A stretch of DNA of 64,000 bases, taken from NCBI RefSeq assembly GCF_003664005.1, contig NZ_RCCJ01000001.1, positions 682,001 to 746,000 on the forward strand. The letters run 5' to 3'. Both the position numbers and the translations under genes were made by a program. The notes below the pieces were generated by a model. The model had not been told where the DNA came from. It worked only from the letters and a program-made list of their open reading frames with translations, and made no database searches. Source of the stretch: Hydrogenivirga caldilitoris. Lineage in GTDB: Bacteria > Aquificota > Aquificia > Aquificales > Aquificaceae. Numbering within the stretch: the first letter of the stretch is position 1; each line of letters begins with the position of its first letter. This document shows, one piece after another, positions 1-64,000 of the stretch.

Positions 1-351
1 GGAAGTCACCGAGACCAGAACCCTGTCAGGATAACGGTGGGTAAGTCCAGGTATGCTCCCATCCTCTTTTAAGGGGTCTGGTTCTCCTCTGGACTGGATT
101 TCCTCATCAACTTCAGAAATCCTTGGTATAGCCTGTAATCTTATTGGGTCGTTTATATCTTCAGGGTCAATCAAAGAGAGGTAGTAAGGGGTTATTGCCA
201 TTGGGTAAACACCCTCTGTTTTTTTAATACCCTCTACTTCTTCCGGAATAAGCTTCAGATACCTCTGTAGCTCATCTAAGGTCTTAATCCTATTCTTTAT
301 CTGCCAGTTGTAATCTCTCCAGAGATTTTCAGGTACATGTGAAAACAGCAT
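1..351 (-). CDS. kamA: Lysine 2,3-aminomutase family protein, N-terminal part (runs off window)
   Basis: The reverse strand is open from an ATG at 351 to the window edge (117 codons). The translation begins MLFSHVPENLWRDYNWQIKN, and later reads YPMAITPYYLSLIDPEDINDPIR and HRYPDRVLVSVTS, the typical N-terminal region of KamA/YodO-type radical SAM lysine 2,3-aminomutases. The CxxxCxxC cluster would come next and lies outside the window. KamA-family enzymes interconvert L-lysine and beta-lysine; the EpmB branch supplies (R)-beta-lysine for EF-P modification. An epmA homologue at 11.2-12.1 kb makes that role plausible. There is no clear Shine-Dalgarno before the ATG, and a terminator-like hairpin lies about 28 nt upstream on the same strand. 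Family identification is good; the KamA versus EpmB assignment is inference. Confidence 0.82.
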   Translation of the reverse strand, partial: MLFSHVPENLWRDYNWQIKNRIKTLDELQRYLKLIPEEVEGIKKTEGVYPMAITPYYLSLIDPEDINDPIRLQAIPRISEVDEEIQSRGEPDPLKEDGSIPGLTHRYPDRVLVSVTS

Positions 352-378
352 GGAAATAATTTTATTTCAGTCAGATTT

Positions 379-438
379 AAAAAAGAGGGGGTGGTATTCC
401 ACCGACCCCCGTACTGCCGAAGCTCCCCTCCCGCTTCG
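379..438 (-). ncRNA. GC-rich structured element with terminator-like hairpin, possible small RNA or kamA leader attenuator
   Basis: In an otherwise AT-rich 208-bp gap there is a GC-rich block. Read on the minus strand it contains hairpin 1 (CGAAGC at 438-433 pairing with GCTTCG at 423-418, loop GGGAGGGGA), a short linker, then hairpin 2 (410-387: GGTGG-AATA-CCACC with flanking G/C pairs), followed by TC and six T at 384-379. Hairpin 2 plus the T run looks like an intrinsic terminator. The hairpin 1 loop (GAGGGG) is complementary to the CCCCTC at the 3' arm of hairpin 2, so an alternative fold is possible. No known riboswitch class was recognised. It could be a stand-alone RNA or an attenuator for the lysine aminomutase gene that starts at 351. 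Confidence 0.45.
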
Positions 439-559
439 TTTATAAAAATAAAACACCGTTTTGGAAAATGATAACTCTTCTCATCTGGGAGATAATGATT
501 TATATCATAAATATAAGGAGCTTTCTCGGAAGCTTACAAACTCTATAATAGATTAAGTT

Positions 560-955
560 ATGGAGATTCAATTAATCATAGTTCTCATGATAGCTTTTAT
601 AGTTCTGGGTCCTGAGAGGATGATGGACCTGGCTGTGAAACTGGGGGAGGCTATGAGGAAAGTTAGGGATATGTGGGATGAGGTTAGGATGCAAGCTTAC
701 ATGGAAGAGATAAACAGAAAGGTTCTTGAGGAAGAGAAGTCGGGTCAACTTGACGAGAGAACGGAGGATGAAACCCTTGATGATTATGGAGAGCTTGATG
801 AACCGTTACCTGATATAGAAGTACAAGATTATAATGAAAGAGCCGTATCCGAAAAAGCCGAGGAGGAATTGAAGGAGAATGAGCGTGGAGAACAACCAGC
901 TCCCGACGATGCCCCTGACAGAGCATCTGAGGGAACTGAGAACAAGACTAATTAG
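560..955 (+). CDS. tatB: Sec-independent translocase protein TatA/TatB family
   Basis: A 131-residue protein with one N-terminal membrane segment (about residues 3-17) followed by LGPERMMDLAVKLGEAMRKV, the hinge plus amphipathic helix of TatA/TatB proteins. The long acidic tail (EEL, DEPLP, EKAEEELKENE) is more like TatB than TatA. It lies directly before and overlaps tatC, so the pair forms a minimal TatBC or bifunctional TatA/BC translocase at the inner membrane, exporting folded cofactor proteins such as the Rieske subunit AioB encoded at 62.7 kb. A TATAAT at 544-549 sits 10 nt before the ATG and there is no ribosome binding site, consistent with a nearly leaderless transcript. The TatA versus TatB label is uncertain. 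Confidence 0.85.
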   Translation: MEIQLIIVLMIAFIVLGPERMMDLAVKLGEAMRKVRDMWDEVRMQAYMEEINRKVLEEEKSGQLDERTEDETLDDYGELDEPLPDIEVQDYNERAVSEKAEEELKENERGEQPAPDDAPDRASEGTENKTN

Positions 956-1649
956 GTCAATAATAGCTTTTCTGATAGCTTCTGGGTTCTCCTTCTACTT
1001 TGCAAGACATGTCTTTGAGTTTCTCAAGAACCCTGTGGTGGTTTCCTATCCGGATGTGGAGCTTATTACCCTGTCTCCCACGGAACCCCTCTTCATACTT
1101 ATAAAAATCTCACTTACCGCTGGACTGATACTTGCCTCTCCGGTGATACTCTTTGAGATATGGAGATTTGTTGAACCAGCACTTTACCCTAAAGAGAAGA
1201 AACTTTTCATCCCTCTTCTTTTATCTTCAATACTTCTTTTCTTAATGGGTGGTATGTTCGCTTACTTCTTCGTCCTCCCAATGGCTTTAAAGTTCCTCCT
1301 TGGATTAGGATTTTCTCAACTTGCAGCGACACCTTATCTCTCAGTTAACCTGTACGTTAGCTTTGTGCTCAAGATGTTGATAGCTTTCGGTATAGCCTTT
1401 GAGATGCCTATATTTCTCTACATGCTCCAAAGGGCTGGGATAATAAGCGAGCAACAACTCAAAAAGTTTAGAAGGTACTTTATAGTTGTCGCTTTCCTTA
1501 TAGGTGCTCTTATCGCACCCGATGTGGCGACTCAGGTACTCATGGCTATACCCCTTTTAGTCCTTTATGAAGTATCCATACTACTTGGTAAAACCGTAAG
1601 AAGAAGGAGTTCTGAAGAGAAATCTATTGCCAAGGTTGAGGAGGAGTAA
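879..1649 (+). CDS. tatC: Sec-independent protein translocase TatC
   Basis: A 256-residue polytopic membrane protein of normal TatC length. It begins with the characteristic PLTEHLRELRTRLIRS segment (conserved acidic residues for twin-arginine recognition) and has about six hydrophobic segments, including a C-terminal FLIGALIAPDVATQVLMAIPLLVLYE region typical of TatC. It is the receptor for Tat signal peptides and works with the TatA/B protein encoded just upstream. The gene overlaps the tatB tail by 77 nt. The AAGGAG at 872-877 is too close to the ATG at 879 but well placed for an in-frame GTG at 885, so the true start may be two codons later; ATG 909 is another option. Confidence 0.93.
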   Translation: MSVENNQLPTMPLTEHLRELRTRLIRSIIAFLIASGFSFYFARHVFEFLKNPVVVSYPDVELITLSPTEPLFILIKISLTAGLILASPVILFEIWRFVEPALYPKEKKLFIPLLLSSILLFLMGGMFAYFFVLPMALKFLLGLGFSQLAATPYLSVNLYVSFVLKMLIAFGIAFEMPIFLYMLQRAGIISEQQLKKFRRYFIVVAFLIGALIAPDVATQVLMAIPLLVLYEVSILLGKTVRRRSSEEKSIAKVEEE

Positions 1650-2659
1650 TGATATACAAGGATTTTCAAGGGGAAAAGCTTTCAGAGTTAGGGATAGGTA
1701 CCTATCTGGGAGAACTTGATGAAGCTACAGACAAGGGATACGAGGAAACCATAAAGCTTGGTGTTGAGAAGGGTATAAATGTGGTAGATACAGCGATAAA
1801 CTACCGCTATATGAAGAGCGAGAGAGCTATAGGACGGGTTATAAATGAAGTTGGTAGGGAGAGGCTATTTCTTTCTACCAAGGGGGGATACGTTCCCTTT
1901 GATGCTGACGCTAAAGAGGATCCAAAGGTTTTCTTTGAAGAAACCTTCCTGAGGGGAGGTCTTATAGACTTGAACGAGATGACTCCACAGGGGCATTACC
2001 TGGGGAAGGAGTTCATTAACTGGTGTTTTGAAAAAAGCTTAGAAAACATGAATACGAGCTATGTGGATGTATACTTTATCCATAATCCCGAAGAGCATCT
2101 CCTATTTACGGAAAAAGAAAGGTTTTATGAAAAACTTAAAGAGTGCTTTTACCTGCTGGAGAACAAGGTTAAGGAAGGAAAGCTCAAATTTTACGGACTT
2201 GCAACTTGGCAAGGTTTTCGTATACCAAAGGGGGCACGCCAGCACCTTGAACTTGCAGAAATTTTAGAACTTGCAGAGGAAGCTGGGGGCAAGGAGCACC
2301 ATTTCAAATTCATTCAATTACCCTATAACCTGGGTATGCATGAAGCTTACTCTTTGAAAAACCAAACCCTTGATGGAGTGGAAGTGTCTGTCCTTGAGGC
2401 TTGCCACAGGTTAGGTATCTATGTTTATACGAGCGCTTCCCTTTACCAGGGGAATGTTATAGGGAGGGTTCCTGAGAAACTTAAGGAGAGGTTTGGGGTT
2501 GAAAAGGACGTTCATGTTGCCCTTCAGTTTGTGAGGAGTACACCTGGCGTTGGAACTGCACTTGTTGGTATGAGCAAGCCAGAGCACCTTATAGAGAACC
2601 TGGATATAGAGACAAAACCACCTCTGAGTGAAGAAGAATTTTCCTCGCTCTTCAAATGA
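1649..2659 (+). CDS. Aldo/keto reductase family protein
   Basis: A 336-residue protein with the aldo/keto reductase catalytic tetrad in order: Asp47 and Tyr52 in VVDTAINYRY, Lys78 in LSTKGGY and His145 in VYFIHNP. The C-terminal RSTPGVGTALVGMSKPEHL matches the NADPH-binding end of the family. It would reduce aldehydes or ketones in the cytoplasm; the physiological substrate cannot be read from the sequence. The start ATG shares one base with the tatC stop (TAATG), so it is probably co-transcribed and translationally coupled with tatBC. Confidence 0.88.
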   Translation: MIYKDFQGEKLSELGIGTYLGELDEATDKGYEETIKLGVEKGINVVDTAINYRYMKSERAIGRVINEVGRERLFLSTKGGYVPFDADAKEDPKVFFEETFLRGGLIDLNEMTPQGHYLGKEFINWCFEKSLENMNTSYVDVYFIHNPEEHLLFTEKERFYEKLKECFYLLENKVKEGKLKFYGLATWQGFRIPKGARQHLELAEILELAEEAGGKEHHFKFIQLPYNLGMHEAYSLKNQTLDGVEVSVLEACHRLGIYVYTSASLYQGNVIGRVPEKLKERFGVEKDVHVALQFVRSTPGVGTALVGMSKPEHLIENLDIETKPPLSEEEFSSLFK

Positions 2660-2745
2660 CTTTTACTTTGGCTAATAAGTGTATGATAGATATTCCACTT
2701 TAGCCGCTCCAGGGATGCCAGTTAGCTGAAACAATAGTAGAAGCT

Positions 2746-3969
2746 ATGGAGGGAGTTAATATAAAGACGTTTTTAGCCCATCTGGAAAGGATAGACAGGT
2801 CTCTCCTGGCTTTGATGAGTAAATTCCGTATGGAAGAGAGGGAGGGGAGAATTTTTCTGTATACAGAGGATAAAACCTTAAAGGAAACAGTGGAGCGCTT
2901 CCTTAAAGAGAGATTCGGAGACGGTTTTAAGGACAGGGTGTTGGTCCGCCTTGAAGGTCTGGAAGCAGAGAAAACCCAGGAAAAGAGAGAGACAGAGTCT
3001 GAAGGTTTGAATAAAAGATACTCTTTCAGTAACTTCATAGTTGGTGAGGGAAACCGGCTTGCCTATGAGGTTGCCTACGAAGTTGCTCAAAATCCCGGTA
3101 AGATTTATAACCCGCTGTTCATATATGGAGGAGTTGGTCTTGGTAAGACCCATCTCCTTCAGGCTATAGGGAATGCATGTGCCGAAAGGGGATACAGGGT
3201 GGTCTACAAGTCTGCGAACGATTTTTCCGAGGATATGGTTGAGGCTATAAAGGTTGGTAAGGTTAAGGAGTTCAGAAACACTTACAGAAATATAGACCTG
3301 CTGCTTCTTGATGATGTGCAGTTTCTCTCTGGAAAGAACAGGACTCAGATTGAATTTTTTAACATATTCAACCATATGTTTTTAAATGAGAAGCAGATCG
3401 TGCTGGCTTCCGACAGACACCCGAAAGAGTTAAAAGATATCTCTGACAGGCTCATAAGCAGATTTGAGGGAGGTGTTGTGGTTGAGGTCTGCATGGACGA
3501 GCTTACAAAGCTGGAAATAATAAAGCGAAAGCTGTGTGAGCTCAAGATAGAAGTGCAGGATAGGATAGTTGAGAGTTTAATGAAACACACCTCTGACAAC
3601 GTCAGGGATATAGAAGGAACCTTGAGAGGTATAAAACTTAAGGGTGTTGAGCACCTGAAGAAAAACGCTGTCAGCTCTAGCAGCCTTGAAAAGATAAAAC
3701 TCTACACAGCTGTTCATTTCGGTATAAAACCTGAGGAACTCGTAGGCAGCAGCCGTTCCAGGAAGGTTAACAGGGCGAGGCACATCGCCTTTTATCTCTG
3801 TAGAAAGCTTACCGATGCCTCCCTTATAGAAATAGCGAGAGCTTTCAACAGGAGCGACCACTCCACGGTGATATACGGAATAAAGAAGATAGAGGAAGAG
3901 AGAAGGAAGGACAGGAAGCTTAACTACATAATAAGCTTCCTGGAAAAGCATATAGGTGAAAGGCTTTAA
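2746..3969 (+). CDS. dnaA: Chromosomal replication initiator DnaA
   Basis: A 407-residue DnaA with a short domain I (about 1-70), a brief charged linker, an AAA+ domain with Walker A GGVGLGKTH (about 128-136) and Walker B LLLLDDVQF (Asp189-Asp190), and domain IV with the DNA-binding signature DHSTVIYGIKKI near the C terminus. It opens the replication origin in an ATP-dependent way. The linker is reduced compared with E. coli DnaA, as in other Aquificales. dnaN is not next to it, and no cluster of DnaA boxes was seen in the 86-bp gap upstream, so this is probably not the origin. The 3' end overlaps the convergent FBP aldolase/phosphatase gene by 4 nt. Confidence 0.97.
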   Translation: MEGVNIKTFLAHLERIDRSLLALMSKFRMEEREGRIFLYTEDKTLKETVERFLKERFGDGFKDRVLVRLEGLEAEKTQEKRETESEGLNKRYSFSNFIVGEGNRLAYEVAYEVAQNPGKIYNPLFIYGGVGLGKTHLLQAIGNACAERGYRVVYKSANDFSEDMVEAIKVGKVKEFRNTYRNIDLLLLDDVQFLSGKNRTQIEFFNIFNHMFLNEKQIVLASDRHPKELKDISDRLISRFEGGVVVEVCMDELTKLEIIKRKLCELKIEVQDRIVESLMKHTSDNVRDIEGTLRGIKLKGVEHLKKNAVSSSSLEKIKLYTAVHFGIKPEELVGSSRSRKVNRARHIAFYLCRKLTDASLIEIARAFNRSDHSTVIYGIKKIEEERRKDRKLNYIISFLEKHIGERL

Positions 3970-5111
3970 TCCATGTCCTCCTTTTCCATCACCTGACCTT
4001 TTTCAAGCCTCTGCTCTTCAATGTCATAGAACCTCCCCTCAAGCTTTTTAAGAATCTTCGGTAGGGTTGTGTATTCCATCTCCTCAGCGGGAAGGCGGTG
4101 AGGCTCAAATATACCTTGTCTCCTCAGGATATCAGCCATATCCTGAGCCCTTACCCTCGCCTTATCAAAGGCTGGGTCTCTGAACATATCCGTTGGTCCA
4201 ACCAGTTTCCCTTGAGCAAGCTGGAAACCGGCTGCTATCACCCTTGGCGGTCCGTCAAAACGAGAAGGTCTTGCGTCCTCAAAGGAGACCGGCATAAGAG
4301 GTCCGTTGTGAGAACCTCTCATCCACCCTTCAACTATCCAAGGTCTTGCAAAGGGTTCAAGGATCTCTCCCACCGCCGGGAAACCGCTCTGAGCTCTGAC
4401 TACCATAACAGGGTCATCCTTACCCACGTACTGACCTGCCATTAGGGATAGCTTCTGGGTTGAAGCTGTGGCTGCTATTTCGCCATCGTAGTTTCTGTAA
4501 ACATTCTTAACCACATACTTGCCAACCGAACCTATCAAAGCGAGCAGGTCGTAAAGTTCTGCAGGAGTACTAAGCTTAACCGCTTTCCCGGAGTAAACGT
4601 CCAGCACTTCAAAGGTATATCCGTCGTGCATCTTAGGGTCTATGACGAGACCGGCTGTGTTCATGGGGTCGGCGAACATCTCGTAGAGAGGGAGGTTCCA
4701 TGCGCTTGGAGAAGTTTTGTCAGCAAAGAAGACTATGAGCGGTTCTGAAGGTCTCTCTTCAAATTCCATCTCTGCAACACCCGGACCGAGACCCTTTATA
4801 TTTCCACTGAAGGCATCCGTAAGGAGGTCCTGTCCCGCACCGTAGAGCTTTAACTTTTTGGCAACCTCTGTACCTTTTTCAAAGGCGTTCCAGGCTATCC
4901 TGTGAACCACCTCGTTGTCCACTCCGTGCGTATGGGTCATAACTATAGCGATATCGTCACCACAGGTAAGTATATTGCAGTCTATAAGATTCCCTTTCTC
5001 CTTTTCTTCCTCAATCACCTTCTTGACGGTTTCAACCACCTCTGGGTGGGTGTCCGAATGTCCAACGTAACCACCTATGTCAGCCTTAATTACGCTGAAA
5101 GTGAGCTTCAT
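3966..5111 (-). CDS. fbp: Fructose-1,6-bisphosphate aldolase/phosphatase (class V, archaeal type)
   Basis: A 381-residue protein starting MKLTFSVIKADIGGYVGHSD, the hallmark start of the bifunctional FBP aldolase/phosphatase, with metal-binding DIGG, HSDTHPE and CGDDIAIVMTH segments. It condenses triose phosphates and dephosphorylates the product to fructose-6-phosphate, committing carbon to gluconeogenesis. It is typical of archaea and deep-branching thermophilic autotrophs, and fits sugar synthesis downstream of the reductive TCA cycle. The open frame extends 40 codons further upstream, but AAGGAGGT ending 5 nt before the ATG at 5111 fixes the start there. A TATAAT lies on this strand at 5157-5152. 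Confidence 0.95.
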   Translation of the reverse strand: MKLTFSVIKADIGGYVGHSDTHPEVVETVKKVIEEEKEKGNLIDCNILTCGDDIAIVMTHTHGVDNEVVHRIAWNAFEKGTEVAKKLKLYGAGQDLLTDAFSGNIKGLGPGVAEMEFEERPSEPLIVFFADKTSPSAWNLPLYEMFADPMNTAGLVIDPKMHDGYTFEVLDVYSGKAVKLSTPAELYDLLALIGSVGKYVVKNVYRNYDGEIAATASTQKLSLMAGQYVGKDDPVMVVRAQSGFPAVGEILEPFARPWIVEGWMRGSHNGPLMPVSFEDARPSRFDGPPRVIAAGFQLAQGKLVGPTDMFRDPAFDKARVRAQDMADILRRQGIFEPHRLPAEEMEYTTLPKILKKLEGRFYDIEEQRLEKGQVMEKEDMD

Positions 5112-5186
5112 ATCGTACCTCCTTTTCTTTACTCCCGGAATTCCCGAGTTTATTATATCCCATCCTTCACATATAATTAAATAGCT

Positions 5187-6602
5187 ATGGTAAGAACTCG
5201 TTTTGCCCCAAGCCCCACTGGTTATCTCCACTTAGGTAATGCCAGAACGGCTATATTCAGCTATCTGTTTGCCAGGCACAGCGGTGGGGAATTTATTCTG
5301 AGAATTGAGGATACGGATAGAGAGCGTTCCAGGAAAGAGTATGAGGAGATGCTCCTGAAGGACCTTGAATGGCTCGGGATAGAATGGGATGAATTCTACA
5401 GACAATCGGATAGGTTTGACATATACAGGGAGTATGTTGATAAGCTTCTTCAGAGCGGGCATGCTTACCCCTGTTTCTGCAGCCCGGAGGAACTGGATAG
5501 GGAGAGAGAGGAAGCCCAAAGGAAGGGTGTAGCCTACAGATACTCAGGTAAATGCAAAAGGCTCTCCCCTGAAGAAGTTGAGAGGTTTAAAGAGGAAGCA
5601 AAGCCCTTTACGATACGTTTCAGGGTGCCAGAAGGGGAAAATATCTTCTTTGAAGACCTGGTAAAAGGTCCTATAGTTATAAACGCAGATGATTTTGGGG
5701 ATTTCGTCATAGTCAGGAGCGATGGAAGCCCGACTTACAACTTTGTGGTTGTGGTTGACGATGCTCTCATGGGCATAACCCACGTGGTGAGGGGGGAAGA
5801 TCACATTCCGAACACGCCAAAGCAGATACTCATATACAAAGCTCTGGGTTTTGAAGTTCCAAAGTTTGCTCACCTTCCCGTTATACTGGGGGAGGATAGA
5901 AGCAAGCTCTCCAAGAGGCACGGGGCTGTATCGGTGAAGAATTACAGGGAAGAGGGATACCTGCCGGAAGCACTCTTCAATTATTTATGCCTCCTTGGCT
6001 GGTCACCTCCCAACACAGAAAGAGAAATTTTCTCAAAGATAGAGCTAATAGAGCTCTTTGATCTCAGGGATGTTAACTCTGCACCGGCGGTCTTTAATAG
6101 GGAAAAGCTGACCTGGATGAACGGTATGTACATAAGGGAGGTTGTGAGTTTAGAGAGGCTCTATGAGTTAGCCCTTCCCTTTCTGCAGGAGGCTGGATAC
6201 AGTCTTGAGGATGAAGAATACGTGAAAAAGGTTCTGGACAGGACAAGGGATGCATACGATACTCTTGTAGAGATGGTGGACAAGTTAAAACCTTTCTTCG
6301 TAGATGAGATTGATATAAGCCCTGAGATGTGGAGTAAGCTTGAGGAGCTTAGAAGTTTTGAGGTTTTGAGCCTTTTTGTTGAAAAGTTAAAGGAGAGAGA
6401 CCTGGAGAACCCTGAGGATGTTAGGTCCCTTGCTAAGGAACTTCAAAAAGAGCTCGGTGTTAAACCTAAGGAGATATGGCACTCCCTGAGGATAGCTTTG
6501 ACTGGTCAGCTTGAAGGGGTGGGAATAGACATTCTTCTTTCAACCCTGCCCAAGGAGAGGATAACCCTCAGGATTCAGAAGGTTCTTGAAAAGGTCTCCT
6601 AA
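5187..6602 (+). CDS. gltX: Glutamyl-tRNA synthetase
   Basis: A 471-residue class I aminoacyl-tRNA synthetase. The HIGH-type motif is HLGN at 15-18 within RFAPSPTGYLHLGNARTA, and the KMSKS-type motif is KLSKR at 240-244. Cys96, Cys98 and Cys123 (CFC and GKC) resemble the zinc-binding insertion of GluRS. It charges tRNA with glutamate; in bacteria lacking GlnRS a non-discriminating GluRS also charges tRNA-Gln, but that cannot be decided here. A TATAAT at 5172-5177 is 9 nt before the ATG with no ribosome binding site, suggesting leaderless transcription. The gene converges on the Crp-family gene with a 4-nt overlap. Confidence 0.97.
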   Translation: MVRTRFAPSPTGYLHLGNARTAIFSYLFARHSGGEFILRIEDTDRERSRKEYEEMLLKDLEWLGIEWDEFYRQSDRFDIYREYVDKLLQSGHAYPCFCSPEELDREREEAQRKGVAYRYSGKCKRLSPEEVERFKEEAKPFTIRFRVPEGENIFFEDLVKGPIVINADDFGDFVIVRSDGSPTYNFVVVVDDALMGITHVVRGEDHIPNTPKQILIYKALGFEVPKFAHLPVILGEDRSKLSKRHGAVSVKNYREEGYLPEALFNYLCLLGWSPPNTEREIFSKIELIELFDLRDVNSAPAVFNREKLTWMNGMYIREVVSLERLYELALPFLQEAGYSLEDEEYVKKVLDRTRDAYDTLVEMVDKLKPFFVDEIDISPEMWSKLEELRSFEVLSLFVEKLKERDLENPEDVRSLAKELQKELGVKPKEIWHSLRIALTGQLEGVGIDILLSTLPKERITLRIQKVLEKVS

Positions 6603-7285
6603 GGGTCTATCTTCTCCTCCGCATCGGGGGATATCAGCCAGAAGTTCCCCCTATCCTCTATAATCCCTTTAAAAACTAACGCCTTGAGGGCTTTTGTGAC
6701 AGCTTCTCTTGATGCGCCAACCCTTGCTGCAAGGTCCCTATGGGTCATCTTCCTTAGCCTGTACTTTCCGTTTTCCGTTAAACCCTTCTCCCTTCCGGTT
6801 TCAACTAAAAACTTTACAATTCTGCTCTCTACGTTTCTGAAAGCAAGCGCTTCAATCATGTCATCCGCCCTTCTTAGTCTTGTAACCAGAGCCCTTATAA
6901 CGTTGATAGCTATGTCGGGGTTTTCTCTGATAATCTTTAAAAAGGTTTCCCTGCTTAAAGAAGCCAACCTTGTTGGTTCCTCAGCTATGACCGTGGCAGA
7001 GCGTGGAAGCTGGTCTATCATGCTCATCTCCCCTATAAATTCCCCCGGTCCCAGCTCAGCAAGAACTAATTCGTTACCATGCTCATCAAAGAGAGAAGCG
7101 CGGACTTTTCCTTCAAGGACAAGATACATATCGCTGCTATTTTCCTTTTCGTAAAAGAGGACCTCGCCCATAGGTAGGTCTATAAACTCAAAGCTCAGCG
7201 ATATCTTTCTAAGGTCACCTTCAGGTAGACCTTGGAACAGAATACTTTTCTTCAGAAAATCAAGAAGTTTCCCCGTCTCCCCCAT
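6599..7285 (-). CDS. Crp/Fnr family transcriptional regulator
   Basis: A 228-residue protein with an N-terminal cyclic-nucleotide-binding beta-barrel (about 15-125), a dimerisation helix, and a C-terminal winged helix-turn-helix (MTHRDLAARVGASREAVTKAL, 180-200). The binding-pocket motif GEMSMIDQLPRSAT (85-98) keeps the Gly-Glu and Arg-Ser residues that hold the cyclic nucleotide phosphate in CRP. There are no cysteines for an Fnr-type iron-sulfur cluster. It is therefore more likely a nucleotide-sensing activator or repressor than an oxygen sensor. No matching operator was recognised in the window. It is transcribed divergently from moaD across a 32-bp gap. Confidence 0.9.
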   Translation of the reverse strand: MGETGKLLDFLKKSILFQGLPEGDLRKISLSFEFIDLPMGEVLFYEKENSSDMYLVLEGKVRASLFDEHGNELVLAELGPGEFIGEMSMIDQLPRSATVIAEEPTRLASLSRETFLKIIRENPDIAINVIRALVTRLRRADDMIEALAFRNVESRIVKFLVETGREKGLTENGKYRLRKMTHRDLAARVGASREAVTKALKALVFKGIIEDRGNFWLISPDAEEKIDP

Positions 7286-7317
7286 CCTTTTAAAGATTTT
7301 AGTTTATATTAATTCTC

Positions 7318-7554
7318 ATGCCAAGAGTTATTTACTTTTCTGTACTCAAAGAGAAGCTTGGAATTTCCGAGGAGGAGCTGGATTTTAGAGGGAGTGTGGC
7401 AAAGTTGAGGGAAGTTCTGAAGGAGAGGCATCCGGAAGCGGCAGAGATTATTGACAGGGTCAAGTTTGCCGTGAACGAAGAGTATGTTTCGGAAGACTAC
7501 AGGATAGAAGGTGATGAAAGGATCGCTATAATTCCGCCCGTCAGCGGTGGATAA
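7318..7554 (+). CDS. moaD: Molybdopterin synthase sulfur carrier subunit (MoaD/ThiS family)
   Basis: A 78-residue ubiquitin-fold protein ending in the diagnostic C-terminal Gly-Gly (IPPVSGG), which is thiocarboxylated to deliver sulfur. Length and the internal FAVNEEYV segment fit MoaD better than ThiS, so it probably works in molybdopterin synthesis, the cofactor used by AioA encoded at 60.1-62.7 kb. No other moa genes are nearby. TATATT at 7305-7310 lies 7 nt before the ATG without a ribosome binding site. The stop overlaps the next start (TAATG). Confidence 0.82.
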   Translation: MPRVIYFSVLKEKLGISEEELDFRGSVAKLREVLKERHPEAAEIIDRVKFAVNEEYVSEDYRIEGDERIAIIPPVSGG

Positions 7555-8498
7555 TGAAGAAAGCTCTTATAGTACGTCTATCTTCTCTGGGCGATGTGGT
7601 TCTCAGCTCTGTTCTTATAGAGCCTTTGATAAGAGGGGGTTACAAGCCTTTCCTCCTGACATTTAAACCTTATCATACGCTCTTTGAAGATGACTGGAGG
7701 GTTTCAACCATACCTACAACCAGAGATGAGATCTTCAGCAAGGAGCTAATAGATACACTGAGGCAACATCACTTTGACCTTTTCATAGACGTTCACAAGA
7801 ACTTAAGAACTCTGTGGTTACGGAGAAAGCTCGGAGGCAAGTGGCTCTCTTATAAGAAGGATTCCCTGAGACGAAGGCTCGCCGTGAGGTTTTCCCGTTT
7901 TCGCAGACCTTACTTTGTGACAGAGAGCTACCTGGAGGCACTCGGAGATATTGGGCGGGGGGCTGTCCCTCTACCTAAAATAATCCTGTCCGATGAAAGG
8001 CTTGAAAGACTTCAGGAAGTTTTGCCTTCTGAGGAGTTTATAACTTTCGGCGCAGGTGCAAGATATAAGAAGAAAAGGTATCCATACTTTAAGGAACTGG
8101 CTCTCCTCCTTAAAGAGAACAATTTTGAGGTCGTATGGCTCGGCGATGAAAAGGACAGAAAGGAGCTGGGAGAAGTTGAAGGCGTCAACCTGTGCGGAAA
8201 GCTCAGCCTCCCGGACGTGCTCGGTGTGATAAAACTCTCCCGTGTGTTCATAGGTAACGATTCTGGTCTTTTACACTGTGCCAGGGCTGTAGGAACTCCC
8301 GCTCTGCAGATATACGGTGGAACTCACCCGACCCTCGGTTTCTCCCTTTACCCGGAGGAGGGCAGAGTCATAATTAAAAACCTTGAATGCCAGCCCTGTG
8401 ACCTTCACGGAAGGGGAGAGTGTAAATTTGGAGATTACAGGTGCCTTGATATAGAACCGGGCTACGTTTTCAAAGAAGCTCTCATGCTTATAAGGTGA
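7554..8498 (+). CDS. Glycosyltransferase family 9 (heptosyltransferase-like)
   Basis: A 314-residue protein of the ADP-heptose:LPS heptosyltransferase family. It starts KKALIVRLSSLGDVVLSSVL, the GT9 N-terminal motif, and has the C-terminal nucleotide-sugar site FIGNDSGLLHCARAVGTPAL and IYGGTHPTLGF. A cysteine group near the C terminus (CQPCDLHGRGEC, then YRC) is common in this family. It probably adds a sugar to the lipopolysaccharide core at the inner membrane. Coupled to moaD by overlapping stop and start codons, although the functions look unrelated. Confidence 0.88.
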   Translation: MKKALIVRLSSLGDVVLSSVLIEPLIRGGYKPFLLTFKPYHTLFEDDWRVSTIPTTRDEIFSKELIDTLRQHHFDLFIDVHKNLRTLWLRRKLGGKWLSYKKDSLRRRLAVRFSRFRRPYFVTESYLEALGDIGRGAVPLPKIILSDERLERLQEVLPSEEFITFGAGARYKKKRYPYFKELALLLKENNFEVVWLGDEKDRKELGEVEGVNLCGKLSLPDVLGVIKLSRVFIGNDSGLLHCARAVGTPALQIYGGTHPTLGFSLYPEEGRVIIKNLECQPCDLHGRGECKFGDYRCLDIEPGYVFKEALMLIR

Positions 8499-8576
8499 TA
8501 ACTCTTTCTGAACATAGCCAGAATCAGGGTTGTCGCATGGATAAGGGAATAAAATTAAACAAAGGAGGGTAGGAAG

Positions 8577-9998
8577 ATGGGAGTATTTGAAACACTTGTA
8601 CTGAAGGAGAACCTTTCTTCAATTGAAAAGCTCGTTTTGCTGAGGGAACTTCTCAAGCGAGAGATGGATGTCCTGAACGAGTATTGCAAAATCAACCATA
8701 AGATACCTAAGGATTACGCCATAGAGTTGTGCCACTTGCACAATATAAAGAAGGTGAACATAGCAAGGCTTCTCAATATGATTAAGCACTTTGACCCGAA
8801 GTTTATGCAGGCTCTGATAAATACCGACCCCAGGGTTAGGAAGTACATATCCTATTACTTTGACTTCATGAAGAAGCACCCCTATTTTGAAGAGGTATTA
8901 GAACCCCAGAACCTATTTGGCGACTGGGATTACATCAGGTACAAACTTAAGATATTCTTTCCTGAGCTTACCTTTGATGAGATAGACAGGTACAAGTTCA
9001 AGAGGAAAGAGTTTATAGAGTACGTTAGGGAAAGGCTCGGAGAACCCGAGGAGCTTGTAGAGGAGAAGCTCACAAAGGCTACTTGGTATGAGACCGTCCC
9101 ATACCTTGAACTTGAGAGCGAGATGGATTCACGCTGGCACCCGGAACCTATAATGACAGAGACAGACTGGGAGTTTATAAGGAGGCACATTAACGGTAGG
9201 AAGAACATAATAATCCGAGGGGAGGACGGTGAGGAAAAACTTATATACGTGGAGGTTAACATACCCGAAGAGGAGCTTGACAAGTACAAGAGAGACAGGG
9301 AAGGCCTTAAGAAGCTCCTCATGAAGAGGTACAACATAGATGAAAGCGGGGCTGAACAGATACTCAGAAAGGCTGGGTGGGAATCGGACTCTTACCACAT
9401 AATCCCTCCGATACATACGGACGTCCATGTTGACTACGGGGATACGAGGAAGAACTCTGAAAGACCAGCGGTTGTGGAGAAGAAGAGCTTCAGCATGAGC
9501 GAGCTTACAGCTCATATCAGATACATAGGCGGACTTGAGCTTGAACTGCTTAACTACTGGGAATTGCTTTATGAAAGGCTCCACGAGGTTGAAGAAAAAC
9601 TCACCCTCTTCATAAGAACGAAGAGAAGGCTTCTTGGTAAACTCTTTGGTATTTACTACACCCTTGATCCTGTCATGGCAGAAGCCATACTTACCTATGA
9701 CCCTGAGGTGGTTGAAAGTTTGAAAGAGCTGGTAACCAAGACGGGAGTGAGAGACAAAAAGTTCGTCCTCTATGAGAATAAGGCTGCCTGGGAAGAGGTG
9801 AAGAAGAGGATAGTCTCAAGGTTTCCAGAGGTTAGCGGGGAAGAGATAGAGAAGTTTAAGGGGGACAGAAAGGGGTTCCTTGAATACCTCGCTGGTAAGC
9901 TCAAAAAGGATAAGAGCTTTATAGATGAGAAGCTGGAAGAAGCTGGTTGGCTCAGGAGTGAGGAGATACCCTCCTTCGTCAGGCATATAGGTCCTTGA
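8577..9998 (+). CDS. Hypothetical protein with three CsbD-like repeats
   Basis: A 473-residue soluble, charged protein with no recognised enzyme motif. Three segments follow the CsbD/YjbJ pattern (Trp, then a basic Lys/Arg-rich helix, acidic Asp/Glu-rich turn, K.KRKEF/RDREGL/GDRKGF, a YG/RLG-like segment, and a final Trp): residues 117-170, 198-268 (with an insertion at about 205-224) and 405-458. Each repeat ends in A(T/G)W. The helical regions before repeats 1 and 3 also share DP.FM.AL...DP.V (73-86) versus [15 protein letters not shown] (364-378), so the protein looks like an internal duplication. It has a strong ribosome binding site (AAAGGAGGG at 8563-8571). CsbD proteins are stress-induced in other bacteria; the function here is unknown. 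Confidence 0.72.
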
Positions 9999-10875
9999 CA
10001 GGTATCAACTCCCTTATGGCAGAGTATATCTGGAGGGTGGCCTTTGACCTGTTGAGGGTGTAGAAGTGAAGCCCGGGAGCACCGTTTCTGAGTAAGTCCT
10101 CACACTGTCTTATCGCAAACTCCACTCCTATCTTTGCTACCTCCTCCGGGTCATTTTCAACAGGCTCCATCTTTTCTATTAGGAACTGAGGTATTGTAGC
10201 CCCACACATGCTGGCAAACTTCCTTATCTGCTTGAAGTTGGTTATGGGCATTATGCCCGGTATCACAGGTATGTTTATATCTGCTTTATGGCACAACTCT
10301 ATAAATTCGTAATAATAGGTATTTTCAAAGAACATCTGGGTTATGGAGAATTCAGCCCCAGCTTCAACTTTTTCCTTAAAGTACCTTATCTCCCACTCCA
10401 TATTAGGTGACTCCGGGTGCCCTTCAGGGTAGCTTGCAACTCCTACGGAGAAGTAATCCTTAAACCTATCCCTTATGAGTCTGACAAGTTCAACCGCATA
10501 CCTACATGCACCTTCCGGAGGTCTGAAGTCGGGCCTGTCGTGGGGCACGTCCCCTCTGAGAGCTAAAATGTTATCAATACCTATATCCTTGTAGTCTTTG
10601 AGTATATCAAGGAGCTCTTCCCTTGTGTGAGCTATACAGGTAAGGTGAGCCATAACGTTAAGACCTATTTCTTCATGTATTCTCCTGACCACATTCCTCG
10701 TCCTATCCCTTGTGGAGCCTCCGGCTCCGTATGTAACGGAAACAAAGGTGGGTTTCAACTCCCTGAGTTCCTTTATCGTTTCAAAGAGCTGTTTCTCACC
10801 CTCTTCGTTCTTGGGAGGAAAGAACTCAAAGGATACGCTGAACACCCCTTTCCTGAGGATATCTCCTATCTTCAA
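9979..10875 (-). CDS. metF: 5,10-methylenetetrahydrofolate reductase
   Basis: A 298-residue TIM-barrel flavoprotein. It has [20 protein letters not shown] near the N terminus, [16 protein letters not shown] (catalytic-region motif), LALRGD and FSITQMFFE, all typical of MetF. It reduces methylene-THF to methyl-THF for methionine synthesis. The start is a TTG at 10875; the four bases TTGA contain the upstream gene's stop, so the two genes overlap and are probably coupled. Its 3' end overlaps the convergent CsbD-repeat gene by 20 nt. Confidence 0.95.
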
Positions 10876-11204
10876 CGCTGTACCTCTCTTCCCAGCATAG
10901 TTTCCATAAGGGCTATTATCTTTACCTTACAGGGGGCGGGAGCCTTTGTAAACATATTCAGGGCATCTATGAGCCTGTTTGTCACTTCAGGAGGATTAGT
11001 TTTTGCAAAGCTCTCAAGGAAACCCAGCACACTTTCTATCTCTGAGGAGAGCTTCTTATCCGATAGGACCTCCTCTAAGGTTTGACCATCCCTAAACTTG
11101 CGGAGGACTTTCATGCACTTAACTACAAGATCGTCCCTGAACTCAGACCACCTCAAATCTGAAAACTGTAAGACTATCTCCAGAAAAACCTCAAAGGGAT
11201 TCAT
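10872..11204 (-). CDS. Hypothetical protein between epmA and metF
   Basis: A 110-residue, mostly helical, soluble protein with no motif recognised. It overlaps epmA upstream and metF downstream by 4 nt each, so it is certainly part of that operon and translationally coupled. The composition ([20 protein letters not shown], then [18 protein letters not shown]) suggests a small helical bundle, with two widely spaced cysteines. The function is unknown. Confidence 0.72.
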
Positions 11205-12082
11205 AGCTTAAATAATTCTATATCGTCAAGGGAGCTCTTTCCTAAGTAGAGCATAAACAGCCTGTCAACCCCTATAGAACATCCTGCGCAGTCAGGTATG
11301 GTGCGGTGAGCTTCTATAAATTCCTCATCTACAGGGAGGTCCCTTTTTAGAGCTTCCCTTTGCAACCTTCTTCTTATCTCCTCTGGATTAGTCTCCTCAG
11401 TCCAGCCATTGGCGAGCTCAACCCCTTCTATGAAGAGCTCAAACCTCTCCGCAACCTCGTTCCTCACCTTTGCAAGGGCTGAGAGTTGTGGTGGAAAGTC
11501 CTTGATGAAAATGGGTTTTCCCCTGCCAAGCCTCCTTTCAACCTCTACAAAAGCCCTGTAGAATAAGGTTTCCCAGTCTTCATCTTCTTCATAGTATATG
11601 GCTCTCTCTTTTAAAGCTTCCTGAAGGCTCTCCTTATCTTGAAGTAGATTAAAGCCTAAGTGTCTTTTGAAAGACTCATCTAAGGTCAGCTCTTCAAACT
11701 CTGTGTACCCGAAGAGTTCGTTCAGGAGCTCCTTTATCTCTTCAATCAGGTATTCGTAACTTTCTCCTGTTTTATACCATTCAAGCATGTGAAACTCAAC
11801 TCTGTGGAGTCTTCCGTGCTCATTGTTTCGGAAGACCTTTGCGATTTGAAACATGTCTCTCCTATATTTTGATAGGAGTTTCTTCATGGAATACTCAGGA
11901 GATGTCTGTAGCCACATGGTTCTCTCCGTTCCCTGTCTTTTAACCTTAACGGGTATGGGTTCAACGTTGGCATCAAGGTTGGGGTAATCCAGTAAAGCCG
12001 GTGTAAAGACCTCAAGGTATCCTCTCTTCTTGAAAAATTCCCTGAGTTTGTCTATGAACTCGCTCCACTTATCAAGTACCAT
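11201..12082 (-). CDS. epmA: Elongation factor P--(R)-beta-lysine ligase (EpmA/GenX)
   Basis: A 293-residue class II lysyl-tRNA synthetase paralogue lacking the N-terminal anticodon-binding domain. Motif 2 reads FRNNEHGRLHRVEFHMLEWY, close to EpmA rather than full LysRS, and motif 3 is IPDCAGCSIGVDRLFMLYLG. EpmA attaches (R)-beta-lysine to a lysine of elongation factor P, helping ribosomes through polyproline. A KamA/EpmB-type gene at the window start would supply the beta-lysine. TATATT (12094-12089) lies 6 nt before the ATG without a ribosome binding site; the divergent cupin promoter overlaps it. Confidence 0.9.
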   Translation of the reverse strand: MVLDKWSEFIDKLREFFKKRGYLEVFTPALLDYPNLDANVEPIPVKVKRQGTERTMWLQTSPEYSMKKLLSKYRRDMFQIAKVFRNNEHGRLHRVEFHMLEWYKTGESYEYLIEEIKELLNELFGYTEFEELTLDESFKRHLGFNLLQDKESLQEALKERAIYYEEDEDWETLFYRAFVEVERRLGRGKPIFIKDFPPQLSALAKVRNEVAERFELFIEGVELANGWTEETNPEEIRRRLQREALKRDLPVDEEFIEAHRTIPDCAGCSIGVDRLFMLYLGKSSLDDIELFKL

Positions 12083-12104
12083 AGGAGGAATATAATTTTA
12101 TTCT

Positions 12105-12395
12105 ATGACCGTCAGGTTTGAATCTACAGGGATAAGAGACGAAGAGAAGATAAAGAACCTACTTAAAAGGAGTGGCTACTCTGTTTACACGTGGCAGGAC
12201 CCCCCGGGAACTTACTACGATACCCATACCCACCCGGACAGGGAAGTAAGGTGGGTGATTGAAGGAGAGGTGGTGATAGGTGTTAATGGTAAGGAGATAG
12301 TCTTGAAAGAGGGAGATATGATAGAACTTGAACCGGGAACTCCCCACTGGGCAAGAACCCGGACGGGAGTAAAGTATATATGCGGGTCTAAGTGA
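12105..12395 (+). CDS. Small cupin-domain protein
   Basis: A 96-residue single cupin. The first metal motif is THTHPDREVRWVIEGEV (H-x-H-x3-E-x6-G) and the second is LEPGTPHWARTR, giving the usual two His, one Glu and a final His for a metal ion. The substrate is unknown; such proteins include dioxygenases, isomerases and sensors. TATAAT at 12091-12096 lies 8 nt upstream of the ATG and there is no ribosome binding site. The stop overlaps the next gene by one base. Confidence 0.82.
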   Translation: MTVRFESTGIRDEEKIKNLLKRSGYSVYTWQDPPGTYYDTHTHPDREVRWVIEGEVVIGVNGKEIVLKEGDMIELEPGTPHWARTRTGVKYICGSK

Positions 12396-12838
12396 TGGGG
12401 AAGATAGTTCAGTTTCCATCCCAGGACGGGGATAACGAGAGGAAAGGAGAGGGTAAAGAGCTCAAAACCGAGAGGCTGTCCCAGGAGGAGTTTATGGCAC
12501 TCCTTGAACCCTTCAGAGACGGCTTGAGGAGGCTCTATCCCACCCAGGTGAAGGATATTCTTGGTATAGCTGGTTTCGGAAAGAGATACGGGAACGAGGT
12601 GTTGATTATGGGGCTCCTTCTCTGGGAATCCTTAAAGCAGAGCCAGCCTATAATGTCAACCTTCCTTGCGGTTTTTATAAAGGACAGGCTTGAAAAGGTT
12701 TCTTTCCTTGAGGCTAAGAATAACTACTGGGACTGGAAACTTATGCTTGAAACCTACCAAAGCAGATTTAACACCAAGGAGATGTTTGAAGAGTTACAGA
12801 ACCTGAGGGAGCAGGTCCTGGGTGGAAATCCTCCCTGA
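12395..12838 (+). CDS. Hypothetical protein downstream of cupin gene
   Basis: A 147-residue soluble protein starting MGKIVQFPSQDG. The ATG at 12395 shares its A with the cupin stop (TGATG); a GTG at 12392 would add one residue. The N-terminal 35 residues are charged and likely disordered, followed by a helical region with tryptophans (LLLWESLKQSQ, NNYWDWKLMLETYQSRF). No family recognised. It is coupled to the cupin gene, and ychF follows with its own promoter. Confidence 0.72.
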   Translation: MGKIVQFPSQDGDNERKGEGKELKTERLSQEEFMALLEPFRDGLRRLYPTQVKDILGIAGFGKRYGNEVLIMGLLLWESLKQSQPIMSTFLAVFIKDRLEKVSFLEAKNNYWDWKLMLETYQSRFNTKEMFEELQNLREQVLGGNPP

Positions 12839-12859
12839 AAGACACTATATTATTGGGCT

Positions 12860-13972
12860 ATGGGTTTTAATCTGGGGATAGTCGGACTCCCAAACGTGGG
12901 GAAGTCAACACTCTTTAACGCCCTGACAGAAACCGCAAAGGCTCAGGCGGCAAACTATCCTTTCTGTACTATAGAGCCCAATATCGGTGTTGTTGAGGTG
13001 CCAGACGACAGGCTTTACAGGATCGCCGAACTTGAGAAGTCAAGGAAGATAACACCTACCTTTATAGAGTTTGTGGATATAGCTGGTCTTGTTAAGGGTG
13101 CAAGTAAGGGTGAAGGGCTGGGAAACCAGTTTTTATCCCATATAAGAGAAGTTGATGCTATAGCTATGGTTCTCAGGTGTTTTGAGAACCCGGATGTGGT
13201 TCATGTTGAAGGAAGCGTTGACCCCATCAGAGACGCTGACATAATAGACATAGAGCTAATAGCCAAGGACCTGGAAAGTGTTAACAGGAGGCTTGAGCGG
13301 GTTGAGAAAGCTGCCAAGGGTAACGACAAGAAAGCCAAGGAGGAGTTTGAGTACCTCAAAGAGATAAAAGAGGTCTTAGAAGGTTTGGAGCCTTTAAGAA
13401 GGTATAAAGATAAATTCGCTGAAGATACATGGATGTATGCAACAAAGGAGCTATTCTTACTTACCACCAAACCCGTGATGTATATTGCTAATATCGGCGA
13501 AGCCGATCTCCCGGAAGGGGATAATAACCCCCATGTCCAGAAGGTAAAGGAAAGAGCCCGGGAAGAGAACGCTCCTGTGGTGGTCCTCTGTGCGGAGCTT
13601 GAGGCTCAGCTTGCAGGATTAGAAAGAGAGGAAAGGAAAGAACTCCTTGAGGCTTACGGACTTAAAGAGCCTGGACTTCACAAAGTTATAAGGGAGGGAT
13701 ACAGGCTTCTTAATCTTATAACCTTCTTTACCGCAGGAGAGAAGGAAACTAGAGCATGGACGGTGGTTAAGGGAACAAAGGCACCCCGGGCGGCAGGTAA
13801 AATCCACTCGGATATAGAGAGGGGCTTCATAGCTGCTGAAGTTATAAACTACGAGGATTACATAAAGGCAGGCTCTATGGTGAAGGCAAAGGAGAAGGGA
13901 CTTGTCAGGCTTGAAGGTAAAGAGTATGAGGTTCAGGACGGAGATATAATCTACTTCAGGTTCAACGTATAG
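12860..13972 (+). CDS. ychF: Ribosome-binding ATPase YchF (Obg/OLA1 family)
   Basis: A 370-residue P-loop protein: G1 [14 protein letters not shown] at about 9-22, G3 DIAGLVKGA, a coiled-coil insertion, and a C-terminal TGS domain (ending IIYFRFNV). YchF binds ribosomes and prefers ATP over GTP. TATATT at 12846-12851 lies 8 nt before the ATG with no ribosome binding site. Followed 3 nt later by ispF, so the two are likely co-transcribed. Confidence 0.95.
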
Positions 13973-13975
13973 GAA

Positions 13976-14455
13976 ATGCATACGAGAATAGGACTTGGTT
14001 TTGATTCCCATGAATTTGAGGAGGGTAAACCCCTCTTTTTGGGTGGGGTACGGATTGATTTCCCGAAGGGACTGAAAGGACATTCTGACGGGGATGTCCT
14101 CCTCCATGCCCTCACAGATGCGATACTTGGAGCTATTGGAGAGCCTGACATAGGTGAGCTTTTTAGTGATAAAGATGAGAGGTGGAAGGGGGTCTCTTCC
14201 GAGCTTTTTTTGAAAGAAGCAATAAAGAGAATGAAAGGTAAAGGGTATGAGCTTATTAACTTAGATAGCGTCCTTATAGCGAATGAACCGAAGATAGCAC
14301 CTTACAAAGAGACAATAAAGGAAAAGCTTTCAAAGCTTACAGGGTTACCCGTGGAAAGGATATCAATAAAGGGGAAGCGGAGAGAAGGCTTCTGTCAGGT
14401 GGAGGGGATAGCATGTATATGTACGGTCTTACTGAGGGTACCTTATGAGGGTTAA
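13976..14455 (+). CDS. ispF: 2-C-methyl-D-erythritol 2,4-cyclodiphosphate synthase
   Basis: A 159-residue protein of standard IspF length. Motifs: RIGLGFDSHEF (metal-binding Asp10 and His12), KGHSDGDVLLHALTDAILGA with the other zinc histidine, and ISIKGKRREGF near the C terminus. It catalyses cyclisation in the non-mevalonate isoprenoid pathway. It sits between ychF and a patatin gene in a tight operon, with its 3' end overlapping the patatin start by 11 nt. Confidence 0.96.
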   Translation: MHTRIGLGFDSHEFEEGKPLFLGGVRIDFPKGLKGHSDGDVLLHALTDAILGAIGEPDIGELFSDKDERWKGVSSELFLKEAIKRMKGKGYELINLDSVLIANEPKIAPYKETIKEKLSKLTGLPVERISIKGKRREGFCQVEGIACICTVLLRVPYEG

Positions 14456-15212
14456 TATCGTTCTTTCAGGGGGAGCTGCCCGCGGGGTAGCTCACATAGG
14501 TGTCATAAAAGCTCTGGAAGAGCTGGGGTTCAACATACAGGCTCTGAGCGGTTCAAGTGCGGGCTCAATAGTGGCTGTCTTTTACGCCTGCGGATACAAT
14601 CCAGATGATATGCTTGAGCTTGTCAAGAAGACGCCTTGGTTGTCTCTCTTCATCCCTAAAATACCGCGTAGCGGTCTCTTCTCATTGAAAAAGGCTGAGA
14701 AGTATTTAAGGGAACAGATACCCTTTGAAAGGATAGAAGAGCTGCGAAAGAGAGTTTATATATGCGCCACAGACTTGCTTTCAGCCCGATCCCTATACTT
14801 TAACAGTGGGGAGCTGATTCCTGTTCTTCTCGGAAGTTGTGCCCTTCCCGGTATCTTTGAGCCGGTAAGATACCAGAATTATCTTCTTATAGACGGAGGT
14901 GTTATGAACAACCTGCCGGTTGAACCCTTTGAAAAGCTGAAGACCCTGAAGATAGGGGTGGATGTTAACCCTGTGGAGAAAGTCAGCAGTGTTGGGAACA
15001 TAGTTAACGTCCTTATCAGGAGCTTTTTCCTGGCTGTTCGTTCCAACGTGGATAAGAGGAAGGAACTCTGCGACATAGTTATAACTCCGGACATACTTAA
15101 GTACTCTCCTCTTGACATAAGGAAAGCGGAGGAGCTTTACAGGCTCGGATACGAGAAAACCATAAAGGTTATGGAAGAGTTCCTTAAAAGGAAAGGTCTG
15201 GGAGAAACTTAA
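14445..15212 (+). CDS. Patatin-like phospholipase family protein
   Basis: A 255-residue protein with the patatin catalytic dyad: oxyanion loop GGAARGVAHIGV (9-20), nucleophile Ser38 in GSSAGS and Asp150 in LIDGG. It resembles the small bacterial RssA/YchK group. It probably hydrolyses an ester or lipid acyl group at the membrane surface or cytoplasm; no signal peptide is seen. Overlaps the end of ispF. Confidence 0.88.
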   Translation: MRVNIVLSGGAARGVAHIGVIKALEELGFNIQALSGSSAGSIVAVFYACGYNPDDMLELVKKTPWLSLFIPKIPRSGLFSLKKAEKYLREQIPFERIEELRKRVYICATDLLSARSLYFNSGELIPVLLGSCALPGIFEPVRYQNYLLIDGGVMNNLPVEPFEKLKTLKIGVDVNPVEKVSSVGNIVNVLIRSFFLAVRSNVDKRKELCDIVITPDILKYSPLDIRKAEELYRLGYEKTIKVMEEFLKRKGLGET

Positions 15213-15248
15213 ACTTTTGAGCTATACTATCCTCTTAAGGAGTTGGGC

Positions 15249-17099
15249 ATGAAAGAGATACTCGTAACAGATATATCGTTAAGGGACGGCATACAGAGTC
15301 TACTTGCAACCCGTGTCAGGACAGAGGATATGCTGGACATAATTGAGGTTCTTGATAAATGTGGGTTCTGGTCCCTTGAGGTCTGGGGAGGGGCTACCTT
15401 TGATGTGTGTTTAAGGTTCTTGAAGGAGGACCCCTGGGAGAGACTGAGGAAGTTCAAGGATACAGCCAAGAACACAAAGTTGGAGATGCTCCTAAGGGGA
15501 CAAAACGTTGTCGGATACAGGCACTACGCTGATGATGTGGTTGAAGAATTTGTAAAAAGGGCTTACGATAACGGCATAGAGGTATTCAGGATATTTGACG
15601 CTTTAAACGATACTCGCAACATGCGCAAATCAATAGAAGTTGCCAAGAAAGTTGGGGGGATAGTTAAAGGCGTGCTCTCCTATGCTATAAGCCCAGTTCA
15701 CACCGTTGAGTACTATGTGAAGGTTGCAGGTGAACTGGTTGATATGGGAATAGACATAATATCCATAAAGGACCAGGCTGGTCTTCTCTCGCCAAAGGTG
15801 GCTTATGACCTGGTGTCCGCTTTAAGGAATGCGTACCCTGATTACCCTGTGCACCTCCATACTCAGACAACGGCGGACTTGGCTGAGATGGCACAGCTTA
15901 AAGGAATTGAAGCCGGCGCTACGATGATAGATACTGCCTTTTACTCCCTTTCCTGTCAGACCTCTCATCCGCCAGGGGAAACTATGATTTACGTCCTAAG
16001 GGAGTTTGGGTATGAGGTTAATGTTGATACCTCCCTATATAAAAAAGCTGGTGATATGTTTAAGGAGGTAAGGCAGAAGTATAAGAGATACGATGTTCTG
16101 CCACCTTATCCCGATGTGGGTGTCCTGTTGCATCAGATACCTGGAGGTATGATTACAAACTTCATAAACCAGCTAAGGGAGCAGAACCTTGAGGATAAAC
16201 TTGAGCAGGTTCTTGAAGAGGTGGCGCGGGTTAGGGAAGACCTGGGCTATCCTCCTCTGGTTACACCTACCTCCCAGATAGTTGGGACTCAAGCTTTTAT
16301 GAACGTTCTGCACGGGGAAAGGTACAAGGTGGTTACCAAGGAAACTAAGGATTACGTTAAAGGGCTGTACGGGAAGCCTCCGACACCCGTAAAAGAGGAG
16401 GTTCTGAGAAAGATACTTGGAGAAGAAGAACCCATATATGAGACCAGACCAGCTGACCTTTTAGAACCTGAGCTTGAGAAGATAAGAGACGAGGCTAAGG
16501 AGGCGGGAGCTCGCTCTGAAGAGGACATACTATCCTACGTTCTCTTCCCTGTGGTTGCTAAGGAGTTTTTTGAGTGGAGGGAGAAGGCAGAGAAGGGAGA
16601 GGTTCCACCTGTTCCCATTGAGGATACTTTCAGTGAAACTTGTCCTGAGAAGGCGCCTATTGAGTTTAACGTCACTGTTCATGGAGAGCAGTACCATGTC
16701 CAGATAGCCGGAAGGGGTGAGGAAACAGCAAACGGCAGAACATTCTTCATCAGACTTGATGGGAGACTTGAAGAGGTAGTGCTTCAGCCTATAAGAGAGA
16801 TAGAGGTAAGTGAGAGCGGTTACGAGTTTTCAGAAGGTGCCCCTGTTATGCCTAAGAGACCTAAGCCCAGAGATGTGGGGGACATAGCTTCTCCTATATC
16901 GGGCAAGGTTGTAAATGTGAATGTTAGCATAGGTCAGGAGGTAAAGGAGGGTGATGTTCTTCTAGTTGTGGAAGCTATGAAGATGGAGAACGAAATACAC
17001 AGCCCTGTTGATGGTGTGGTTGAGGAGATATTTGTTCAGGTGGGCGAGAGTGTAAACCCCGATGAGGTGCTTATAAGGGTAAAGCCCAAGAGGAAATGA
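15249..17099 (+). CDS. pycB: Pyruvate/2-oxoglutarate carboxylase subunit B (biotin-containing)
   Basis: A 616-residue two-part protein. The N-terminal carboxyltransferase domain contains DISLRDGIQSLLATR and the metal-binding HLHTQTTADLA. The C-terminal biotinyl domain carries VVEAMKMENEIHSPVDG, where the lysine is biotinylated. In Aquificaceae two homologous proteins exist: pyruvate carboxylase B and CfiA of 2-oxoglutarate carboxylase (isocitrate branch of the reductive TCA cycle). Sequence inspection alone does not separate them. The start ATG at 15249 is 6 nt after AAGGAG; the TTG two codons earlier has no usable spacing. The biotin carboxylase subunit is not in this window. The last codons overlap hisG. 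Confidence 0.9.
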   Translation: MKEILVTDISLRDGIQSLLATRVRTEDMLDIIEVLDKCGFWSLEVWGGATFDVCLRFLKEDPWERLRKFKDTAKNTKLEMLLRGQNVVGYRHYADDVVEEFVKRAYDNGIEVFRIFDALNDTRNMRKSIEVAKKVGGIVKGVLSYAISPVHTVEYYVKVAGELVDMGIDIISIKDQAGLLSPKVAYDLVSALRNAYPDYPVHLHTQTTADLAEMAQLKGIEAGATMIDTAFYSLSCQTSHPPGETMIYVLREFGYEVNVDTSLYKKAGDMFKEVRQKYKRYDVLPPYPDVGVLLHQIPGGMITNFINQLREQNLEDKLEQVLEEVARVREDLGYPPLVTPTSQIVGTQAFMNVLHGERYKVVTKETKDYVKGLYGKPPTPVKEEVLRKILGEEEPIYETRPADLLEPELEKIRDEAKEAGARSEEDILSYVLFPVVAKEFFEWREKAEKGEVPPVPIEDTFSETCPEKAPIEFNVTVHGEQYHVQIAGRGEETANGRTFFIRLDGRLEEVVLQPIREIEVSESGYEFSEGAPVMPKRPKPRDVGDIASPISGKVVNVNVSIGQEVKEGDVLLVVEAMKMENEIHSPVDGVVEEIFVQVGESVNPDEVLIRVKPKRK

Positions 17100-17701
17100 T
17101 AAGTATCGCTGTCCCGAAGGGAAGGCTCTTTGAAGAAAGCATAGACTACCTATACTCAAGAGGTATATTACCTGAAAAATTTGAGGAAGGTAGAAGGCTA
17201 ACAATAACAGCGGGAGAGATAAACCTCCTTCTAGTGAAACCCTTTGATGTCCCTGTGTACGTTGAAAACGGAGCTGCAGACCTTGGTGTATGTGGCTATG
17301 ATGTTTACTGGGAGAGAAAGCCTGACGTTTACAGACTCTTGGACCTTGGGATAGGTGTCTGTCGCATATCTGTTGCAGGAAAGCCTGAAAGTAAGGAGAA
17401 ATACTTCAACAGCTTTTACCTGAAGCTTGCTACCAAATACCAGAACATAGCTAAAAGCTTTTTCTCCAAGAGGGGGGTGAAAGTTGACCTCATAAACCTC
17501 AGCGGCTCGGTTGAGCTTGCGCCAATCATAGGTTTAGCGGATTTCATACTTGATCTTGTTCAAACGGGGAGGACTCTTAAGGAGAACGGGCTTGTTGAAA
17601 TTGAGGAGGTTGGAAAATCAAGCGCGTGGCTTATATGCAACAGAGCGAGTTTCCGAAACAAAAGCTCTTGTATAAAGGAGCTTATTGACCGGCTCTCTTA
17701 G
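17096..17701 (+). CDS. hisG: ATP phosphoribosyltransferase, short form
   Basis: A 201-residue HisG_S protein lacking the C-terminal ACT-like regulatory domain. It begins ISIAVPKGRLFEESIDYL and has the PRPP-binding stretch DFILDLVQTGRTLKENGL. It catalyses the first step of histidine synthesis. Short forms need HisZ as the regulatory partner, which is not in this window. ATGA overlap with pycB; the 3' end overlaps convergent carA by 20 nt. Confidence 0.95.
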   Translation: MISIAVPKGRLFEESIDYLYSRGILPEKFEEGRRLTITAGEINLLLVKPFDVPVYVENGAADLGVCGYDVYWERKPDVYRLLDLGIGVCRISVAGKPESKEKYFNSFYLKLATKYQNIAKSFFSKRGVKVDLINLSGSVELAPIIGLADFILDLVQTGRTLKENGLVEIEEVGKSSAWLICNRASFRNKSSCIKELIDRLS

Positions 17702-18806
17702 CCATATCCACAAACGCTTTGAACAGGTAGTAGGAGTCGTGGGGTCCGGGAGAGTTTTCTGGGTGGTACTGAACTGCGAAGATAGGAAGCTCTTTATGCC
17801 TGATTCCCTCAACAGTCTCGTCCAGGAGATTTATATGGGTTATCTCTACCTCTGAAGGAAGAGAATCCGGGTCAATGGCGAAGTTGTGGTTCTGGGCTGT
17901 TATCTCCACCTTTCCTGTCTTTAGGTCTTTTACAGGATGGTTTCCTCCATGGTGTCCAAACTTCAGCTTGTATGTCCTTCCACCAAGGGCAAGCCCTACT
18001 ATCTGGCACCCCAAGCATATCCCCAGTATAGGAATCTTCCCGGCGAACTCCCTTACCAGTCGTATGCCCTCAACTACCCTTTGGGGATCTCCGGGTCCGT
18101 TGGATAGAAACAGAGCATCAGGTCTCTCTTTCTTTGCAAAGTCAAAAGCTTCTTCGGGGGGCACCACAACAACCTTCGCACCCTCACTTGCAAGTCTCCT
18201 TAAGATGTTGAACTTCACGCCAAAGTCAACAACCGCCACAGTAGGTTTCTCACCTTCAGTCTCTATATATCCCTCTGACAGCCTCCATTCTCCTTGCTTC
18301 CATAGATAAGACTCCCTGGTGGATACCTCCTGAATGAGGTCAAGTTCAGAGATGTCCGGCACCTGACGGGCTTTTTTCACAGCTTCCTCAGGCGTTATGT
18401 TATTCGTTGATATAACACCCCTTATAACACCGTGCTCCCTTATCTTTTTCACCAGGGCTCTGGTATCTATACCAGCTATACCCACGACACCATTCTCCTT
18501 AAGATACTCATCTAAGGACTTTGTTGCACGCCAGTTGGAATACCTAAAAAATACCTCCTTAACTACGAAGCCGTTTACCTGAACCTTTCCCGACTCAAGG
18601 TCCTCTTCGTTTACGCCATAGTTCCCTATCTGGGTGTAGGTCATTACCACGATCTGCCCTCGGTAGGACGGGTCTGTAAGTATCTCCTGATAGCCTGTCA
18701 TGGACGTGTTAAAGACGAGCTCCCCCTGTGTCTCGCCCTCGGCTCCAAAGGAGTATCCGAGGAAGTAAGTTCCGTCTTCAAGGGCGAGGATGGCTTTCTT
18801 TTTCAT
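17682..18806 (-). CDS. carA: Carbamoyl-phosphate synthase small subunit
   Basis: A 374-residue glutamine amidotransferase subunit. The nucleophile cysteine is in GICLGCQIVGLALGG and the catalytic His-Glu pair in VQYHPENSPGPHDS; the N-terminal half has the CarA-specific EDGTYFLGYSFGAEGE and NTSMTGYQEILTDPSY. It supplies ammonia to CarB for arginine and pyrimidine synthesis; carB is not nearby. TAAAAT (18821-18816) lies 9 nt before the ATG with no ribosome binding site. Confidence 0.97.
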   Translation of the reverse strand: MKKKAILALEDGTYFLGYSFGAEGETQGELVFNTSMTGYQEILTDPSYRGQIVVMTYTQIGNYGVNEEDLESGKVQVNGFVVKEVFFRYSNWRATKSLDEYLKENGVVGIAGIDTRALVKKIREHGVIRGVISTNNITPEEAVKKARQVPDISELDLIQEVSTRESYLWKQGEWRLSEGYIETEGEKPTVAVVDFGVKFNILRRLASEGAKVVVVPPEEAFDFAKKERPDALFLSNGPGDPQRVVEGIRLVREFAGKIPILGICLGCQIVGLALGGRTYKLKFGHHGGNHPVKDLKTGKVEITAQNHNFAIDPDSLPSEVEITHINLLDETVEGIRHKELPIFAVQYHPENSPGPHDSYYLFKAFVDMAKRAGQ

Positions 18807-18859
18807 CAGTGGAAAATTTTACAGCATGAGAGGTTCACTCCCCAGATAAAATATTTCTT

Positions 18860-19696
18860 ATGGACTTTGCGAAGCTTCAAGGCTCAGGAAACGACTTCAT
18901 ACTTATAGATAACCGTGATGGGAGGGTATACAAGAAAACCGAGGAGCTCGGCGTATGCCTTAAGGAATTCGTGGTAAAGGTATGCGAGCCTCATAAGGGT
19001 GTGGGAGCAGATGGACTGATACTCATAGAGGAGCCTGAGGACAGCAGCAACCATTTCAGGTGGCAGTTCTTCAATTCTGACGGATCAGAAGCTGAGATGT
19101 GCGGGAACGGCTCAAGGTGTGCGGTTAGGTTCTGCTACGACCTCGGTATAGTTGATAAGTACGTGAAATTTGAAACTTTAGCAGGGGTTATAAAGGCAGA
19201 GGTTCTTGAGGACGGTAAGAGGGTGAAGGTACAGCTTACACCTCCTTCCGAACCTGTTGATAAAACGCTATTAGTTGATGGTAGAGAGCTTAAAGGTGTT
19301 TTTATAAACACGGGTGTGCCCCACTTTGTGGTTCCTGTTGATAACTTGGAAGGTACAGACGTTAGGGGACTGGGGAGAGCCATTAGGTTCCATGAGGAGT
19401 TCCAACCTAAGGGAACGAACGTAAACTTCATTGAGCCAGTATCGGCAGATACCATAAAGGTCAGAACTTATGAGAGAGGTGTTGAATCAGAGACTCTTGC
19501 CTGTGGAACAGGAGCCACAGCCGGGGCTATAGTTGCCTATATAAAAGGTCTTGTAAGCAAAAAGCCTGTTAAGGTTGTCACCCGCAGCGAAGAGCTTCTC
19601 ATAATAGACTTTGATAAGGAGTTGAAGGAAGTTTTTCTAAACGGTTCCGTCTATAAAGTCTTTGAGGGAACCCTTAGCTACGAAATCTTCTTATGA
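18860..19696 (+). CDS. dapF: Diaminopimelate epimerase
   Basis: A 278-residue protein with the two catalytic cysteines in EMCGNGSRCAVRF and TLACGTGATAGAI, and the N-terminal FAKLQGSGNDFILIDNRDG. It makes meso-diaminopimelate for lysine and peptidoglycan. TAAAAT at 18847-18852 is 7 nt before the ATG and there is no ribosome binding site. The stop overlaps the next glycosyltransferase gene by 4 nt. Confidence 0.96.
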   Translation: MDFAKLQGSGNDFILIDNRDGRVYKKTEELGVCLKEFVVKVCEPHKGVGADGLILIEEPEDSSNHFRWQFFNSDGSEAEMCGNGSRCAVRFCYDLGIVDKYVKFETLAGVIKAEVLEDGKRVKVQLTPPSEPVDKTLLVDGRELKGVFINTGVPHFVVPVDNLEGTDVRGLGRAIRFHEEFQPKGTNVNFIEPVSADTIKVRTYERGVESETLACGTGATAGAIVAYIKGLVSKKPVKVVTRSEELLIIDFDKELKEVFLNGSVYKVFEGTLSYEIFL

Positions 19697-20487
19697 GGAG
19701 GGCACTTCTTTACCGTAGGGGCGGTCTCGGAGATACACTTCTTACCTTTCCACTCCTTGAGATTCTCAAAAGCAAAGGTTTTTATACGACGGCTGTTGGA
19801 AACACAGACTACTTTAAAATTGCCAGGGAGGTTGGCTGGGCAGATAGAGTTTTAAGTGAAAAACCCAACGAGGATTTTGACCTGGTACTTGAGATTTCCT
19901 CCGAAGGTAACCTGCCAACTTTCCCAAGGGAGAGAAGATGGATACTTGAACACTATCTTGAGGGTGCAGGCTTCATAGGAGAGAGCTTCTCCTGGGTATT
20001 ACCTGTTGAGACCTTGCCCGATTCACCCTTCAGGGGGAGGGTCGTTTTCCACCCTTCCAGCGGCTCAAGGAAAAAGAACCCAAACCTTTCTCTATTCCTT
20101 GAACTGGAGAAGCACCTTGTTAAAAGGGGGCATGAAGTTGTTTACCTTATAGGCGAGGCGGACACATGGTTGAAAGGCTATGTTACCAATTACGTTGAGA
20201 GCTATGAACCGCTCTGGATAGCGAGAGCTCTAAAAAGTGCGCTTCTTTTTGTGGGGCTGGATTCGGGACTATCCCATCTCTCAGCTTATCTCGGTGTTCC
20301 AACGATTGTTATATATGGACCTTCAGACCCGGTGGTGTGGAAGCCCATAGGGAGGAGGGTGTATCAGGTTTCCCTGGGATTGGAATGTTCTCCCTGCTTT
20401 CCAAACGTATGCGATAGGAGGGAGTGTTTGGATGGCTCTTTACTCTTTCATTGCCTTTTCCCACTCCTTGACGAGCTCCTCATCTAA
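19693..20487 (+). CDS. Glycosyltransferase family 9 protein
   Basis: A 264-residue GT9 member, shorter than the one at 7.5 kb. It begins RRALLYRRGGLGDTLLTFPL and has VGLDSGLSHLSAYLGVPTIV plus YGPSDPVVWKPIG, followed by a cysteine cluster (CSPCFPNVCDRREC) typical of the family. Likely a lipopolysaccharide core sugar transferase. Translationally coupled to dapF. The last 48 nt overlap the convergent macrodomain gene, the largest convergent overlap in the window. Confidence 0.83.
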   Translation: MRRALLYRRGGLGDTLLTFPLLEILKSKGFYTTAVGNTDYFKIAREVGWADRVLSEKPNEDFDLVLEISSEGNLPTFPRERRWILEHYLEGAGFIGESFSWVLPVETLPDSPFRGRVVFHPSSGSRKKNPNLSLFLELEKHLVKRGHEVVYLIGEADTWLKGYVTNYVESYEPLWIARALKSALLFVGLDSGLSHLSAYLGVPTIVIYGPSDPVVWKPIGRRVYQVSLGLECSPCFPNVCDRRECLDGSLLFHCLFPLLDELLI

Positions 20488-20934
20488 ATCCACGAGTATT
20501 ATATTTTCAAGGCAACGAGGTTTAAATTTCTTTATCTCGTCAACCATTGCTCTCGCTGCGACCTCTTTTGGAACCCTACCTACACCCGTTCCCATTCCAG
20601 GTATAGCTATGCTCTTAAAACAAAGTTCATCCGCAAGGTGGAGGGCAGCCTTTGTTGCTTTTCTGACTTTCTCTTCTGAAGTTCTCATGGCTGGCTCTTC
20701 CATGGTTGGAGAGTGTATCACCCCTTTAAACTTTAATTTTCCGGCGGTTGTTAGTATTGCACTTCCGACGGGTATGGGAGCTTTAGATATAGCCTCCCTT
20801 TCTATCTCCTCCCCTCCGAAGCGTTTTATTACCCCTGCTACTCCTCCACCCATATAACCGTGGCTGTTGGCAGGGTTAACTATTACGTCAGCTTTAACTT
20901 CAAGAAGACTACCCCGTATTATCTCAACCTTCAT
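20440..20934 (-). CDS. Macrodomain protein (ADP-ribose binding)
   Basis: A 164-residue stand-alone macrodomain. It begins VEIIRGSLLEVKADVIVNPANS, followed by GYMGGGVAGVIKRFGGEEIE and IAIPGMGTGVGRVP, the ADP-ribose phosphate-binding loops. Such proteins remove or bind ADP-ribose or O-acetyl-ADP-ribose. The partner enzyme is not identified. TAGAAT (20947-20942) is 7 nt upstream of the ATG without a ribosome binding site. Confidence 0.92.
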   Translation of the reverse strand: MKVEIIRGSLLEVKADVIVNPANSHGYMGGGVAGVIKRFGGEEIEREAISKAPIPVGSAILTTAGKLKFKGVIHSPTMEEPAMRTSEEKVRKATKAALHLADELCFKSIAIPGMGTGVGRVPKEVAARAMVDEIKKFKPRCLENIILVDLDEELVKEWEKAMKE

Positions 20935-20973
20935 GAATAAAATTCTAAAGCTTTGTGGGTTTGATGAGTAGGG

Positions 20974-21195
20974 TCACACGTATATGGGTTCGGTTATCTC
21001 ACCAAGACCAGCTTCAAGCCTCATCTTTATGTACTTACCTCTTATAGTATTGAGAGGTATCTCCACAACCTCACCGCTCTCCTTAACTACTTTTATCTTC
21101 TCCCCGTTGAGCTCTATCCCCTTTACAGGTGCTCCCGTATTTGAATCTATTATTAACTTCTCCCTTATAACATCTTGAGCTACCTTCTGAGCCAT
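20974..21195 (-). CDS. Small hypothetical protein
   Basis: A 73-residue protein starting [20 protein letters not shown] after a strong AAGGAGGT (spacing about 7 nt). The sequence reads as a short beta-rich domain ([41 protein letters not shown]). No family recognised. A much longer open frame continues upstream on this strand, but it runs antisense through hisF and is not coding. A TATAAA-type -10 lies about 40 nt upstream. Confidence 0.78.
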
Positions 21196-21292
21196 CTTAA
21201 GACCTCCTTTCAGTGTTCTGCTTTTATCTTCTTTATATAGGGCTTTGGAGTTTGCTTTGTACAGGTCTATGTCATAAAATCTAAGTTCTGAG

Positions 21293-22051
21293 ATGCTTGC
21301 GAAGAGGATAATACCCTGTCTGGATGTTGATAAGGGAAGGGTCGTAAAGGGTGTAAAATTCGTGAATTTGCGTGATGCCGGAGACCCCGTGGAGGTTGCA
21401 AAGAGATACGAGCAGGAAGGAGCGGATGAGCTTGTATTTCTTGATATAACAGCTTCCGCGGAAGAGAGAAGCATAATTATAGATGTGGTTAGCAAAGTTG
21501 CAGAGACGGTTTTTATGCCCTTTACCGTGGGAGGTGGGATAAGGAACGTTGAAGACATGAGGAAACTCCTAGAGGCAGGAGCAGATAAAGTTTCAATAAA
21601 TACTGCAGCCGTTAAGAACCCAGAGATTATCCACGAAGGTGCAAAACTTTTCGGCTCCCAGTGTATAGTTGTTGCTATAGATGCGAAGAGGAGCGCAAGC
21701 ACCTGGGAGGTATATATCCACGGAGGAAGGACGCCTACAGGAATAGATGCGATAGAGTGGGCAAAGAAAGTGGAATCTCTCGGGGCTGGGGAAATACTCC
21801 TCACTTCAATGGACAGAGACGGCACTAAGAAGGGTTATGACGTTGAACTCTGTAGAGCGGTTTCGGAGGCTGTGAATATCCCTGTTATAGCCAGTGGAGG
21901 AGCGGGAAGTAAGGAACACTTTTATGAGGTTTTTTATGAAGGTAAGGTTGATGCAGCCCTTGCAGCCTCACTGTTTCATTTTCAGGAGCTAAGCATACCC
22001 GAACTCAAGGAGTACCTACACGAGAATGGAGTACTTGTTAGGCTAAATTAA
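21293..22051 (+). CDS. hisF: Imidazole glycerol phosphate synthase cyclase subunit
   Basis: A 252-residue beta/alpha barrel starting [20 protein letters not shown], with FTVGGGIRN and [16 protein letters not shown] (the two catalytic aspartates are Asp11 and the one in MDRDG). It forms the imidazole ring with HisH, which is not in the window. TAAAAT lies 12 nt upstream and there is no clear ribosome binding site. A 55-bp gap separates it from the convergent L,D-transpeptidase gene. Confidence 0.97.
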
Positions 22052-22106
22052 GAAGAATTCCAAAACCTTGTTAGGTTGAAGTCTTTTGTGCTGAGGTTGC
22101 CGTTCT

Positions 22107-23321
22107 TCACTGAGTTTTCTTCTCTTTGCGGAACTCCTCCCTGAGTATCTTCAGTTTTCCATTCTCTTTGAGTATGTATAGCCTCTTGAAGCCTTTATCA
22201 GAGTAGGCATCAGACTTATAAGTTTGGTGAAACTCCGCAACATAGTACTCCACATTATCGGAGAGTCCTCTCCTAAAGGCTAATATGGTCAAGTCCTCTA
22301 TATCCACTTTGATTCGCTTCTTGCTAAGTATGGTTCTCCTCTTATAATTACTCCAGGAACGGTAATTACCCTTTTCCCATGTGAACTTATCAGAGTAGAG
22401 AGACAGGAAGGTGTCTATGTCCTTGTTTTCCCAGCTTTCCTCCCAGGTCTTTAGAAAGCCCTTCACATCGTCAAGCTCTATGTCTGTAGGAATCTCTTTG
22501 TATATCGCTATCAGGGTGTTGTTCTTGGCTATCCTCTTTACTATGTGTCTTAGGTCGTTATTCTCGGCAACCACACAGCCTCTGGTACTAAAGGGTATGT
22601 TGTACCTGTTTTCTTCATCGCTTCCATGAAGCCATATTCCACTGCCCCCCTTCCCGAGCAGTTTGTCTACCGGATTGGGGTAATTTAAAACCACCGCTAT
22701 GCCCCCGTACATCTTGGGCAACTTCTCCGGAGGTATAAACTCGGTAAAGTAGTAAACTCCCTCCGGTGTCCTTTTATCTCCTTCACTCCACTTATCCTCC
22801 CAGTCCTGTCCTGTGGTCACGGGGTATAGATTTTCAAGAACCTTGCCCTTATATATAAGCAGGTACTGGGACATCTTCTCTACCAGGAAGACAAACTTAT
22901 CCTCAGGATTCTCAACTATAACCGGCGGGGGAATACTGAACCTGTCCCAGATAATATCCGTCATTTTTTGACGAAACTTCTCAGGGTGTTCAACCCTCCT
23001 TATGAGCTCATTAAACCTGAAGTAGGAGGGGTTGTAATCCCTTTTAAGCTCTATAGACTTTAGGTAGTTTTCTATAGCCTCTTCAAGGTCTCCCCGTCTC
23101 TCCGCTATCAGACCCCTTGCAAACAGCTTTACATACTCAGGTGGCTCTTCTTTTATGTCCTCAGCGAGACTTTTGATTATGTAAAGGTCATAGTCGGTAG
23201 CCTTACCTTCAATAAATCTCTCAAAGGAGTTTGTTAAGTTACCCCTTTCAAGGTCTTCAGGGTGGCTACCAAAGCCTATCCCGAAGATGAACAGGAGTAT
23301 TAGAACTCTCAGCCACAACAT
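22107..23321 (-). CDS. L,D-transpeptidase (YkuD) with TPR and NTF2-like domains
   Basis: A 404-residue secreted protein with an N-terminal signal peptide (LWLRVLILLFIFGIGFG), a TPR-like helical stretch (about 60-100), a YkuD L,D-transpeptidase domain (about 140-275) and a C-terminal NTF2/SnoaL-like domain (about 280-400). The catalytic motif is His232 and Cys249 in WLHGSDEENRYN and FSTRGCVV. It is predicted to form 3-3 crosslinks or attach proteins to peptidoglycan in the periplasm. The ATG at 23321 is chosen over a TTG two codons earlier. TAAAAT lies 8 nt before it with no ribosome binding site. Confidence 0.88.
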   Translation of the reverse strand: MLWLRVLILLFIFGIGFGSHPEDLERGNLTNSFERFIEGKATDYDLYIIKSLAEDIKEEPPEYVKLFARGLIAERRGDLEEAIENYLKSIELKRDYNPSYFRFNELIRRVEHPEKFRQKMTDIIWDRFSIPPPVIVENPEDKFVFLVEKMSQYLLIYKGKVLENLYPVTTGQDWEDKWSEGDKRTPEGVYYFTEFIPPEKLPKMYGGIAVVLNYPNPVDKLLGKGGSGIWLHGSDEENRYNIPFSTRGCVVAENNDLRHIVKRIAKNNTLIAIYKEIPTDIELDDVKGFLKTWEESWENKDIDTFLSLYSDKFTWEKGNYRSWSNYKRRTILSKKRIKVDIEDLTILAFRRGLSDNVEYYVAEFHQTYKSDAYSDKGFKRLYILKENGKLKILREEFRKEKKTQ

Positions 23322-23417
23322 TATCAAGGATTTTATACCAAAACCTTCTTCTATGTCTCCTTTCTTAACTGCTCTACATCACAGTATTTCATGCCTTGTT
23401 TGTTATAATTACCGACC

Positions 23418-23741
23418 ATGAGCATCTTGGTCTTCGTCAGCATGACACCTCTGGGAAAAGGTGAAAGTGTCAGCGAATACGTGGCTAAGGTTGTTGACAT
23501 CATAGACCGATCCGGACTCCCATATGTCCTTACCCCAATGGGAACAATAATTGAAGGTGAGGACTGGGATGAGGTTATGGGTGTTCTCAAGAGAGGTTTT
23601 GAGGAGCTTAAAAAGGAATGTTCAAGAATATCAATAACCATGAAAGTAGATTACCGAGAAGGTAAATCGGGAAGGCTCAAGAGCAAGGTAGAATCCGTCC
23701 AGGAGAAGATAGGCAGGGAGATAAAGACTCTTAAAGGCTGA
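23418..23741 (+). CDS. MTH1187/YqgV family thiamine-binding-type protein (DUF77)
   Basis: A 107-residue ferredoxin-like fold protein: ILVFVSMTPLGKGESVSEYV at the start and YVLTPMGTIIEGEDWDEVM in the middle, the signature of the DUF77/MTH1187 group, some members of which bind thiamine or its precursors. The exact ligand is unknown. TATAAT at 23404-23409 is 8 nt before the ATG with no ribosome binding site. The 3' end overlaps the convergent permease gene by 11 nt. Confidence 0.85.
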   Translation: MSILVFVSMTPLGKGESVSEYVAKVVDIIDRSGLPYVLTPMGTIIEGEDWDEVMGVLKRGFEELKKECSRISITMKVDYREGKSGRLKSKVESVQEKIGREIKTLKG

Positions 23742-24591
23742 CTCTCAGTCCAAAGAGAAAGAGCTGGTGAAGGATTATCCCTAGAGCTATAAGGTAGTAA
23801 ACCTGCGTGTGAGTTTTGCAGAATCTCAGCACTCCAAAAAAGGAGAACAGCAGGGCTGGAAGAATTGAAAGGGTGTTTGCAAGGTTCATAACCCTCTCCT
23901 TCCTTATCTTTTTCTCTCTTATCTCGGCTGATAGGAACTCTTCCGTATCAAGCCAGTACCTTTGGAACTCCATGAGAAAATACTTTCCTCTTTCCTTGGT
24001 GAGGAGTGAACCACCTGTAAAAAGGAACCTTCCGTTACCTTCATAAACTGCGCTTTGAGCAAGGATGTGGGTATTCCTATACTTAAGGAAAATGTTTTTT
24101 ATCTCTTTACCTTCTCTTTTTTCCGCGTATATAACCACGTCTCCTGAAGAGAGAAAGGTTTTTTCGGGAAGGTTTTCAAAGAGTTTATCTTTATACTGGA
24201 TAAGCAAACCTCTTCTGGCGAAGGATACTTGTTCTTCAAATATAAAGAAGGATAAAGCCCCAGAAAGAAGAAAGAACACAAGCGCCGGGAGGGCAAACAG
24301 GGTGAATAGTTTCCGAGGTGATAGGTGGAATGAGTAGAGAACATGCAGGAGCCTCTTTTCCTTCAACTCATATACAGAAGTCGCTATAGCGGCGATCAGT
24401 CCGTCCGGAATGAAGAAAAAACCGTAATATACAAACCATACCAGGCTGAAGGAAAGGGAGCTCGTCAAGGGTAGACCAAAAAGTATGAAACCTATCTTGA
24501 ATATCTGAACCATAAAGAGTATGAAGGCAAGAACAAGAGCGATCGTGTAGGTGCTTCTGGTAACCTTCCAGAGTATGAGTGCCCTGAGCAT
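23731..24591 (-). CDS. LptF/LptG family permease
   Basis: A 286-residue protein of the YjgP/YjgQ family, with hydrophobic segments near the N terminus (residues about 15-40 and 50-75), another about 95-115, a periplasmic beta-rich middle, and two C-terminal segments. It would be the membrane part of the LptBFG lipopolysaccharide extraction complex. It is shorter than E. coli LptF/G (about 360), as seen in some deep-branching bacteria. The open frame extends 33 codons upstream into purD's promoter; the ATG at 24591 is preferred because it begins the conserved MLRALILWKV segment. Confidence 0.8.
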   Translation of the reverse strand: MLRALILWKVTRSTYTIALVLAFILFMVQIFKIGFILFGLPLTSSLSFSLVWFVYYGFFFIPDGLIAAIATSVYELKEKRLLHVLYSFHLSPRKLFTLFALPALVFFLLSGALSFFIFEEQVSFARRGLLIQYKDKLFENLPEKTFLSSGDVVIYAEKREGKEIKNIFLKYRNTHILAQSAVYEGNGRFLFTGGSLLTKERGKYFLMEFQRYWLDTEEFLSAEIREKKIRKERVMNLANTLSILPALLFSFFGVLRFCKTHTQVYYLIALGIILHQLFLFGLRVSL

Positions 24592-24627
24592 TATTTTCTC
24601 TATGATAACCCAGCGTGAAGGGTATAA

Positions 24628-26962
<2,335 letters not shown>

Positions 26963-26985
26963 TTATTTTATAAGTCTATACTAAA

Positions 26986-27018
26986 GGTAACCTTGGGGTA
27001 ACATGAGGTTAATATATT
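26986..27018 (+). promoter_or_regulatory. Putative response-regulator box pair and -10 element
   Basis: GGTAAC at 26986-26991 and again at 26997-27002 (11-bp period), then TATATT at 27013-27018, giving GGTAAC-N5-GGTAAC-N10 and the -10 hexamer. A related GGTTAA follows at 27007. The same arrangement with identical spacing occurs at 29905-29937. Direct repeats with 11-bp period next to a -10 are how OmpR/PhoB-type regulators activate, and the genes between the two sites include such a regulator. Confidence 0.6.
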
Positions 27019-27028
27019 CAAAACCGGT

Positions 27029-27421
27029 ATGAGGTGGGTGCTGGTAACCTTTATTCTCGTGGGTTTGGCTTTCAGCTCGGATATACATGGAGATATACAG
27101 ACTCTTCTAAAGAAGGTGAAAACTGCCCCACCTGAAGAAAGGTATAAGGTTATGAACGAACTCAAGTTAAAGCTGAGGGAACTGAACAGAAGGGAAAGGG
27201 AAGAGGTTATAAGGAAAATTTACAGGGAGCTAAAGGGTGAGAGACATCCCGATAGGGAGCGCAAGGGTGATAAGCTTGAGGAGGAAAAACTCAAGCACAG
27301 GGATCTCTCGGATAAAATTGGTGAGAAACATAAGGAGAAGTACGAGGAAAAGTTTGAGGAGAAGTATGAGGACAAAGCTGAGAAGCGAATGGACGATAAG
27401 AAGAAACATGGCGATGACTGA
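27029..27421 (+). CDS. Secreted, highly charged hypothetical protein
   Basis: A 130-residue protein with a signal peptide (MRWVLVTFILVGLAFSS) and a mature part made almost entirely of Lys, Glu, Arg and Asp in a predicted long helix. The last third has repeats of a K-(Y/F)-E-E/D pattern (KYEEKFEEKYEDK). It may be a periplasmic chaperone or metal/stress sensor in the style of Spy/CpxP, which are also helical and co-regulated with a two-component system, but there is no sequence proof. It is the first gene after the GGTAAC box promoter and probably leads an operon through the histidine kinase. Confidence 0.78.
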   Translation: MRWVLVTFILVGLAFSSDIHGDIQTLLKKVKTAPPEERYKVMNELKLKLRELNRREREEVIRKIYRELKGERHPDRERKGDKLEEEKLKHRDLSDKIGEKHKEKYEEKFEEKYEDKAEKRMDDKKKHGDD

Positions 27422-27443
27422 TTAAAAGTCTTTCAGTTGTGGG

Positions 27444-28220
27444 ATGAGGAAAGGGATATATCTGGTGGGTCTGCTGTTCTTTGCCCAGACAGTTTTTGCT
27501 TTTCAAGACAGTGACCTTGACGGTGTTGAAGATAGTAAGGATAGATGTCCCAACACTCCTATCCTTGAGCTTGTGGACAAGTACGGATGTCCTATAGAAA
27601 CTCAAAGAAGTATAAAGGGAAGGTTTTATTTGAGGGTTGGAGGAGGTTTTGTAGAGGACGGGGGTGAAAGAAGAACCTTTTCCCTTTTTTCAGTGGCATA
27701 CTCTTATAAGAAGGTCTATGCTTCCTTCTCAACGAGGTATTATCTGGGCGGTAACTCCTCTAACCCTGGTTCCGGAGACAGCTACCTGTTTGTTGGCTAC
27801 TCTCAGTTCTTGACGGAGAGACTTTACCTGTTACCAGGTTTAAGGATAAAGATTCCAACGGGTGCTGCCCAGTATAGTGACGGAAACTTTGATTACACTC
27901 CCTCGGTGGTTCTTGATTATATACTTGACGGTTTTGACCTTTTCGGATACCTGTCTTATACCTTCAAAGGTAATGGAGCTCTTGAGGATACACTTTCAAC
28001 CTCCCTTGGGGTTGGGTACGATTTTACTCCTAAACTCTACGGGAGCGTTTCCTATGATGTGTCCCAGTCTGAAGTAGGTGCAGGCAACGAATATTACCTC
28101 TCTTTCTTCTCCCTCTATGACATATCGGAAACCCTCTACACGACTGTTGGTTATACAGTAGGATTGAACAGCCGGGCTACAGACCACACTCTTACCTTCC
28201 GAATAGGTATTAGATTTTGA
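27444..28220 (+). CDS. Outer-membrane beta-barrel protein with calcium-binding type-3 repeat
   Basis: A 258-residue protein with a signal peptide (to about residue 19, VFA), then DSDLDGVEDSKDRCPNTP, a thrombospondin type-3-like calcium-binding repeat as found in OmpA-family linkers, then a run of alternating amphipathic beta strands ending in IGIRF with a C-terminal Phe, as in outer-membrane barrels. It lies 22 nt after the charged secreted protein gene and 3 nt before the response regulator gene, so envelope function and regulation are linked. Pore or sensor role unknown. Confidence 0.8.
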   Translation: MRKGIYLVGLLFFAQTVFAFQDSDLDGVEDSKDRCPNTPILELVDKYGCPIETQRSIKGRFYLRVGGGFVEDGGERRTFSLFSVAYSYKKVYASFSTRYYLGGNSSNPGSGDSYLFVGYSQFLTERLYLLPGLRIKIPTGAAQYSDGNFDYTPSVVLDYILDGFDLFGYLSYTFKGNGALEDTLSTSLGVGYDFTPKLYGSVSYDVSQSEVGAGNEYYLSFFSLYDISETLYTTVGYTVGLNSRATDHTLTFRIGIRF

Positions 28221-28223
28221 ATT

Positions 28224-28850
28224 ATGGATATGAGGGTTCTCCTTGTTGAGGATGATAGGGTTCTCGCCCAGAGCCTGAAGAAGTTCCTTGAGATGAACGG
28301 CATAAAGGTGGAGCTTGCTTACAGTTTCTCTGATGCCGTTGACCTCCTTGAGAGGAAAAAGTACGACCTTTACGTACTTGACGTGAACCTCGGGGATGGA
28401 GACGGCATAGACCTCCTAGAAGACCTGAGAAGGTTTAAGGATGACACACCCACCATATTCATAAGTGCTCTGACAGATATAAAGAATGTAACGAGAGGCT
28501 TCAACGCCGGGGCGGAGGACTATATAAAGAAACCCTTTGACCCCGAAGAGCTGGTTGTGCGTATAAAGGCACGGATAAGAAAACAGGAAGAAGAGCTCAG
28601 GTACGGAGACGTTTTTTACAGAGAAGGCAGGTTCTTCAAAGGGAAAGAGGAGATAGAGCTGGGGGAAGTGCAAAGGAACATTCTCCACAAACTGCTCAGG
28701 AACAGGGGAAGGGTTGTTACCAAGGAGGAGCTGTATGACTACATGGTTAACCCTTCTTCCTTGGCTTTGAGAGTTATGATAAACAAACTAAAGAAGAAAA
28801 CAGGCATAGAGATAAAGTCGGTCAGGGGCTTGGGGTACACCATTGATTAA
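28224..28850 (+). CDS. OmpR/PhoB-family response regulator
   Basis: A 208-residue protein with a receiver domain (phosphoacceptor Asp53 in LYVLDVNLGDGDG, acidic Glu9-Asp11, Lys103 in KKPF) and a C-terminal winged helix (about 125-208) with LRVMINKLKKKTGIEIKSVR and GLGYTID. It is the DNA-binding half of the two-component system completed by the kinase overlapping its 3' end. The GGTAAC direct repeats at both ends of this gene set are its likely targets. A second ATG two codons downstream is a possible start. Confidence 0.94.
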   Translation: MDMRVLLVEDDRVLAQSLKKFLEMNGIKVELAYSFSDAVDLLERKKYDLYVLDVNLGDGDGIDLLEDLRRFKDDTPTIFISALTDIKNVTRGFNAGAEDYIKKPFDPEELVVRIKARIRKQEEELRYGDVFYREGRFFKGKEEIELGEVQRNILHKLLRNRGRVVTKEELYDYMVNPSSLALRVMINKLKKKTGIEIKSVRGLGYTID

Positions 28851-29904
28851 GAGACTGCTGCCGAGAACTTCCTACGAGAGGGAATCTTTACTAAAGAGCT
28901 TTCTGCTCTTCTTCGTAATTATGGAGCTGTTCCTCGGGGTAATTTTTTATATGCTCTTCCTCGCTGAGCTTAGCTCTCTTAAAAGTAAAGTGTTTCTTGA
29001 GTTGAAGAACTACAGCTACACCTTTGAGGGAGAGAAGTTCAGGATAGACATCATTCCAGCTGAGAGGGGAGCCAGGCTTTATGAACTCCTTGAGGACGGA
29101 GAAGGTCTCTACATACTTGTCCCGGTCCCTTTCTCTGAAAAGGAGCTTCTCAGGATAACCTACCCGAGAGAGAGCTTCCTGTCAGACAGAAGAAGAGTGA
29201 TAGGGCGTTTCTTTCTCTTCTTTGGAATTGCTTCAGTGGTGGCTTTTGGACTGTCGGTAGCTTTCTCTATATACGCTGTAAACCCTATGAGGCAGGCTCT
29301 CCGTATGATAGAAGAGGTAAACAAGGACATAATCCATGACCTGAACACACCCATGATGACACTCCGTGTGAATTTGAAGATGCTTAGGAGCAAGTACCCT
29401 CAAGATGAGGAACTGGAGAGGATTGAGTTTGCTCTCAAACAGCTGGAAACTTTTAAAGAGAACTTAAGACCTCTGGAGACTAAGACGGAGTTTAAGATGG
29501 AGGAGGTCAACCTGAAGGAACTAATTGAAAAGGAAGCTGCTGATTTTAAAAAGGTGTATCCGGAAAAGGAAATTCGGCTTGAACTTGAGACCGTGAAGAT
29601 AAAAGCAGACAGGAGCGCAGCGGTTCGGATAGTATCCAACCTGCTTGAAAACGCCTTCAAGCATGGTCTTAAAGGTTCGTGGGTCAGGGTCCTTCTCAGA
29701 GGGGATAAGCTTATTGTGGAAAATCCTTCCAAACCCCCCCGTGACGTTAACAAGCTCTTTGAACGTTACTACAGAGAGTCTCAGCGGGGACTGGGGCTGG
29801 GGCTTTCCATAGTTAAAAAGTTGGCTTCAGAGCTCGGATGGAAGGTAAAGGCTGAGTACAGTGACGGGGTATTTAGAGTGGTTATCCTGTTAAAGAAATC
29901 CTGA
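28843..29904 (+). CDS. Sensor histidine kinase
   Basis: A 353-residue membrane kinase: two transmembrane segments (about 18-42 and 121-145) flanking a small periplasmic domain of about 75 residues, then a dimerisation helix with phosphoacceptor His165 in IIHDLNTPMM, an N box NLLENAFKHG (Asn266 and Asn270) and a G2 box GLGLGLSIVKKL. The G1 box is degenerate (VENPSKPP instead of DNGPG). The start is TTG at 28843, overlapping the regulator by 8 nt, with GGGG about 7 nt upstream. The signal sensed is unknown but probably concerns the envelope. Confidence 0.92.
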   Translation: MIKRLLPRTSYERESLLKSFLLFFVIMELFLGVIFYMLFLAELSSLKSKVFLELKNYSYTFEGEKFRIDIIPAERGARLYELLEDGEGLYILVPVPFSEKELLRITYPRESFLSDRRRVIGRFFLFFGIASVVAFGLSVAFSIYAVNPMRQALRMIEEVNKDIIHDLNTPMMTLRVNLKMLRSKYPQDEELERIEFALKQLETFKENLRPLETKTEFKMEEVNLKELIEKEAADFKKVYPEKEIRLELETVKIKADRSAAVRIVSNLLENAFKHGLKGSWVRVLLRGDKLIVENPSKPPRDVNKLFERYYRESQRGLGLGLSIVKKLASELGWKVKAEYSDGVFRVVILLKKS

Positions 29905-29937
29905 GGTAACGGAAAGGTAACCTCAAACCCCTATACT
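29905..29937 (+). promoter_or_regulatory. Putative response-regulator box pair and -10 element (second copy)
   Basis: GGTAAC at 29905-29910 and 29916-29921 (11-bp period) and TATACT at 29932-29937, the same spacing as at 26986-27018. It starts directly after the kinase stop codon and precedes the DUF4382 protein gene, whose AGGGAGG ribosome binding site and ATG follow normally. A related AGGTTAA follows at 29945. Confidence 0.6.
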
Positions 29938-29969
29938 TAACCCCAGGTTAAAGACAGGGAGGTTTAAAG

Positions 29970-31010
29970 ATGAGGAAGCTCTTCCTCATGGCAGCTGTAT
30001 TTGGAGCCGGGGTTTTTGCTTACAACTGTGGAGGTGGAAGTGGAAGCGCAGGGAGCGGAACTGTTGCCCTCTATGTTACGGATTCACCCCTTGAAGATGC
30101 AGGAAAGGTTGAAGTTGCTATAAAAGAGATCAGAATGGAGCATAAAGGTTCTGGTACGACCTGCACGGTCTTTGCTCCGGATACACCCTACACGGTAGAC
30201 CTGACAGATATAAAGAACACCCTTGAGCTCCTTGACCTCACAAGCTGCCCTGAAGGTCCATACAACAGGCTGGTGGTTGTACTTGACAAGGACGTTAACG
30301 TACTCTACAACGACGAGCTAAAGACCTGTACCCTGGTTGACTACGACCCGGACAGGGATGGACAGGACAAACCAATAAAACCGAATAGAACACAATGTGA
30401 CGATAATGAGTGTTTCGTGTATGTAACAGGGGCTGTAAATGTCCTCGCAAACCAGACCAACGATGTGGCTCTTGACTTTGAGTTAAAAGATTCTGAAATA
30501 AACATTGATAACAGTGGTAACTGTACCGTTGCCTTTAAGGTCTCACCCCTACACGCTGAGGGCATGAAGGATAAAGAGCAGGAAGTAAAGGGCTTTGTCT
30601 CGGCTCTTGACACCGATACCAACACCTTTAACCTGACAACCAAGGTGGGAACAGTTTTCACTGTGAGTTACACGGATGATTCAAACAACTACGATGATGT
30701 CCTCTCACTTGCCCAGAGCTACAACTTAAAGACTGAGGTTGAGTGTGAGCACCTTGACCTGGAAAACGCTACCTGTACCGCCCAAGGTATAGAGGTAAAG
30801 GTGAAGGGGATAGCTGTGAGCGTTGATGACAGCAACAAAACCCTGATACTTGACATTGACGGGAATAGGGATACAACCGATGACCAGATACAGGTTTCCG
30901 GCGGAAAGTGGGAAGGAAATATTCAGGAAGGCTCTTACGTTGAGGTTGAGATAATCGGATACGATGGAACCTATTACTTAGCAAAGGAAGTAGAAGAGGA
31001 AAAGTCTTAG
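29970..31010 (+). CDS. DUF4382 domain secreted protein
   Basis: A 346-residue exported protein. The N terminus MRKLFLMAAVFGAGVFAYNCGGGSGS looks like a lipoprotein signal, although AYNC is not an ideal lipobox. Residues about 30-190 (TVALYVTDSPLEDAGKVEVAIKEI, VDLTDIKNTLELLD) match DUF4382, and the C-terminal part (about 200-340) is two beta-rich repeats like DUF5666 (VKGFVSALDTDTNTFNL, VKGIAVSVDDSNKTLILD). Seven or more cysteines in the mature part suggest disulfides. Function unknown. It is likely controlled by the adjacent two-component system. Confidence 0.82.
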   Translation: MRKLFLMAAVFGAGVFAYNCGGGSGSAGSGTVALYVTDSPLEDAGKVEVAIKEIRMEHKGSGTTCTVFAPDTPYTVDLTDIKNTLELLDLTSCPEGPYNRLVVVLDKDVNVLYNDELKTCTLVDYDPDRDGQDKPIKPNRTQCDDNECFVYVTGAVNVLANQTNDVALDFELKDSEINIDNSGNCTVAFKVSPLHAEGMKDKEQEVKGFVSALDTDTNTFNLTTKVGTVFTVSYTDDSNNYDDVLSLAQSYNLKTEVECEHLDLENATCTAQGIEVKVKGIAVSVDDSNKTLILDIDGNRDTTDDQIQVSGGKWEGNIQEGSYVEVEIIGYDGTYYLAKEVEEEKS

Positions 31011-31015
31011 AACTA

Positions 31016-31057
31016 CCCCCCTCCCTTTCCTCTTCCCCTTTTTCTTTTTTTTATAAT
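31016..31057 (+). promoter_or_regulatory. Homopyrimidine tract and TATAAT -10 before JAMM gene
   Basis: A run of 37 pyrimidines (31016-31052) with no purine ends in TATAAT at 31052-31057, six nt before the ATG at 31064. The -10 is probably used to make a leaderless message. The C/T tract may also act as a release site for the upstream transcript. Confidence 0.5.
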
Positions 31058-31063
31058 TTCTAC

Positions 31064-31483
31064 ATGCTTAGGATAAGAAAACGAGCTTTAGATAGGATAC
31101 TCGCCCAGGCAGAGAAGGACTATCCCTACGAGACCTGTGGTCTTCTCCTTGGGAAGTCTGAGGGAGATGTCAGGACGGTCTTTGGAGCTTATGAGACACC
31201 CAACGCAAACCCAGACAGAAAGAATGACAGATACGAGATAGACCCCAAGGATTACATGAAAGCTGAGGACAAGGCTAAGGAGTTCGGTCTTGAGATAGTG
31301 GGTGTTTATCACTCTCACCCCGACCATCCGGATAGACCTTCTCAGTTTGATGAGGAGAGAGCTTTTGAGGGCTTATCTTACATAATAATATCCGTTCAGA
31401 GGGGGAAAGCGACCTCCTACAGGAGCTGGGAGCTTGTTGATGGGAAGTTTAGAGAGGAAGCCATAGAGGTATTCGGTAACTGA
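31064..31483 (+). CDS. JAMM/MPN domain metalloprotease (Mov34 family)
   Basis: A 139-residue single-domain JAMM protein: catalytic Glu in YETCGLLLGK and the zinc motif GVYHSHPDHPDRPSQFDEERAF (H-x-H-P, Ser, Asp). Bacterial homologues cleave residues from ubiquitin-like sulfur carriers such as CysO. A carrier (MoaD) is encoded at 7.3 kb but not adjacent. Followed 3 nt later by the uracil-DNA glycosylase gene. Confidence 0.9.
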   Translation: MLRIRKRALDRILAQAEKDYPYETCGLLLGKSEGDVRTVFGAYETPNANPDRKNDRYEIDPKDYMKAEDKAKEFGLEIVGVYHSHPDHPDRPSQFDEERAFEGLSYIIISVQRGKATSYRSWELVDGKFREEAIEVFGN

Positions 31484-31486
31484 GAG

Positions 31487-32167
31487 ATGGGTGCAAAAGA
31501 AACGGCTAAGGCTCTGGAAGTTATAGGGTTTGATGAGATATACCTCACCAAGAGGCTGACAGATGGGAATAAAAGAATTCCGGGAGATAGAACCATTCAA
31601 GATAAGCGGGGTTTACTCTTAGAACATTTTAACTCCTTCAAAGACTGCACCAAGTGCGAGCTTCATAAGAGCAGGACGCAGGTGGTCTTCGGAGACGGAA
31701 ACCCCTACTCACCCGTAGTGTTCGTTGGGGAAGCACCCGGAGAAGATGAGGACAGGCAGGGGAGACCCTTTGTAGGCAGAGCGGGAAAGTATCTGAATAC
31801 AAAGATAGAGGAAGTTCTCGGACTGAGGAGAGAAGAGGTCTATATAACCAACGTCTGTAAGTGCAGACCCCCTGGAAACAGGAAACCCACTCCTCTGGAG
31901 ATAAGTGCCTGCTTCCCTTACCTTAAAAAGGAGCTGGATATAATAGAGCCTAAAGTTATATGCTGTTTGGGAGCAACCGCCGGGGAGGGAATTCTGGGAA
32001 AGAAACTTTCCATAACCAAGCTCAGAGGTCAAACCATGCCCTATCCATACAACACAAAGGTTCTAGTGTTCCTAACCTATCACCCGGCTTATATACTTAG
32101 AAATCCGAGAGCCGATGGTGAGTTCACGGAGGACATGAGGAAACTTAAAGAACTTATCGGGCTGTAA
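31487..32167 (+). CDS. Family 4 uracil-DNA glycosylase
   Basis: A 226-residue thermostable-type UDG. Four iron-sulfur cysteines appear in CTKCELHKSRT and VCKC...ACFPYL; the active-site motif is VGEAPGEDEDRQGRPFVGRAG and the second DNA-contact motif is TYHPAYILRNP. It removes uracil arising from cytosine deamination, which is important at high temperature. About 35 residues precede the usual family start, so an internal start is possible. Overlaps the convergent NurA-like gene by 14 nt. Confidence 0.93.
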   Translation: MGAKETAKALEVIGFDEIYLTKRLTDGNKRIPGDRTIQDKRGLLLEHFNSFKDCTKCELHKSRTQVVFGDGNPYSPVVFVGEAPGEDEDRQGRPFVGRAGKYLNTKIEEVLGLRREEVYITNVCKCRPPGNRKPTPLEISACFPYLKKELDIIEPKVICCLGATAGEGILGKKLSITKLRGQTMPYPYNTKVLVFLTYHPAYILRNPRADGEFTEDMRKLKELIGL

Positions 32168-33143
32168 TTAGCTCCTTTAAAAGTATCCTCCTTATCAAAG
32201 CCTGACTTCCAAGCCTCCTTCTGAGGGCGTTTTCCAGATGTTTTATGGGTGTGAGGTTATGGGGGGCTCTCCTGTCTGAAAACTCAGCAGAGGCGAACTT
32301 TGGGATTATCCACGCTGTCTGGTTAGCGAGCGCGATTGCCTTCTTTAAGCCTATACCTGCGGATACCTCAAGCCTGGCTATACCGCTTATACCTTCATTC
32401 TCACTTATCCTCACATACCAGGTGAATTTATCAAAACTCTTTACCCCTTCTCCCTCCATATTAGGTTGGGAGTGGAGCTTAACTATCGGAGTCCTTTCAC
32501 CCACTTTAAGCTCTCGGAACACGTAGGTTTTATCGTTTGGCACGTACCTCTTTCGGTGCTTTTTCACGTAGCCAACGAAGGGTAGTTCTTTTATCTTAGC
32601 GTTATAATGCACAGTTCCGTCAGTTATCATAAGGTCTGGTTTTAGCCTTTTGAATGTGTGCTCGGCGACCTGTGACTCCATTCTTGACATAAGCTCATTT
32701 ACGAAGGGGGACAGCTCTTTGTTCGTAGTTTTTACCCGGAATTCTAAGACAGACTCTCTAAAGTTAAACCTGAGTTTCTCTTCTCCAAGGTCAATCCCTT
32801 CTTTGAGAAGTAAGAACCTTTCCACCATAAAGTTTTGAAAAGCCTGATGAGCCGGATTTATCTGGGCATGCCTCATAAAGAGTGCACCTGCGCCCACGGA
32901 CACAAAGGCTCCCTCACTAAAGTTACCCTCATCGTCCTCCAGGTATATGAGGTGCTCCGTTCTCCTCACACCGTCAACGAATACCACACTCAAGCCTTCA
33001 CAGGGGACGCCCTCTATTGGTCCCCAGTCCTTTGTCTCCACCTCAGGGTCTTCTATCTCCTCCGACTCCTCAAGATACTCATCTTCAATCTCAAGGGTTT
33101 TCCAGGTATCAAAGGAGAACCTATACCTTCCCAGCTGGGGCAT
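32154..33143 (-). CDS. NurA-like nuclease domain protein
   Basis: A 329-residue protein resembling NurA 5'-3' nucleases: an early acidic motif [11 protein letters not shown], a second one [10 protein letters not shown], then [14 protein letters not shown] and a C-terminal [22 protein letters not shown]. In archaea NurA works with the HerA helicase in end resection; no HerA is in this window. The start ATG at 33143 has GGAGG six nt upstream and lies inside the end of obgE (10-nt overlap beyond that stop), so the two are coupled. The family match is from motifs only. Confidence 0.65.
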
Positions 33144-34152
33144 GTTCAACCTCCATGTACTTACTCCAAAGCAACTCCTTGAGTTCCTCTATCCCCTCAG
33201 AGGTGGCTGAGGATATAGCGTGAAAGGTGTACCCCCTATCCTCAAAAGCCTCCTTTAACTTCTCCAGTACGCTTCTGTCAGATAGGGCGTCTATCTTGCT
33301 TGCGACCACAATCTGGGGTTTCTTTGCAAGCTCAGGGCTGTAAAGTTCAAGCTCCCTGTTGACAAGCTCAAAGGCTTTTAAGGGGTCCGTTTCCCGGTTG
33401 TCTGAAACGTCTATCAAGTGTAGGAGGAGTCTGGTTCTCTCAATGTGTCTGAGAAACTCGTGTCCAAGCCCAGCACCTTTATGGGCATCTTCTATCAGTC
33501 CGGGTATGTCTGCAAGAACAAGCCTCCTCTCCTCGTCAAGCTCCATCACACCCAGATTGGGTTTTGTTGTGGTAAAAGGATAATCGGCTATCTTTGGTCT
33601 TGCCTTTGTAAGTTTTGAGAGAAGGGTTGATTTTCCAGCGTTGGGAAGTCCAACTATACCTATATCTGCAATGAGCTTAAGCTCTAAGACTATCCATCTC
33701 TCCTCCCCCTCCTCACCTGGTTCCGCATGCCTTGGTGCCTGATTAGTTGGGGTTGCAAATTGGGCGTTTCCCCTTCCTCCCTTTCCCCCTCTGGCTACTA
33801 CACATCTCTGCCCCTCCTGGGTCAGGTCACATAGGAGCTCTCCGGTCTGGTCATCTCTCACAACAGTCCCGACGGGGACGTAAACAACCAAGTCTTTACC
33901 GTCTTTACCCTTCTGGTTCTTTCCCTTCCCGTGTTCCCCGTTTTCAGCCTTAAAATGCCTCTTATACTTAAAGTCTAACAGGGTATGTTTGCTTGAGGTG
34001 GCTACAAGAACCACATCACCACCTTTACCTCCATCTCCCCCTGCTGGACCACCTTTAGGTCTGTACTTTTCTCTGAGAAAAGCAACTGCACCGTTTCCAC
34101 CCCTTCCACCCTTAACGTAAATCTTTACCCTGTCTAAGAAAAGCTCTCTCAT
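33121..34152 (-). CDS. obgE: GTPase ObgE/CgtA
   Basis: A 343-residue GTPase with an N-terminal glycine-rich Obg domain ([30 protein letters not shown]), followed by a G domain with G1 [15 protein letters not shown]3 [16 protein letters not shown] and NKID-type VASKIDA. It is needed for 50S ribosome assembly and stress signalling. It has no ribosome binding site; TATCTT is about 10 nt upstream of the ATG, compatible with a leaderless message. Confidence 0.97.
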
Positions 34153-34204
34153 CTATTGAATCAAGATAGATTCAAGTTATCTTTAATCAAGGGGGATATT
34201 AGAT

Positions 34205-35440
34205 ATTAACTACGAAACGATAGTTGAGAACGCCCAGGAGGGAATAGCCGTCCTGAAAGACTTTCGGGTTATATACGCCAACCCTTGCCTTTGTGAGCTT
34301 ACCGGTTACCCAAGGGAGCGTATTACTGGACTTGATATTAGGGAAATAATATACAGGGAAGATTTAGATAAAGTTGTAGAGAACAACACGAGGCGTATCC
34401 GAAATGAAGCAACTGAGGAAGAATACGATTTTCGCATCCTGACAAAGGATGGGGAGGTAAAGTGGTTTCATGTTCGTCCTGTAGTTATAGAAATTAACGG
34501 AGAGCCTGCAACCCTTAACTTCCTGATTGATGTAACCGAGAGAAAGGAATTTGAGAAGAAGCTACAGTTGAGTGAGAGGCACTACAGAGAACTGGTTGAG
34601 AATGTGAACAGTATAGTTCTGCGTTGGAAGCCTGATGGAACAATCAGCTTTATAAATGAGTACGGTTCATGGTTCTTTGAGTTTAGGAAAGAGGATCTCC
34701 TTGGTAAGAATGTCCTGGACACCATAGTCCCTGCTTTGGATGCTGATGGTAAAGACCTACGCAGGATGATAAAAGACATAGTTCACGACCCGCGTAAGTA
34801 CATATACAACGAAAATGAGAATGTAACCTCTTCGGGAAAGAGGGTCTTTATCCTTTGGAGAAACAACCCCATATTTGATGAGGAGGGTAGGCTTACAGAG
34901 ATCCTTTCTATAGGTTCTGACATAACGGATAAAAGGAAACTGGAAAAGGAACTTGTGTACATGGCTTCCCATGATTCCCTTACAGGGGTATTTAACCGTA
35001 GAGAGTTTGAGCGCATTTTGGATTCCGAGATACAGAAGGCAAACAGATACAATGAACCTTTGTCCTTAATACTCTTTGACGTGGATAATTTTAAGGATAT
35101 AAACGACAGCTTCGGACACAACGCCGGAGATGGTGTACTTGTAGAAATAGCTTCTGCGGTTTCTGCTACTATAAGGGAGATAGACACCTTTGCACGTCTC
35201 GGTGGGGATGAGTTTGTTCTCCTTCTCCCACACACGCTTTTGAGTGGTGCTGTAGATGTTGCTGAAAAGATAAAGAAACTTGTGGAGAGTGTTATGACGG
35301 TCAAAGTGAGGAAGGTTACCACCAGTGTGGGTGTAACGGTTTACAGAAAGGGAGAAGAGAGAGGTGAATTCTTGATAAGGGCAGATAGAGCCCTTTACAG
35401 GGCGAAGGACATGGGTAAGAACTGTGTGGCAAGCCTTTAG
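34205..35440 (+). CDS. PAS-PAS-GGDEF diguanylate cyclase with non-canonical start
   Basis: The reading frame is open from 34187. It encodes a first PAS domain (NYETIVENAQEGIAVLKDF, CELTGYPRERITG), a second one (HYRELVENVNSIVLRWKPDG) and a GGDEF domain with LILFDVDNFKDINDSFGHNA and LGGDEFVLLLPH, so it should make cyclic di-GMP. No ATG, GTG or TTG occurs in frame before a TTG at 34568, which would delete the first PAS domain. An AAGGGGG (34189-34195) lies 9 nt before an ATT codon at 34205, so an ATT (or ATA) start is possible. Alternatively the G run hides a one-base indel joining to a TTG at 34156. Overlaps the convergent dioxygenase gene by 4 nt. Confidence 0.85.
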   Translation: MNYETIVENAQEGIAVLKDFRVIYANPCLCELTGYPRERITGLDIREIIYREDLDKVVENNTRRIRNEATEEEYDFRILTKDGEVKWFHVRPVVIEINGEPATLNFLIDVTERKEFEKKLQLSERHYRELVENVNSIVLRWKPDGTISFINEYGSWFFEFRKEDLLGKNVLDTIVPALDADGKDLRRMIKDIVHDPRKYIYNENENVTSSGKRVFILWRNNPIFDEEGRLTEILSIGSDITDKRKLEKELVYMASHDSLTGVFNRREFERILDSEIQKANRYNEPLSLILFDVDNFKDINDSFGHNAGDGVLVEIASAVSATIREIDTFARLGGDEFVLLLPHTLLSGAVDVAEKIKKLVESVMTVKVRKVTTSVGVTVYRKGEERGEFLIRADRALYRAKDMGKNCVASL

Positions 35441-36189
35441 CATGCTGAGAAGCTGAGCAGGGAAACACTCCCAAACTCAAACCCTTCATAGAGAACCTCC
35501 ACCCTCTCTTCCTCTCGTAAACTCCCAAGGAAATAGAAGAGAGGTATTATGTGTTCCTCAGTTGGGTGGGCAATACTACCAAGCTCGCTCCTGTAGTTTA
35601 ATAGGGCTTCCACATCTTTGCTTGTAACCTTTTCCCGTAGGAACTCTTGGAATTCAACAGCCCAGCCGGGTGTTCTTGTTGGATTCAGGACAGCGTCCTT
35701 CAAATTGTGGACAGCCCCGCCACTTCCAATTACCATAACTCTGTCTCTGAAGTCTCTTAGCTTTTTCCCAAGCTCAAAATGTTCTCTAAGGCTCTTTCCC
35801 GTATCTATGCTGAGCTGAGTTACCGGTATATCTGCCTCTGGGAACATGTGCCGTAAGATTGTCCACACTCCGTGGTCAAGACCTCTATCCTTAACACATT
35901 TTCCTTTTAGTACCTGTGCTATTTCCCTGCAGAGTTCTGGTCTGCCAATTGCTGGGTATTCAAGCTCATAGAGTTCTTTTGCAAAGCCGTAAAAGTCATG
36001 GATCGTTTTGTGCTTCTCGGAGCACTCAAGGTGTACCCCGTCTGTAAGCCAGTGGGCTGAAATTACAAGGACAAGCTCAGGATTGAGTTTCTTAACCCTT
36101 CTTCCAAGCCCTTTTAGACTTTCTGCCCACCGTCCTCCTCTGATAGTGAGCTCTGGAGAACCATGCGATATGAAAGCAGCAGGTATCAT
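35437..36189 (-). CDS. DODA-type extradiol dioxygenase family protein
   Basis: A 250-residue LigB-superfamily protein close to YgiD: metal-ligand region AFISHGSPELTIRGG, VISAHWLTDGV, RGLDHGVWTILRHMFPEADIPV and GSGGAVHNLKD. It may open catechol-type rings, but many relatives have unknown substrates. It is the last gene of a five-gene minus-strand set that starts at 37957; it overlaps the flavodoxin-fold reductase by 4 nt. Confidence 0.85.
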   Translation of the reverse strand: MIPAAFISHGSPELTIRGGRWAESLKGLGRRVKKLNPELVLVISAHWLTDGVHLECSEKHKTIHDFYGFAKELYELEYPAIGRPELCREIAQVLKGKCVKDRGLDHGVWTILRHMFPEADIPVTQLSIDTGKSLREHFELGKKLRDFRDRVMVIGSGGAVHNLKDAVLNPTRTPGWAVEFQEFLREKVTSKDVEALLNYRSELGSIAHPTEEHIIPLFYFLGSLREEERVEVLYEGFEFGSVSLLSFSAC

Positions 36190-36755
36190 ATAGCCTCCAA
36201 GAGAGCTCTTCTTACCTCTTCCAGGTAACCCTTTCTTACCTCATCTGAAACATACGGAACTCCATAGAAGAACTTTACAAGGGGGACCTTTATACTGCAG
36301 AACTCAAAGGTTGCTTTAAAGGTGTTCATAAGACACTCTGAGAAGTTTTCGTAGTCCTCCTCAAAACCTCCAAGTGTGCAGAATATTAAAGCTCTCTTCC
36401 CTTCTAAAAGACCTACCACTTTTCCGTCCTTTTCCCCATAAGCGAAGCCGTAGGAGAAAACCCTATCTATGTATCCCTTGAGTATGGCAGGAAAACTGTA
36501 CCACCACATAGGGAATATGAAGATAAGGGTGTCAGCTTCCTTAACAAACTCCTGTTCTTTCCCGACATCTTCAAGGAAACTACCCTTTTGAAGGGCAACA
36601 AAATCCTCTCCTGAAAGAACAGGGTTAAAGCTGATTGCGTAAAGGTCTCTCGTCCGAAAGGGCAAATTCCTCTCCTTAAGGAAATCTTCAACGGTCTCTC
36701 TTATGGCTGCGTTAAAGCTCTTCGGGTTTGGGTGGGCATAAATCACAAGGACCAT
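36186..36755 (-). CDS. NAD(P)H:quinone oxidoreductase family flavoprotein
   Basis: A 189-residue flavodoxin-like fold protein: VLVIYAHPNPKSFNAAI at the start (flavin phosphate loop), FIFPMWWYSFPAILKGYIDRVFSYGFAY in the middle and LIFCTLGGFEEDY, typical of NQO/MdaB/KefF proteins that reduce quinones with two electrons. The start ATG at 36755 has AAGGAGGT upstream; the longer open frame is not used. The context with a dioxygenase, HxlR, alcohol dehydrogenase and old yellow enzyme suggests detoxification of quinones or aldehydes. Confidence 0.85.
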   Translation of the reverse strand: MVLVIYAHPNPKSFNAAIRETVEDFLKERNLPFRTRDLYAISFNPVLSGEDFVALQKGSFLEDVGKEQEFVKEADTLIFIFPMWWYSFPAILKGYIDRVFSYGFAYGEKDGKVVGLLEGKRALIFCTLGGFEEDYENFSECLMNTFKATFEFCSIKVPLVKFFYGVPYVSDEVRKGYLEEVRRALLEAI

Positions 36756-36768
36756 CTCTAACCTCCTT

Positions 36769-37326
36769 TCAAGGTTTAAATACCAAGAAGTAGTGGTAAG
36801 GGTAAATTGGGTTATCCTCAAGTAATTTAAAGTTCCTTGATTCCATGAATTCAATAAGACTTTCCTTTGGGACCCTATCCTGTATAGGTGGACCTGCCGG
36901 AGATGGGACGGGGTGCCAGTCTATAAGGATTACCTTGCTCCTAGTTATCCTCCTTACTTCCTCCATAAACTTGTCGGGTTTAAGGAGCTCATGAAAAAGA
37001 TTTGCAAGCAGGCTAACATCAACACTTTTATTCTCAAGGGGTATACTCTCCTCCGTGCATTGCAGGACTTCAACGTTACCAAGTCTTTCTTCTTTGGCTC
37101 TTTCAAAGCATACAGAGAGCATAAAGTCTGAAGAGTCTATAGCATAAACTCTCCTTACACGTCTGGCTAAGGGTAAGGTGAAGTAGCCTGGACCGCAACC
37201 TATATCAGCCCAGACCTCCTCTTCTTTAGGCTCGGCGGTTCTTAAAAAGTTCTGTATACTCTGCCAGCTCTCCCGTTCAGGGCTCAGGAGTATATGCCAG
37301 TTCTCTTCAGGAAACTTGAAAGCCAT
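36769..37326 (-). CDS. SAM-dependent methyltransferase
   Basis: A 185-residue class I methyltransferase: motif I VWADIGCGPGYFTLPLA, motif II acidic residue in VYAIDSSDFML, motif IV VDVSLLANLFHEL. It resembles UbiE/type-11 methyltransferases. Substrate unknown. The start is 1 nt after the CDGSH gene's stop, so it is in the same operon. Confidence 0.85.
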   Translation of the reverse strand: MAFKFPEENWHILLSPERESWQSIQNFLRTAEPKEEEVWADIGCGPGYFTLPLARRVRRVYAIDSSDFMLSVCFERAKEERLGNVEVLQCTEESIPLENKSVDVSLLANLFHELLKPDKFMEEVRRITRSKVILIDWHPVPSPAGPPIQDRVPKESLIEFMESRNFKLLEDNPIYPYHYFLVFKP

Positions 37327-37327
37327 T

Positions 37328-37522
37328 TTATATAACTATCTCAACCCGTCCCTTTTCATCGTAGATGTAAAGCTTACCATCCTCTTCATCTCTGGTCTTT
37401 TTGTGGGAACCATCGCAGAAAGGTTGTTCCTTGGAGAGACCACACCGGCAGATATAGTACGCCTCACCTCCGGCTTCAAGCTTGTAGGGTCCTTTTTCGG
37501 TACACTTTACCAGTCTTGCCAT
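37328..37522 (-). CDS. CDGSH iron-sulfur domain protein
   Basis: A 64-residue protein with the CDGSH motif CRCGLSKEQPFCDGSHKK (C-x-C-x-n-C-x3-H), which binds a 2Fe-2S cluster through three Cys and one His. Bacterial examples are small soluble redox proteins. A good ribosome binding site (AAAGGAGGT) precedes the ATG. It belongs to the redox operon. Confidence 0.92.
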   Translation of the reverse strand: MARLVKCTEKGPYKLEAGGEAYYICRCGLSKEQPFCDGSHKKTRDEEDGKLYIYDEKGRVEIVI

Positions 37523-37534
37523 AGCAGACCTCCT

Positions 37535-37957
37535 TTAAGTTTTTTCCTCAGGTGGGTTGTAAAGGAATCCTATCAAACCTCCCCAGACCAGATGCAGTAT
37601 AAAAGTAGAGATTTGTGCACTCAGAGGCATGGGATGCTGGAACCAGGCAGCACCACCTATGGAACCTACAATAGAAACTATCACGACGAATATATGCCAG
37701 AGAACACCGTAAACGAGACCCTTTACCAGTCCGGGACCTGGAAGCTTGCTCCACACCTGCGGGAGCACGAGAGGTATTGAGAAGAGGATTGAGTCAACCT
37801 GATGGTGGAAGACCCACTTGGGGTCCTTCATGCCGGGGAAGACCCCAAATAGTCCAAACCACTTAGCGTATACCTCGTCAAGGATCACCATCGCCCAACC
37901 GCCCATTTGAGAGGCAAACAGGAAGCTCCAGAAGTTAACTCCCCTTATAACCCCCAT
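37535..37957 (-). CDS. Hypothetical four-helix membrane protein
   Basis: A 140-residue inner-membrane protein with about four hydrophobic segments and several histidines and tryptophans near membrane faces (WVFHHQVDSILFSI, VLWHIFVVIV, FILHLVWGGLIGFLY). The family is not recognised; the histidine pattern would allow heme binding but this is not shown. First gene of the minus-strand redox operon, with GGAGGTG before the ATG and a good promoter upstream. Confidence 0.75.
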   Translation of the reverse strand: MGVIRGVNFWSFLFASQMGGWAMVILDEVYAKWFGLFGVFPGMKDPKWVFHHQVDSILFSIPLVLPQVWSKLPGPGLVKGLVYGVLWHIFVVIVSIVGSIGGAAWFQHPMPLSAQISTFILHLVWGGLIGFLYNPPEEKT

Positions 37958-37988
37958 GGCTTCACCTCCTTTTGCAAGCTTTGTGGAA

Positions 37989-38016
37989 ATTTTACCTCTT
38001 GAGGAAATGAAGTCAA
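37989..38016 (-). promoter_or_regulatory. Sigma-70-type promoter for the redox operon
   Basis: On the minus strand TTGACT (38016-38011) and TAAAAT (37994-37989) are separated by 16 nt, a good -35/-10 pair for the operon starting at 37957. The hxlR operator lies about 27-44 bp upstream of this -35. Confidence 0.6.
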
Positions 38017-38042
38017 GTACTTACTTTAATGTCATATACTAT

Positions 38043-38060
38043 CCTTTAGTATACTAAAGG
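38043..38060. promoter_or_regulatory. Perfect 18-bp palindrome, likely HxlR operator
   Basis: CCTTTAGTATACTAAAGG is a perfect inverted repeat located just before hxlR and overlapping its ribosome binding site; a partial repeat (ATACTA) precedes it at 38036-38041. HxlR-family regulators bind short dyads in their own promoter region, so autoregulation and control of the divergent redox operon are likely. Confidence 0.6.
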
Positions 38061-38072
38061 AGGAGTTATGGT

Positions 38073-38450
38073 ATGAACGGAAAGGAGTATCACTGTCCGG
38101 TTGAGCTTGTTATTGAGCTTATAAGCGGTAAATGGAAACTCCTGATACTGAGGGAGCTTATGTCTGGAACGAGGCGCTTCTCCCAGCTTCAGAAAGCTAT
38201 ACCCGGCATAACCCAAAAGATGCTGACAAAACAATTGAGAGAGCTTGAGGAAGCTGGTTTGGTTCACAGAAAGGTCTATCCGGAGGTTCCTCCCAGGGTT
38301 GAGTACAGTCTTACGGAACTTGGTAGCAGTCTTGAAGAGATATTTGACTCAATGCATAGATGGGGTCTCAGGTATATGGAGTACAGAATAGGGAGGCAAG
38401 CTCCCCTGAAAACTTCCACGGACTTAGACCATCTTAAGGACCGCTCTTAA
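38073..38450 (+). CDS. HxlR-family transcriptional regulator
   Basis: A 125-residue winged-helix protein of the HxlR/MarR-like group: CPVELVIELISGKWKLLILREL at the N terminus with the conserved cysteine (Cys8) that in related regulators senses electrophiles such as quinones or aldehydes, then ITQKMLTKQLRELEEAGLVHR. GGAGGAG is 7 nt before the ATG. The surrounding genes (quinone reductase, dioxygenase, alcohol dehydrogenase, old yellow enzyme) fit this sensing role. The 3' end overlaps adh by 27 nt. Confidence 0.92.
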   Translation: MNGKEYHCPVELVIELISGKWKLLILRELMSGTRRFSQLQKAIPGITQKMLTKQLRELEEAGLVHRKVYPEVPPRVEYSLTELGSSLEEIFDSMHRWGLRYMEYRIGRQAPLKTSTDLDHLKDRS

Positions 38451-39434
38451 CCGGACTTTGCCCTCTCTGACTCTATCCAGAACCTCATTCACTTTGTCAA
38501 AGGGGTGAATCTCTACAAGAGGCTTTATACCGAAATCAGCTGAGAACTGGAGTGTTTCTCTGAGAAGCTTTCTTCCACCAACCGCAGAGCCCGTTACTAC
38601 TATCCTCTTAGTTATCAGGTCAAAGGGAATCACTTGAATTGGGTCCCGGGCTGCACCAACAACAGAGAGTCTGCCTCTTGGGGCGAGACCACCGATGAGG
38701 GTCTGTATGGCTTCAGATTTAAATACAGTTGTAAGTATCACGTCAGCCCCTCCGAGCTTCTTTAGCTCCTCTGCGGGGTCGGTTTTTGAGGTGTTGATGA
38801 AGTAGTCAGCACCGAGCTCTCCTGAAAACTCCTCCTTCTCCTGGGAATGGCTCAACGCTGCAACCTTAGCGCCCATAGCCTTTGCATACTGGATGGCAAG
38901 GTGTCCGAGTCCGCCAACACCCTGAACAGCCACAAGTTCGTCAGGCTTTATATTCAGATGTTTTAAAGCAGCGTAAACGGTTACCCCTGCACAGAACAGA
39001 GGGGCAGCGTGAGCGAGGTCAAGGTTGTCCGGTATCTTTGTTACGAATCTGCCGGGTGCCTTCATATACTCGGCGTAACCCCCCTGTTTTGTTATCCCTG
39101 TTATCTCCTGGTTGGGGCATAGAGGTTCATCTCCTTCAACGCAGTAGTTGCAGACTTCACAGGAGGAGTATATCCAGGGCATTCCTACCCTGTCCCCCTC
39201 TTTTATCCATGTAACCTCCTTACCTACCTTAACCGCTATACCTGCAACTTCGTGTCCCGGAACTGTTGGATAGCTGACCCAGTCAGCCCAGTCCCCGTCA
39301 ACTATATGAAGGTCACTATGACACACCCCGCAGTAGTGAACTTGTATGAGCACTTCATCATCGTTTATCTCCGGCATATCCCACTCTTCAAAGACCAATG
39401 GTTTCTTTGGCTCCTTGCAAACTGCAACCTTCAT
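38424..39434 (-). CDS. Zinc-dependent alcohol dehydrogenase
   Basis: A 336-residue medium-chain dehydrogenase of the AdhA/AdhP type: catalytic zinc site CGVCHSDLHIVDGDW and PGHEVAG, structural zinc cysteines in CEVCNYCVEGDEPLC, and the NAD(P)-binding GVGGLGHLAIQYAKAMGA. It interconverts alcohols and aldehydes. It follows the old yellow enzyme gene with a 12-nt gap, probably as one operon. Confidence 0.94.
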   Translation of the reverse strand: MKVAVCKEPKKPLVFEEWDMPEINDDEVLIQVHYCGVCHSDLHIVDGDWADWVSYPTVPGHEVAGIAVKVGKEVTWIKEGDRVGMPWIYSSCEVCNYCVEGDEPLCPNQEITGITKQGGYAEYMKAPGRFVTKIPDNLDLAHAAPLFCAGVTVYAALKHLNIKPDELVAVQGVGGLGHLAIQYAKAMGAKVAALSHSQEKEEFSGELGADYFINTSKTDPAEELKKLGGADVILTTVFKSEAIQTLIGGLAPRGRLSVVGAARDPIQVIPFDLITKRIVVTGSAVGGRKLLRETLQFSADFGIKPLVEIHPFDKVNEVLDRVREGKVRLRAVLKMV

Positions 39435-39446
39435 CGCACCACCTCC

Positions 39447-40502
39447 TTACCAGGCTCTTATATACTGCCTTGGTACTTCAGGTTTTAAACCCGCCTGTTT
39501 TGCCCATCTAAGAGGCAGGTAAGGGTCCCTTAAAAACTCCCTTCCTATCGCCACAAGGTCCGCCCTTCCGTTTGAAATTATCTCCTCAGCCTGTTCGTAA
39601 GTCCTTATCACACCAACAGCCATAGTCCTTGCATCGGTTTTCTTCCTTATCTCCTCTGCAAAGGGGACCTGGTGACCGGGATACTCTACAAAACCCTCCT
39701 CCTCTGATATCCTACCGGAAGAACAATCTATAAGGTCAACACCCTCTTCCTTTAGGAGTTTCACAAGTTCAATACTCTCCTCAAGAGTCCATCCGCCCTC
39801 AACGTAGTCAACAGCAGAAATTCTTACGGAAAGGGGTATGTTGTCCGGAATCTCCTTTCTTGCTATCCTCACAACTTCAATAAGAAATCTCACCCTGTTT
39901 TCAAAGGAACCGCCATAGCTATCCTCTCTTTTGTTAGTTAATGGGGATAAAAATTCATGTATCAGGTATCCGTGGGCAGCGTGTATTTCAATCAGATCAA
40001 AACCTGCCTCAACAGCCCTTTTGAAGGCAAGTCTGTATGAGTTCTGAATCTCTTTTATATCCTCTAAGGTTGCTTCCCTCGGTGGAAGCCAGTTTTTTCC
40101 AAAAGGTATGGAGCTGGGAGCTATGGCATCCTTTGTCCCTCTGACCTTTACCTTATCCCTTTCCCAGGGAGGGTAGCTCTCAGCTTTTCTACCGGCGTGA
40201 GCTAACTGGATACCAACCTTAGCACCAAACTCCTTACACAATTTGCAGAGTCTGGAGAGACCTTCAGTATGCTCATCTCTGTATATCCCAAGGTCTAAAG
40301 GCGATATCCTGCCTCTCTCTTCTACCGCAGTGGCTTCAAGGATTATAAGCCCTGCTCCCCCGACTGCCCTTGATGGGTAGTGAACCATATGCCAGTCCGA
40401 TACGTAACCGTTTTGGGAAGAGTACATACACATGGGAGACATGACTAGCCTGTTTCTTAAAGTGGTGCCCCTCAGCTTAAACTCTGTGTAGAGAAGGCCC
40501 AT
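39447..40502 (-). CDS. NADH:flavin oxidoreductase, old yellow enzyme family (YqjM/NamA-like)
   Basis: A 351-residue FMN barrel: PMCMYSSQNGYVSDWHMVHY near the N terminus, IQLAHAGRKA, the active-site EIHAAHGYLIHEFLSPLTN and FVEYPGHQVPFAEEIR. It reduces activated C=C bonds of enals or quinone-like compounds. The ATG at 40502 overlaps the upstream gene's stop (TGATG); a GTG one codon earlier is possible. Confidence 0.92.
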   Translation of the reverse strand: MGLLYTEFKLRGTTLRNRLVMSPMCMYSSQNGYVSDWHMVHYPSRAVGGAGLIILEATAVEERGRISPLDLGIYRDEHTEGLSRLCKLCKEFGAKVGIQLAHAGRKAESYPPWERDKVKVRGTKDAIAPSSIPFGKNWLPPREATLEDIKEIQNSYRLAFKRAVEAGFDLIEIHAAHGYLIHEFLSPLTNKREDSYGGSFENRVRFLIEVVRIARKEIPDNIPLSVRISAVDYVEGGWTLEESIELVKLLKEEGVDLIDCSSGRISEEEGFVEYPGHQVPFAEEIRKKTDARTMAVGVIRTYEQAEEIISNGRADLVAIGREFLRDPYLPLRWAKQAGLKPEVPRQYIRAW

Positions 40503-41023
40503 CACAGATTAAACTTTTCCTCTAATTCCCTCACTTTCCTCTCAAGTAGGTTGCTGAGACCTCTGAGCTCGTTTAGGAGAGCTCCATACTCTCTCTTCTT
40601 CTGGTAGAGCTCCTTCTCAAGAGCCTGTTCCTTCTGGTAGAGGTCAAGCTCCTCAGCCTTCAGTTTGTCGTACCTGGACCTAAGCTCCGCTATTCTGTTA
40701 TTCAGTTCAAAAGCCTTGGAGGTGAGTCTGTCTCTCTCTTTTATCATCCTCTCGTACTCCCTTGGAGACTCTGCCCTCCTCAGGTATTTGTCGTGATAGA
40801 AAACCTTCTGTTTCACCTCGGTGAATTCGTGCTCAAGTTTTCTAATTTCCCTCACAACCTCAAGGGATTCGCTCTCCTTCTGGGTAAGGAGGTTTCTCAC
40901 CGTATCAAGCTGGGTTTCAAGCTCCCCTATCTCTTTTGGTATGTGTTTGAGGGCTTCTTCAACTTTGGACACCCTATCCCGCAGTTTCCTGATTTCTCCC
41001 GATATAACTTTCACTGGATTCAT
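40502..41023 (-). CDS. Coiled-coil hypothetical protein
   Basis: A 173-residue, almost wholly coiled-coil protein (residues about 5-170, heptads rich in Leu, Glu and Lys). It resembles the N-terminal coiled-coil part of the CT398/zinc-ribbon family, but no zinc ribbon follows. Function unknown. TAAAAT (41036-41031) is 7 nt upstream of the ATG and is interlaced with the -10 of the divergent sugar dehydrogenase-like gene. Confidence 0.72.
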   Translation of the reverse strand: MNPVKVISGEIRKLRDRVSKVEEALKHIPKEIGELETQLDTVRNLLTQKESESLEVVREIRKLEHEFTEVKQKVFYHDKYLRRAESPREYERMIKERDRLTSKAFELNNRIAELRSRYDKLKAEELDLYQKEQALEKELYQKKREYGALLNELRGLSNLLERKVRELEEKFNL

Positions 41024-41040
41024 ACCTTATATTTTAGACG

Positions 41041-42126
41041 ATGGTGAGCTTCCTGGTTCTTCTCTTTTTTACTTTCTCCTTCTCTTTAGAGCTTAAGCTA
41101 CACGATGTCTTTGGTATGAGCTTTACAAAGCCTGTCTTCATGATTGAGTCTCCTGTTGAAAAGAACAGGTTTTACCTCCTTGAGCAAAATGGGGTGATAA
41201 AGACCTTTAAGAAAGGGGACAAGGCAGCTAAGGTTTTTCTTGACCTGAGGGATAGGGTGGAAAACGGTGGTGAAATGGGGCTTCTCGGTATGGCTTTTCA
41301 TCCGAAGTTTGTGGAGAACGGGTATCTTTTTGTTTACTATACGGACAAGGCGATGAACTCTGTGGTTGCCCGCTTCAAAGCCCTTAATGCTCAAAAGGCA
41401 GACCCAACCTCTGAGAAGGTAATACTGAAGCTAAAGCAACCCTTCTCCAATCATAACGGTGGGATGATAGCCTTTGGACCTGACGGTTATCTGTACGTCG
41501 CCTTTGGAGACGGAGGTTCAGCCGGAGACCCTTACAACCATGCTCAGAACGTTCAAACACTGCTTGGTTCAATAATCAGGATTGATGTTGATAGAGGAGA
41601 CCCTTACTCTGTACCCTCGGATAATCCCTTTGCCAAAGGGAGTGGAAAGCCGGAGATTTACGCCTGGGGGTTGAGAAATCCCTGGAGGTTCAGCTTTGAC
41701 AGGATAACGGGGGAACTCTGGGTGGGCGATGTTGGTCAGGACAGGTGGGAGGAGGTAAACCTGGTTGATAAGGGGAAGAACTACGGATGGAGGTGCTATG
41801 AGGGGAACCATCCCTATAACCTTGAAGGTTGTCTGTCAAGGGACAACTACACCTTTCCAGTTTACGAGTATCCCCTGAGGGATGGAAACTGTGCCGTTAT
41901 AGGGGGGTACGTTTACAGGGGGAAAAAGATAAAGGAGCTTTACGGGGCTTACCTTTTCGGAGACTACTGCTCTGGAAGGATATGGGCTCTCTTCAAGATG
42001 GGTGAGGAATACAAAGCCCTTTTGCTTCTTGATGCGAGTATCAGAATATCCTCTTTCGCTGAAGACACGGAGGGTAACCTGTACGTCCTTGACCTGGGCG
42101 GTAAGGTTTACCTACTCGGAGACTGA
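41041..42126 (+). CDS. PQQ-dependent sugar dehydrogenase-like beta-propeller protein
   Basis: A 361-residue exported protein with a signal peptide (VSFLVLLFFTFSFS) and a six-bladed propeller of the soluble aldose/glucose-sorbosone dehydrogenase type: GLLGMAFHPKF, NHNGGMIAFGPDGYLYVAFGDGG, EIYAWGLRNPWRFSFD and GDVGQDRWEEVN. Substrate and cofactor use are not established. TATATT at 41028-41033 lies 7 nt before the ATG and there is no ribosome binding site. Overlaps the convergent adaptor gene by 19 nt. Confidence 0.9.
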   Translation: MVSFLVLLFFTFSFSLELKLHDVFGMSFTKPVFMIESPVEKNRFYLLEQNGVIKTFKKGDKAAKVFLDLRDRVENGGEMGLLGMAFHPKFVENGYLFVYYTDKAMNSVVARFKALNAQKADPTSEKVILKLKQPFSNHNGGMIAFGPDGYLYVAFGDGGSAGDPYNHAQNVQTLLGSIIRIDVDRGDPYSVPSDNPFAKGSGKPEIYAWGLRNPWRFSFDRITGELWVGDVGQDRWEEVNLVDKGKNYGWRCYEGNHPYNLEGCLSRDNYTFPVYEYPLRDGNCAVIGGYVYRGKKIKELYGAYLFGDYCSGRIWALFKMGEEYKALLLLDASIRISSFAEDTEGNLYVLDLGGKVYLLGD

Positions 42127-42605
42127 ATTATTATGACAGGTTGAGCTTGAAGCTCCCCGTTCACATAGGAACCTTCAGGGGCGAGAATTTTCACAATTCT
42201 ACCGTCAACAGGAGAGGTTATCTCTGTATAGGATATGAAGACCTCAACCCTTTTTATCTCACCCTCAACCTGCTGGAGCTGAGCCTTAAGGGTATCATAC
42301 TCTATCTTTTTATCTTCAAGGGTGCTTTCAGCCAGAAGGTCTCTATCAAAAAGCTCTTTGAGTCTGTTATAGTCCCTTTCTACCTTCCAGAGTTTAGCTT
42401 CCAGCTCCTTCTTTCTTCCGAGGAGTTTTTCCTTCTCCGCAGCATATATAGCCGGGTCAATGTTCATCAGGAGTTGTCCTCTCTTTACCCTTTCTCCCTC
42501 CTTGACAAACACCTTTGCAACCTTTCCGGTTACTATGGTGTATACCTTAATCTCCGCTGCCACAGCTGAGCCTAACAGCAAAAGCAATACCAACAGAAAC
42601 CTCAT
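42108..42605 (-). CDS. Short periplasmic efflux adaptor (HlyD/RND type)
   Basis: A 165-residue secreted protein: signal peptide (RFLLVLLLLLGSAVAA), a split lipoyl domain (VYTIVTGKVAKVFVKEGERVKRGQLL and TSPVDGRIVKILAPEGSYV) and a coiled-coil hairpin between (about 57-120). It lacks the beta-barrel and membrane-proximal domains of full adaptors, so it is unusually short. The upstream TolC-like gene supports an export role; no RND or ABC pump gene is in the window. Confidence 0.82.
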   Translation of the reverse strand: MRFLLVLLLLLGSAVAAEIKVYTIVTGKVAKVFVKEGERVKRGQLLMNIDPAIYAAEKEKLLGRKKELEAKLWKVERDYNRLKELFDRDLLAESTLEDKKIEYDTLKAQLQQVEGEIKRVEVFISYTEITSPVDGRIVKILAPEGSYVNGELQAQPVIIIQSPSR

Positions 42606-42627
42606 CTGCTCCTCCTCTCACACGGTT

Positions 42628-43884
42628 TCATATCTCTTCTACCTTTTCCTTAAAGAAAGGAACCTTCTCTTCAAAAACCTTCATCGGGTCTTCTCCTAAC
42701 AGGTCATAAAGTCTCATAAGAAAGAGTATCATTTCAAATTTTGCTTGCATGACCCTTCTTTCCGCCTCCGTCTTGGTTGACATAGCGTAGCCAAGGTCAA
42801 AAGCCAGTTCAAGCTCATAGTTGGACCGTGACAGGTCAAGGTTTTCCTGAGCCCATCTGTCATAGGTTACCGCATCCTGATATTTGGCGTAGAGCTCTTC
42901 CCAGAGGTAGGGAGCCTTCAGTATGTCCCTCTTTATACTCTCCTCCACGTCCTTTCTTTCAACCTCAACAGCTCTTTTTAAGTCTAAGAAGCTCCTCTCC
43001 CTGAAGAACGAAGACCTTCCATCAAATAGAGGAATCCGGAGCACTACGTTCCCCTCACTTTTGAATCTATCCATGTGCTCGTATTTATTCTTCACTTCAA
43101 GGTAAGCGTACAGCTCCGGGTAAAGTATCCTTTTTTCTTCCTTAGCCCTGCTTTCAAAGTAGGCTACCTCAAGCTCTTTAACCTTAAGAAGGTAATTACC
43201 TGTGTACCTATCTTTTAAAAGGTCTGTGTCTATAGTCTTGTTTTCGGGAACTTCAAAGGATAGAAGCTCATCCATTTTGACCTGGAGAGGTTTATCAACA
43301 TCTATACCCAGGAACCTCTTCAGTTCATATAGGGTTTCGTTATACTTTCTCTGGGCTTCCATAAGCTGTGTTCTAAACCTCCTGTAGGTTGCCTCCCATT
43401 CTGCCACCTTAACTCTGTCCGAGAGACCTCTCTCCAGCCTTTCTCTTTCCCTGTCAAATCTGACGTAGGCAACAGCCATCTCTTCCCTTTTGACTTCAGC
43501 CAGTTTTTCAGCTAAAGCCAAGTCCATGAACAGCTTTACGGTCTTTATCTTCACCTGCCTTTTAAATTCCTCCAAGAGCTCCCTCTTTATCTTTGTGCTT
43601 ATCTCCACCGACCTTATCCGGGCTAACCTGTTGCCAAAGTCAAGCAAGAGAACCTGACCAAAGAAGTTAAAGCCGTCTTTGTCTACAAAGAGGTCAACCT
43701 TAGGTGAAAACCTGTCCCACTTTTCTGCCCTGTAAAGGTCCTCCAGAGAAAGCAGCTCGTTTTTAATTCTCCCTATCTCCCTGTTATTCTCAAGGGCGAT
43801 CTCTACAGCCTTCTTGGGACCTAAAACAGGAAGCTCCTGGGAAAGGGAGAGAGAAACCAACATGAGTATAAGTAAGAATGCCAT
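42628..43884 (-). CDS. TolC-family outer membrane channel protein
   Basis: A 418-residue protein with a signal peptide (to about residue 14, SLS) and two long helical repeats typical of outer-membrane efflux proteins (GPKKAVEIALENNREI at the start of repeat one; the C-terminal repeat has RWAQENLDLSRSNYELELAFDLGYAMSTKTEAERRV). It would form the outer-membrane tunnel for the short adaptor encoded downstream. Confidence 0.88.
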   Translation of the reverse strand: MAFLLILMLVSLSLSQELPVLGPKKAVEIALENNREIGRIKNELLSLEDLYRAEKWDRFSPKVDLFVDKDGFNFFGQVLLLDFGNRLARIRSVEISTKIKRELLEEFKRQVKIKTVKLFMDLALAEKLAEVKREEMAVAYVRFDRERERLERGLSDRVKVAEWEATYRRFRTQLMEAQRKYNETLYELKRFLGIDVDKPLQVKMDELLSFEVPENKTIDTDLLKDRYTGNYLLKVKELEVAYFESRAKEEKRILYPELYAYLEVKNKYEHMDRFKSEGNVVLRIPLFDGRSSFFRERSFLDLKRAVEVERKDVEESIKRDILKAPYLWEELYAKYQDAVTYDRWAQENLDLSRSNYELELAFDLGYAMSTKTEAERRVMQAKFEMILFLMRLYDLLGEDPMKVFEEKVPFFKEKVEEI

Positions 43885-43886
43885 CG

Positions 43887-44408
43887 CTATCCGCTCTTTT
43901 CTCTCTCTTCTCTCAGAAACTTGTAAAAACTCTTTTCTCTGTAATGCCCTTCAGCTATATATCTCCCTATAAGGAGCCAGTCCTTGGCAGGTATGTAACC
44001 TACCATCTTCAAAATCTGCTTCCCCTCATAGTCCACGAAGAGAAAGACAGGCGTGGCTCTTACCCTGTGCTTGTGGGCAAACTCCTTCTCGGTCATCTCC
44101 TTACCATCAAAGTCAACCACAGGGTTTGAACCTTTTATATCTATCAAAACCATATAGAAGTGTTTCGTGAAGTAGCTCTTCACCTCAGGGTCTTGGAACG
44201 TAACCCGGTACATCTTGTCACAGAAAGGGCAAGCCTCTTGATGAAACATGATAAAGAGAAACTTTCCTTTCTGTTTTGCTTCTTCAAGGTCTTCTTTGAG
44301 GTTCAGGAAGGAGAGCTTTACGAAGGGGACTTCCACGTTAGGTAGAGCGAAGACCGGTGAGAGCAAAAAGAAAAAAAACAGAACGCTCGTTAGCTTTACC
44401 TTGAGCAT
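43887..44408 (-). CDS. Thioredoxin-fold periplasmic protein (SoxW-like)
   Basis: A 173-residue protein with a signal peptide (LTSVLFFFFLLSPVFA) and a thioredoxin domain with active site CPFC in HQEACPFCDKM and cis-Pro in VRATPVFLFVD. It resembles SoxW/DsbD-gamma-like proteins that reduce periplasmic disulfides. It is the first gene before tolC-adaptor; 2 nt separate it from the TolC-like gene. Confidence 0.87.
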   Translation of the reverse strand: MLKVKLTSVLFFFFLLSPVFALPNVEVPFVKLSFLNLKEDLEEAKQKGKFLFIMFHQEACPFCDKMYRVTFQDPEVKSYFTKHFYMVLIDIKGSNPVVDFDGKEMTEKEFAHKHRVRATPVFLFVDYEGKQILKMVGYIPAKDWLLIGRYIAEGHYREKSFYKFLREEREKSG

Positions 44409-44484
44409 GGCAATAATTTACCCAAGCGACTTCTGTAAGTCAAGTGTGGTAATATTTTTAAAACACCTTTTTAGGAGAGTAAGA

Positions 44485-45267
44485 ATGGCGGAGAAAAAGT
44501 GGAGAACGGCTATAACCCGGCACGTGGAACACGAAACTTACGTGAGAGGCTACAGACTCCTTGACCTTGTTGGAAATCTGAGCTTTGCTCAGGCGATATA
44601 TCTCGTGCTCAAAGGGGAGTTGCCTAATGAAGCAGAGTCAAAGATGATGGAGGCTATCTTCGTCTCGGTTATTGACCACGGTATAGCGCCTCCCTCTGTT
44701 ATAGCCGCCAGGGCTGTTGCAAGCGGTGGAAATTCTCTTAACGTTGGTGTTGCTGCAGGTGTGATGGCTTTTGGCTCAGCCCATGGAGGAGCCCTTGAGG
44801 ACGCCATGAGGTTCATTCAGGAGAATGTAGCCAGTGGCAGACCTGTAAATGAAGTGGTCTCGGAGTACATGTCTCAGAAAAAGCCTATACCGGGCTTTGG
44901 TCATAGATACTACAAGGAATTTGACCCAAGGACCAGAAGGTTGATGGAGCTCGCCAAGACCTACGGCTTCTATGGGAAACACTGTGAGTTTGCGGAAAAG
45001 GTTGAAGAAGAGATATTCAAGCAGAAGGGTAAGAGGATCGTCCTTAACGTGGACGGTGCTATAGCTGCCGTCGCTTCGGAGATGGGTTTTGATTGGAGGC
45101 TTGGAAAGGGTTTCTTTATAATAGGAAGGGTTCCAGGGCTTGTGGCTCACGTATATGAAGAGCTGACCACGGAAAAGCCCTTTTCCAAGAGGCTAAACGA
45201 GGAGGAGGAAACCGAATATACGGGCGTTCCTCCAAGGGAGCTCCCTGTAGAGTTTAAGAAGGTATGA
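44485..45267 (+). CDS. ccl: Citryl-CoA lyase
   Basis: A 260-residue citrate-synthase-like protein starting MAEKKWRTAITRHVEHETYV, with the catalytic region GFGHRYYKEFDPRTRRL and HGGALEDAM. In Aquificaceae Ccl cleaves citryl-CoA to acetyl-CoA and oxaloacetate, the second half of the two-step citrate cleavage of the reductive TCA cycle (the first half, citryl-CoA synthetase CcsAB, is not in this window). AGGAGA is 7 nt before the ATG; the longer open frame runs into the divergent thioredoxin gene and is not used. Overlaps the next gene by 4 nt. Confidence 0.92.
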   Translation: MAEKKWRTAITRHVEHETYVRGYRLLDLVGNLSFAQAIYLVLKGELPNEAESKMMEAIFVSVIDHGIAPPSVIAARAVASGGNSLNVGVAAGVMAFGSAHGGALEDAMRFIQENVASGRPVNEVVSEYMSQKKPIPGFGHRYYKEFDPRTRRLMELAKTYGFYGKHCEFAEKVEEEIFKQKGKRIVLNVDGAIAAVASEMGFDWRLGKGFFIIGRVPGLVAHVYEELTTEKPFSKRLNEEEETEYTGVPPRELPVEFKKV

Positions 45268-45770
45268 GTAAGAACATAGCTTACGGTTTGGGAATACTCC
45301 TTGTGGCTCTCATGCTTTATCTTGGGTTGGTCACGAACTCTCACCAGGAGAACATCGCTGGTGTCTTGCCTGGTAAGGAGGCACCTAACTTTAAATTGAA
45401 AACTATTGAGGGTAAGGAAGTTTCCCTTGAAGACTACAGGGGCAAGGTTGTTCTGGTAAACTTCTGGGCTACATGGTGTCCACCATGCAGGGAGGAGATG
45501 CCTCTCTTTGAGAGGGTATATAGGACGTATAGAAACAAAGGTTTTGAAGTGCTTGCTGTTAGCACTGATAGCTCTCTGGACCCAGTAAAGAAATTCGTTA
45601 AGGAGTATAAGTTGAGCTTTACCGTGCTCTTTGATGACAGGAATATCACCTCCCTGTACGGTATCCAGGGACTCCCTACATCCTTCCTCATAAACAGGGA
45701 AGGAAAGGTGGTAAAGGTAAGGTTGGGAGAGTATAAGGAAATTGAAAAAGACCTTAAGCAAATCTTATAG
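45264..45770 (+). CDS. TlpA/ResA-like thioredoxin-fold protein
   Basis: A 168-residue membrane-anchored protein: one N-terminal transmembrane segment (about 5-25), then a thioredoxin fold with VNFWATWCPPCREEMPLF and cis-Pro in GIQGLPTSFLIN. ResA/TlpA proteins reduce cysteines for cytochrome c maturation or CuA insertion in the periplasm, which fits the cox operon 84 bp downstream. Confidence 0.92.
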   Translation: MSKNIAYGLGILLVALMLYLGLVTNSHQENIAGVLPGKEAPNFKLKTIEGKEVSLEDYRGKVVLVNFWATWCPPCREEMPLFERVYRTYRNKGFEVLAVSTDSSLDPVKKFVKEYKLSFTVLFDDRNITSLYGIQGLPTSFLINREGKVVKVRLGEYKEIEKDLKQIL

Positions 45771-45817
45771 CGGAAACCCCTTTTTGAGTATGGTTATCAT
45801 GTAATCTTCCGTGTAAA

Positions 45818-45834
45818 ATAGAACACTGTTCTAT
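45818..45834. promoter_or_regulatory. Dyad element upstream of the cox operon
   Basis: ATAGAAC-ACT-GTTCTAT, a perfect 7+7 bp inverted repeat, lies about 20 bp before coxC and overlaps a TATAAA-like -10 region. It may be an operator controlling the oxidase operon; the regulator is not identified. Confidence 0.45.
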
Positions 45835-45854
45835 AAAAAATAGGAGGTTCAGGA

Positions 45855-46637
45855 ATGGCTCATGAGGTTGCTCACCACCACGGAGAGCATGAAGTAAGCG
45901 TATGGCCCCTTCCTGTGGGGATAGGGATACTCTTAACGCCTATCTCCATCACAGCCTACTTTGCATGGCATAACCCCATGTTAGCTCTCGTGCTTGGGGG
46001 TATAGCCGCTGTGCTTGTGATAATAGGAATGGCAGGATGGGCTAACGAATTCTTTACGGTAGGGCATGAGGAAGGCTTTGGGAATCTTGGGATTTACCTT
46101 TTCATCATTTCCGAGATAATCATTTTCGGAACTGTATTTGCAGCCTTCTGGACAGCAAGAGCTATACACGCGGACACGTGGGTAAGCCAGTGGATACCCG
46201 AAGCTATGAACCTGAAGATGCCGATAATTCTCACCCTTATACTCTGGGCTTCAAGCTTCACCATATGGAAGGGTGAGTCTGCTATGCACCATGGCGAAAG
46301 GGGTAAGGCGGTGGCTATGCTCCTTCTGACTATGTTCTTTGGTCTCCTCTTTGCAGTGCTTCACATAATGGAGTGGAGACACCTCTGGCATGAGGGTTTC
46401 ACAATAAGCTCAAACATGTACGGAACAGGCTTCTACACGCTTACCGGCATACACACTTCTCACGTTATAGTGGGTCTTGTCTTGCAAGCCTACGTTGCAG
46501 TATTTACCCTCGCTGGCAAGATAACCCCGGAGAGGATGACCATATTCAGGACAACAAGTGCATACTGGCACTTCGTTGACGTCATGTGGCTTTTGGTTGC
46601 AAGCACCGCCTATGTTGTTGGCGGACTTAAGATATGA
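45855..46637 (+). CDS. coxC: Cytochrome c oxidase subunit III
   Basis: A 260-residue membrane protein with about seven hydrophobic segments: FIISEIIIFGTVFAAFWTARA and GTGFYTLTGIHTSHVIVGLV, the conserved subunit III helices, ending WHFVDVMWLLVASTAYV. It stabilises subunit I of the terminal oxidase. A histidine-rich N terminus (HEVAHHHGEHE) is notable. AGGAGGTTCAGGA precedes the ATG. First gene of the cox operon. Confidence 0.95.
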   Translation: MAHEVAHHHGEHEVSVWPLPVGIGILLTPISITAYFAWHNPMLALVLGGIAAVLVIIGMAGWANEFFTVGHEEGFGNLGIYLFIISEIIIFGTVFAAFWTARAIHADTWVSQWIPEAMNLKMPIILTLILWASSFTIWKGESAMHHGERGKAVAMLLLTMFFGLLFAVLHIMEWRHLWHEGFTISSNMYGTGFYTLTGIHTSHVIVGLVLQAYVAVFTLAGKITPERMTIFRTTSAYWHFVDVMWLLVASTAYVVGGLKI

Positions 46638-46656
46638 AATTCAGGAGGTGCTCAGA

Positions 46657-47466
46657 ATGAAGTTCTTGGTTTTTCTACTCCTTGCAGGGTTAGCTTTTGC
46701 AGGCGAAGCAGATGTAAATGTTCTGGCAAGACCTCATGACCTGTGGGAGGTGATATACAAGATATGGCTTGTTATAGCTGTTGTTATCTACATAGTTGTA
46801 GCTGTCCCCTCCCTGTACTTCATGATTAAATACAGGTTCAAGCCCAATGAAAGAGAGGTAGGGGATCAGGAGCACGAGGGTCACTGGGGACTGGAAGCTC
46901 TGTGGACGATAGTTCCTCTAATAATAGTTCTTTACCTTGCCACCCATGGATTTGCCCTATTTACCCAGATGAGAAAACCTCCCGAGAACGCTATGGAGCT
47001 TAAGGTAACCGCCTTCGCCTGGGGCTGGATGTTCCAGTATCCTAACGGCAAGATGGTTATAGCACAGGCTATAAAGGATACAGAGGATAAGAAGTGTAAG
47101 CCTGATGAGTGCTACAGCGTTGACGGTGTCTTCCAGAACTACGCTTACATACCGGCTGGAGTTCCCATAAAGGCGGTCCTTACCTCTCAGGATGTCATAC
47201 ACTCTTTCTACGTTCAGCCTGCAGGTGTGACACAGGACATGGTTCCAGGAAGAACAACCTATACCTGGTTCCAGATAAATAAACCCGGTGAGTATTGGGT
47301 GTTCTGCAGAGAGTACTGTGGTCAGTGGCACTCAAGGATGTTCGCAAAGCTCAAAGTTGTGCCAAAAGAAGAGTTTGAGAAGTGGCTAAAGGGTGAGGTC
47401 GCCAGCTTAGAAGATAAGGCTTTTAAAATTGTAAAGAACAATAGGGCTCAGGAGGTAGTGAGATGA
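46657..47466 (+). CDS. coxB: Cytochrome c oxidase subunit II
   Basis: A 269-residue protein with a signal peptide (KFLVFLLLAGLAFA), two transmembrane segments (about 30-55 and 75-100) and a periplasmic cupredoxin domain with the binuclear CuA ligands: His in DVIHSFYV and CREYCGQWHSRM (C-x3-C-x3-H-x2-M). No fused cytochrome c domain. It receives electrons from cytochrome c. AGGAGG precedes the ATG at 46657; the 33-codon upstream extension overlaps coxC and is not used. Confidence 0.96.
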   Translation: MKFLVFLLLAGLAFAGEADVNVLARPHDLWEVIYKIWLVIAVVIYIVVAVPSLYFMIKYRFKPNEREVGDQEHEGHWGLEALWTIVPLIIVLYLATHGFALFTQMRKPPENAMELKVTAFAWGWMFQYPNGKMVIAQAIKDTEDKKCKPDECYSVDGVFQNYAYIPAGVPIKAVLTSQDVIHSFYVQPAGVTQDMVPGRTTYTWFQINKPGEYWVFCREYCGQWHSRMFAKLKVVPKEEFEKWLKGEVASLEDKAFKIVKNNRAQEVVR

Positions 47467-49076
47467 GAGAGGCTTTGCCCGCGCATAAACCTTGGTTTGC
47501 TGCTTCCATCTGGGAGTGGATCTTTACAACAGACCACAAGAAGATAGGGATAATGTACGGTGTAACCTCCACGCTTTTCTTCATCGTCGGTGGTCTGATG
47601 GCTCTTGGAATGAGGCTTGAACTCTTCAATCCCGGAGCCCAATACGTGAAACCTGAAACCTACAACTGGTTCCTGACCGTTCACGGAACGGTGATACTTC
47701 TCTGGTGGGCTATAGGTATATGGGCTTCCTTTGCCAACTTCCTAATACCCCTGATGATAGGGGCAAGGGACGTTGCCTTTCCGAGATTGAACGCCCTCGG
47801 TTACTGGATGTTCTTCGCCGCAAGCGTTATAGCCCTGCTCACCTTCATACCTGGAAACCAAATAATGACCATGTGGACGGGATACCCCCCACTCGCTTCA
47901 ACTGAAGGCATAGGATTCGCAGGACAGACAGCACTTTTTGTTTTCATATGGCACCTAACGGGTTTTGCTTCAATAGCCGGTGCGGTTAACTTCATAACCA
48001 CCGTTATAATGATGAGGCAGCCCGGTATTGGGTTTTTCAATCTCAACCTGTTCATACACGGGATAATGGCTGCAAACGTTATACAGCTTTTGGGAGTTCC
48101 TTCGGTTGCCGGTGCGGTTACAATGCTCTTTCTTGACACTTACCTCAAGACAAGTTTCTTTGACCCTTCCAGAGGAGGAGACCCCGTTCTCTATCAGAAC
48201 CTCTTCTGGTTTTACTCCCATCCAGCGGTTTATGTTATGGTTCTTCCCGGCTTCGGTATAATCTCCGAAGTTGTTTCTGCCTTTGCCAGAAAGCCGATAT
48301 TTGGATACAGGTCAATGGCGATAGCTATATGGGCTATAGCCCTTGTGGGATTCATGGTCTGGACCCACCACATGTTCGTTTCAGGTATACCTGACTGGGT
48401 AAAGATACTTATGTCTTACACCACGCTCCTAATAGCTGTACCAACCGGCATCAAGATTTTCAACTGGGTAGCTACGCTCTACAGGGCTGCGATACTCTAC
48501 AAGACCCCTATGCTTTACGCTTTAGGAGCAATATTTATGTTCCTCATAGGTGGACTCACGGGTATTCCCCTTGGTATACCAGCTTTTGATGTGGCTGTGC
48601 ACGACTCTTACTTCGTTGTTGGACACTTCCACTACGTTCTGGGAATGGCTGTTACCCTCGCAGCCTTTGCAGGGTTCTTCTACTGGTGGCCCAAAGTGAC
48701 TGGAAAAATGTACTCTGAGGGTCTAGGAAAAGTCAGCTTCTGGTTGGTAATGCTGGGTTCAAACGTTCTTTACTTTGCTCAGCTGATAGTAGGTATATGG
48801 GGTATGCCAAGGAGATATTACGATTATCCACCGATAGAGAGCTGGATTGAGCTTCACCATCTTCAGACATACGGAGCCTTTGTACTTGCCTTTGGAATAC
48901 TGCTGGCTCTTGTGTCTCTGATAAAAGGTGCTATCAGCGGAGAGAAGGCTCCTGATAACCCATGGATGAGCAACTCTCTTGAATGGAGATTGCCTTCACC
49001 ACCACCACCCCATAACTTTGATGAGCCTCCCAAGGTTGAAGAGGACTACTGCCCACACGGCTACTGTAAGTTCTGA
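47463..49076 (+). CDS. coxA: Cytochrome c oxidase subunit I (A2 type)
   Basis: A 537-residue heme-copper oxidase catalytic subunit. Low-spin heme ligand in WFLTVHGTVILLWW; CuB ligands in WFYSHPAVYVMVLPGFG and WTHHMFVSG; heme ligands of helix X in VGHFHYVLGMAV. The usual Glu of the HPEVY motif is replaced by YSHPAV, the mark of A2-type oxidases (as in thermophilic caa3 enzymes). It reduces oxygen to water and pumps protons. ATGA overlap with coxB. Confidence 0.97.
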   Translation: MREALPAHKPWFAASIWEWIFTTDHKKIGIMYGVTSTLFFIVGGLMALGMRLELFNPGAQYVKPETYNWFLTVHGTVILLWWAIGIWASFANFLIPLMIGARDVAFPRLNALGYWMFFAASVIALLTFIPGNQIMTMWTGYPPLASTEGIGFAGQTALFVFIWHLTGFASIAGAVNFITTVIMMRQPGIGFFNLNLFIHGIMAANVIQLLGVPSVAGAVTMLFLDTYLKTSFFDPSRGGDPVLYQNLFWFYSHPAVYVMVLPGFGIISEVVSAFARKPIFGYRSMAIAIWAIALVGFMVWTHHMFVSGIPDWVKILMSYTTLLIAVPTGIKIFNWVATLYRAAILYKTPMLYALGAIFMFLIGGLTGIPLGIPAFDVAVHDSYFVVGHFHYVLGMAVTLAAFAGFFYWWPKVTGKMYSEGLGKVSFWLVMLGSNVLYFAQLIVGIWGMPRRYYDYPPIESWIELHHLQTYGAFVLAFGILLALVSLIKGAISGEKAPDNPWMSNSLEWRLPSPPPPHNFDEPPKVEEDYCPHGYCKF

Positions 49077-49083
49077 ACATTTC

Positions 49084-49101
49084 GGGGAGCTTTTGCTCCC
49101 C
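49084..49101 (+). terminator. Intrinsic terminator-like hairpin after coxA
   Basis: GGGGAGC-TTTT-GCTCCCC followed by CTTTCCATTT. The stem is perfect but the T run is short, so it may be a partial terminator that reduces expression of the downstream assembly genes. A TATAAT at 49111-49116 follows and can restart transcription. Confidence 0.65.
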
Positions 49102-49125
49102 CTTTCCATTTATAATATCCTTCCG

Positions 49126-49314
49126 ATGGAAGAATCAAAGCGAGACTGGAGTAAGATTCTGGTTGGTCTTGCCGTTGCAAGTGTTGCCCTCTTTTCCCTC
49201 CTCTTTACGGTTTACCAGTTTGTTAAGCACCCAGAAAACAGAGAGCATTTTATAAAGAAGCTTGAGAATATAAGAAACGAACCACCGTTTCCATTACCTA
49301 AAAAAGGAGAGTGA
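49126..49314 (+). CDS. Small single-span membrane protein in the cox cluster
   Basis: A 62-residue protein starting MEESKRDWSKILVGLAVASV with one transmembrane segment (about 11-33) and a short charged tail with prolines. No family recognised, though position and size suggest a small oxidase subunit or assembly factor. TATAAT lies 9 nt before the ATG with no ribosome binding site; the longer open frame runs back into coxA in another frame and is not coding. One nt separates it from ctaA. Confidence 0.75.
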   Translation: MEESKRDWSKILVGLAVASVALFSLLFTVYQFVKHPENREHFIKKLENIRNEPPFPLPKKGE

Positions 49315-49315
49315 G

Positions 49316-50191
49316 ATGACCAGGAAAGTTCTGTTCTTGTCTATAGTTATAACTTACGTGCTTATGGTCTTTGGGGGTATAGTTACATCAACAGGAAGTG
49401 GTCTCGGCTGTCCGGACTGGCCACTGTGCCACGGGCAGTTGCTACCGTTCCAGCTCAAAGAGGAGATACCGACCCCTCCAGCTCCTATGGTGGTTGAAAC
49501 GAAGCTTCAACCATGGATAGAGCAGACTCATAGAATACTTGGGGCTGTGGCTGGTCTTTTAATGCTTGCTTCCTTGGTACTTGTATGGAAAAACTTCCTC
49601 GGTTTTCCAAGGAAGGCAATGGTATGGATATTCCTCTTTTTAATACTTGAAGCCCTGTTGGGAATGAGAGTTGTTTTAACAGAGGCACCTCTTCTAAAGG
49701 AGTTTCTCCATTACGTATACACAACCTCTCACCTAATTCTTTCTGTATTGATACTTTCTGGGCTTACCTTTGCATACTTTTCTGTCGCTGAAAGGGTGGA
49801 AGAAGAGCCAAAGATACCCTTTGCGGAGCCTCTGTATGTTCTTGTTATGTTTCAAATTCTTGTGGGTATACTGGTGAGATATGTTAAAGCTGCAGATTTT
49901 AACGTGTTCGCTTATTTTTTCCACATAACCTACGCTATGGGCTTAATTATCTTTACCTTATATATAATGCTCAAGAAGTTTGACAGGTACACCTTTGTAA
50001 CCTTCTTGCTTGTGGCGGGACAGGTGGTAGCCGGTATAGCCACGGTTATAACAAAGCTTTTCCTGCCTGTTCTTTTCTTCCATATAGCTATAGGGTTCCT
50101 GCTGGTAATATGGCTCTCTTATATGGTCGCGCCGGCGGTTTTAAAAAATAAATTTGTTATGGGCAGGGAAGTTCAAGTGGAAGGTGCATAA
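49316..50191 (+). CDS. ctaA: Heme A synthase
   Basis: A 291-residue CtaA/Cox15 protein with about eight transmembrane segments: GGIVTSTGSGLGCPDWPLCHGQLLPF (the paired-Cys loop), EQTHRILGAVAGLL and HFYTTSH-like histidines in LHYVYTTSHLIL, FHIAIGFLLVIWLSYM. It oxidises heme O to heme A for CoxA, together with CtaB encoded next. Confidence 0.95.
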   Translation: MTRKVLFLSIVITYVLMVFGGIVTSTGSGLGCPDWPLCHGQLLPFQLKEEIPTPPAPMVVETKLQPWIEQTHRILGAVAGLLMLASLVLVWKNFLGFPRKAMVWIFLFLILEALLGMRVVLTEAPLLKEFLHYVYTTSHLILSVLILSGLTFAYFSVAERVEEEPKIPFAEPLYVLVMFQILVGILVRYVKAADFNVFAYFFHITYAMGLIIFTLYIMLKKFDRYTFVTFLLVAGQVVAGIATVITKLFLPVLFFHIAIGFLLVIWLSYMVAPAVLKNKFVMGREVQVEGA

Positions 50192-50193
50192 AC

Positions 50194-51075
50194 ATGGTAG
50201 AGAAGACGATGTCTTACACTTCAACATTAAAAGAGTATCTGGCACTTACCAAACCCGGTATCGTCACTCTGGTTTTGATAACTACCCTTGGTGGTATGTA
50301 CATAGGCTCAAAGGGAAACCTTGAGCCTATCACAGTTTTCTGGACCCTTCTTGGGACAGGTTTAGCTGCTGCGGGTTCTGCCGTGATTAACATGTTCTTT
50401 GATAGGGATATAGACAGAGTCATGGAGAGGACTTCTTCAAGACCTATACCCAGGGGGGCTGTGAACCCTACGGGGGCTCTTATCTTTGGACTAGCATTGA
50501 TTTTGGTTTCCTTCTTTGTTTTAACAGTGTTTATCAATTCAACCGCCGCACTGCTGGCGATGATCGCCTCCTTCTCTTACGTTGTTCTGTATACGGTTCT
50601 ACTTAAGAGAAGAACACCAATAGCCACGGAGGTAGGAGGCATATCCGGTGCCCTTCCGCCCGTAATAGGGTACGTAGCAGGCTCAGGAGAGCTTGACCTT
50701 AGAGCCTTTGTTCTCTTTCTGATAATGTTTATGTGGCAACCCCCCCACTTCTGGGTGCTTGCCCTCAAATATAAAGATGATTATGCAAGAGCTGGTGTAC
50801 CTACCTTGCCTGTTGCCAGGGGTGTGTTCATAACAAAGATAAAAACCCTTATCTATACTGTATCACTCCTACCACTCAGCATAATACCGTACGCTATAGG
50901 TATGACCGGAAAGCTTTACCTTGTAACAGCCCTTGTGCTGAGTATACTCTACACGGTTTACACTCTTAAGTTCCTATTTTCAAAGAAGGAAGAGAGTATG
51001 AAGCTTTTCTTCTTCTCAATTATCTACATAGCTGTTCTCTTCAGCATGATGATAATTGACTTGGTGAAAGTTTAA
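50194..51075 (+). CDS. ctaB: Protoheme IX farnesyltransferase
   Basis: A 293-residue polytopic prenyltransferase: KPGIVTLVLITTLGGMYIG, the Asp-rich NMFFDRDIDRVMERTSSRPIPRG (prenyl diphosphate binding) and YKDDYARAGVPTLPVARG. It makes heme O from protoheme. The start ATG follows ctaA by 2 nt; the final A of the stop codon overlaps the next ATG. Confidence 0.96.
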   Translation: MVEKTMSYTSTLKEYLALTKPGIVTLVLITTLGGMYIGSKGNLEPITVFWTLLGTGLAAAGSAVINMFFDRDIDRVMERTSSRPIPRGAVNPTGALIFGLALILVSFFVLTVFINSTAALLAMIASFSYVVLYTVLLKRRTPIATEVGGISGALPPVIGYVAGSGELDLRAFVLFLIMFMWQPPHFWVLALKYKDDYARAGVPTLPVARGVFITKIKTLIYTVSLLPLSIIPYAIGMTGKLYLVTALVLSILYTVYTLKFLFSKKEESMKLFFFSIIYIAVLFSMMIIDLVKV

Positions 51076-52358
51076 TGAGAGCATGGTTCCTGCTCTTTAT
51101 ACTTTCAATCGGAGCAGGAGGCTTCTTCGCCTTACTCGTTGCCCTTGCAAGAACTCCAGGTATAGCTGATTTCTTTCCTCCTCAGCTCTTCTACCACTGG
51201 CTGATAGGTCACGTTGACCTGGCTCTCATAATCGGTTTTCTGTCCTTTCTGGTGTCCCTGTGGTACAGGACTTTTGGCTTAAGACCTCTAACCTACGAGC
51301 TGGCTCTATCCTACGGAGGTGCCTTTCTGGTATTCATGTCAGCTCTTTTGGGTTTAGGAACCCCGGTTCATAACAACTATATACCTACGATAGATAATCT
51401 TGTTTTCTTCTTGGGCGTTGTATTCTTTGGAGCCGCTTTCTTCCTTAGCTCGCTCAGGTTCTTGAAAGTAGCCTTTCCTCTTCTGTTCAAGGGAGAGCTT
51501 TTAGAGGCGGCTATGGCTGTTTCTGTACTTCTGTCCTTACTTTTCCCTGTTTCCCTGGTCATATCCTTTTTGAAGACACCCAAGCTCTCCGAAACTTATC
51601 TGTACTTTGAGAGTCTATACTGGCTTCCTGGACATATACACCAATTTATAAACGCTACCTTATTGCTCAGCTCGTGGATGGTACTACTCAGGGTTTCAGG
51701 TTACGAACCACCAAGGTGGCTGAGATATATACTATTCCTGCTGCTGCCCTTTCCTGTCCTCTACTTTTTACTTCAGCTTTTCGTGGATAATCCCCTCTCT
51801 GACACTGTGAGAACCATAACTACGAGCGGTTACGCCTTAGGTATTGGAGTTCCAACGCTTATCTTTGTTGCCTCTATATTCAAAAGTGCGCTCTCTTTGA
51901 AAAGCTTTTTCGGTAGGGTCGCTCTTCTGAGCATGGTTATGTATGTATTCGGTGCCTTTATGGGCTACCTGATAGCCGGTTCAGACTTGAGGATACCGGC
52001 CCACTACCACGGCGTGATAGCGAGCATACTTATAGCCTTGATGGGTCTTACCTATCACTATATTCAGGAGTTGGGCTACAGGGAAGGGCTTCCAAAGCTT
52101 ATAAGGCTTCAACCTTACCTATACGGGATAGGGATGCTCTTTTTTACATCGGGACTTTTCTGGGCAGGTGTTTACGGCGCACCAAGGAAGACCTTTGGCA
52201 CGGGCTACATTGAGTCTTTTAAGGTATATGTATTCATGCTTATAATGGGTCTTGGGTCTGTTCTTTCGGTTATAGGGGGGATTCTGTTCGTTATCTTCGT
52301 CCTTTACTCTATAATTAAAAGGTATGAGCTTGGAAGCGAGGAAAAAACACAACCGTAA
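51075..52358 (+). CDS. Diverged heme-copper oxidase subunit I-like membrane protein
   Basis: A 427-residue protein with about 12 hydrophobic segments. Several features match subunit I: His46 in YHWLIGHVDLALIIGF (helix II heme ligand), His187/His189 in WLPGHIHQFIN (the helix VI CuB position), PAHYHGVIASIL (His310 and His312, helix X heme ligands) and YGAPRKTFG, comparable with GMPRR of CoxA. The helix VII His-His pair is absent, so a CuB site with three ligands is unlikely. It may bind hemes without reducing oxygen, act in assembly, or belong to a less studied NorB/ba3-related group. Part of the ctaB operon. Confidence 0.75.
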   Translation: MRAWFLLFILSIGAGGFFALLVALARTPGIADFFPPQLFYHWLIGHVDLALIIGFLSFLVSLWYRTFGLRPLTYELALSYGGAFLVFMSALLGLGTPVHNNYIPTIDNLVFFLGVVFFGAAFFLSSLRFLKVAFPLLFKGELLEAAMAVSVLLSLLFPVSLVISFLKTPKLSETYLYFESLYWLPGHIHQFINATLLLSSWMVLLRVSGYEPPRWLRYILFLLLPFPVLYFLLQLFVDNPLSDTVRTITTSGYALGIGVPTLIFVASIFKSALSLKSFFGRVALLSMVMYVFGAFMGYLIAGSDLRIPAHYHGVIASILIALMGLTYHYIQELGYREGLPKLIRLQPYLYGIGMLFFTSGLFWAGVYGAPRKTFGTGYIESFKVYVFMLIMGLGSVLSVIGGILFVIFVLYSIIKRYELGSEEKTQP

Positions 52359-52452
52359 AACGAGCATAGTGATAGCTGTTATGCTTGTCGTATTTGCACT
52401 TCTTACTTACTTCATGACCTTTGTTATAGTCCACCTTATGAGGGGAAATTGA
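52324..52452 (+). CDS. 42-residue single-span membrane peptide
   Basis: A short open frame, MSLEARKKHNRKTSIVIAVM and onward, with a basic N terminus and a transmembrane segment (about 15-38: IVIAVMLVVFALLTYFMTFVIVHL) ending MRGN. It overlaps the end of the subunit-I-like gene by 35 nt and ends one nt before the DUF420 gene, with GAAGCGAGG-type spacing unusual for a start. Size and position resemble small oxidase subunits such as CcoQ or CydX. Not tested as a coding gene; conservation would decide. Confidence 0.6.
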   Translation: MSLEARKKHNRKTSIVIAVMLVVFALLTYFMTFVIVHLMRGN

Positions 52453-52453
52453 A

Positions 52454-52870
52454 ATGAGTTACGAGCTTCTTACTGCTCTTAGCCTTCTCACTATAGGTGG
52501 GAGCGGTATCCTGATACTTACAGGCCTCTTCCTGATAAAGAAGGGAAACAGAGAACTTCATAAAAGGGCTATGCTTTCAGCTTCCTTTCTTGCTCTCCTC
52601 TTCCTGGTATTCTATCTGCTCAAGTACTTTATGTATCCACCTAAGCCCTATGAAGGTCCTTATAAGGGTCTGTACCTGTTTATCCTGATATCCCATTCTA
52701 TACTTGCCGCTATTAATCTACCCCTGGCAATAGTTACCGTCTTCCTCGGATTAAAGGATAAACTTTCTAAACACAAAAAGGTAGCACCCGTAACAGCCTT
52801 CGTCTGGATTTACGTTGCGATAACGGGCTGGGCTATATTTATCTTTCTGAAGCTAGGAGGAAACCAATAA
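52454..52870 (+). CDS. DUF420 membrane protein (cytochrome oxidase assembly, CtaM-like)
   Basis: A 138-residue protein with four transmembrane segments and conserved histidines (ELHKRAMLSASFLALLFLVF, ILISHSILAAINLPLAIVTV, KHKKVAPVTAFVWIYVAITGW), the pattern of DUF420/CtaM, an assembly factor for aa3-type oxidases. Last gene of the cox-cta cluster. Confidence 0.88.
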   Translation: MSYELLTALSLLTIGGSGILILTGLFLIKKGNRELHKRAMLSASFLALLFLVFYLLKYFMYPPKPYEGPYKGLYLFILISHSILAAINLPLAIVTVFLGLKDKLSKHKKVAPVTAFVWIYVAITGWAIFIFLKLGGNQ

Positions 52871-52888
52871 AATTTAAAGGAGGTTACC

Positions 52889-53389
52889 ATGTACAAGTTA
52901 GCTCTGCTTATGGCGGTCATTCTCATGACGGGGATTTCCTATGCTGTTCCCAATTTTGCCTGTGTAGACACCAACAGGATTCTTCAGGAGTCCAAGCTCG
53001 TGGCTGATGCCCAGAAAGAGCTAAGGGAAAAGCTCATAGACTACCAGTCTCAGCTTGGTAAGAAGGAGCAACAGCTGGATGAGTTGAAGAAGCAGATAGA
53101 GAGTAAGGCGATATCCCAGCAAGCTAAGGAGCAAAAGATAAAGGAATATCAGAAGCTTGAGTCTGAGGCAAGGGAACTCCAAACGAAAGCTCAAAAGGAG
53201 TTGGGGGAGATGAAGGAGAGGCTTGAGACTATGGTGTATAACAGGGTGAAAGAAGCGGCGGAAAAGCTGGCAAAGGAGAGGGGCTATACGGGCGTTATGG
53301 ACTGCGGCGTTTTCATATATAAGGATACGAACCTTGATATAACAACGGAGATAATAAAGATAGTTGATGCCGGCACTCAAAAGAAATGA
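52889..53389 (+). CDS. ompH: OmpH/Skp family periplasmic chaperone
   Basis: A 166-residue secreted protein: signal peptide (to about residue 20), FACVDTNRILQESKLVADAQ, then a long charged coiled coil (about 45-125) and a C-terminal beta segment (YTGVMDCGVFIYKDTNLDIT). It holds unfolded outer-membrane proteins. AAAGGAGGT precedes the ATG. Overlaps lpxD by 4 nt, a common outer-membrane biogenesis grouping. Confidence 0.93.
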   Translation: MYKLALLMAVILMTGISYAVPNFACVDTNRILQESKLVADAQKELREKLIDYQSQLGKKEQQLDELKKQIESKAISQQAKEQKIKEYQKLESEARELQTKAQKELGEMKERLETMVYNRVKEAAEKLAKERGYTGVMDCGVFIYKDTNLDITTEIIKIVDAGTQKK

Positions 53390-54360
53390 AGCTTAAGGAT
53401 ATAGCTGAGCTAACGGGAGGAGAGCTTTACGGCGACCCTGAACTTGAGCTTGCGGGTGTCTCCTCGCCCCAGAACCCTAAGTTGGGTACGGTAGTGTTCT
53501 GCCAATCCGAGAAAGACGTGGAAAGAGCTTTGGCAGGTAACCCTTCTGCCCTTGTGGTGAACCGTGAAGTTGACTTTACCCACTACGTTAAGGTTGAAGA
53601 CGTTCGTTACGCCCTTGCTCTGTTCCTTGAGCGTTTTTATCCTGAAGAGCATCCTGAAGGGATATCGGAGAAGGCACAGATAGGTAAAAACGTATCAATA
53701 GGGGAAAGGGTTTACATAGCCCCATTCACCTACATAGGGGACAACGTGGTCCTTGAGGATGACGTTAAGGTCTATCCCTTCACTTATGTAGGAAACAATA
53801 CCTTTGTGGGGGAGGGTACGGTCCTATTCAGTGGGGTCCATATATACCCAAATACGGTTATAGGTAAGGGTGTAAGGATCCACAGTGGTACGGTTATCGG
53901 TGCTGATGGTTTCGGATACCACATAGGGAAAGGAGGCATAAAGAAGCTTAATCACATAGGCAACGTCATTATAGAGGACTTCGTTGAAATAGGTGCCAAC
54001 ACTACTGTAGATAGGGCTATGATAGATTCAACACGGGTTGGTAAATTTAGCAAGCTTGATAATCTTGTCATGATTGCTCATAATTGTGATATAGGTGAGG
54101 GGAATATAATAGTGAGTCAGGTGGGAATCTCAGGGAGTGTCAGGACGGGTAAGAACGTGATACTCGCAGGGCAGGTGGGAGTTGCTGACCATGTTTATAT
54201 AGGGGATAACGTTATGGTAACTGCCAAATCTGGAGTCTCAAAGGACCTCCCACCGGGTAAGGTTTACGGGGCTTCTTTGCCTGCTATAGAGTGGACTAAG
54301 TGGAGGCGTATATACGCCTCCCTCATGAAGCTCCCGGATATTGTAAAGAAGTTGAGATGA
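53386..54360 (+). CDS. lpxD: UDP-3-O-acylglucosamine N-acyltransferase
   Basis: A 324-residue left-handed beta-helix protein with hexapeptide repeats from about 95 to 290 (IGKNVSIGERVYIAPFTYIG, VIIEDFVEIGANTTVDRAMI, catalytic His in MIAHNCDIG). It adds the N-linked acyl chain in lipid A synthesis. The stop overlaps the smc start (ATGA). Confidence 0.96.
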   Translation: MKLKDIAELTGGELYGDPELELAGVSSPQNPKLGTVVFCQSEKDVERALAGNPSALVVNREVDFTHYVKVEDVRYALALFLERFYPEEHPEGISEKAQIGKNVSIGERVYIAPFTYIGDNVVLEDDVKVYPFTYVGNNTFVGEGTVLFSGVHIYPNTVIGKGVRIHSGTVIGADGFGYHIGKGGIKKLNHIGNVIIEDFVEIGANTTVDRAMIDSTRVGKFSKLDNLVMIAHNCDIGEGNIIVSQVGISGSVRTGKNVILAGQVGVADHVYIGDNVMVTAKSGVSKDLPPGKVYGASLPAIEWTKWRRIYASLMKLPDIVKKLR

Positions 54361-57300
54361 AAGCTTTTGTTGAGAAGATTGTTGTTGAGGGTTTTAAATC
54401 TTACGGCAAGGAGCTAAAGGAAATCCCTATAGGTCCCGGTTTCGTTGCCATAGTAGGTCCGAACGGAGCAGGTAAATCAAATATAGGGGACGCTCTTTCC
54501 TTCGCTCTTGGAATAGCTACCACGAAAACTCTCAGAGCCAAGAACCTATCGTACCTCATATTCTCAAAGGATGGGGAAAGAGCCCCTTACGCCTACGTTG
54601 AGGTTCATTTCAAAAACGAGGGAGCCTTTCCTGTACCCGATGAAAACGTGATTGTATCAAGAAAAGTTACACAGGACGGAAGGAGCACCTTTAAAGTAAA
54701 CGGTGTTACTGTCCGGGAGAAAGACCTGAGAGACTTCCTATCCAAGGCGGGGATATACGATAACGGATACAACGTTGTTCTCCAGGGTGACATAGTAAGG
54801 TTCCTGAAGATGACCTCGGTTGAGAGGAGGAAGGTTATAGAGGACGTAGCTGGAATAAGCGATTACGAGACAAAGAAGCAAAAAGCTATAAATGACCTTA
54901 TGGAGGTTGACATAAAGATAAGGGAGCTAAAACTCCTTCTTGAAGAGATAAAGGTGCAGTTGAGTAAACTTAAGGAGGAGAAGGATAAGCTTGATAAGTA
55001 CAAAAAACTTCAGGAGGAGAAGAGGGATACCGAGATAGCCATACTCTCAAAGGAGATAAACAGATACAGTTCTGAAGAACTCAAACTGTCAGAGGAACTG
55101 AACGCCTACCAGGAAAGGCTCAACCTGATAAAGGAAAACATAAAATCTAAGGAAGAGACGCTCGCTGAAAAGGAAGGCAAGCTTAAAGACTTGAGTGATA
55201 AGCTACTCCCCTTCAGAGAGAGAATAGGGAAGATATCCTCCGACATTGAGCACATAGGCAAGGAAATAGATAGGAAGGAGCACAGAAGGGAAGATATCCT
55301 CCTTGAAAAGGATAAGGAAGAGAAGGCTCTCGGATATCTAATTAAGGACATTGAAAATCTCACAGAGGAGCTGCAGCTTCTTCGTTCAGAGCTTGAGCTA
55401 AAGGAAAGGGAGTATGAGGAACTTAAAGCCCAGGAGGAAAGAGCCTATTCAGAGTTAAAGGAGCTTGACGATAAATTGAAAGTATCCATAGAAGAGGCGG
55501 AAAAGGCAGAGGAGAAAGAAAAGCAACTGAAAGAGTATATAGAAGAAAGGAAACAGGAAGAGAATACAATAAGACTCAAACTGAAAGAAATAGAGTTAAA
55601 AATTGAGAAAACTTACGAGGATATAGAGAGGCTTAAAGAAGAGAAGGAAACCACAAGGAAGAAAATAGAGGAATCCTTTGGTGAACTGGAGAAGTACCGC
55701 CGGATGAGAGCGGTTGAACAGGATACACTCAAACAGGAAAGGGAGTACATAAAAAGGGTTGAGGAGGAACTCAAAGACATAAGAAAGAAGCTGGAAGAGG
55801 TTATAAGAGGAAGGGCTTACGTAGAGAGCAAGCTTGCCAGCTCTGAACCCCTTGATGTCCTCTTTGAGGGTATAGACGGGGTTTACGGAACTGTCGGGGA
55901 CCTCATAACCGTTAAAGACCCCGAACACATACGTGCCGTTGAGGTTGCCGGCGGAGGAAGGCTCAGATACGTGGTCGTGGAGGACGAAAACGTTGCGAAG
56001 AGGTGCATAGACTTCTTGAGAGAGAGAAACCTGGGACGTATGAGTTTTATACCTTTGAACAGAATAAAGGCTGATGTAAACCTACCCCCCTATCCAAGGG
56101 TGAAAGGTGCTGTGGACTTTGCCATAAACCTTGTGGAGTACGACGAAAGGTTTGAAAGGGCTGTAAGGTTTGCCTTCGGAGACACATTGATAGTGCAAGA
56201 TTTTGAATCTGCAAGGAGTATAGGTATAGGAAACTACAGGATGGTTACCCTTGACGGTGAACTTTTTGAGAAAACAGGCGTTATCACGGGAGGAAGTCAG
56301 AGGAGCGGTGGTGAGCTCGGAAGGAGGTTTTATGAGGAGGAGAGAAGGAAGCTTGAAATGGAAGAACATGAGCTCAGGGAGAAGGAGCAAGATACCCTTA
56401 TAAAGCTCAGAGCCTTGAGGAGTGAGATTGCAGAGAAGGAAGGCGTTTTGAAGGTCCTGGAGAAAAAACTCTCTGAGTTTGAAGAGCTGTCTAAAGAGGG
56501 TGACAGAAAGCTGGCAGAGTTTGACCAAAAACTTGCCAAGGCTGAAGAATACATAGGTATATTGAGGGAGCAGGAAGAGGAGCTAAAGGAGAGGCTCAAA
56601 AAGCTCAAAGAAGATATAGAGTACAGTGAGGAAAAGCTCAAGAACCTGTCCCTTAAAAGGCAGGACATAATAAACTACTACCGTTCTTCTGGAATAGAGG
56701 AGAAAAGACAAGAGTACGAGCGTATAAAGAGAAGGGTTGAAAATAAGAGGGCTGAACTTGAGAATATTAAGCTCGCCTTCAGAGATAAGGAGGCGGAGAT
56801 CAAAGCTGTTGAAGAGGAAGTTCAGAGGAAAAGAGCCTACATAGAGAGCCTTGATAGGGAATACGAGGGGCTGAATCATGAGATACAGGAGCTCAGGACA
56901 AAACGTGAGGAACTTGAAAACAGAGTTAAGGATATAGAAGCTCAGGTTTACCAGTTCTATAAGGAGAAAGACAGGACGGAGGAGGAGGTTAGAGACCTGC
57001 AGGCAGAGCTTGGAAGGCTAAGGGTTGAGGAGGAGGACCTCTATACGAAGGTAGGTGACCTGAGTGCAAATCTGAGTAGAGTTCAACAGAAACTTGCAGA
57101 CCTTAGGCAGAGGCTTCAGGAATTGGACTTTGAGGGGCAGCTGCCCGATGTAACAGAGGGTTTAAATAAGTTGAAAGAAAGGCTTTTCAAAATAGAGAGG
57201 GAGCTTGAACATCTTGGTAATGTGAATCTCAGAGCTGAAGAAGATTACCATGAGGAGCTCCATAGGTACAACGATTACGAGGATAAGCATAAAAAGCTCC

Positions 57301-57836
57301 AGGAGGAGAGGAAAGCTATAAAGGACATGATAGAAGAGATTGAGACCAAGAAACTCAACGCCTTTATGGAAGCTTATGAGAATATAAACAAGAGTTTGAA
57401 GAAGATATTTTCCTTCCTCTCACCGGGAGGCAAAGCTCAGATGGTTATAGAGAACGAGATTGACCCCTTCAGCGGCGGGATAAGCCTCATAGTCAAACCG
57501 CGGGGTAAGGACGTGCAGTACCTGGAAGCTATGTCCGGAGGAGAGAAAACCCTTGCTGCCCTTTCCCTTATATTTGCGATTCAGGAGTACAAACCTTCGC
57601 CCTTCTACTACTTTGACGAGGTTGATGCCCACCTGGACGAGGCGAACGCTAAGAAGGTAGGAGAACTTATAAAGGAAAAATCAAAAGAGGCTCAGTTCAT
57701 AGTTGTTACTCTGAGAGAAGTCTTGGCAAGCTTTGCTGACAGGTTGATAGGAGTGTCTGCAAGAGGTGGTATATCTCGTGTGTTCCCGGTTGAAAACCTA
57801 TCAAGTGTTTTAGGAGAAGGTAAGGAGGTTTCCTGA
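54357..57836 (+). CDS. smc: Chromosome segregation protein SMC
   Basis: A 1159-residue SMC ATPase: Walker A GPNGAGKSNIGDALSFALG near the N terminus, two coiled coils (about 170-480 and 660-1000), a hinge between them (about 500-650), and the C-terminal signature LEAMSGGEKTLAALSLIFAI with Walker B FYYFDEVDAHLDEANA. It compacts and organises the chromosome. The ATG at 54357 begins the conserved AFVEKIVVEGFKSYG; a 19-codon longer frame lies inside lpxD. Confidence 0.97.
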   Translation: MKAFVEKIVVEGFKSYGKELKEIPIGPGFVAIVGPNGAGKSNIGDALSFALGIATTKTLRAKNLSYLIFSKDGERAPYAYVEVHFKNEGAFPVPDENVIVSRKVTQDGRSTFKVNGVTVREKDLRDFLSKAGIYDNGYNVVLQGDIVRFLKMTSVERRKVIEDVAGISDYETKKQKAINDLMEVDIKIRELKLLLEEIKVQLSKLKEEKDKLDKYKKLQEEKRDTEIAILSKEINRYSSEELKLSEELNAYQERLNLIKENIKSKEETLAEKEGKLKDLSDKLLPFRERIGKISSDIEHIGKEIDRKEHRREDILLEKDKEEKALGYLIKDIENLTEELQLLRSELELKEREYEELKAQEERAYSELKELDDKLKVSIEEAEKAEEKEKQLKEYIEERKQEENTIRLKLKEIELKIEKTYEDIERLKEEKETTRKKIEESFGELEKYRRMRAVEQDTLKQEREYIKRVEEELKDIRKKLEEVIRGRAYVESKLASSEPLDVLFEGIDGVYGTVGDLITVKDPEHIRAVEVAGGGRLRYVVVEDENVAKRCIDFLRERNLGRMSFIPLNRIKADVNLPPYPRVKGAVDFAINLVEYDERFERAVRFAFGDTLIVQDFESARSIGIGNYRMVTLDGELFEKTGVITGGSQRSGGELGRRFYEEERRKLEMEEHELREKEQDTLIKLRALRSEIAEKEGVLKVLEKKLSEFEELSKEGDRKLAEFDQKLAKAEEYIGILREQEEELKERLKKLKEDIEYSEEKLKNLSLKRQDIINYYRSSGIEEKRQEYERIKRRVENKRAELENIKLAFRDKEAEIKAVEEEVQRKRAYIESLDREYEGLNHEIQELRTKREELENRVKDIEAQVYQFYKEKDRTEEEVRDLQAELGRLRVEEEDLYTKVGDLSANLSRVQQKLADLRQRLQELDFEGQLPDVTEGLNKLKERLFKIERELEHLGNVNLRAEEDYHEELHRYNDYEDKHKKLQEERKAIKDMIEEIETKKLNAFMEAYENINKSLKKIFSFLSPGGKAQMVIENEIDPFSGGISLIVKPRGKDVQYLEAMSGGEKTLAALSLIFAIQEYKPSPFYYFDEVDAHLDEANAKKVGELIKEKSKEAQFIVVTLREVLASFADRLIGVSARGGISRVFPVENLSSVLGEGKEVS

Positions 57837-58205
57837 CTATCTGGGATACACCTTTTCTCCCTTTGTTATTAAAGCCCACACAAGATAAGCTACCTTTTCC
57901 GGGACTATAACGGTATTTCTGTTACTCTGCCTACTAAGTATCTCGTGAAGCTCAGTCCTGAGAACTGCATCACCGGTTAGGTCAAAAAGGACATCTATCT
58001 CATCACCGAGAGCTTCAAGGAGATTTCTCGCGTCTTTGAAGTATCCTGCTCCAGCTTCCTTGGCTTTCCTGACAGCCTCCTTCTCCTCTATGGGCTCGGC
58101 AACCGCAACTACCTTTATATTGTGAGCTCCAGCCTCCAACAGAGCGTCCAGGAACACACTTCCAACCTTACCAAGACCGGCTATGGCGACCTTAACTGTT
58201 CTCAT
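57837..58205 (-). CDS. Small NAD-binding Rossmann-fold protein
   Basis: A 122-residue protein starting RTVKVAIAGLGKVGSVFLDALL (GxGxxG), then VVAVAEPIEEKEAVRKAKEAG and VLFDLTGDAVLRTEL, the pattern of a homoserine/aspartate dehydrogenase-type NAD domain without the catalytic domain. It may be a redox sensor or a fragment-like independent protein. Stops directly beside the smc stop. Confidence 0.75.
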   Translation of the reverse strand: MRTVKVAIAGLGKVGSVFLDALLEAGAHNIKVVAVAEPIEEKEAVRKAKEAGAGYFKDARNLLEALGDEIDVLFDLTGDAVLRTELHEILSRQSNRNTVIVPEKVAYLVWALITKGEKVYPR

Positions 58206-58206
58206 A

Positions 58207-58614
58207 CTAACCTCCTATCTCATGATAATAGGTTTCCAGGAGTACTCTGAGTTTTTTATAACTCCTCTGAAACACCTTCCTTTCAAGGAGAAACCTGTCT
58301 TTCCCCTGAGAGAACTTTACGAAGCTCTCAACCTTTCTGAAAACGAGCTTCCTGTCTTCAAGCTCAAGGATTGTGTCTATCAACCTGTTTCCTGAGAAAA
58401 ACAAAATGGCATGATGCCTCCTTATCCTCAGATGCCTGCGAACCGATGGGCATGTTTTGGGAGAACAGAAGAGTATAAATATTCTGGAAGCATATCTGCT
58501 GAATATCTCTTTGAAAAGAGGATGTTCTGTCCCTTCTTCAGAAAAACAGACTATGAAATCCTTCTCTTCACCTATTAGAAGACCGAAACTCTGCCTATCA
58601 AGGTTAGGGAGCAT
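58207..58614 (-). CDS. Hypothetical protein
   Basis: A 135-residue protein beginning MLPNLDRQSFGLLIGEEKDF, with a CSPKTCPSVRRHLRIRRHHA stretch (two cysteines and many basic residues). GGAGG is 5 nt upstream of the ATG at 58614; the 16 further upstream codons of the open frame run into the porin terminator and are not coding. Next gene begins 1 nt after its stop. No family recognised. Confidence 0.68.
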   Translation of the reverse strand: MLPNLDRQSFGLLIGEEKDFIVCFSEEGTEHPLFKEIFSRYASRIFILFCSPKTCPSVRRHLRIRRHHAILFFSGNRLIDTILELEDRKLVFRKVESFVKFSQGKDRFLLERKVFQRSYKKLRVLLETYYHEIGG

Positions 58615-58642
58615 AAGTTCCTCCACAGCCGTTATTAAAAAA

Positions 58643-58659
58643 CCGCCCCGAGGGGGCGG
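58643..58659 (-). terminator. Intrinsic terminator after porin gene
   Basis: On the minus strand CCGCCCC-CTC-GGGGCGG (58659-58643) followed by six T (58642-58637). It ends the porin transcript, about 40 nt after its stop. Confidence 0.88.
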
Positions 58660-58697
58660 CAAAGGAGCAGCCGTACAGGGGGCGGCGGCACAAAAGT

Positions 58698-60056
58698 TCA
58701 GAACTCAAGCTGGAGCCTTGCGAATATCTCGTTGACTGAGGATTTATCTACACCGTTGTAGAGGTACTTTCCGGCATCACCAATGGAAGCTACAGCCCCG
58801 CCGAATTCAAGGTTCATGTGCTTTCCGGTGTTATAAGTAAGCTGGACTCCAAACTCCGTTCCGAGGTTTTTTCCAGCGTTTGTATCAATGGTGTTGTCTC
58901 CATCTGAATCGTACCACATATCCTTCGCAGACCTAAACCAGCCACCTACGATTTGAGCGGAGAGTTTCTCCATTATAGGAACGTCAATCTTCGCCTGTAG
59001 GGTTATAAGACCATGTCCCCTGTTGCCCGGCTCAAGACCGAAGTCGTTAACATCTGAAGGTCCGTGAGGAGTGAAGATGTAAGTGTAAGCCCAATAGCCG
59101 GCGGTCCCAAGAACGTTATGGGTTGTAATGAATCCTCTTTTTGAATCGGTGGTCTCTTTACCGCTTGAGTAAACACCAAGAACGCTTACATTAGCAGGTC
59201 CGACCTTGGCAGAAGGCTCCAGCCTGACAAGGAACCCGCTGTTATCTGTGTTTCCTACCTTACCTGTGTTGTAAAGAACTACCCCGTGAACTTTGAACAT
59301 ATCTAAGTCAGCGGTTGCATGGGCACCGAGCCAAGTCTGGTTGAGTTTGGTTGCAGGAGCGTCGTTCCCAGGATTATTATCGCTGTCTATACACTCCTGG
59401 GTTGTACCAGGGATACAAACCTTTCCATAAGCTCCGTACCAGTGGACACCTACGTCCACTCCTCCCGCTTTGGTGTTCAGGTCAAGGACTATGAAGTGTT
59501 CATCCTGATCCTTGTTTATCTGGGAGTTGTTTATGAGAGCCTGACCTTCCACAAGCCTTACGTAGGCGGCTCTCCAGTTAAAGGTTCCAGTGCTTCCTGC
59601 ATAGGCTATTCCTCCTATGTTCAGATCCCAGTCTGCGGAGAAGAGCATCTGGTCAACCTGGTCGTTGGCTGGGAGGATACCTGCCATTACCTTACCGGGA
59701 CCGGCGGGGAAGTAGAGGTATCCGTACCTTATTCCCCTTGCCTGAAGTCTGTTGAAGGCGTTAATAGCGTAAACTCCACGGGGATCACTGGATGCCGGAG
59801 AAGAGCCTCCCCATCCGCCTCTATACTCAATCTGGATGAAACCACCTACGTTCTCCTCGGTGTGGACGTCTAAGTTGAGCCTTAACCTCTGTCTAAAGAA
59901 GTCGTACTGCTTTTCAGAGCCTATGTTTGAGTTGTTGTACATGACCCTGTACTGGATGCCAAAGTCAATGTTGGCATCGCTGAGCTTGACTGCATAAGTT
60001 GGTGCTGAGAGAACAGCTGTGGAGAGCACCGCTCCTAAAAGCAATTCCTTTTTCAT
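58698..60056 (-). CDS. Outer-membrane porin-like protein next to arsenite oxidase genes
   Basis: A 452-residue protein with a signal peptide (KKELLLGAVLSTAVLSAPTYA) and a 16-20 stranded beta-barrel pattern ending LQLEF with a C-terminal Phe. Features such as FFRQRLRLNLDVHTEENVGGFIQIEYRG and YLYFPAGPGKVMAGILP suggest the alginate-export/OprP-like porin group. It sits directly downstream of aioA, separated by a terminator, and may admit arsenite or release arsenate, which is inference. GGGGGTG lies upstream of the ATG. Confidence 0.8.
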   Translation of the reverse strand: MKKELLLGAVLSTAVLSAPTYAVKLSDANIDFGIQYRVMYNNSNIGSEKQYDFFRQRLRLNLDVHTEENVGGFIQIEYRGGWGGSSPASSDPRGVYAINAFNRLQARGIRYGYLYFPAGPGKVMAGILPANDQVDQMLFSADWDLNIGGIAYAGSTGTFNWRAAYVRLVEGQALINNSQINKDQDEHFIVLDLNTKAGGVDVGVHWYGAYGKVCIPGTTQECIDSDNNPGNDAPATKLNQTWLGAHATADLDMFKVHGVVLYNTGKVGNTDNSGFLVRLEPSAKVGPANVSVLGVYSSGKETTDSKRGFITTHNVLGTAGYWAYTYIFTPHGPSDVNDFGLEPGNRGHGLITLQAKIDVPIMEKLSAQIVGGWFRSAKDMWYDSDGDNTIDTNAGKNLGTEFGVQLTYNTGKHMNLEFGGAVASIGDAGKYLYNGVDKSSVNEIFARLQLEF

Positions 60057-60081
60057 AACTGCACCCCCTTCAGAGTTTTTT

Positions 60082-60106
60082 AAAAACGGGAGGGGAGCCC
60101 CTCCCG
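60082..60106 (-). terminator. Intrinsic terminator after aioA
   Basis: On the minus strand CGGGAGGGG-CT-CCCCTCCCG (60106-60087) followed by five T (60086-60082). It lies 8 nt after the aioA stop and separates aioBA from the porin gene, which probably gets some read-through or its own promoter. Confidence 0.9.
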
Positions 60107-60113
60107 CAGATAA

Positions 60114-62732
60114 TTAGCTAAAGTCATTGATTGGCAAGAACGAAGTGTACTTGGCAACGTGTTCAAGCTTGCCCGAAAGTTTCCTTATCCCTACCCTTGA
60201 AGCCTTGTACCAAGGTATCGTCGTCTTCGGGTCGGTGTAGCTCGTTGTCAGGTGGTTGAGAGACTCGTGGAACCTGTACATGAGTCCGTAAACCGTTCCC
60301 GGAGGCGGAGAGTCATTCACGTACACAACGGCAACGCAGTTACCCTCCATGTTGTAAACCTCTACAAGGTCTCCGCTCTTAATACCGAGTCTCTCCGCAT
60401 CTCTGTAGTTCATCTCTATGTATGGCATAGGTATGGTGAAAACCTTCTCGGGCAGGTGTCTGTCATGGTATCCCGTTTGCCAGAATATCTGAGTCCTTCC
60501 GTTGGTGAACCAGAAGGGGAACTTCTTATCGTTTCCGTGCTCCAGATACTTGACTATCTGAGGTGGATAGAACTTCTTCGGGTCTGGTTCCCACGGGTCC
60601 GTTCCGTACCACTTCCACTTTCCATCGGGTGTGCCAAACTTGTAGGTGTATCTTCTCTTGGTTCCGACTGGTTTTCCGGTCCTGGGGTCTATCCTTACGG
60701 GCGTTTGTATGCCCTTTTGTCCCAGTTCTCTAAGGAGATCATGGGTTACACCCCTGTAACATTCTGCCGGAAGCTTTGCCTCGTCTTCCTCTGAAACCCT
60801 GTTGTCTGGAAATTCTTCCCATCCGTCCTTGAATACCTCTGCTGCATCCTTCCAGTCCATTCCGGAGCAGTACTTGGCTTCCTCATAATTGCCCTCTGCT
60901 TCGTAGAGCTCTTTCATCCTTGTGGCTATCCTTCCCCATATCCACCAGTCTGGTTTTGCATCCCCAGGAGGGTCCATGAACTTGTCGGCTATTCTCAGGA
61001 GTCTGGAGTTACAGTTGATGTAAGTGGTAGGTGTCTCACCCCAGCCGGCTGCGGGTAGCACAAGGTGGGCATCCCTTGCGGTCTCAATCATATACATGTT
61101 AACTACTACCAGAAAGAGTCCGTCAGTCTTTCCAAGACCTTCCAGTATCCTCTTCGCCCTCTCTTCGGAACCGGCAGGTTCACCTGCTGCGGCAGCGTAT
61201 TCGGATAGGAACTTTGTCAAAGACAGAGTTCTCTCATGAACCCTCTTCTTATACTCCTGCGCGTTGGGGGTTGAGAGGTAAGGGTCTGTTCCTGATACGA
61301 AGTAAACTTTAGACCTGAGATCCCACTTAACGTACTCGTCTATGTTGGGAGGGGGTCCTCCAGCGTATATGGACCCGACCAAGTTGGCTCTGGACTTTCC
61401 GTGAGGTCTTACGTAACCTTCCTGGTGTCCCCCCTGTCTTCCGCAACCCGTTCCGGGTTTTCCGTAGTTTCCTGTAAGAGCCGCTATCTGAGCAATAGCC
61501 GCTATGGTGTCGTAGTTCTTGTAACCCCATATAACGCCTTTCTCGTATACGGTTAGCGTTCTTCTCCTATGACCTCCCTTCTTGGGTTTGGCTATCCACT
61601 CAGCCGCTTTCTCTATGTCTGCCTTTGAAACTCCTGTAAGTCTTTCAACCCTTCTCATGAACTCTTCATAGGGGACGTCAAGCATAAGAGACTTTTTCTT
61701 GTAGTCTTCAAAGGTTTTCAGGTCTGTCCTCTTCCTTATAAACTCCTCATCGTGCCACCCTTTCTCGTAGATAGCCCTGGCTATGGCGTTAGCAAGGACG
61801 TAGTCCGTTCCAAGATTTGGTCTCAGGTGAAGAACCCTTCCGGGGGCAACATCCTCAGCTACAGTGACAGACGCTGTCCTTCTGGGGTCAACAACTATGA
61901 GCCTCGCAGGTTCGGCAGGTTCACCCCTGTTGTACTCCTTCTTCTTTTCCTCAATAGTCGCTCCCTGTATGTTGGGAAGCATGTGCTCGGTGTAAAAAAC
62001 TGAAGCGGTCTCAAAGGAGTTTGCTCCCCAAAGAACTATCGTATCGGCAAGCCTTGCGTCCTCATAGGTGTAGTTGAGCTCGTGGGCTCCTCTCTCCCTC
62101 TGACCCCATACCTCGGAGTTGTAGGCTGGTCTGTTGTGGATGGAGAGCATCCTCGTCCCCACCGCTATGAAGAAGAACTTTCCAACAGCCCAGTTGTCCT
62201 CAAATCCAGACCCTGAACCTCCATGGTCGTGGATCTTCATCGCTATGGAGTCAGGTCCCCAAGAGTCCTTAACGCCCTTCACAACCCTCGCAATTATGTC
62301 TATGGCTTCGTCCCAGCTTATAGGTTGGAACTGGTCTCCGACCCTTAGGAGGGGATAATGGAGCCTGTTTCTCGTTGGTTTTGTAGGGGCATAAGTAGCT
62401 TGGGCGTTTGTACCACCTCTTATGGAGTAGTTCCCTCTGTTTATAGGTGAGGCTTTAGAGGGTAGGACTAGGACGTTGTACTGTTTTCCATCGTGGTCTG
62501 TAACCACAGTGTGCATGTTTTCAACCATTGCCTGTCCTTGAAGCGCAACCTGTTGCTTGGTGAAATCTATTCCAAGAGCGTTCTCGTTTGGCTTTGGTCC
62601 TCCGTCCTTCCCTACGGGCCACTTGTAAACGTCATAACCGCATCCTACGTTACAGTACTGACAAACAGCGTTAAACTTCTTGGCATCCTTAGGTGGTATA
62701 GGTAACTTGTCCTTCCTTGCAAAAAGTGCCAT
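60114..62732 (-). CDS. aioA: Arsenite oxidase large (molybdenum) subunit
   Basis: An 872-residue DMSO-reductase-superfamily protein. N-terminal CQYCNVGCGY gives three cysteines (24, 27, 31); the position of the fourth ligand is Ser103 in NYSIRGG, so it holds a 3Fe-4S cluster, as in AioA rather than nitrate reductase or formate dehydrogenase. HNRPAYNSEVWG and GCGRQGGHQEGYVRPHG match the His/Glu and Arg/His active-site segments of AioA. It oxidises arsenite to arsenate in the periplasm, using the molybdopterin cofactor. No signal peptide: it is exported with AioB through Tat. AGGAGGTGTGAG lies before the ATG. Confidence 0.96.
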   Translation of the reverse strand: MALFARKDKLPIPPKDAKKFNAVCQYCNVGCGYDVYKWPVGKDGGPKPNENALGIDFTKQQVALQGQAMVENMHTVVTDHDGKQYNVLVLPSKASPINRGNYSIRGGTNAQATYAPTKPTRNRLHYPLLRVGDQFQPISWDEAIDIIARVVKGVKDSWGPDSIAMKIHDHGGSGSGFEDNWAVGKFFFIAVGTRMLSIHNRPAYNSEVWGQRERGAHELNYTYEDARLADTIVLWGANSFETASVFYTEHMLPNIQGATIEEKKKEYNRGEPAEPARLIVVDPRRTASVTVAEDVAPGRVLHLRPNLGTDYVLANAIARAIYEKGWHDEEFIRKRTDLKTFEDYKKKSLMLDVPYEEFMRRVERLTGVSKADIEKAAEWIAKPKKGGHRRRTLTVYEKGVIWGYKNYDTIAAIAQIAALTGNYGKPGTGCGRQGGHQEGYVRPHGKSRANLVGSIYAGGPPPNIDEYVKWDLRSKVYFVSGTDPYLSTPNAQEYKKRVHERTLSLTKFLSEYAAAAGEPAGSEERAKRILEGLGKTDGLFLVVVNMYMIETARDAHLVLPAAGWGETPTTYINCNSRLLRIADKFMDPPGDAKPDWWIWGRIATRMKELYEAEGNYEEAKYCSGMDWKDAAEVFKDGWEEFPDNRVSEEDEAKLPAECYRGVTHDLLRELGQKGIQTPVRIDPRTGKPVGTKRRYTYKFGTPDGKWKWYGTDPWEPDPKKFYPPQIVKYLEHGNDKKFPFWFTNGRTQIFWQTGYHDRHLPEKVFTIPMPYIEMNYRDAERLGIKSGDLVEVYNMEGNCVAVVYVNDSPPPGTVYGLMYRFHESLNHLTTSYTDPKTTIPWYKASRVGIRKLSGKLEHVAKYTSFLPINDFS

Positions 62733-62749
62733 GACTCACACCTCCTTTA

Positions 62750-63244
62750 TTATTTAGGGAGAAGGTTTATAGCCCTTCCCCATACAAGACCTTCAACAGC
62801 TTCAGCGTAAATGTTTCCCCTTCTGTCAACGCTCAGTTTTATCTGCGGTAGCCACTCGGAAGCGTGACCCTGGTAGGTCTGTCCGTTCTTAGCCGGGTCA
62901 AACATTGAATAGTGACACTTACATACGAATCTCCCCTTAGAGTATTGCAGGGGGCATCCCTGGTGAGTGCACAGGGCAGAGAAGGCAACTATGTCCTTGT
63001 CCGGTCCAACCCCACCTATGGCTGGCCTTCCTATCTTTACAAGAACTGCGGGCGAGTTCTCATCAGGATAGTTGAACATTATTGGCTTGTGAGCTTTTAC
63101 ATCTCTTATGCTGGCTATCTTCTTCTTTCTATAGGGTAATGAAGGCGCCACACATGCCTTTGCGAACCTGTGGCTGACAAGCAGTGTTCCAAGAACTATA
63201 GAGCCCCCTACAAAGGTCCGTCGTGACACGTTGAGCTTCAACAT
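62750..63244 (-). CDS. aioB: Arsenite oxidase small (Rieske) subunit
   Basis: A 164-residue protein with a twin-arginine signal (SRRTFVGGSIVLGTLLVSHR) and a Rieske 2Fe-2S domain with CTHQGCPLQYSKG and CKCHYSMF (C-x-H and C-x2-H). It takes electrons from AioA and passes them to cytochrome c or azurin-type carriers. GGAGGTGGAGC precedes the ATG at 63244; a longer frame upstream is not needed. Tat machinery for it is encoded at 0.5-1.6 kb. It is the first gene of the operon. Confidence 0.96.
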   Translation of the reverse strand: MLKLNVSRRTFVGGSIVLGTLLVSHRFAKACVAPSLPYRKKKIASIRDVKAHKPIMFNYPDENSPAVLVKIGRPAIGGVGPDKDIVAFSALCTHQGCPLQYSKGRFVCKCHYSMFDPAKNGQTYQGHASEWLPQIKLSVDRRGNIYAEAVEGLVWGRAINLLPK

Positions 63245-63278
63245 GCTCCACCTCCTCAAAATGTTTCTCATGATCTAT

Positions 63279-63294
63279 GGCAAGAATCGTGCCA
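63279..63294 (-). promoter_or_regulatory. Sigma-54 promoter of aioBA
   Basis: On the minus strand TGGCACGATTCTTGCC (63294-63279) matches the -24/-12 consensus TGGCAC-N5-TTGC exactly. The transcription start would be near 63268, giving a 5' leader of about 24 nt to the aioB ATG with its ribosome binding site. No -35/-10 pair was seen here. Confidence 0.85.
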
Positions 63295-63371
63295 AAAAGT
63301 GGGATACAGGGAAAAGTGCTGAGGCTCAGAGACTATAAGACTATAGTTATTTTCTTATGTATATCTTTGGA

Positions 63372-63409
63372 TGGTCAAAATCTGAGCATCTGTGGTCAAA
63401 ATCTGACCA
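63372..63409 (-). promoter_or_regulatory. Two dyad repeats, likely enhancer (UAS) for aioBA
   Basis: Two 17-bp dyads with a 21-bp period: TGGTCA-N5-TGAGCA (63372-63388) and TGGTCA-N5-TGACCA (63393-63409). They lie about 104-141 bp upstream of the predicted sigma-54 start, the usual place for enhancer-binding protein sites, and just beyond the end of the Cys-rich gene. An AioR-like activator is the natural candidate. Confidence 0.75.
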
Positions 63410-63411
63410 CT

Positions 63412-63906
63412 TTACTCCTCTTCGTAGGAATAAACACAGTGGGGTAAGTTCCTGATCTCTTCAGATGAGGCTCTTATAAGAGCTTCGCCTCTTGACTCCT
63501 TTATAACATCAAATTTTTTCTTGAGGAGGTTTATACAGAACTCTTCCATTACCTTTACCCTGTAAGTCTTACTTTCAACCTTCTTCTTTTTGCTTTTGTC
63601 CTTTTCTTCCTTTATGGGATTTTCGGATACAGGCTTGCAGCTGAGATTATTGATAAGGAAAAGCTCTCCAGACCTTAGCTGGCAAGCGAGAGCATCGTAT
63701 TTTGGACATCCGGTGGAGGGTTTTATGTAAAGCTTGTCTTCCATAACCTCCAACTCGCATTTTCCACAAACCTGTGGAACCAGGCTCTTTTCTGTTATGA
63801 CAGACTTGCAGTAGAGAACGTTCTCTACAACCTCATAACATACCTTTTTAACCTCTACAGAACGGGAGAAAGACAGAAAGTAAACCAGGAGCAACAGGAC
63901 AAACAT
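63412..63906 (-). CDS. Secreted cysteine-rich hypothetical protein
   Basis: A 164-residue protein with a signal peptide (FVLLLLVYFLSFSRS). The mature part has nine cysteines, including VCGKCELEV and CPKYDALACQL, and a Lys-rich linker (KDKSKKKKVESK). No family recognised. It lies between aioB and a divergent secreted-protein gene; the cysteines could bind arsenite or form disulfides, which is speculation. TAAAAT about 6-8 nt before the ATG and no ribosome binding site. Confidence 0.7.
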   Translation of the reverse strand: MFVLLLLVYFLSFSRSVEVKKVCYEVVENVLYCKSVITEKSLVPQVCGKCELEVMEDKLYIKPSTGCPKYDALACQLRSGELFLINNLSCKPVSENPIKEEKDKSKKKKVESKTYRVKVMEEFCINLLKKKFDVIKESRGEALIRASSEEIRNLPHCVYSYEEE

Positions 63907-63924
63907 AGGTTTATTTTATATCCT

Positions 63925-64000
63925 ATGGTTCTTCTTATAGTTCTGTTTTTAACCTTGGGACTTTCCTTTCCTCAGGAGGTTTACCGTTTTGGTTTTACGG
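63925..64000 (+). CDS. Secreted protein, N-terminal fragment (possible AioX/PhnD-type binding protein)
   Basis: The frame ATG at 63925 encodes MVLLIVLFLTLGLSFPQEVY followed by RFGFT, and continues off the window. The first 15 residues are a signal peptide and QEVYRFGFT resembles the mature start of PhnD/AioX periplasmic binding proteins. In several bacteria aioX-aioS-aioR precede aioBA and activate it through sigma-54; the position here fits but 25 residues cannot prove it. Confidence 0.4.
   Translation, partial: MVLLIVLFLTLGLSFPQEVYRFGFT

Follow-up and report, generated by a model that had tools for sequence, protein, structure and literature searches.

Control of arsenite oxidase by AioXSR and sigma-54 is a known type of regulation in the Proteobacteria, where the sigma-54 box, RpoN and the AioR footprint have all been shown by experiment (PMC2848651, PMC5335332, PMC3834237). 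The AioR footprint there is GTTCGGATTTCCGAAC, with the consensus GTT-N10-AAC (PMC5335332), and two tandem palindromes were found 100–200 nt upstream in 12/12 aioXSR-linked operons (PMC3834237; we found no Aquificota names in that paper). The Aquificota are important arsenite oxidisers of hot springs (PMC3665934), and according to a study of Thermus it is still unclear how the non-proteobacterial AioA cluster is regulated (PMC8963470). We describe here the leader of aioB, positions 63244-63411 of a 64,000-nucleotide stretch of Aquificota DNA (the window; G000:C1:682001-746000), and predict, with a probability that we put at about 0.88, that it is an arsenite-inducible sigma-54 promoter of aioBA run by AioX, AioS and AioR through a pair of dyads. 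This regulatory reading is well supported, and it would extend the experimentally proven AioXSR/sigma-54 control to deep-branching, thermophilic bacteria; its operator, its AioR lineage and its distribution across the phylum mark it as a variant of the known kind.

The aioB leader and the genes around it

The leader and its surroundings contain the following features (window positions unless a contig is given).

63280..63294, minus strand: sigma-54 -24/-12 element TGGCACGATTCTTGC (read from sequence; genome search; same element in Aquificota aioB promoters)
63372..63388, no strand: downstream enhancer dyad TGGTCA-N5-TGAGCA, predicted AioR dimer site (sequence, genome search, composite scan, matrix)
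63393..63409, no strand: upstream enhancer dyad TGGTCA-N5-TGACCA, predicted AioR dimer site (sequence, genome search, composite scan, matrix)
63251..63257, minus strand: Shine-Dalgarno GAGGAGG of aioB (read from sequence)
62750..63244, minus strand: aioB, Rieske small subunit of arsenite oxidase with a Tat-type signal (TIGR02694, 195 bits, cut-off 95.65)
60114..62732, minus strand: aioA, molybdopterin large subunit of arsenite oxidase (TIGR02693, 1074 bits, cut-off 359)
63412..63906, minus strand: Cys-rich ORF of 164 aa with a signal-like N terminus, between aioX and aioB (no family match)
63925..64000, plus strand, on to G000:C1:746770: start of aioX, arsenite-binding periplasmic protein (family and structure matches, pocket residues)
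G000:C1 746767-748455, outside the window, after aioX: aioS
G000:C1 748433-749761, outside the window, after aioS: aioR

Read on the minus strand, 63294-63279 is TGGCACGATTCTTGCC, and the exact TGGCAC-N5-TTGC that the original prediction reported in the aioB leader is present, 35 bp upstream of the aioB ATG. The C of its -12 GC is at 63280 and the predicted +1 at about 63268, so that the predicted leader of the aioB transcript measures about 24 nt. For comparison, the aioBA start mapped in Herminiimonas is 26 bp ahead of the start codon, behind the same element (PMC2848651). The original prediction had implied that AioB starts at 63271, and this needs correction: the start codon is most likely the ATG at 63244, since it is preceded by GAGGAGG at 63251-63257 and opens a Tat-type signal, MLKLNVSRRTFVGG, and 63271 is disfavoured because it lies at or upstream of the predicted +1. 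Within the window the sigma-54 string is the sole match at no more than one mismatch, where 2.2 would be expected, and it is therefore not significant alone. The 1.75-Mb genome holds eight exact copies, and its one-mismatch counts do not exceed those of a reversed control. Six of the eight exact copies lie in a short ORF or in none and stand 30–76 bp ahead of a downstream ORF. Other exact elements of the genome (L024, L026, L027 and L028) are found ahead of long ORFs that apparently encode an FAD/NAD reductase, a membrane protein, a thioredoxin-reductase-like protein and a secreted protein, and such elements are candidates for a small RpoN regulon.

The two dyads, 17 bp each, read TGGTCAAAATCTGAGCA (63372-63388) and TGGTCAAAATCTGACCA (63393-63409) on the plus strand and start 21 bp apart, as the TGGTCA-N5-TGA(C/G)CA pair had been described. 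Measured from the predicted +1, their centres lie 112 and 133 bp upstream, in agreement with the earlier figures of about 110 and 130 bp; measured from the ATG, the distances are about 136 and 157 bp. No other exact TGGTCA-N5-TGASCA is present in the window or in the whole 1.75-Mb genome. A matrix trained only on the dyads of other genera, with the window's own genus left out, ranked these two sites first and second over 84 kb, at 20.9 and 19.5 bits, the next site scoring 11.1; the pair together reaches 40.4 bits, and nothing in 3.5 Mb of Markov-simulated sequence exceeded 19.6. Two near-matches elsewhere, at 888717 (beside cas genes and CRISPR-looking repeats) and at 76503 (within a coding ORF), are single and partnerless and were taken as chance.

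The first gene of the operon under this promoter is aioB. A gene for an outer-membrane porin-like protein (window 58698-60056, minus strand) lies less than 60 bp behind aioA in the same orientation and may be a further member of the operon. Divergent from aioBA is a run of overlapping or abutting genes, aioX-aioS-aioR (745925-749761), which encode in that order a phosphonate-binding-like protein (281 aa), a PAS histidine kinase (562 aa) and an NtrC-type regulator (442 aa); the sigma-54 activator that had been expected near the gene starting at 63925 is thus found, and the three genes adjoin each other and aioBA in the linkage that characterises AioXSR. The genome has seven strong sigma-54-activator genes, and the one in this run is 3 kb from the promoter. 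By domain scan AioR consists of a receiver (PF00072), a sigma-54-interaction domain (PF00158) and a Fis-type HTH (PF02954). Against the solved AioX structures this AioX has a match of 1.4e-41, and against ArrX one of 1.1e-39; its matches to ordinary phosphonate/phosphite binders are far weaker. The residues that form the AioX pocket (NT-26 numbering) are Tyr88, Cys106, Tyr131, Ser161, Ser163, His192 and Asp210 (PMC5908839), and all seven, including the arsenite-binding Cys106, are kept in the AioX encoded here and in 8/8 other correctly read Aquificota AioX proteins (the G048 row, which had been translated in a wrong frame, was left out of this count and of the AioX tree); PhnD is without them. 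The genome also carries rpoN, as predicted (PF04552 at 979127-979585, E 2.6e-48). Since rpoN/sigma-54 is found in 112/136 genomes of the phylum, the presence of sigma-54 in an Aquificota genome is unsurprising.

The stop codon of the 164-aa ORF lies 2 bp from the upstream dyad. Its protein matched nothing in Pfam or NCBIfam, and the ORF is present in some relatives and was not found in others; it is a neighbour and not a required part of the switch. ORFs of this type (window 63412-63906, minus strand; L072:2712-3197; L098:9257-9700; L092:7811-8155; L078:3074-3418) separate aioX from aioB in the window's genus, whereas in Sulfurihydrogenibium-like loci they are found downstream of aioA, and the protein is a candidate for a new aio-associated periplasmic protein.

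In the mechanism that we propose, periplasmic AioX would bind arsenite through its conserved cysteine and signal to the membrane kinase AioS, which would in turn phosphorylate AioR, an activator of the NtrC type with an AAA+ domain. Two AioR dimers would dock on the paired dyads on the same face of the helix (21 bp being two turns), and AioR would then assemble and loop over about 90 bp to the sigma-54 RNA polymerase at the -24/-12 element. ATP hydrolysis by AioR would melt the promoter, a transcript with the leader of about 24 nt would issue from about 63268, and arsenite would in this way induce aioBA.

Recurrence of the layout in the Aquificota

We found aioB in 17/136 Aquificota genomes, in four of them by distant or weak matches only. 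AioB-like matches in genus g10 (G058-G060) are distant and are without the promoter layout, and they were set aside. A composite scan for dyad, dyad and sigma-54 box, run over 304 kb of aio loci and reversed controls with thresholds set after the motif was known, recovered 13 aioB promoters and two others, and the reversed 304-kb control gave 0 matches. The expectation that the dyad would be found before aioB in other Aquificales is thus borne out: dyads and sigma-54 box recur together ahead of aioB across the phylum. The geometry is fixed, the dyads being 20–22 bp apart; the first dyad starts 115 bp ahead of the sigma-54 box in one neighbour genus as in the window's own, and 90–103 bp ahead of it elsewhere. 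Searched at no more than one mismatch, the paired motif occurs in 6/136 genomes of the phylum, always ahead of aioB. The promoter layout stays constant though the genes beside it have been rearranged: an ORF stands between aioX and aioB in the window, G010 and G015; aioX is directly divergent from aioB in G011; aioR lies upstream on the same strand in G052, G054, G101, G103 and G029; and aioX is elsewhere in the genome in G036. The second dyad is only a half-site in G101, G103 and G029. G101 and G103 belong to genus g20, and the locus compared, that of G101, is more than 93% identical to Sulfurihydrogenibium yellowstonense.

Two of these genomes show the layout in a further setting. G052 has a second full dyad-dyad-sigma-54 promoter (L090:12904-13040), identical in its 90-bp geometry to the same genome's aioB promoter and placed ahead of a gene for an FAD pyridine nucleotide-disulfide oxidoreductase just past aioA; we predict that this gene is an additional AioR target. 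In G039 (L097:3340-3640) a single dyad pair has a sigma-54 box on either side, the two pointing divergently towards aioB and a 129-aa ORF, and judged by its sequence looks like a shared, bidirectional enhancer. The aioA of G039 (L097:2405-2414) appears as two overlapping match pieces, apparently in different frames (a frameshift or an assembly error).

Not all of these loci have a recognisable sensor. In G029 (a complete genome), G101 and G103 (L093, L092, L091) AioR is encoded beside aioB and a genome-wide search found no close AioX, and in G039 no AioX was detected in the genome, though the dyads are kept. Since these loci retain the promoter, arsenite sensing cannot be identical everywhere.

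The dyads and who reads them

The alternative that survives best, although we consider it improbable, accepts the sigma-54 promoter and gives the dyads to another protein, either one of the six other strong sigma-54 activators of this genome or a separate repressor or activator, for example of the ArsR type. The dyads of G039, in whose genome no AioX was found, fit such a reader, and in Thiomonas the region upstream of aioB is also bound by AioF, a member of the ArsR family (PMC7533571). Against it, AioR, where present, adjoins aioB in most Aquificota loci, and does so in three gene orders; the recognition helix of 10/10 Aquificota AioR proteins has the core SRNTL, close to the GRNTL of E. coli NtrC; and the dyad motif is confined to aio promoters, apart from two further ones close to aio genes.

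We give clearly less credit to the idea that transcription of aioBA reads through from the 164-aa ORF, or begins at a sigma-70 promoter, and that the dyads are terminator hairpins of that ORF. The ORF shares the strand of aioBA and stops just short of the upstream dyad, and a weak sigma-70-like match (9/12) overlaps the dyads; however, no terminator-like sites were found, promoter-like matches are at chance level, and the dyad arms are 6 bp long and are without a T-run. Moreover, G011, in which aioX is directly divergent and an ORF of this kind was not found, keeps the dyads. Finally, a chance match of the sigma-54 string beside an unrelated inverted repeat might be entertained for the string alone, which occurs in the genome at background frequency with controls as numerous as matches, but on the sequence comparisons this reading is already refuted by cross-genus conservation, with a composite layout that has zero control matches and with the out-of-genus matrix ranks and the simulation described above.

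Descent of the regulator and comparison with known systems

The original prediction offered a choice between an AioR circuit that is ancient and one that was transferred together with the enzyme. In the tree the Aquificota AioR proteins form one clade (100/100) and proteobacterial AioR and ArxR another (100/100), and the Aquificota and proteobacterial AioR clades were not recovered as sisters. Forcing them into a joint clade gave an AU p of 0.043 with 23 rows (Aquificota and proteobacterial AioR) and of 0.059 with 34 rows (ArxR included). In BLAST comparisons no proteobacterial AioR scored as high with the AioR encoded here as did NtrC, AtoC and other generic regulators. An origin of the Aquificota AioR as a transferred proteobacterial AioR is supported neither by the tree, nor by BLAST, nor by the recognition helix. 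The Aquificota enzyme groups with those of Thermus (62% identity) and Acidiphilium, and no AioXSR was found at the aio loci of either. In G068 (L095:5040-10376) the fragment of AioA belongs to the proteobacterial type (57% identity to Hydrogenophaga, 45% to the AioA of the window), while AioR and AioX group with the Aquificota and the leader has Aquificota-like dyads, so that enzyme and regulator are apparently of different origin. The regulator and its operator thus go with the phylum and not with the enzyme.

The choice as first put was therefore too simple. Transfer of the circuit together with the enzyme is unlikely, because the AioR clade is separate and the nearest outside enzymes are without AioXSR; a very old split still fits, and either this or independent recruitment fits better than joint transfer. 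Tentatively, and at somewhat less than even odds, arsenite oxidase may on at least two occasions have come under sigma-54 control that senses arsenite; in the Aquificota a sensor of the AioX family would have been joined to an NtrC-type two-component pair other than that of the Proteobacteria, and the same layout would have re-evolved with a new operator, independently of the descent of the enzyme. Such recruitment is a serious but unproven possibility. How old arsenite sensing is, and how mobile, becomes a concrete question where regulator and operator follow the phylum and one genome's enzyme is of the proteobacterial type, and an exact operator and promoter, with further predicted targets, are now open to test.

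The closest described system is AioXSR/RpoN of the Proteobacteria (Agrobacterium, Pseudorhizobium NT-26, Herminiimonas), which likewise has an AioX with the same pocket, a histidine kinase and an NtrC-type AioR, and likewise an exact TGGCAC-N5-TTGC, there about 50 bp before the ATG, with its two palindromes upstream (PMC3834237, PMC2848651). Among the proteobacterial leaders that we examined the box is exact in NT-26, Ensifer and Hydrogenophaga and departs from it at two positions in Bosea and Acuticoccus. GTY-N10-RAC is present in 5/5 aioXSR-linked leaders, and where two sites of the GTT-N10-AAC type were found they lie 33 bp apart. The operators differ: that of the Aquificota is TG(G/C)TCA-N5-TGA(G/C)CA, 20–22 bp apart, and that of the Proteobacteria GTT-N10-AAC, about 33 bp apart. 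A search for GTY-N10-RAC found none in any Aquificota aioB leader, which rules out the published proteobacterial operator here, and we therefore class the promoter as a variant. The recognition helices differ too, SRNTL in the Aquificota as against (S/T)R-x-x-LWEK in proteobacterial AioR and ArxR, and the AioS proteins of the two groups are alike only in parts. The ArxXSR and ArrX modules (arx, arr) likewise combine an AioX-family binding protein with the same pocket (one ArxX has Thr for one pocket Ser), a kinase and a sigma-54 activator, but they serve enzymes of the ArxA/ArrA type and their regulators group with proteobacterial AioR, not with that of the Aquificota. NtrC, NtrC1 and NtrC4 share their domain order with Aquificota AioR, and E. 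coli NtrC shares the RNTL of the helix. The E. coli NtrC site is itself a 17-bp dyad with an N5 centre, a layout that resembles the Aquificota operator, although the half-site is another one and the Aquificota AioR is linked to an arsenite sensor and to aioBA. The predicted switch is thus a phylum-specific version of AioXSR/sigma-54 control with its own AioR lineage and operator, and docking sites unlike the known proteobacterial ones suggest that the lineage arrived at its own wiring of this kind of circuit.
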